Virus record (IMG/VR): IMGVR_UViG_3300037264_002017
Location: 1-21,744 of that record
Length of the DNA stretch: 21,744 bases
Origin: a virus
Strand: one strand, 5' to 3'
Of this stretch, positions 1 through 21,744 are shown one piece after another. Both the position numbers and the translations under genes were made by a program. How positions within the stretch are numbered: position 1 is the stretch's first letter; the number at the start of each line of letters is the position of its first letter. A model generated the notes under the pieces. That model made no database searches and was not told where the DNA came from. It saw nothing but the letters and a program-made list of their open reading frames with translations.

Positions 1-2
1 TG

Positions 3-212
3 GGGCATCAACACGTAGTGCTACACCCCGACGCGCGCCTACTCGAGACGCTGAACCCGCTGGTGTGCCGGCTACAACTCGCGAGTGAAGCGCGGCTGGA
101 GCACCAGAAAGACTTCGACACACATGAGGCGTGGGGGCTGCCGGCCGGTGACTACGTGATCACTCGCCAGCGGGAGAAGTCGCCCGCCGGTTGGGCCATG
201 GTCGCGGACTAA
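3..212 (+). CDS. Hypothetical protein, probably cut by the left edge
   Basis: The reading frame is open from the first bases of the window to TAA at 210-212, so the real start may lie outside. The first possible start inside is GTG at 18, which has no good ribosome binding site at the right distance; this favours a partial gene. The visible 69 residues are hydrophilic and include a Leu-rich helical part (LLETLNPLVCRLQLASEARL) followed by a short turn-rich end. I do not recognise the family. The next gene starts directly after the stop (TAA then ATG), so it is probably co-transcribed and translationally coupled with 213-464. Confidence 0.6.
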   Translation, partial: GHQHVVLHPDARLLETLNPLVCRLQLASEARLEHQKDFDTHEAWGLPAGDYVITRQREKSPAGWAMVAD

Positions 213-464
213 ATGACCTGCTGCGTCTGTCACGCCCGCATCTACGGCGGGCATCTGCGCTCGCACAGCGCCGTGTGTCCCGTCAGCATCGCCGTGTGTG
301 GCGTGGCATGCTCCGACCGTATCGAGCCGCCGGGGCACTGGCTCTACGTCGCGCCCCACTTCTCGACGACAGCGAACACGCTCGGCGCGTGCTCGTGCTT
401 GCGACCGGACTGTGACTACTTGCGGCGGGCTGGCATCGTGAAGATCGAACAGGTGCGGGCGTGA
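213..464 (+). CDS. Small Cys-rich protein, C2H2-like zinc-binding
   Basis: An 83-residue protein with nine cysteines (3, 4, 6, 22, 29, 33, 60, 62, 67). The N-terminus has C3-x2-C6-x7-H14-x3-H18, the spacing of a short C2H2-type zinc finger, followed by further Cys pairs. Structural zinc binding is an inference from these residues; DNA or protein binding is only a guess. ATG follows the upstream stop without a gap, and the TGA at 462-464 overlaps the GTG start of the next gene. Third codon positions are strongly GC, as in the neighbouring genes. I cannot assign it to a named family. Confidence 0.7.
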   Translation: MTCCVCHARIYGGHLRSHSAVCPVSIAVCGVACSDRIEPPGHWLYVAPHFSTTANTLGACSCLRPDCDYLRRAGIVKIEQVRA

Positions 465-1051
465 CCTCGCCGAACATGAGTGAGCCGGTGTGCAGGTGGT
501 GCGGCGGGCCCGTGCCGAGACTCGACCGCATCGGCGGCCCGTCCCCGTGCCCGACGTCGCCGGCCTGGCCGACGCGGTGGTGCGAGTGGGCGGAAATGGA
601 GGCGAGCATGAGTGAGCCGGTGAGCGAGCCGACCGCGTTGGAGCTCGCCGATGTGGTGTGCGCGGCGATCGGCGACGGGAACGACGAGGCGACGTTCGCG
701 CTGGGCATGCTGTGCGGGCGCTTGATCCGCGCGCATGCCGAGCTGGCGAGCGCACGGCGTGACGCGCAGATGCGGTGCGACGTGTCGCTTGGATGCATGC
801 GCGATGCGCTCGACCAGCGCGACGCCGCCACCACGCGCGCCGAGAATGCGGAGCGCGGCATGAAGGAGAACGGCGACTTGATGGTCGCGCACTTCAACGA
901 CCTGCAAGACGCCAACGCGAGGGCGCGGGAGGTACACGCGCTGGCGACTGACCAGCTGCGGATGCACCGGGGGAACGGCGACGGCATCGCAGTGACAGGG
1001 CGAATCGAGCGGATACTCGCCTGCACCCACGACGCGAAGGGAGGCGAGTGA
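461..1051 (+). CDS. Zinc-knuckle plus helical protein, possible two-start fusion
   Basis: 196 residues from GTG 461, which overlaps the previous stop as GTGA. Residues 1-45 hold C11-x2-C14 (CRWCGG), C30 and C41, a small zinc-ribbon-like part. Residues 50-196 are a different kind of sequence: charged, helical, coiled-coil-like (for example ELASARRDAQMRCDVSLGCM), with no recognised function. In-frame ATG 608 (residue 50) is preceded by GGAGG with a 5-nt spacer, a far better ribosome site than that at 461, so a 147-residue product from 608 is likely as well or instead. 29 of the first 31 codons end in G or C. The TGA overlaps the ATG at 1051 of the next gene. Confidence 0.75.
   Translation: MTSPNMSEPVCRWCGGPVPRLDRIGGPSPCPTSPAWPTRWCEWAEMEASMSEPVSEPTALELADVVCAAIGDGNDEATFALGMLCGRLIRAHAELASARRDAQMRCDVSLGCMRDALDQRDAATTRAENAERGMKENGDLMVAHFNDLQDANARAREVHALATDQLRMHRGNGDGIAVTGRIERILACTHDAKGGE
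598..602 (+). promoter_or_regulatory. Strong internal ribosome binding site for ATG 608
   Basis: GGAGG, then 5 nt, then ATG 608, inside the frame of 461-1051. The bases around this ATG repeat those around ATG 476: a 16-bp identical direct repeat at 475-490 and 607-622. This supports a second start or a past fusion of two genes. Confidence 0.6.
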
Positions 1052-1233
1052 TGGATGACCGAGGACGCATCTGGACACCAGATGAAATCGCCGCGATGGC
1101 CGAAGCCGATCGCAAGGCGCGGAAGCTCGTACCGATACCGGACGGCGACTTACAGCGCGTGCAAGGGATGAACCGGCACGCGCGGCGCAAATGGTATGCG
1201 GAGCAGCGCCGAGCGGCCAGGAAGGGAGCGTGA
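1051..1233 (+). CDS. Small basic hypothetical protein
   Basis: 60 residues. ATG 1051 is chosen over GTG 1048 because GGGAGG at 1039-1044 lies 6 nt upstream of it; it also overlaps the previous stop (TGATG). The protein is hydrophilic, with an acidic N-terminal helix (WTPDEIAAMAEADRKARK) and a strongly basic C-terminus (NRHARRKWYAEQRRAARKGA) that could bind nucleic acid. The family is not recognised. It is flanked by coupled genes of the same early-type block. Confidence 0.7.
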   Translation: MDDRGRIWTPDEIAAMAEADRKARKLVPIPDGDLQRVQGMNRHARRKWYAEQRRAARKGA

Positions 1234-1236
1234 GTG

Positions 1237-1503
1237 ATGGAACGGATCGGCAAGTACCTTACCGTGCATGGCGGCGAACCGTTGGCGGGTCGCAGAACGC
1301 TGCGGTGGGAGGTGCAAGGCAACGACTCGGCCCTGCTCGGCACCGTGCGATGGTACGGCGCATGGCGGCAGTACACGTTCGACCCGACGCCGGGCACGAC
1401 GTTCAACCGCGACTGCCTGATTGACTTGGCGAACTTCCTGCGGCGGGTGAACGACGAGCACAAGATAGCGCAGCGAGCGGAGAAGGACGCCCCCGATGCC
1501 TGA
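1237..1503 (+). CDS. Conserved small phage protein of unknown function
   Basis: 88 residues. The start is ATG 1237 or GTG 1234, both after GGGAG at 1224-1228, and cannot be settled. The core LLGTVRWYGAWRQYTFDPTP, then GTTFNRDCLIDLANFLRR, resembles a short protein common in phage and prophage early regions, with an aromatic beta sheet followed by a helix. That resemblance is from memory and no function is established to my knowledge. The last 8 bases overlap the following 57-residue gene. Confidence 0.75.
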   Translation: MERIGKYLTVHGGEPLAGRRTLRWEVQGNDSALLGTVRWYGAWRQYTFDPTPGTTFNRDCLIDLANFLRRVNDEHKIAQRAEKDAPDA

Positions 1504-1669
1504 CGCGCGCAAGCGACGGGTGAAGCTCGACGCGGCGACGTGTCGCTGGTGTGGTGAGAAGATGACGGACCATTTCTTTGATGGCTTGTACACCGCTGAA
1601 GGCGTTGTATGTGACAAGCCGATCGCGACAACGGATGCCCTCGCCGCACAGGAGGACTGCCGTGGCTGA
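1496..1669 (+). CDS. 57-aa zinc-ribbon-like mini protein
   Basis: A short gene from ATG 1496 to TGA 1667-1669, overlapping the end of the previous gene by 8 nt and the next start (GTG 1662) by 8 nt. It has C16-x2-C19 (CRWCGEK), C39 and C55, which suggests one small zinc site. The CRWCG motif also occurs in the protein starting at 461, so the two may be related small zinc knuckles. The basic N-terminus (ARKRRVK) may contact nucleic acid. Function unknown. Support comes from gene packing and high GC at third codon positions. Confidence 0.65.
   Translation: MPDARKRRVKLDAATCRWCGEKMTDHFFDGLYTAEGVVCDKPIATTDALAAQEDCRG
1650..1656 (+). promoter_or_regulatory. Ribosome binding site fixing GTG 1662 as start
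   Basis: AGGAGGA, then 5 nt, then GTG 1662. The open frame reaches further upstream, to 1578, but only GTG 1662 has this signal. Confidence 0.7.
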
Positions 1670-1865
1670 CGCGCGCAGCATCGACGGTCGCTTGTGGGTC
1701 GTGGAGAAATGGGAGCATGGGCAGTGGCGCTTCTGCAATGTCTCGACGATGCTTGATAGCATGCGCAGACTGGCACGTGACCTGCGAGCGCGATTCCATC
1801 GGCGCTACCGAGTATCCGAGTACAGGCGCGTCGAGCGCATCAGAAAGCCGAGGGCGACAGCATGA
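1662..1865 (+). CDS. Small basic hypothetical protein
   Basis: 67 residues from GTG 1662, chosen from the AGGAGGA site at 1650-1656. The sequence has an aromatic N-terminal part (GRLWVVEKWEHGQWRFCNVS) followed by an Arg-rich helix and tail (RRLARDLRARFHRRYRVSEY), strongly basic overall. No family is recognised; nucleic-acid contact is only suggested by charge. The opening bases CTGACGCGCGCA repeat those of the previous gene (1500-1511 and 1666-1677). The stop overlaps the next start as ATGA. Confidence 0.65.
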   Translation: MADARSIDGRLWVVEKWEHGQWRFCNVSTMLDSMRRLARDLRARFHRRYRVSEYRRVERIRKPRATA

Positions 1866-2101
1866 ATGAGCACGACCCGTTCAGGCGTTCTGGGCATCCC
1901 GGAGCCTACTTCCTCACGCTGACTGCGGAAACGAAGCGCCACGTGCTTGTCGATGAGACATGCGACTCACGGTCAGCGATCACCAGCCTTTTTGCGGTGG
2001 CCGTGTCGGTCGCCAGAGTCAGCGGTATCGACCTTGGGAGTCTACTAAGGGAACTGCAACACGTCATGAATACGGCGTTAGAATCCGAAAGCCGAGGGTG
2101 A
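1862..2101 (+). CDS. Hypothetical protein, 79 aa
   Basis: ATG 1862 overlaps the TGA of the previous gene and follows GAGGG at 1850-1854. The protein has a beta-type N-terminus (AYFLTLTAETKRHVLVDETC) and a helical second half (ITSLFAVAVSVARVSGIDLG) that is mildly hydrophobic but too interrupted to call a membrane segment. The family is not recognised. The next gene starts at GTG 2103, just after this stop. Confidence 0.65.
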   Translation: MNEHDPFRRSGHPGAYFLTLTAETKRHVLVDETCDSRSAITSLFAVAVSVARVSGIDLGSLLRELQHVMNTALESESRG

Positions 2102-2102
2102 G

Positions 2103-2450
2103 GTGACGATCACGCTCCCAATCCGGCTCGTATCCGAGGCCAACATGCGCGACCACTGGGGGAAGAAGGCCAAGCGTGTGGCGCAGCAACGTGGGCTCGT
2201 CAGGCTCGCGCTCTGGCACCACCGGCACGAGTTTGGCGAGACGGCGGTGGTAACGCTCACGAGGATCGCCCCGCGCGAACTGGACAAGCACGACAATCTC
2301 CGTGCAGCGATGAAAGGGGTCGTTGATGGCGTAGCAGACGCCTTCGGACTACCGAACGACCGCGATCCGCGCGTCGAATGGCGGTATGCTCAGCGACGAG
2401 GGAAAGTGAGGGAGTACGGCGTGGAAATCAACATCGAGGCGGCATCATGA
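2103..2450 (+). CDS. RusA-like Holliday junction resolvase
   Basis: 115 residues, close to the about 120 of E. coli RusA. RusA enzymes are dimeric, Mg-dependent endonucleases that cut four-way DNA junctions and in phages help tidy replication intermediates before packaging. Visible here: an N-terminal beta strand (TITLPIRLVSEANMRDHW), then R-x-LDKHDNL-x2-AMK-x3-D (D61, D64, N65, K71, D75) and a later acidic pair N85-D86-R87-D88, matching the order of catalytic Asp residues and of the conserved Lys region in RusA. The start GTG 2103 has GAGGG 4 nt upstream. It lies close to a DNA methyltransferase gene, a common phage pairing. The assignment is by motif only; a short unknown phage protein with the same fold is the alternative. 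Confidence 0.72.
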   Translation: MTITLPIRLVSEANMRDHWGKKAKRVAQQRGLVRLALWHHRHEFGETAVVTLTRIAPRELDKHDNLRAAMKGVVDGVADAFGLPNDRDPRVEWRYAQRRGKVREYGVEINIEAAS

Positions 2451-2668
2451 AATGGTATCGACAACCAGACGGGTCGTTCGAAACGGGGCCGCTGCTCGTC
2501 GGCGGAGAGACTGAACCCAAGCTCGTTGTAACCAAAGTCGCAGTTGGTGATTGGTTGTGCACGCAGGGCGACCGGGAGGTAGTGCGGGCGTACACGCACA
2601 ACGAAGTCAAGCGCCTGGCCGAACTCCAAACCTACGCGAGGATGAGATGCTCGGATTTGAAGGGTTGA
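2447..2668 (+). CDS. Hypothetical protein, 73 aa
   Basis: ATG 2447 overlaps the TGA of the RusA-like gene (ATGA), which decides this start over in-frame codons further upstream. The protein is a compact, beta-looking domain (KWYRQPDGSFETGPLLVGGE, then VVTKVAVGDWLCTQGDREVV) with a C-terminal helix. No family is recognised. Its 3' end overlaps the start of the methyltransferase gene by 22 nt in another frame. Confidence 0.65.
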   Translation: MKWYRQPDGSFETGPLLVGGETEPKLVVTKVAVGDWLCTQGDREVVRAYTHNEVKRLAELQTYARMRCSDLKG

Positions 2669-3381
2669 AACAACACCCAAATTGCGTATACCACGACGAT
2701 TGGGTGGTCCTGCTCAATACCAAATGGGAACACGTGCAACTCGAGCCGGTCGGGGCCGTCATTATGGATGCCCCATATAGCGAGAAGACCAGCAAGGGAC
2801 AACACGAACACCGCAGCGGGTTTGCCTACGATTCGTGGAATGCGACCGACGTCCACGCGTGTGTCCACGCGCTGAGCCCCATCTGCCGCGGTTGGTTTGT
2901 GTCGATAACCGACGATGTGCTGTTCAACGAGTGGCGGAACGCGTACGCCAACGTCAAGCGAAAAACATTCCAAACAGTCTCGGCGTTTATGCCTGGGATG
3001 ACCGTGCGGTTGTCAGGTGACGGTCCGTCGTCGTGGAGTCTACCGATTGCAGTCGGTCGCCCACGTGGTTTCAAATGGAGAACACTACCCGGCGGGTACA
3101 CGGGCGAGCCGAACCGAACGAAATTCAAAGGAGCAAAACCCGAATGGCTGATGTGCGCCCTCGTGCGTGATTACACCAAGGATGGCGACGTAGTGCTTGA
3201 CCCATGCGCCGGATCAGGTACCACCGGTCGTGCGTGCAAGGATATGGGCAGAAGATGTATCCTCATTGAAGAACGGGAGAGCGCATGCAAGGCGACAATA
3301 AAGAGATTACGCCAGGAACCGTTGGGATTCTATCAACGGAGCCAAAACCCAGAACAGTTGGACATCGGCTCAGTCATATAA
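2647..3381 (+). CDS. Beta-class DNA methyltransferase (N6-adenine or N4-cytosine)
   Basis: 244 residues from ATG 2647 (GAGGA at 2638-2642). It transfers methyl groups from S-adenosylmethionine to DNA bases, in phages usually to escape restriction. Motif IV is D41-A-P-Y44 (DAPYSEKT) near the N-terminus, and motif I (VLDPCAGSGTTGRA, about 184-196) is near the C-terminus, followed by an acidic motif II (IEERE, 207-211). The order IV, then target recognition region, then I is that of the beta class. DAPY in place of the usual DPPY is a variant. No restriction nuclease gene is adjacent, so it is probably an orphan enzyme. 33 of its first 50 codons end in G or C, lower than the early genes around it, a hint of separate origin. 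Confidence 0.92.
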   Translation: MLGFEGLKQHPNCVYHDDWVVLLNTKWEHVQLEPVGAVIMDAPYSEKTSKGQHEHRSGFAYDSWNATDVHACVHALSPICRGWFVSITDDVLFNEWRNAYANVKRKTFQTVSAFMPGMTVRLSGDGPSSWSLPIAVGRPRGFKWRTLPGGYTGEPNRTKFKGAKPEWLMCALVRDYTKDGDVVLDPCAGSGTTGRACKDMGRRCILIEERESACKATIKRLRQEPLGFYQRSQNPEQLDIGSVI

Positions 3382-3575
3382 TCGTGGCGCAGGCGGTGCG
3401 GGCGGTGGCGGAAGATCTCAATGGCATCGCCGGGACGCTGGCAGCAGCCGCGGACCCGTCAGCCAGATTCCTCGAGCGCACCCACAATGATGTGGCCGAC
3501 GTACGCAAGAGGCTGGCCGAGCTCGAGCGTCAGTGTGGACATCTCGCGCGGTTTGCGAATGTCGATCAGCGCTGA
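3285..3575 (+). CDS. Small helical hypothetical protein
   Basis: 96 residues if it starts at ATG 3285, which has GGGAGA 4 nt upstream but overlaps the methyltransferase by 97 nt. The alternative GTG 3384, just after that stop, lacks a ribosome site. The C-terminal half is an alpha-helical, coiled-coil-like stretch (HNDVADVRKRLAELERQCGH). Function unknown. It is the last plus-strand gene; its TGA lies inside the palindrome at 3566-3575, which also holds the stop of the opposite gene. Confidence 0.62.
   Translation: MQGDNKEITPGTVGILSTEPKPRTVGHRLSHIIVAQAVRAVAEDLNGIAGTLAAAADPSARFLERTHNDVADVRKRLAELERQCGHLARFANVDQR
3566..3575. repeat. 10-bp palindrome holding both convergent stop codons
   Basis: TCAGCGCTGA reads the same on both strands. 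On each strand it encodes Gln-Arg-stop, so the plus-strand 96-aa protein and the minus-strand 77-aa protein both end in QR and overlap by exactly this decamer. There is no T-tract or long stem, so it does not look like a factor-independent terminator. Confidence 0.85.
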
Positions 3576-3799
3576 ACGTCCTTCATCTTCACTGTGCAGA
3601 GCATCAGGACTTCCCCGGCCTCTGGATTGCTCTCGACTTCACAAACCACCGGAACGTCGTCGAGATTCTTGCCAGTACGCTCCTGAACGATCTGGGCGAC
3701 TTTCTCGATGGCTGCTGCCGTTGCCGTTGCTGCTTGTGAGGCCGTGAACCAGCCACACGCTGCGCAATAAAATACAACACCGACTACGAGGAATCTCAT
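3566..3799 (-). CDS. Small exported or membrane-anchored protein, possible lysis function
   Basis: 77 residues, with ATG at 3799 overlapping the previous TGA (ATGA). Residues 1-23 look like a signal peptide or anchor: MR, hydrophobic FLVVGVVFYCAACGWFT, then a possible S-Q-A cleavage site at 21-23. C12 and C15 are present, but the residues before them do not make a proper lipobox. The rest is a short helix (AAAIEKVAQIVQERTG) and a beta-type tail (VPVVCEVESNPEAGEVLMLC). It is the last gene of the late block and follows a two-helix membrane protein, a position where podophages often have lysis genes. A spanin-like role is a guess from position and topology only. Confidence 0.65.
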   Translation of the reverse strand: MRFLVVGVVFYCAACGWFTASQAATATAAAIEKVAQIVQERTGKNLDDVPVVCEVESNPEAGEVLMLCTVKMKDVQR

Positions 3800-4059
3800 A
3801 ACAAGTGCTTCGGTGGGTGGTCCTGTAAGAGCTTCAGGATGGGTCCGATGATGAGTGTGAGCGACCCCCCCGGTTTCCCCATGCCCTTGAGCGCCCCTGT
3901 CACCCCGGCGATGGTGCCGATGACTCCGAGCCCCCATTCCCACGGCACGCGCCCAATGGCGACGAGGATAGTGATCGCCACGATGGCGAGCCAGTCGGTG
4001 TACGCCTCGAACCGCAACCGCGTCGTCGATGGCCTGCTCGTCTCGCGTTCCTCTGACAT
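3796..4059 (-). CDS. Two-helix membrane protein, holin candidate
   Basis: 87 residues: a charged N-terminus (SEERETSRPSTTRLRFE), a hydrophobic segment at about 22-36 (DWLAIVAITILVAIG), a second at about 42-58 (WGLGVIGTIAGVTGALKG) and a third weaker one at about 67-78, then a basic tail. Size and topology fit small phage holins, which open the inner membrane for the endolysin, and the place after the fibre genes matches that of the T7 holin gene 17.5. No holin family signature is certain, and no endolysin is seen in the window. The start is clear: GTAGGAGG lies 5 nt before the ATG and overlaps the upstream TAG stop. Confidence 0.68.
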   Translation of the reverse strand: MSEERETSRPSTTRLRFEAYTDWLAIVAITILVAIGRVPWEWGLGVIGTIAGVTGALKGMGKPGGSLTLIIGPILKLLQDHPPKHLL

Positions 4060-4068
4060 CGCTGCCTC

Positions 4069-4257
4069 CTACGGGGTCACCCGGTGATACTCGACCATCG
4101 TCTCATCCAGCACCGCGAGCTGGTCCTCGTCGAGCGCCACGTCGGAATCCACCTGCACTCTGCCATCGGTGAGCACGAGTAACCCGGTCACGGATGGGAG
4201 CGCGTTCTGGATCGCTCGCAACAAGGACGTGCCCACTGGCTGGTATAAGTAGATCAC
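4069..4257 (-). CDS. Hypothetical protein, 62 aa
   Basis: GTG 4257 overlaps the stop of the upstream gene (GTGA). The protein has a short helix (TSLLRAIQNALPSV), beta strands (TGLLVLTDGRVQVD) and an acidic C-terminal half (LDEDQLAVLDETMVEYH). Function unknown. Tight packing between two late genes is the main support. It may be a minor fibre-associated or lysis-linked protein, but nothing in the sequence decides this. Confidence 0.6.
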   Translation of the reverse strand: MIYLYQPVGTSLLRAIQNALPSVTGLLVLTDGRVQVDSDVALDEDQLAVLDETMVEYHRVTP

Positions 4258-4826
4258 GGGTTGACCAATCGTATCACAGGCATCGTGTTTGCCACAGATG
4301 CCACCGCCTGGCCTCCATCAGCGACGGCGCGCGGGTCGAACGTCGCCGGGAGTTCCCCGCTCGCCGGGATGCCCGTGGTGAACGACAGGGGGCGCATCCC
4401 AGCCGGCACGTTCTGATTCATTGTGTCGTAGGATTGCATGCCGTAGGCGCGCATCGTGTACCCCCCCGCCACGGAACGTCCGTAGAGTAGGTAGCACTCG
4501 CCCGCCCAGACGAATGCTCCGGGCGTTTCCAAATAGAAGCCGCCGGCTGCGGAGACATCCACGGTGCCCCCCGCGATCAATGCCGCGACGTCTGGGCGCC
4601 CACCGGGTACTTGGTAGAGGCCGAGCCGGCACATGGCCCCTACGCCCGCCGTCGTGATGCGAAAGCCGATGCGCGCGAGTGCCGTGTCGCGCTCGACTCG
4701 GTAGACTCCACCCTCGTAGTTCGCCTGGTCGCCGCGAGTGCCTTGTATGCCCACTGGCACGACAGGCACCAAGATCATGTCGGTCGCGGATGCAGCCGGA
4801 TCGGGGGTCTGCTGGAAACCCGACAC
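4254..4826 (-). CDS. Probable virion protein downstream of the fibre gene
   Basis: 190 residues from GTG 4826, just after the stop of the Gly-rich fibre gene. The sequence alternates beta strands with Gly turns (ALARIGFRITTAGVGAMCRL, GFYLETPGAFVWAGECYLLY), as in beta-sandwich receptor-binding or fibre-tip domains. There is no signal peptide or catalytic motif. By position it could be a distal tip, adhesin or chaperone for the fibre. I do not recognise a named family. The ribosome site is weak (CGAGC), so it may be made by coupling with the gene before it. Confidence 0.65.
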   Translation of the reverse strand: MSGFQQTPDPAASATDMILVPVVPVGIQGTRGDQANYEGGVYRVERDTALARIGFRITTAGVGAMCRLGLYQVPGGRPDVAALIAGGTVDVSAAGGFYLETPGAFVWAGECYLLYGRSVAGGYTMRAYGMQSYDTMNQNVPAGMRPLSFTTGIPASGELPATFDPRAVADGGQAVASVANTMPVIRLVNP

Positions 4827-4832
4827 GCTCGA

Positions 4833-6851
4833 TCAGGCGTACGCCTGCCCGATGCTCGTGATTCGCACCAGCGCACCGTCGTAGCTCACCTCGACGCGCA
4901 CCAAGTCCACCGCGTTCGCTGCGACGCTGAGCACTGGATCGACGCCACCGGGTGACTGCGCATTCGCGTAGGCGAGCGTGTTCGCGCCAGCTGCTGACTG
5001 CTCGATTTCGAGGATGGCGCTCTTGCCAGCGAGCGCGGCGAAGTTCGTGAACGTGAGCGTCGTGTTGCCGCCGAGCTTGAAGCGCATGTAGTTCGAGACG
5101 GCGAGGTCGAGGTTGTTCGCGCCCGCCGGCAGCGTGCCGAAGTCGATCGGGAACGTGCGGAAGGAGCCCGAATGCGTGAAGGACGGCGTATCGCTCAGGT
5201 TGCCGGATTCGATGGCGCGCGTGTCCACGTCGCCAATGACGACGCGACCCTGTAAGCCCCCAGAGCCACCGCTCGGACCACCGCGCACCGTGGCGTCCCC
5301 ACCATCGCCGCCGCTTGCGTCACCTGATGTGCCACCGTTGCCGCCTGCGACGAGTGCGTTGCCAGCGTTCGCGCCGTTGGTTCCCGAGCCTGCTTGCGAC
5401 GTGCCGCCAGCGCCGCCGATGAGCGATGCCGCACCGCCTGCGCCGGGTGTCGAGCCGGCCGTTGCACTGCTGTTACCACCGTCGCCGGCTTGCGTGAGAG
5501 ATGCACCGCCGACGCCGCCTGCGCCAGCGCCCGTCGTCGTCCCGCCGTTGCCGGCATTGCAAGTGGACGCGCCACCAGCGCCGCCGTTTCCCGCGCCGTC
5601 TCCTGCGCCGCCTGTGCCGGCCACGGTGGCATAGGCACCACCAAGACCACCAGCGCCGCCCGCGCCGCCGCCAGGGCCAGCGTTAGCAAAAGTTACCTGA
5701 TAGGTGCCGCCCCCGCCGCCCGCGCTGCCACCGTCACCGGCACCGCCGCCACCGACGGTAATATTGACCGAGGCTCCCTGAGCGCCCGCCGAACCAGAAC
5801 CGGCACCGGCCGAACCACCAGGATTCGTGGAGATTTGGATCGGGCCGGCAGAGCCCGGAGTTTTGCCGGGATCGGTGCCACCGTCCGCAGCGGAACCACC
5901 GAAAATTGACAAGCCGCCACCAGAGCCACCAAAGCCAGTCGTAGTTGTGCCGCCGTTGCCGGCCAGGAGCGCGATAGAGCCACCATTGCCACCAAAGCCG
6001 GCGGCAGCCGCGCCGCCAACACCAGAAGTTAGGGTGAGCGCACCGCCATCGCCGCCATTGCCGCTCGTTGCACCTCCTGCGCCACCGTCCGCCGCTGGTA
6101 GCGATACGCCTCCCCCAGCGCCTCCGTTTCCGGTTGCACCACCTACACCGCCAGCAGTCGGGAAAAACGTTAGGCCACCAGAAGCACCGCCAGCGCCCGC
6201 ACCGTCTCCTGCACCGCCGCCACCACCACCGAAAACAACTGCGCCGCCAAGACCGCCGTCTGAGCCTGAACCTGCGCCCGCATTACCGCCTGCTTGGCCA
6301 CCCAAGATCAGATCGCCTGCGGGGCCTGGTAAATTGCCGGGATTTGTGCCTCCGTCCCCACCCAAGCCAGCGCTCCATTGGAGCGGACCGCCTGCCCCAC
6401 CATTGCCGAGCGTGGCCGCTCCACCGTTCCCGCCTATTGCTTGAACACCACCACCACCACCGCCCTGGCCGCCTCCGGTGTCTGCGCCACCATCCCCGCC
6501 TCTGAAAGTTATCGAATCTGCGGTCCCACCGTTGCCGCCTGTGCCATCCGCACCGTTTGCAGTGAAGATGCTCTGCACGGTGGCACCTTCTGCAATCTGC
6601 TCCTTGCCCGAGCGCACCGGATACCCCAGCGCCGTCTCGCCACCGATCAAGTCCCAGAACGCCTCACCCGTGCCCGCCGCCTTTGCGAGGTACCAGCCGG
6701 GGCGCGTGCCGCCGGTTTGGCGCGCAACCTTGCCCACGTCCGCCGCTGCGACGGCAACAGCTTGCCGCGCTGCTTCGTCCGCGTACTCAGCGAACTGGAC
6801 GTAGTGGATGCCGTCCGTGGTGGTCAGTAGCCTGTGCTTTTTTGTTGCCAT
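4833..6851 (-). CDS. Glycine-rich repeat tail fibre protein
   Basis: 672 residues in three parts. Residues 1-98 form an N-terminal domain, probably virion-attaching, with a pattern often seen in phage fibres (DVGKVARQTGGTRPGWYLAK). Residues 100-534 are very Gly-rich: about 19 imperfect units of some 20-27 residues, each with one short hydrophobic strand (ALTLTSG, SIALLAG, GLSIFGG, SVNITVGG) followed by a Gly-rich stretch such as GNGGAGG. Residues 535-672 form a beta-rich C-terminal domain with a typical phage fibre core (YMRFKLGGNTTLTFTNFAAL). I infer an adsorption fibre, with the repeats as a beta-helical or polyglycine-helix shaft. It follows the internal protein genes, the place of T7 gene 17. 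Mycobacterial PE_PGRS proteins look similar but lack these end domains. Confidence 0.8.
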   Translation of the reverse strand: MATKKHRLLTTTDGIHYVQFAEYADEAARQAVAVAAADVGKVARQTGGTRPGWYLAKAAGTGEAFWDLIGGETALGYPVRSGKEQIAEGATVQSIFTANGADGTGGNGGTADSITFRGGDGGADTGGGQGGGGGGVQAIGGNGGAATLGNGGAGGPLQWSAGLGGDGGTNPGNLPGPAGDLILGGQAGGNAGAGSGSDGGLGGAVVFGGGGGGAGDGAGAGGASGGLTFFPTAGGVGGATGNGGAGGGVSLPAADGGAGGATSGNGGDGGALTLTSGVGGAAAAGFGGNGGSIALLAGNGGTTTTGFGGSGGGLSIFGGSAADGGTDPGKTPGSAGPIQISTNPGGSAGAGSGSAGAQGASVNITVGGGGAGDGGSAGGGGGTYQVTFANAGPGGGAGGAGGLGGAYATVAGTGGAGDGAGNGGAGGASTCNAGNGGTTTGAGAGGVGGASLTQAGDGGNSSATAGSTPGAGGAASLIGGAGGTSQAGSGTNGANAGNALVAGGNGGTSGDASGGDGGDATVRGGPSGGSGGLQGRVVIGDVDTRAIESGNLSDTPSFTHSGSFRTFPIDFGTLPAGANNLDLAVSNYMRFKLGGNTTLTFTNFAALAGKSAILEIEQSAAGANTLAYANAQSPGGVDPVLSVAANAVDLVRVEVSYDGALVRITSIGQAYA
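5250..6554 (-). repeat. About 19 tandem Gly/beta-strand units, 60-80 bp each
   Basis: This is the coding region for residues 100-534 of the fibre protein. Each unit encodes a 4-6 residue strand and a GG-rich linker. The units differ strongly in DNA sequence but keep the protein pattern, so selection seems to act on structure rather than recent copying. The opposite strand reads as spurious Pro-rich ORFs. Confidence 0.8.
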
Positions 6852-6855
6852 GGGT

Positions 6856-7020
6856 TCAGTCCGTGATCACTTGCGTGCCATCCTCGGCCGTTACGAGCGT
6901 CACGCCGTCCTCGGTGACGACTTCGACGGCGGGTGTCGCAGCCGGTGACTCGGCTGGCTCTGCCGAGCGCATGGGGCGCCTGCCAGCCGAGCCCAGGAAT
7001 CTGCGACCGCTGCCAGGCAT
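6856..7020 (-). CDS. Small protein, 54 aa
   Basis: ATG 7020 overlaps the stop of the upstream gene (TGATG); the open frame extends further upstream, but only as an out-of-frame shadow of that gene. A basic N-terminus (MPGSGRRFLGSAGRRPMRS) is followed by an acidic tail made of a repeated strand pattern (EVVTEDGVTLVTAEDGTQVI). Function unknown. Similar very short acidic tails lie next to fibre genes in some phages, but I cannot name a family. The fibre gene starts 4 nt after its stop. Confidence 0.6.
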   Translation of the reverse strand: MPGSGRRFLGSAGRRPMRSAEPAESPAATPAVEVVTEDGVTLVTAEDGTQVITD

Positions 7021-7394
7021 CAGCTTACCGTGACGCGAATCTCGCCAGCACCCGCGGTGGTGCGGTAGGCGATGTGGGTGACGGCGATGGATCCAGGCGT
7101 TCCGGGCCGCTCGAACGCGAGGCCCTCCTCGTAGCGGTAGTCCCGCTGCTCGCCCGCCGACAGTTCCATGCAGCGGGTCACACCCGCGACCGCCGCCGGG
7201 TCCGCGACCGTTGCCGCGTCCCCGAACAGGATGCACAGCGGGTTCGCCCCGGTGTTCTGGACGGTGATGAAACGCCCCTGACCGGCCGAGATGTCCGCCA
7301 CGGCGTTGACCGCCGCCACAGCGACATCCACGAGGATGACCTTGCTTTCCAGTGGCGGCAGCGCATCGGCTGCCAGGGATTCCGCTGCGCTCAT
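7020..7394 (-). CDS. Small beta-rich virion protein
   Basis: 124 residues, ATG 7394 overlapping the stop of the upstream gene (ATGA). The core GRFITVQNTGANPLCILFGD, then ELSAGEQRDYRYEEGLAFER and GEIRVTVS, matches a widespread phage pattern in which a beta sandwich displays a QNTG..P..I.FG motif. Such proteins are usually minor head or tail structural components; the specific role is unknown. It lies between the ejection-protein candidate and the fibre genes, which supports a tail or fibre-attachment role. Confidence 0.7.
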   Translation of the reverse strand: MSAAESLAADALPPLESKVILVDVAVAAVNAVADISAGQGRFITVQNTGANPLCILFGDAATVADPAAVAGVTRCMELSAGEQRDYRYEEGLAFERPGTPGSIAVTHIAYRTTAGAGEIRVTVS

Positions 7395-10213
7395 TGCACA
7401 CCCCCTGCAATCCTGTCCAAATCGGACATTTCGTATTGTACCAGACGTTTGGTCGATGCACTGCGCAGGACGGCACGCGACCTACCCTGTTGCGCCTGCT
7501 GCTCCTGTTGCGTCACCCGCATCGTGGCCTGCTGATAGAATAACATCTGATCAGGCAAGAGAGAAGGATCAGTGGGCATCCTGAACAAGATCCCAAGCTG
7601 TAACCTCTTGTTATAGGGTATCTCGGGACCCTTCTCCATGATGTAGTCGTGGATGCCGTCCTGGATCTCCTGGTAAATGACCGGGTACATCGCCTGCAGC
7701 GCGTTGGTCTCATCCAACGTCAGCCGGCCCTCGTACATCCGGTCGAGCACGATAAGCGGGTCTTCCGCCACGGCCATCTCTCGAGCGAATTTGGCAATCT
7801 CCGAGTCTGAATACATGGGCTCCTGCCCGAACAAAGTCGGGAAGTTCGTCGGTGGCGGTGCGACCTGTGCCATGTAATTGAGATTCCTGAGAATCTGAAC
7901 AGCAAGTGCCGCGGTGATGTTGGGCGCGACGTCGGCGGCGTCACCCATGCTCGTCCGCACGCGCTCTTCTACTGCGCCGGGGTTCTGCACGTACTGGTTC
8001 ACTTCTGCGATTTTGGACACCAAAGCACGTCGCCCGCGGTCGCCACCATCAGCGAGCGCCACCGTGGTTGGCGTCAACGTACGCCGCAATCCTTGCACAA
8101 TTTTGGCCGGTCTATCAGAGAAGAAATCCACCACGCGGTTTTTCACGTGCGTCTGTGTGGATAACTTCAAATTCGAAATCTTCGCCATTCGGCCCCAGAA
8201 ACTCACCGGGTTCATCGCGGCGTCGATGCCCTCGCGTACGGCGATTGATGCCAACGCTCCTGGCCATCCAGCAACCATGCCGCCGACAAGCACGGGGGCA
8301 AAACGGTCGCGCATCGCTCGGGTGAGTGCACCTTCCTGCTCGGCTTTCATCATGGCTTCCGCCTGATGTCTTGGCACCAAGATGCGGTCAACCTCATCGA
8401 ATGATCCGTCCAACTTCTTGGACAGCCGGGACAACGCTTGGGAAGCCTCGGCGCCCCCTTCGTAATATTTTTCGACGATGGCTGCCGCGCGTTTCTGTGT
8501 TGCCGCGCGCTGCGTGAACGCCTCATTCTTGCGGAAGTTGCGGTTGAGCGACGGGTCGCGCAGCAACTTCTCGAACGCGTCCGGGTTCGCTTTGTACGCA
8601 CCAACATTCGCGCCCTTGCGCGTGTGCACCATCAAATTCTGACGCACGAAATTTGTGGTTTCCTTCTGTTCCTTGTGCAACAGGTTCAACTCACGCTGCA
8701 ACCCTGCGGCATCGGGCCCCCACAAATCCTCGCGCTCGAGGAAATCAGCGACATCCTTGCGCATCGCAATGAGCGCTTCGTCGAGGTTGCGTTCTTGCCG
8801 AGTGCGTGGAAGCCCGGCCTTGATGGCATCCCAATCGACGAATTCGTCCAGGTCTTTGCGCAATTGCAGCATGCCCTCGAACACCCGTGGAGCATCCGCG
8901 GTGGCATCGCCAACACTTCGTGGGATGTTCTTGACCACTGCGCGCAGGCGTCCTGCCATCACTGCCTGGTCCCCAAAGTCGTACAACTTCGCCGCGCGCT
9001 CCTGCGCATGCGCTTCGGCTGCCTTCGCGTCGAACCGCTTGCCGCCTGTCTTTTTCAATTTCAACGGCCCAGGATCAATGCGGTTGGCGAGCGCCGAAAT
9101 GTCCTGTAATTTGTCCGACGCTGCGTTGACGACTGCCGCGTCATTGGGCGATTTGATGAGACGTCCGACGTTCTTCAACTTGCCCGACCACGCGAAATCG
9201 ACCAGACTGTCGAGCGCCTGTTCCGATTCGTCAAAGTCCTTCGCCATACTCTTGGCAAAGTCCGGCACGGGGTCAGGGCCGAAGTATTTGGCTCGAGTTT
9301 CAGCGTTGGCCACTTCGTCGATGACGTCTGCTTTGCCCGGGTTGAATTTCTTCTGCACAGCGATGAGCGCATCCTGTAACTTGGGAGCGACACCGGATGC
9401 GGCCTGACTACCTGTGGCACCCTCCCACAACTTTGCGAGACCGCGCCCCGTACCTTGGGCGGTCGCCGTGAACATACGACCCAATATCGGCACGGCAGTC
9501 ATTGCGCCGCCGCCCCACACGGCGCCTTGTCCAGCGCCGGCCAGGATGTGTTCTGCTACGTCCTTCGGGTCTCCGATATCTGCTTCACCAACACCGTGCG
9601 CGGCTCCATAAAACGAACCCTCAACCGCACCACGAACACCAGACGCCACGGCCTGCTTGACGAGTGTACCCGTACCGAGCATCCTCGCCGTTGCCTCGGC
9701 TGCTTTCTCGCCAGCCTGCGCGGCTGCCCGTGGGAACGCCGTCAGCGCTCGGGCAGCCTCAGCGGCAACACCCGTGCCTCGAATGCCAGCGGCAGGCAAT
9801 GACGCCACCGCGGTCAGTATCTCGCCGGCCGTCCACTCTGGATTCTGCTCGCGGATGGCCCGAACCTGCGGACCCAGATTCTCTGTCAATTCGAGTTCAT
9901 CGAGCATCTGCGCGGCAGCCGGTAACGCACCACCCACCACCAGGTTGGCAGCACCAAGCGCCGCCGCGGCAAACGGCCGGTCCTTTTGTTGGTGCTCGAG
10001 GATGGTCTTCTCATCCGCAAGCTGCCAACCATGCGTCAGATAATCAGAGAGCTCCTGCGGGTCAACTTTAGAAACGTAGCCGGTCTCCTCGTTTACAATG
10101 TGGTATTCGTCTTCGTTGACAGGGACGAAATCACCACTCCTGATGCCGGTTGTGGCTTCGGCCTCATCCCGCCACTCAGGTTGGCCGGTCTTCTTGTCCC
10201 AGATCAGGCGCAT
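7391..10213 (-). CDS. Large internal (ejection) virion protein candidate, 940 aa
   Basis: The ATG at 10213 overlaps the preceding TAA (TAATG). The protein is long and mainly helical. It has Ala/Gly-rich hydrophobic segments near residues 81-103 (FAAAALGAANLVVGGALPAA), about 220-265 and about 635-665 (APVLVGGMVAGWPGALASIA), long charged helices between them, and a helical C-terminus (DPLIVLDRMYEGRLTLDETN, then LQAMYPVIYQEI) that ends in a Gln-rich stretch. Its size and place after the nozzle gene match T7 gp15/gp16, proteins packed in the head and ejected to carry DNA across the envelope. No lytic transglycosylase motif is visible, unlike T7 gp16. The ejection role is therefore inferred from order, size and composition. 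Confidence 0.75.
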   Translation of the reverse strand: MRLIWDKKTGQPEWRDEAEATTGIRSGDFVPVNEDEYHIVNEETGYVSKVDPQELSDYLTHGWQLADEKTILEHQQKDRPFAAAALGAANLVVGGALPAAAQMLDELELTENLGPQVRAIREQNPEWTAGEILTAVASLPAAGIRGTGVAAEAARALTAFPRAAAQAGEKAAEATARMLGTGTLVKQAVASGVRGAVEGSFYGAAHGVGEADIGDPKDVAEHILAGAGQGAVWGGGAMTAVPILGRMFTATAQGTGRGLAKLWEGATGSQAASGVAPKLQDALIAVQKKFNPGKADVIDEVANAETRAKYFGPDPVPDFAKSMAKDFDESEQALDSLVDFAWSGKLKNVGRLIKSPNDAAVVNAASDKLQDISALANRIDPGPLKLKKTGGKRFDAKAAEAHAQERAAKLYDFGDQAVMAGRLRAVVKNIPRSVGDATADAPRVFEGMLQLRKDLDEFVDWDAIKAGLPRTRQERNLDEALIAMRKDVADFLEREDLWGPDAAGLQRELNLLHKEQKETTNFVRQNLMVHTRKGANVGAYKANPDAFEKLLRDPSLNRNFRKNEAFTQRAATQKRAAAIVEKYYEGGAEASQALSRLSKKLDGSFDEVDRILVPRHQAEAMMKAEQEGALTRAMRDRFAPVLVGGMVAGWPGALASIAVREGIDAAMNPVSFWGRMAKISNLKLSTQTHVKNRVVDFFSDRPAKIVQGLRRTLTPTTVALADGGDRGRRALVSKIAEVNQYVQNPGAVEERVRTSMGDAADVAPNITAALAVQILRNLNYMAQVAPPPTNFPTLFGQEPMYSDSEIAKFAREMAVAEDPLIVLDRMYEGRLTLDETNALQAMYPVIYQEIQDGIHDYIMEKGPEIPYNKRLQLGILFRMPTDPSLLPDQMLFYQQATMRVTQQEQQAQQGRSRAVLRSASTKRLVQYEMSDLDRIAGGVQ

Positions 10214-12282
10214 TACTGCACCCGGGGAGCGCTCAGGGGGCCCTCGTCGCGCATGCGCTCGACGTCAACCTGACGTTCGCGCTCGCGGAACTCTTCGCGT
10301 TCAGCAGGCCGTCCCATCATATACACAGTGTCAATCTGGTCTGAAATGCTCTGTTGGATGTTTTGCAAACGGTCGAGCACTTCTTCGCCAGTGAGCGCCT
10401 GCGAAATCCCACCGAATGCGTTTTCAATCCATTTGAGTTCGGCAAACGCAGCTTGAGCACCCGTGACCACACGCCGGTAATCGACGAATGCCTGCGTAAT
10501 AGCGCCGTACGTCTTGATGTCTTCTTTGGGCACGATGAGCGGCCCAAATGCACCCTTGGCGAGCCATCGCTGCACGAAAGTCGGCACACCGTGACGTTGG
10601 ACCTGCGTCATTAGGCGCTTGAACGACTGATCGGCACCCTTCAATGGTCGGTACTTCTCCGCCATACGTTCCACAACTTTCGGGTCGTACCCGGCAGCCT
10701 CAGCATCCCCCTTCATCTTGTCAATCTTGGCTGCCATGTCGATGAGCTTGCCAGCCTGGGCGAGAGTGTCACCACGACGCATCGCACGAGCCGACGCCTG
10801 CACCTGATTCTGCGCCACGCCAACACGTTCCGCGGCTTGCTGGCGACGAAGCTGCGCGATGATTTGATCAACCTGCGCCTTCGCTTTGGTGCCGCTGACC
10901 TTCGCTCCGAAGCTCTCAGCAATCGCAATCACGCCTTCAATCTCTGCGGCTTTGGCCGCGCCAATTTGTGCGAGCCTGTCCGAGAACACCTGACGCGCTG
11001 CCGCCAATCCACGCAAGTCGCCCTCGAGTGCACCCTCGCTACGCGCCAGAGCGTTCTCCTGCGCCGCGATGTCGGCGTCCATGATTTTGTTGATGTTGTC
11101 CCAGAATCCAGTTTGTACACCTTGGCCGCGCAGGAACCCGTCGAGCATGGCGCCGAACACGAAAGCAACTTTGCTGCCAGTCGACGCCGACTGGAACACG
11201 TGCGCCGGGTCCACCTTTCGGTCGCGGATGGCAGTGAGATTGTCGTCAAACGTCTGAATGCGGCGCCCTACGTCGTCACCAGCACGTTGGTAGGCTGCCT
11301 GTTCTTGCGCGTATTTGTCCCGGATGATGCGCGCCTGCTTGGCCGCAACTTCGGATGCGATGTTGGCCTGCGCCAGCGTAGAGGCTTGAATCCCATGGAG
11401 CGCCTGAACCTCCATGTCGTATGTCTGGTTGTACTGCTCCTGCGCCGTATTCATGTTTATGACGGCGGTTTCGAAATTCTTGCGTACTCGAGGATCAACG
11501 GCACCGCCAGCAGTCATCCCAGCCATCGCCGCCTGCAGCATGGCGTTGCGCATGACTTGTAATTCGTCCCAAGCACCCTGCCTCTGGACGTTGGCAGCAG
11601 CAATCGGGTCGGTCGCTTCAACCGGTGTCGCACGCGCAGACAAATCAGCCTTACGCTGCTCTTCGGCTTGTGCCTGTTGCGTACCGCGCGCCGCAATGCC
11701 ACCAGCCGGTATGCCACCACCACCCGCGAGTTTTTCCATGCCGCGAGCAAAAGCCCCCACACCCAAGACTTCGCCGCCAGCCTTGATCCTCTCCAACACA
11801 GAGGGAGTCGCCGGTTGCGGTACAGGTACAGGTTGTGCTGCCGGCTGCGCCGACTCGTAATCGTATGGGAGTTCACCTTCTATCGCGGCTGCCTCACGTG
11901 CCCGCTGGTCGGCTTCTTCCTGCGTGTGCGCCTCGCCGGTTTCGGGATTCACATAAACAGGAACACCAGGCGCCAACCCGCGAGCACGGGCGGCACGTTC
12001 AATCTGCGACCCTGTGAGTGGTTTCTTCTTCTTGGGCGCCTGCGGCGTAATCCGGGCGGTTGCCCGTTCTGGCGCCTCCGCCCAAGTTCCGGCGGGCTGC
12101 ACCGACATGATGTCAGACGCATTTGGGTCGTCCGGATCTGAAATCAAAAATTCTGGACGAGGAGCCGCGCCGCTGTTCCACGAGATGACGCCCTGCATCA
12201 TCTGTTGGATATTGTTGGGATCGTCGTCCTCGAGCGTGTGCCACCGGACGCCCCACGACGGTTTCTTCTCACCGTCAGGCAT
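10213..12282 (-). CDS. Internal virion protein candidate, coiled-coil rich, 689 aa
   Basis: ATG 12282 overlaps the upstream stop (TGATG) and is preferred over in-frame codons further upstream. The N-terminal about 200 residues are hydrophilic, Pro/Ala-rich and probably disordered (AQPAAQPVPVPQPATPSVLE). The middle and C-terminus are long Ala/Gln/Arg-rich helices (ASTLAQANIASEVAAKQARI, AKAAEIEGVIAIAESFGAKV) likely to form coiled coils. There is one short Gly-rich hydrophobic patch near SKVAFVFGAMLDGFLRG. No enzyme motif is seen. Together with the 940-aa and 344-aa genes it fills the T7 gp14-gp16 position, so a head-internal, ejected protein is the best guess. Confidence 0.7.
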   Translation of the reverse strand: MPDGEKKPSWGVRWHTLEDDDPNNIQQMMQGVISWNSGAAPRPEFLISDPDDPNASDIMSVQPAGTWAEAPERATARITPQAPKKKKPLTGSQIERAARARGLAPGVPVYVNPETGEAHTQEEADQRAREAAAIEGELPYDYESAQPAAQPVPVPQPATPSVLERIKAGGEVLGVGAFARGMEKLAGGGGIPAGGIAARGTQQAQAEEQRKADLSARATPVEATDPIAAANVQRQGAWDELQVMRNAMLQAAMAGMTAGGAVDPRVRKNFETAVINMNTAQEQYNQTYDMEVQALHGIQASTLAQANIASEVAAKQARIIRDKYAQEQAAYQRAGDDVGRRIQTFDDNLTAIRDRKVDPAHVFQSASTGSKVAFVFGAMLDGFLRGQGVQTGFWDNINKIMDADIAAQENALARSEGALEGDLRGLAAARQVFSDRLAQIGAAKAAEIEGVIAIAESFGAKVSGTKAKAQVDQIIAQLRRQQAAERVGVAQNQVQASARAMRRGDTLAQAGKLIDMAAKIDKMKGDAEAAGYDPKVVERMAEKYRPLKGADQSFKRLMTQVQRHGVPTFVQRWLAKGAFGPLIVPKEDIKTYGAITQAFVDYRRVVTGAQAAFAELKWIENAFGGISQALTGEEVLDRLQNIQQSISDQIDTVYMMGRPAEREEFRERERQVDVERMRDEGPLSAPRVQ

Positions 12283-13316
12283 CAGAACGTCCCGGTGTTT
12301 GGATTCCCGTAAACGCCAGCCATGGGGGGAGCTACGACGGGAGCCTGCGCACCACCAGGCGCGGACGGCGCAAACGGTTGCCAACCAAGCGCACCAGCGC
12401 CACTGAGCCCACCAACAATAGCGCCCTGCACCCCCTGCGCGTGTTGCTGCTGGTACCCGGCATTTGCCGCCTGTTGGCCGGCAATGAGTTGATTGATGCC
12501 CTGAATGCCACCCTGTTGCAACCCGAGCGCAGCCAGAATCTGTTGCGCTTGTGCCTGATCAGCCGACAAGCCCAATCCCGCTCGAGCCAATTCTTGCCCG
12601 CCAAAACCCATGCCCAGATTGGCCGTACCCAGGAACGCCTGCAAGTCCTGATTGGCTCCTGTATCAAGGAGCCCAGCGGCGCCCAGCTGCGCTTGCAGGT
12701 CTTGACCGCGGGTTGTCCCCAGATTTTGACCCAACAATCCCTGCGCCGCCTGCTGCTCCTGCGCCCGCAGTTGCGCAGCTTCGCGGCCGAATTGCGCGGT
12801 CATCTCAGGCGTTGCAAGTTGTGCGCCACGCAGACCGCCGGAAAGTCCGGAAGGACCGCCAGCCGCTGCGAGCGTCATCTGCTGGCGCAACCCTTGCTCC
12901 ATAGCGCCTTGCAACAGTGGCTGCGCGGCCGATGGACCACCGCCGAGTGCCTGCTGATACAGGATGTTCGACAGTTGGTTCTGCGCCTGTTGATTTTGGA
13001 GATTCTCGACGTCCATGCCGGGGATGCGTCCACGTCCGCCAAGCTGGTACGGCGCCGCAAGCGGGAATCCCTGCTGTGGTCCCATTGGCATCTGTTGCGA
13101 TAGGGGAGGCGCAGTGTACGGAGCCGGCCCGGTGTACGGTCCGGGCCTGGGCGCACCACCAAGCGTCATGCCAGGGAGCGGCACATCAGTGGGCATGACA
13201 CCGCGATCCCTGATGAGCTTGTTTATCGTTTCAGGAGAGAATGGTCCTGTGCCACCACTTGCTGCGCCAGCGCGCAGAGCAGCACCTTCCTGCGGAGACC
13301 ACGGCGCCGTGGTCAT
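12282..13316 (-). CDS. Gln/Ala/Gly-rich structural protein, 344 aa
   Basis: ATG 13316 overlaps the upstream stop (ATGA). The first about 100 residues are Pro/Gly-rich and probably disordered; the rest is a repetitive helix-forming stretch (LRAQEQQAAQGLLGQNLGTT, NQDLQAFLGTANLGMGFGGQ, AQAQQILAALGLQQGG) with near-repeats built on QDLQAxLG. Such Gln/Ala-rich proteins are common among uncharacterised minor virion proteins, next to ejection proteins. No catalytic or membrane motif is evident. The exact role is unknown. Confidence 0.68.
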   Translation of the reverse strand: MTTAPWSPQEGAALRAGAASGGTGPFSPETINKLIRDRGVMPTDVPLPGMTLGGAPRPGPYTGPAPYTAPPLSQQMPMGPQQGFPLAAPYQLGGRGRIPGMDVENLQNQQAQNQLSNILYQQALGGGPSAAQPLLQGAMEQGLRQQMTLAAAGGPSGLSGGLRGAQLATPEMTAQFGREAAQLRAQEQQAAQGLLGQNLGTTRGQDLQAQLGAAGLLDTGANQDLQAFLGTANLGMGFGGQELARAGLGLSADQAQAQQILAALGLQQGGIQGINQLIAGQQAANAGYQQQHAQGVQGAIVGGLSGAGALGWQPFAPSAPGGAQAPVVAPPMAGVYGNPNTGTF

Positions 13317-13993
13317 CGGCGCCTCGTTGCTCGTGCGGTTGGCCGCACGGCCGGCATCGTGCGGGTGGGAGCCGGGATACCAGCGGTACGCCTGGGCAGC
13401 TGCGCTGTTGCTGGTGCGATGGCTGCCCTACCCGTGAGTGGTCGAGAAGCACCGGCTCCCGGCGGGGGGGCCGTTGGACCACCCGGCGGCGGTCGCCATG
13501 GATATCTCGCCCCAAGCGGGCCCGGCGGACCACGCGGCATCGGAGGCGGCGCGACAGGTGGTGGAAACTGTGGACCCATCGGTCCGCCCCATCCGTACAT
13601 GCCGCCAATCTGCGGGACGCCGCCAATGGGTGCGCCGAACAACTGTGGAGCCTGGCCGGCTTGCGCCTGTGCAACGGTCGGCAACGCACCACCAACTTGA
13701 CCGCCAGCGATTTGCCGCGGCGCGGCGATGGGTGCAAACAAGCCACCAGGCTGGGAAAATTGCGCATACGGAGTCGCCTGCGGACCCATGAGGCCCAACA
13801 CCGCCTGCTGCGCCGCAGTGAGCCCGCCAGTTTGCGGCGCCCCGATTTGCAAACCCTGCAACACCGACTCTGGAATAGGCGGCAGAGGCCGCGACGGACC
13901 CGTCGGTACCTGGACAGGACCGCCGAGCAAGCCACCGGGACCAAACACTGAGCCAACGAGTGGCACATCCTCGAGGAACGGAACGCCGGCCAT
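13313..13993 (-). CDS. Pro/Gly-rich low-complexity virion-region protein, 226 aa
   Basis: ATG 13993 follows the nozzle stop by 3 nt, with AGGAAGG in the end of that gene. The N-terminus is hydrophobic and Gly-rich (MAGVPFLEDVPLVGSVFGPG), the middle is Ala/Gln/Gly-rich, and the C-terminal half is extremely Pro-rich (FPPPVAPPPMPRGPPGPLGA) with a basic end (RPTARATRRR). It is likely disordered. It lies first in the run of four candidate internal proteins, near the T7 gp14 position, but shows no similarity that I can see. The strong compositional bias makes homology calls unreliable. Confidence 0.65.
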   Translation of the reverse strand: MAGVPFLEDVPLVGSVFGPGGLLGGPVQVPTGPSRPLPPIPESVLQGLQIGAPQTGGLTAAQQAVLGLMGPQATPYAQFSQPGGLFAPIAAPRQIAGGQVGGALPTVAQAQAGQAPQLFGAPIGGVPQIGGMYGWGGPMGPQFPPPVAPPPMPRGPPGPLGARYPWRPPPGGPTAPPPGAGASRPLTGRAAIAPATAQLPRRTAGIPAPTRTMPAVRPTARATRRR

Positions 13994-13996
13994 TGT

Positions 13997-16900
13997 TCAG
14001 ACCTTCCTGGCGGTGCCCTGCAACATGCCGCCTTCTTTCACCCCATATTCTAGCATGAGCTCGAGTGCTTTGTAACCAGACTGCACCGTACCCACTTCCG
14101 TATCCTCGAACTCCAACCGCATCGACTGGCTCTTCTGCCTCGGCATCTTGACCTTCACGGTGTAGGTGCGCCCGACCGCGCCGGGGTCCAGTGACGCATC
14201 CGGGAACGTCCAGGTCCCGCTCGCCGCGGTGTCGTCGTTGTCGTGGTAGCTCGAGACTTGGAGGTTGTGCTGGCTCGCGTAGTCCGCCAAGAACCTGATG
14301 TTCCGCGTGCGCTGCCAGCCCGCAAGGCCGCCGAACTTGAACCACGGGCTCTGAATCACCAACGGGATGAAGGGCAAGTAGAACACCCCATCGTCGACGT
14401 GCGAGATGTCCCGGTAGACGGGTGGGATGGCCCACGCCGCGATGATGATTTGGCCGTTGGCTCCGAGCCCGGGCCGGTGTTGAAGCATCACCAGGCGATC
14501 GTCGAACACGCCGATGTCCTGCGGCTGGTCGCTGTTGTCGTCCGGGTCGTACACGACCGGGGCTGCGCCCTGCTGGATGTAATCGTGCCGGGTCCAGCGT
14601 CCCCACCTGTAGTTGTAGCAAAGGACCACGTTGGTCCCCTGGATGAGGAAGCACACCTCCTTGGTCTTCTGCACCGACACCGCGCGAGCGACACGCCTGC
14701 CGAGCCCAGGTAACAGGTCCACGACGGGACCACCGATGAACTGAAGGTTCAGCCCGCGGTCGAGCATGTAGATGCCGGCCACGGACTCGAAGAAGATACC
14801 GGCCTCGGAGACTTCCACCGAGTGTTTGTTGTTGCATCCGATGTCGCTCGAAACTTCGCGCGCCTGGCCGAAGGTGCCCTGCCCGATGGCGTTGGGGCCC
14901 TCGGATGCGACGGCGTAGATGGCTGAGTTCTTGAACAGCACGAGTTTCTCGTCCATCGCCGCGCATGCTGTGAGGTCGCCCCGGCCCGGTGGCACACGCA
15001 GACGCAGCACCGTGGAGAACTCGGCTGCGAAGTCCTGCGCCTTCTGTTTGGAAATCCACACCTCGTCCGGGTCTTGTCCACTGATGACGACGATGCGCTC
15101 CTGGTACACGGTCACATCCACGGGCGCTGGCGGCGGGTCGGACGCCAACTCGCCCGAGTCGGTGTAGAGCGGGTCCGACGAGAACGTCGTCGTGCTCAGT
15201 TGCGAATCAGGCGTGCTGTCTGTGTAGGTGACAAACGGCCACACCGTGTACGGCCCAGCCGGCGGAATGAGTGGGATGGTCGCCACGCGGAAGAACAAAC
15301 TGCCGCCGATGAGGGTGCGGAAGATCCCAACCCTGCACTGCGAGACTTGCGTTGCCTGCCCCTGCCCGGCGACGTACACGGGCAGCCGGACGGCGAATAG
15401 CACGTTGCGGTTGGGCGCCGCGAGCGTGATACTGCGCGATTGAGCGGGCGAGGAGCGGATCAAATCCCCCCGGTCGTCGTACTGCTCGAAGATGGCCGTG
15501 TACTGGTAGGTGCCGGCGACAAGCCCGGTTCCGGCGGCGGCGACAATGGTGATGAACGGCCGGAAGTTGAATGCCTGCTCGCGCAGGACGCCTCCGGTGA
15601 AGCTGTGGAGCGTGCCCCCGGCCACGTAGGCGTTGTCGGCCTGCTCGGCGTACCTGAGCGGGAACAGGATGTCGTGCTTCACGCGCAGGATATCGGGACG
15701 CGATTCGTAACGCCCCTCATTTAGGTTGGTGTCGAAGTTGCGGAAGTTCTTGCGCAGCAACACGGGTACGAGCCATTCGGTCGAGTTCGGATCTCCGGTG
15801 CTCTCGTCGAAGCGCACAGGGACCGCGCTTGACTTCGGGTGGAGAAAGAAGTGGTTTTGCGCCGTCTCGACATTCAGACGCCCGATGGGCAACTGCTCCC
15901 ACGGGACCACGCCCGACTTGTTGCCGCCGAGGTCGTACTTCGCAACCAGAATAACGTGTGGCTGCGGTGTTGAGTCCACTACCAACTGAATGTTCAGGAC
16001 GGGCCAGGTGAGCGGCGTTGGCGACTGCTTCTGCGTCACGTAGTAGTAGGGCTTGCCGACGACACGCCCCCAGAGCGGAGTGGCGAGCGGGCTCGCGAAC
16101 GCCATCGAGAGCGGGAAGTTCGAAAACTGGATGCGCTCGGTCCCGATGAATCCGTCCGCTGCGTCGTTGCCGATCGCAAGCAACTGCCGCGCGGTACCCA
16201 CGCCCTGGCTCGAGCGCACCAGGAACAGTGCACTGTAGGGTAGTATCGGCATCCCGGTCGCGACGCCGGGTACAACCGCGGTGTACAGCGTGTTGATGCC
16301 GATGACGTTCGGGACCGTGGTGTTGTACTGCTGCTGGTACAGGATGACTGCGCCCAACGAATCAGTGATCTGACTCTTCGCGTAGATGCACAACTGGCCC
16401 CGGTTGGCCGCTTGCAAGACGCCGGTCGTCACCGTATCGACGACGGCGCCGTTCGGAGAAATCCTCTTGGTCGTCAAGGCCGGTACTGCGTCGTCATTCC
16501 AGTAGACGACCACGGAGTTGAGGCCCGACTGGCTGGACGTGTCGTAATGCCACAAGGCTTCGCCAGTGGCGTTCTGAGCGCACGCGCTGATGGTTGCGAG
16601 CGCCGCGCCGCTTCGCGTGAGGGTGTCGAGATTCAGAACCTCCAACACCAACGAGAACGTCGCGCCGGTCGGCACCAGGTAGAAAATGTGGGCGCGAGGC
16701 GTTGCGCTGCCGGCCGTTGCGTTCTCAACGCGCACTTGCACGGGCGCTACCGGGGCGATGCCGGATGCGATGAGCGTCTCTGGCACGATGATGACGCCGG
16801 TCGTGGCGTCTAGAACCTGGTAGTAAATGACCTGGCGCGTGTTGGCCGATTGGGTAGCGGCGCTGTAGACCACGACGATGTAGTTGCCGCAGTAGGCGAT

Positions 16901-17248
16901 GTCGACGTTCAGGTTGTCCTCGGTGGACTGCAAGCTGGCGAAGCGCAAAATCTCCGGGCCCGTCTGCTCCGAGATGCGCTCCATCGCCACGTCTGGCCGG
17001 TCGTTCACGCTGAAATCGTTCTGCCCGATGGTCGCGAGCTTGTCCCCGGCGATGATGAGCGATTGCTGCCCCTTGAGGTCAGCCTGAGCGAGTAGGTCCG
17101 CAAGCCCCTCGCGCTTCTCGAGGCGCCCGTCCCGGCGCCAGACGCCGTTACGGCAGCCGATGAGGTTCTGGGGGACGACGCGGGAGTCCGTCTCCTGGTC
17201 GATGCCAGCGGCGAACGGGTAGTTGAGCTTTTGGGTGGGGAGCACCAT
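13997..17248 (-). CDS. Tail nozzle protein (T7 gp12 / tail tubular B type)
   Basis: 1083 residues, longer than T7 gp12 (about 790). It would form the hexameric nozzle closing the short tail and conducting DNA. The N-terminus has the characteristic pattern (LNYPFAAGIDQETDSRVVPQ, then GCRNGVWRRDGRLEKREG). The body is almost entirely beta, with repeated blade-like stretches as expected for a beta-propeller (DEVWISKQKAQDFAAEFSTV, DEKLVLFKNSAIYAVASEG, GIFFESVAGIYMLDRGLNL). Its place two genes after the adaptor supports the call. P22-type DNA stabilisation proteins share the propeller and are the alternative. The start ATG 17248 overlaps the upstream stop (TGATG). Confidence 0.85.
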   Translation of the reverse strand: MVLPTQKLNYPFAAGIDQETDSRVVPQNLIGCRNGVWRRDGRLEKREGLADLLAQADLKGQQSLIIAGDKLATIGQNDFSVNDRPDVAMERISEQTGPEILRFASLQSTEDNLNVDIAYCGNYIVVVYSAATQSANTRQVIYYQVLDATTGVIIVPETLIASGIAPVAPVQVRVENATAGSATPRAHIFYLVPTGATFSLVLEVLNLDTLTRSGAALATISACAQNATGEALWHYDTSSQSGLNSVVVYWNDDAVPALTTKRISPNGAVVDTVTTGVLQAANRGQLCIYAKSQITDSLGAVILYQQQYNTTVPNVIGINTLYTAVVPGVATGMPILPYSALFLVRSSQGVGTARQLLAIGNDAADGFIGTERIQFSNFPLSMAFASPLATPLWGRVVGKPYYYVTQKQSPTPLTWPVLNIQLVVDSTPQPHVILVAKYDLGGNKSGVVPWEQLPIGRLNVETAQNHFFLHPKSSAVPVRFDESTGDPNSTEWLVPVLLRKNFRNFDTNLNEGRYESRPDILRVKHDILFPLRYAEQADNAYVAGGTLHSFTGGVLREQAFNFRPFITIVAAAGTGLVAGTYQYTAIFEQYDDRGDLIRSSPAQSRSITLAAPNRNVLFAVRLPVYVAGQGQATQVSQCRVGIFRTLIGGSLFFRVATIPLIPPAGPYTVWPFVTYTDSTPDSQLSTTTFSSDPLYTDSGELASDPPPAPVDVTVYQERIVVISGQDPDEVWISKQKAQDFAAEFSTVLRLRVPPGRGDLTACAAMDEKLVLFKNSAIYAVASEGPNAIGQGTFGQAREVSSDIGCNNKHSVEVSEAGIFFESVAGIYMLDRGLNLQFIGGPVVDLLPGLGRRVARAVSVQKTKEVCFLIQGTNVVLCYNYRWGRWTRHDYIQQGAAPVVYDPDDNSDQPQDIGVFDDRLVMLQHRPGLGANGQIIIAAWAIPPVYRDISHVDDGVFYLPFIPLVIQSPWFKFGGLAGWQRTRNIRFLADYASQHNLQVSSYHDNDDTAASGTWTFPDASLDPGAVGRTYTVKVKMPRQKSQSMRLEFEDTEVGTVQSGYKALELMLEYGVKEGGMLQGTARKV

Positions 17249-17595
17249 CAGAACACCAGGAAAGTGTAATCGCCAGCATCCTGGATGAACAGTTCCAAGG
17301 TGTTTTTATTGTTCACGAAATCAGCCCGGTAGAACGGCAACCTCGGCCCCACGACCACGCCGAGCGCGCGTTGTACGCGCTTGAGGAGCCAGCCGTTGGC
17401 CTTGAAACCAAGCCCGTGGTTGAGACGCACGCGCGAGTTGGCCAGGATACCCGGGGCGACAATCTCGACGCCGTTGCCGTTGAATTCGCGCGGTGAGCCG
17501 ATGAGTTCGAGGAAGAACCTATCCTCGGCATCCTGGCGGCGGTTGCCGTTCCTGTTCTCGGCGTCGAGGTACGGCGGTGGGACGACCTTCGGCAT
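17248..17595 (-). CDS. Small virion-region protein between adaptor and nozzle
   Basis: 115 residues. It includes NSRVRLNHGLGFKANGWLLK, a HGLG-x3-GW pattern common in small phage structural proteins, followed by short strands ending in a hydrophobic C-terminus (DYTFLVF). The N-terminus is charged and Arg-rich. The position between T7 gp11-like and gp12-like genes, which are adjacent in T7 itself, suggests a tail-associated structural role. The start ATG 17595 is preceded by GAGGAG, partly overlapping the stop of the gene before. Confidence 0.68.
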   Translation of the reverse strand: MPKVVPPPYLDAENRNGNRRQDAEDRFFLELIGSPREFNGNGVEIVAPGILANSRVRLNHGLGFKANGWLLKRVQRALGVVVGPRLPFYRADFVNNKNTLELFIQDAGDYTFLVF

Positions 17596-17601
17596 GGCTC
17601 C

Positions 17602-18291
17602 TCAGTAGAGCCAATCATCGTAATCCCTGGTGACGTCACCAACAACATCGGGCAACCCGTCGTCGCGACTCGGCGCAGCAGCGCGGATTCTGCCGATGAG
17701 GGATTGCTTCTCGAGCAAGAGCACCGACACGTCACTTTCCTCTTTGGTGAGCATTTTGATGGCAGCGTCGATGATGACGTATTCCTCCCACCCACCGTGG
17801 AAATTGAACACATCACCGTTCGCAACCAAAATCGGCGGATTCGGGATATATTGAAGAGTTATCGTGTACCCACCATCGGGGATGGGAGCGAAAACAATCT
17901 GCTCCTTTTTGAGCCTATAATACAGTCTCGCCCCACGGAACCACCCGGGCGATGTCAGGTCTTGATACCTGTTGCGTTCCGCGAATGGGAACGGGAACAA
18001 AGAGACCGTGCCGCCGCCTACCGCGGCATCAACACCCGCCATGCGGTAAAAATCGGCCGGTAACGAATACGCAGCAACGCCAGATGACGTCACGAACGGA
18101 GTGCCAGCTGTGGCGTAATACTCGTCGCCATTCGCCTCGATGATGAGGTCGTAAAGCTCAGCCAATGAGTTGTTGATATACGAGTTCAGTTCCGAGTCGG
18201 GAACGAAACTCGTGGATGCCGAACTGCTCTCGGCATCAGCGCGTTGCCGAGCCTGTGTGCGAAGGGTCGAGAGTGCGACATCGCGCGCCAT
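17602..18291 (-). CDS. Head-tail adaptor (T7 gp11 / tail tubular A type)
   Basis: 229 residues. The protein forms a ring between portal and nozzle. The N-terminal pattern (LRTQARQRADAESS, then FVPDSELNSYINNSLAELYD) is typical of podophage adaptor proteins, and the following strands (AAYSLPADFYRMAGVDA, ITLQYIPNPPILV) fit the beta part of this family. T7 gp11 is about 196 residues. It ends with an acidic-aromatic tail (RDYDDWLY). The start ATG 18291 lacks a clear ribosome site and follows the previous stop by 9 nt, so reinitiation is likely. Confidence 0.8.
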   Translation of the reverse strand: MARDVALSTLRTQARQRADAESSSASTSFVPDSELNSYINNSLAELYDLIIEANGDEYYATAGTPFVTSSGVAAYSLPADFYRMAGVDAAVGGGTVSLFPFPFAERNRYQDLTSPGWFRGARLYYRLKKEQIVFAPIPDGGYTITLQYIPNPPILVANGDVFNFHGGWEEYVIIDAAIKMLTKEESDVSVLLLEKQSLIGRIRAAAPSRDDGLPDVVGDVTRDYDDWLY

Positions 18292-18300
18292 CAGTCACGT

Positions 18301-18510
18301 TCAGTCGTCACCTGGGAGCGCACCAAAACCAATGGCACCTTCCATGGCGTCGAGGAATGCCTCCTCGCCTTTGTCTTCCTTGGCTGCCTTGTAGGCAGAA
18401 CGCAAGGCCGCGCGCAGATTGTCCTTGCGCGACACACGTTTGGTCTCCGCCGCTGGTTTCTTCGTGCCGTGAATGACGAAGAGCGACGCTGGCGCCGCCC
18501 CCGAACTCAC
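18301..18510 (-). CDS. Small helical protein, 69 aa
   Basis: GTG 18510 overlaps the stop of the upstream gene (GTGA). The C-terminal half (RKDNLRAALRSAYKAAKEDK, then GEEAFLDAMEGAI) is a clear amphipathic helix pair seen in many short unnamed phage head-region proteins. The N-terminus is Ser/Ala-rich. Role unknown; it sits between the capsid-associated beta protein and the adaptor. Confidence 0.68.
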   Translation of the reverse strand: MSSGAAPASLFVIHGTKKPAAETKRVSRKDNLRAALRSAYKAAKEDKGEEAFLDAMEGAIGFGALPGDD

Positions 18511-18884
18511 GGAGTCACCACGGAGGAGTTGCCGGCGACCAACATGTAGTGGATTTCAGAACCCGAGACGAGTTCCGAATCCACCCCGGCGGCGTCCTCC
18601 ACGAGGAACGTCACTTGGGAGCCCGACCGTGACGTCATCCGTCCATACAGCGGAGGCGAACCCGCGGCGATGAGCAGGTTGATCAACCCCACAATACCAC
18701 GTGGGACGCTGCCGTCGTCCAGAGCGAACGTGTACGCCCCGACACCCGTCCTGGTGACGGTGACGCCCGGAGTGCGTGACGTTGCACCCACGGCACCGAC
18801 TGCGCCGATATCGACGCGGCCCTCGAGGAACACAATCCCAGGCTCCATACCCCAGGTTCGATGTAGCGGTCTCATGATTGGCAT
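18507..18884 (-). CDS. Beta-rich small structural protein, possible head decoration
   Basis: 125 residues, with ACGGAG 6 nt before ATG 18884. The core (TPGVTVTRTGVGAYTFALDD, then SGSQVTFLVEDAAG and LVAGNSSV) matches a phage beta-sandwich type often encoded just after the capsid gene and usually taken as a minor head or decoration protein. No enzyme motif. The function is inferred from position and strand pattern. Confidence 0.68.
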   Translation of the reverse strand: MPIMRPLHRTWGMEPGIVFLEGRVDIGAVGAVGATSRTPGVTVTRTGVGAYTFALDDGSVPRGIVGLINLLIAAGSPPLYGRMTSRSGSQVTFLVEDAAGVDSELVSGSEIHYMLVAGNSSVVTP

Positions 18885-18897
18885 CGCTGGCTCCGTT

Positions 18898-18981
18898 CTA
18901 GGATGACACGACGTTGTTGTTCGGGTTCACAGTCTGCCAGGGCACCGAGTGGCGGTGCTCGAATGCCCCAGCAGACAGCAA
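18898..18981 (-). CDS. 27-codon ORF, +1 frame relative to capsid gene end
   Basis: TTG 18981 begins 1 nt after the capsid TGA (TGA-T-TTG) and reads 27 codons to TAG at 18898-18900. The product is hydrophilic and contains HRHSVPWQTVNPNNN. 22 of its 27 sense codons end in G or C, against 12 of 27 when the capsid frame is read on past its stop, so this frame looks coding. There is no good Shine-Dalgarno sequence: it would be made by reinitiation, or as a +1 frameshift extension of the capsid protein, since the frame is also open over the last eight to nine capsid codons. A chance ORF is possible at this length. Confidence 0.4.
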   Translation of the reverse strand: MLSAGAFEHRHSVPWQTVNPNNNVVSS

Positions 18982-18982
18982 A

Positions 18983-20302
18983 TCAGGTTCCGGAAGTTGA
19001 CGGCAAGGTCACCCGGCAGTTGTAGCCAGGCGCCATGCAACCAAGCTGCCCGTAATAGCCGGTTCGGATTTCCACCGAGTCGGCGTTGGCGTCCCAGATG
19101 AACCGCTGACCGAGACCTTCCAAGATCTTCGGGGCTTCTCCGAGTGAAGCCAGCACCCAGGTGTCCAACTGCAGCATGAACGCCGTGTCCACGATACAGT
19201 TGCGGTCGGCAACCACGCGCAGGATTCCGTGATCCGCCTGCAACAGGACCGCACGGAAGCCAATTTCGGCGTCTTCCGGCAATCCACCTGGCTTCACATC
19301 ATGATACTCGATGCGTGAATCGAGCAGCTTCACCAAGTCGCGCACGTTGCGCGGGTGCATGAACACGTAATCAGGCGTCCCACCACCAATGGCATTGGTC
19401 TTGGCCGCCGCATCGATGAGCGCTTCCTCGGTGGTCTGCCCGGATCCGTCATGCTTGACGCCACCGAGACGGACTGGATCTTCGGTTCGGACCACGCCGA
19501 AGAACGCAGGAGCGGTGACCGTGACCGGCAACCATGCGTCGAGCCCCTTGATCTTGGCGTTGTAGTCGCCCTGGACGAAGATGAAATCGTTCGCAACGAC
19601 AGCCGGAATTCCCGCCGTCCAGTTCCCGGAGGCCGTCACGGTCCCCAAGTTCCGGTCCACCGCGGTGATGCTGACCGTGCCAACACGAACGCCGGCTCCG
19701 CCAGTACCATCATCGACCGACACTTGCAACTTCATTCCAACTTCGAACGCCGTAGCGTCGGTTGGGTCCACCAGCGTGATGGTCGGAGTGCCTTCACCCG
19801 ACAGGATGCGCCCGATAGCACCACCACCGTTGCGGTACTCCGCGATGGAGAGCGACCTTGCGACTTGGTTCAGGATACCGTCGATTTCGGCGGTGGCCCC
19901 TCGCATGAAGGCGCCCCTATCTGAGGCCGACGCCTGGATGGTCTCGAGTTCGATGGACGTGAGACCGTAGTCCTTGGTGCGCGTCAGCAAGAAATCCCGG
20001 TACACGCCGGCCGTCTTGTTCGACTGCGCGGTAGCGAACGAGGCACTGCGGCCTTGCGGGTTGCCGGAAGTGAGCACCAAGGGCATGTTGCGGCCCTCGA
20101 ATACCGTGAACTTCGGCACCATGGCGTGCAGCGGGTTGTTCTTGTATACAACTGTGCGCACGCGCTTGTTATCGTACAACTGCTTGAGCGCCGCATCGAA
20201 CGTATCGATATCGAGCGCAGCACCAAGCGCGAGAAACCCAAGACTCAGGAGCCAACCCCACATCATGCTGGTGGCGATGGAACCGATTGCCGCAATAATC
20301 AT
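18983..20302 (-). CDS. Major capsid protein
   Basis: 439 residues of HK97-fold type. Typical features: the N-terminal arm region (DIDTFDAALKQLYDNK), FEGRNMPLVLTSGNPQGRSA, an E-loop-like part, an inserted beta domain at about 165-265 with repeated strand pattern (ITLVDPTDATAFEVGMKLQV, GTVSITAVDRNLGTVTAS), and a core (GGTPDYVFMHPRNVRDLVKL). The start ATG 20302 has GGAGGG 8 nt upstream, so residues 1-30, which lack any charge and are hydrophobic (MWGWLLSLGFLALGAAL), appear genuine. It follows the scaffold gene by 19 nt. An ORF in another frame continues after its stop. Confidence 0.92.
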   Translation of the reverse strand: MIIAAIGSIATSMMWGWLLSLGFLALGAALDIDTFDAALKQLYDNKRVRTVVYKNNPLHAMVPKFTVFEGRNMPLVLTSGNPQGRSASFATAQSNKTAGVYRDFLLTRTKDYGLTSIELETIQASASDRGAFMRGATAEIDGILNQVARSLSIAEYRNGGGAIGRILSGEGTPTITLVDPTDATAFEVGMKLQVSVDDGTGGAGVRVGTVSITAVDRNLGTVTASGNWTAGIPAVVANDFIFVQGDYNAKIKGLDAWLPVTVTAPAFFGVVRTEDPVRLGGVKHDGSGQTTEEALIDAAAKTNAIGGGTPDYVFMHPRNVRDLVKLLDSRIEYHDVKPGGLPEDAEIGFRAVLLQADHGILRVVADRNCIVDTAFMLQLDTWVLASLGEAPKILEGLGQRFIWDANADSVEIRTGYYGQLGCMAPGYNCRVTLPSTSGT

Positions 20303-20310
20303 CTTTCGAA

Positions 20311-20316
20311 CCCTCC
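20311..20316 (-). promoter_or_regulatory. Strong ribosome binding site of the capsid gene
   Basis: GGAGGG 8 nt before ATG 20302. It decides the long start with the hydrophobic N-terminus, since the internal ATG codons at residues 13 and 14 have no such signal. Confidence 0.75.
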
Positions 20317-20321
20317 GGGAC

Positions 20322-21236
20322 TTATTCGTCCCTGAACCTGAGAAGTTGTGCAGCGTCCGCGATTTCTTCTTCGCGGGATCTGCGCTTCGTTGTGGTCGGC
20401 TGCGCCGTGGAACTGTTCGTTACACGCGGCGTTGGGTTCGGCTGCTGTGGCGGCTTGGGTTGTGCGGCTCGGGCTGTTTTCGCTGAGACAAGACGTTCGG
20501 CAATCTTCGTAAGGTGATTTTCGAGTTCCTGTGCGACATCATCGGCCGTCTTGAATGTATCACTATTATATGATGCTTGCGTTCCTTGCACAATTGCCTG
20601 CGCAGCAGCATCGGGTCCGAGTACCTCGATGAGCATCGGGTATGAATCTTTCGCCTGCTGCAGCCCTTGCGATACACCGGCAATCGCTTGTTGCCACTGG
20701 TAGGCCGTCTGCGCCTGTTGAGCGTTCTGCTGATAGCTGGTCAACGTCTGCTGGACCTGTGTGAGCTCTTGCCTGAGTTGGGCGAGTTCCGAATTTGGCT
20801 GATCGCCACCAGCAGCGACCAACCCAGCCACCTGATCAAGTGACATGCCGAATTCGCGTTGCATGAACGAACCCGGATCAGCACGGAATCGGGCGTTGCG
20901 CTGTTCCGCGGTCTCGGCCGGCGGTTGCTGCGTGCGCTGGTGGTCCTCCTGCTGCTTCCGAAAATCGAGTGCACGCTCGCGCTGGCGCAACTGCCGCTCA
21001 CGCTCAGCCAGTTCGGCAAACGAAACCGCCTTCTCGGTTTCCGGCGTAACCGCTGGCGTCTCCTTGGCCGGTGCTGCCTCCGCTGGCGGTTCCGGCGCGT
21101 CTGCCTGACCGCCAAGCGCAGCCTGGACGAGCTCCCGTACTTCTTGAACCACACCAGTCGGTTGGGCGGTGCCCAATTCCGCTATCGGCGTGGATGTCGG
21201 TACTGCGGTTGCTTCTGAAACGGCTCCGTCATTCAT
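20322..21236 (-). CDS. Capsid scaffolding protein
   Basis: 304 residues, acidic in the first half and Gln-rich in the middle. A Pro/Ala/Glu-rich disordered N-terminus is followed by coiled coils (FAELAERERQLRQRERALDF, LAQLRQELTQVQQTLTSY) and a basic, Arg-rich C-terminal helix (TTKRRSREEEIADAAQLLRF), which in scaffolds usually binds coat protein. Composition, length and place immediately before the capsid gene support the call. No protease motif is seen, so self-cleavage is not suggested. The start ATG 21236 has AGGAG 7 nt upstream. Confidence 0.85.
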   Translation of the reverse strand: MNDGAVSEATAVPTSTPIAELGTAQPTGVVQEVRELVQAALGGQADAPEPPAEAAPAKETPAVTPETEKAVSFAELAERERQLRQRERALDFRKQQEDHQRTQQPPAETAEQRNARFRADPGSFMQREFGMSLDQVAGLVAAGGDQPNSELAQLRQELTQVQQTLTSYQQNAQQAQTAYQWQQAIAGVSQGLQQAKDSYPMLIEVLGPDAAAQAIVQGTQASYNSDTFKTADDVAQELENHLTKIAERLVSAKTARAAQPKPPQQPNPTPRVTNSSTAQPTTTKRRSREEEIADAAQLLRFRDE

Positions 21237-21271
21237 GATTCGGCTCCTGCAAAATGGTTTTCGGCTCGAGA

Positions 21272-21290
21272 ACGCCCGTCACCCGGGCGC
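21272..21290. other. Small stem-loop in the spacer before the scaffold gene
   Basis: Arms 21272-21277 and 21285-21290 (ACGCCC / GGGCGC) pair over 6 positions, one of them G-U in the minus-strand RNA, around a 7-nt loop. It lies in the 65-nt gap between the 63-aa gene and the scaffold gene. With no T-tract it is more likely an mRNA stability or processing element than a terminator; it may also be chance. Confidence 0.3.
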
Positions 21291-21301
21291 ATGGAACTAC
21301 A

Positions 21302-21493
21302 TCAATACGTGTAGGGACCCGGCGGCACCTTCTTCTTGCCGCCGAATGCCTTCTTGAAAGCTGCCCCCATCTGCTCACCAAACTCCTTCGCCTGCTTCTT
21401 CTTGGCAGCACGGTCGGGTGCTGGCGCGGGAGTCGCCGCCTTGCGGGCGCGAACACGAGAACCCTTCTTATAAACCAACTCGGGATCGGGCAT
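21302..21493 (-). CDS. Small Lys/Ala-rich protein, 63 aa
   Basis: ATG 21493 is preceded by AGGAGAG with a 5-nt spacer. The protein is very basic (SRVRARKAATPAPAPDRAAK, then FKKAFGGKKKVPPGPYTY), low in complexity and probably disordered apart from a short helix (EFGEQMGAAFKKAF). It lies between the probable portal gene and the scaffold gene, where many phages have a small head-assembly protein. A DNA-contacting or head-assembly role is only a guess. Confidence 0.68.
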   Translation of the reverse strand: MPDPELVYKKGSRVRARKAATPAPAPDRAAKKKQAKEFGEQMGAAFKKAFGGKKKVPPGPYTY

Positions 21494-21503
21494 GATGTCT
21501 CTC

Positions 21504-21743
21504 CTATTGCATCGCTGGTTGCTGTTGTGGCATCTGTTGCGGCGCCGCCTGCCCCTGTGCTGCCTGCTCGGCTTGCGCCTGGGCTTGCTGCGCCATCGCC
21601 TGCTTTTGCGCTTCCTGCTGGATTCTGTCTTTGAGCGCTTTCACTTCCGCCATGAATCTGCGCATGTTTTCGAGCACACTCTCGGGAGCTCCCTGGCGCC
21701 GAGCACGCAAGTAGGCCGATTTTACCATCACTACGGCGCGGTC
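21504..21743 (-). CDS. Probable portal protein, C-terminal end only
   Basis: The frame is open to the right edge, so only about the last 79 residues are visible; the GTG/ATG at 21731/21728 are probably internal. A charged helix (APESVLENMRRFMAEVKALK) is followed by a Gln/Ala-rich tail (QAQAEQAAQGQAAPQQMPQQ). Many portal proteins end this way, and the next genes are a small protein, scaffold and capsid, as in T7-like order. The identity rests on position and composition and needs the neighbouring sequence. Confidence 0.5.
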   Translation of the reverse strand, partial: DRAVVMVKSAYLRARRQGAPESVLENMRRFMAEVKALKDRIQQEAQKQAMAQQAQAQAEQAAQGQAAPQQMPQQQPAMQ

Positions 21744-21744
21744 G

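Follow-up and report, generated by a model that had tools for sequence, protein, structure and literature searches.

What kind of structure is encoded by a long, regular, glycine-rich stretch in the middle of a viral fibre-type protein, and is that structure a known one? The window, i.e., the whole stretch of DNA that was analyzed, is a contig of 21,744 bases from an uncultivated virus, and the gene in question is laid out on it as follows:

4833..6851, minus strand: gene for a fibre-type virion protein, a 672-residue ORF, assigned on the basis of C-terminal PHROG tail-fibre matches and its position in the virion-protein module
6558..6851, minus strand: N-terminal region, residues 1 to 98, without a clear family
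5247..6527, minus strand: 19 tandem Gly-rich units, residues 109 to 535, identified by autocorrelation, a unit table, a unit HMM, a triplet test, and mirror symmetry
5229..5246, minus strand: final strand RVVIGD, residues 536 to 541, read from the sequence, joining the repeat to the C-terminal domain
4836..5228, minus strand: C-terminal fibre domain, residues 542 to 672, with PHROG and phage ORF matches

The encoded protein is thus ordered as an N-terminal region, a 19-unit Gly-rich shaft, and a C-terminal domain. The N-terminal region, whose best PHROG match was a family of unknown function (E value, 0.045) and which had one viral match, 23 residues long, is, judging from its position, the probable virion-attachment part. 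The C-terminal 133 residues, on the other end, gave weak matches to tail fiber protein families in the PHROG scan (phrog_9017, E value of 5e-4; phrog_7760, E value of 6e-3) and also matched some phage ORFs, with E values down to 1.6e-5. That the repeat region serves as a phage fibre shaft is a reading in which we place more confidence than in the fold proposed for it below, and a fibre role is also in line with the families matched by other proteins carrying the repeat (tail fibre, baseplate-fibre connector, tail spike, and head decoration). On the plus strand, opposite the repeat, lie long, proline-rich ORFs (5113-5634, 5827-6444, and 6478-6804), which are unlikely to be genes and correspond to glycine codons read antisense.

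An earlier interpretation of this DNA (referred to here as the sequence-only reading) had proposed about 19 copies of a unit consisting of a short hydrophobic strand and a GG-rich linker, spanning residues 100 to 534 (window positions 5250 to 6554) and ending in a last strand, RVVIGD, that leads into a fibre-like C terminus. Nineteen units were indeed delimited, with RVVIGD directly behind them, and the unit table bore out the strand-and-linker layout; the region was right, but the repeat starts some nine residues later than proposed, at residue 109. Units measure 21 to 24 residues (mean, 22.8; SD, 1.2), except for the final one, which is cut to 17, and core-to-core spacing over the 19 units is 21 to 25 residues, with 17 at the end. 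Compared with permutations, the autocorrelation of hydrophobic positions peaked at lags 22 to 24 (z = 4.8 at 22 and 5.5 at 24), with a harmonic at lags 44 and 45 (z = 4.1 and 3.6), while that of glycine peaked at lags 21 to 24 (z up to 3.5) and reached a z of 4.9 at lag 45. Both residue classes are therefore periodic, and the lack of periodicity that the sequence-only reading had named as evidence against itself was not observed.

Little of this regularity is visible at the DNA level, again as proposed. Unit-to-unit DNA identity averaged 61%; shuffling the codons of the units gave 57%. Within the array, exact repeats of at least 15 nt were absent, on which ground slippage or fresh DNA duplication is rejected as its source. 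With DNA identity this low and exact 15-nt repeats lacking, the regularity resides in the protein and represents an old, selected pattern rather than a young tandem array. On a larger scale, units 2 to 6 were similar to units 9 to 13 (7-unit offset, P = 0.0018, or 0.025 when corrected over offsets 1 to 10) and residue identity reached its maximum at lag 157 (z = 4.8), defining the following feature, which we read as an old block duplication:

5637..6458, minus strand: 7-unit (157-residue) higher-order repeat, residues 132 to 405, based on unit similarity and lag identity

Comparable long-range repeats were found in four other loci (L244, L116, L242, and L024).

Centered on the middle residue of its h-x-h hydrophobic triplet, the consensus of the 19 units reads GGxGGx-hxh-x(G)GxGG, followed by a short variable loop. 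The cores (VTI, VSL, IQI, and LTL) are alternating and beta-branched and look like short beta strands. Around the 12 strict cores of the query, glycine accounts for 71% of residues at offsets 3, 4, 6, 7, and 9, versus 11% at offsets 2, 5, and 8, on both sides, a bias seen in none of 1,000 shuffles; with hand-set centers for all 19 units, the corresponding values are 70% and 16%, and in the relatives described below they are 60% and 14% (0 of 200 shuffles). Moreover, the glycine pattern is mirrored around the core, in that the left and right profiles of the query correlate at 0.86, which none of 300 shuffles reached, and those of 334 cores from relatives at 0.91 (P = 0.003), a value that became 0.95 over the 215 cores left once those matching the search patterns were dropped. 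Relatives of the 21- and 22-residue spacing classes carry consecutive Gly-Gly-X triplets ahead of the core.

Because the 3-residue Gly-Gly-X period extends over both flanks, polyglycine-II arms fit better than simple glycine turns. In models of PGRS domains, the glycines of such triplets face inward in polyglycine-II helices (PMC9436101, PMC10216338). Our leading reading, to which we assign a probability of roughly 0.5, is that, in the tandem Gly-Gly-X/h-x-h units, arms of the polyglycine-II type would be packed about a belt of hydrophobic residues. The shaft would be built by tandem repetition of a unit of 22 to 23 residues, in which a beta-like h-x-h triplet sits between two Gly-Gly-X arms and a variable loop of a few residues leads to the next unit. 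The arms may adopt extended helices of the polyglycine-II type, with adjacent segments packing side by side and arm glycines pointing inward; the hydrophobic triplets would stack as an uninterrupted belt, and the loops of variable residues would lie exposed at the edge. With more units, the shaft that separates the C-terminal domain from the N-terminal attachment part would become longer; as a whole, it is presumably trimeric. A polyglycine-II-type structure had already been suggested by the sequence-only reading and is favored by the mirrored triplets, although this preference derives from sequence and not from structure; the mirror symmetry might also arise if the chain made a hairpin turn at each h-x-h triplet.

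Structure prediction, one of the checks proposed at the time, was run on a single chain. AlphaFold returned a pLDDT of 36.8 for the full protein from a single sequence and, for eight units with a 22-row alignment, a low-confidence model (pLDDT, 56.6; pTM, 0.34) containing zero DSSP elements. Both pLDDT values are too low for a fold call, and missing strands at a pLDDT of 56.6 do not demonstrate polyglycine II. Foldseek found no match to this low-confidence model in the PDB, and its four weak matches in BFVD, all to uncharacterized proteins of uncultured Caudovirales (TM scores of 0.13 to 0.17), were set aside. The low pLDDT, the lack of a fold or sequence match in the PDB, and the absence of an S74 domain from the query all count against the polyglycine-II reading.

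The unit is not confined to this protein. Viral contigs were scanned with two DNA patterns, one encoding GG[DN]VTIxGG and one spanning two units, with at least 120 matches each, and the loci fetched from these matches yielded at least 51 nonredundant Gly-rich regions. Among the matches listed, core spacing in 51 regions showed a main peak at 15 to 18 residues (231 intervals, with 16 and 17 at the top) and a second one at 20 to 24 (54 intervals; mode, 22); most relatives thus have a 16- to 17-residue unit, and the query falls in the rarer 22 class. The idea that the 22 class is the 16 class plus one triplet per side was dropped, since, according to the position profiles, it is mainly the arm preceding the core that is longer in the 22 class. 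Eight query units could be aligned in register with L172, L144, L235, L152, L202, L176, L134, L214, L167, and L128, and the 22-residue unit itself recurs in L172, L176, L144, L152, L134, L167, L202, and L235. With an HMM built from the query units, relatives yielded more copies than locally shuffled sequences did, against a high background due to composition alone. Finally, the repeat is left through a VxIGDxxT motif in the query and several relatives, if not in all members (compare RVVIGDVDTRAI in the query with SVIIGDQNTAAI in L076 and AVTIGDATTSAV in L235), the repeat-ending strands of L235, L076, L018, and others being VTIGD, VIIGD, and VYVGD. In core spacing, mirrored Gly-Gly-X register, and VxIGDxxT exit, the query is therefore a member of this GGX/h-x-h repeat class.

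The search for the unit pattern in other phage proteins, also proposed earlier, thus had a positive outcome, and the claim of a selected fold is supported, since individual positions are constrained although DNA identity is low and since unrelated proteins show the same register. These two observations make a disordered, flexible Gly-rich spacer without a fixed fold a very improbable account, despite the pLDDT values of 36.8 and 56.6, the first of which comes from a single-sequence prediction that was expected to perform poorly. Domains accompanying the repeat in 43 viral members include tail fibre, baseplate wedge-fibre connector, tail spike, head decoration, T4 gp9/10-like, depolymerase C-terminal sandwich, and lectin domains, each type in one or two members. 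Judging from this variety, the repeat behaves as a portable module that serves as shaft or spacer.

In bacterial genomes, the exact 22-spacing pattern gave a long list, and most matches listed lacked a tandem repeat. ORFs with a run of 21- to 24-residue spacings were nevertheless found in Uhrbacteria (L267 and L296), Liptonbacteria (L287), Nomurabacteria (L345), and others; in these Patescibacteria bins, the 22-residue unit sits in very large ORFs, candidates for prophage or cell-surface proteins. Another bacterial bin encodes a repeat of the query-type unit directly followed by a KVGIGTTTP stretch and a Peptidase_S74 chaperone (L261:3563-6784). Since the S74-type domain of phage T5 is a trimeric intramolecular chaperone (PMC4690869), a trimer is supported for at least this protein; in the query, Pfam detected no S74 chaperone domain.

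This bacterial relative bears on the best-surviving alternative to the polyglycine-II reading, namely, a beta-solenoid or triple-stranded beta-helix, in which each h-x-h strand would form one rung and the glycine stretches would be turns, as in other trimeric phage fibre shafts. Such a fold, which we regard as a reasonable possibility, is suited by the alternating beta-branched cores (VTI, VSL, and IQI) and by the S74 chaperone on L261, phage examples of which are trimeric (PMC4690869). However, turns need no strict Gly-Gly-X period reaching 8 to 9 residues on either side of the core, and the alignment-based AlphaFold model had no DSSP strand, at low confidence.

We consider it unlikely, though less so than disorder, that the units form a sheet like that of brush or PGRS domains, one edge of which would consist of the triplets, as tight and exposed turns, and the other of the variable loops; the protein would then touch lipid-rich surfaces with its hydrophobic edge. 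PGRS models do pair a regular, hydrophobic edge with an irregular one (PMC9436101), polyglycine-rich brush domains that expose hydrophobic patches are reported from phage tail hubs (PMC13243795), and the mirror symmetry around the triplet fits a hairpin. The core residues, on the other hand, are beta-branched V, T, and I and not turn formers, and a Gly-rich ORF of Mycobacterium gordonae (L299) that was caught by the pattern has irregular hydrophobic spacing.

Is the polyglycine-II-type arm lattice, if real, new? Polyglycine-II and other Gly-rich domains have already been described in phage fibres and hubs. Polyglycine-II precedents are gp38 of phages S16 (PMC6851490) and PP01 (PMC12892980) and the predicted PGRS domains of mycobacteria (PMC9436101); Pam3 gp24 and the brush domains are further Gly-rich cases. 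Salmonella phage S16 gp38 (PDB 6F45) is likewise a phage fibre component with Gly-rich motifs split by variable segments (PMC6851490) but is a 249-residue tip adhesin with long glycine runs and without a tandem h-x-h unit, and no sequence relation between it and the query emerged from the PDB search (E values up to 10). Gp24 of myocyanophage Pam3, a trimeric fibre with stacked Gly-rich motifs whose dihedral angles are near beta (PMC9608196), has, by description, 12 motifs in six loops at the tip, whereas the query has 19 tandem units in mid-protein. The polyglycine-rich brush domains of siphovirus hubs (Alishewanella phage LSH1 and mycobacteriophages) share the combination of glycine with hydrophobic patches but are described as fingers on a beta helix at the C terminus of tail hub proteins (PMC13243795). 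Mycobacterial PE_PGRS proteins also contain Gly-Gly-X triplets, in predicted polyglycine-II sandwiches (PMC9436101), yet they are cell-surface proteins with an N-terminal PE domain, and the query, having no Pfam or NCBIfam match, has no PE domain. Collagen-like shafts consist of G-X-Y triplets; the query has no Pfam Collagen match, and its register is Gly-Gly-X with hydrophobic cores. Trimeric beta-helix fibres with an intramolecular chaperone, lastly, have a C-terminal S74 domain, which is lacking in the query and present in L261.

No Pfam, NCBIfam, or PHROGs family matched the query repeat, no Pfam or PHROGs family matched the repeat class in general, and the query had no match among PDB sequences at E values up to 10. 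A tblastn search of 50,697 phage records, run with the complete fibre, with its C-terminal domain alone, and with three relatives, yielded nothing save one short match obtained with relative L172, a result that is no evidence of absence, as low-complexity masking conceals the repeat. No related locus was found with the fibre or its C-terminal part. The proposal of a new shaft architecture hence fares in two ways: no curated family describes the unit, but phage structural proteins commonly contain it, and the query protein is thus not novel by itself. Its presence in dozens of unrelated structural proteins of phages and in some proteins of bacteria makes the unit look like a widespread building block rather than a one-off. 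We found no literature description of this tandem unit, in a search outside of which most subscription papers fell; the S16 gp38 paper mentions no more than four further PDB structures in which similar motifs occur (PMC6851490), and brush domains are said to be difficult to follow through sequence searches, with the spread of polyglycine-rich domains among phages being called an open, interesting problem that is poorly served by such searches (PMC13243795). Only tentatively, and against our own expectation, do we raise the broader idea that the repeat represents an undescribed, widespread fibre-shaft fold, a polyglycine-II arm lattice of Gly-Gly-X triplets pinned by a beta-like hydrophobic belt, which would be carried by fibres and baseplate-linked proteins of phages and by some proteins of bacteria, Patescibacteria among them. 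If that fold is true, a large set of unannotated fibre proteins would be explained. The regular, idealized unit with its clear consensus makes a good structure target, and mirrored Gly-Gly-X around h-x-h every 16 to 17 or 22 residues offers a search signature where masked BLAST found nothing.

The fibre gene belongs to a run of virion-protein genes on the minus strand, with the following neighbors:

4254..4826, minus strand: 190-residue gene, next on the same strand, an ORF
7020..7394, minus strand: small 124-residue gene upstream of the fibre gene, an ORF, with a 114-residue gene at the same place in related phage G002
7391..10213, minus strand: 940-residue gene further upstream, the synteny anchor with G002 (E value, 1.8e-25)
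13997..18291, minus-strand run: tail and virion-structure matches
18983..20302, minus-strand run: capsid-protein match (phrog_14242)

The 190-residue gene, for which neither a family match nor a viral relative was found, could, from its position, encode a protein that tips or caps the fibre; its identification as a jelly-roll tip related to L065 found no support in the search. In G002, whose capsid protein is 46% identical, the 940-residue neighbor is kept and is followed by the 114-residue gene and then by a 467-residue protein without a Gly repeat, in our reading of its sequence a fibre. Given this different protein in the fibre slot, the slot seems to carry different shafts in related phages, which suggests shaft exchange between them. 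Several small genes come after the 467-residue protein (L251, G002:C1 14500-26000; the record behind L004). A search of genome contigs with the capsid protein, made to find a host, gave no match. In the window itself, the minus strand between 7391 and 13993 holds large virion-module ORFs of 940, 723, 344, and 226 residues without a family match, some of which are rich in Gln, Ala, and Pro, and on the strand opposite the virion genes lie a DNA methyltransferase (2551-3381, plus strand) and a possible RusA-like resolvase (2103-2450, plus strand).
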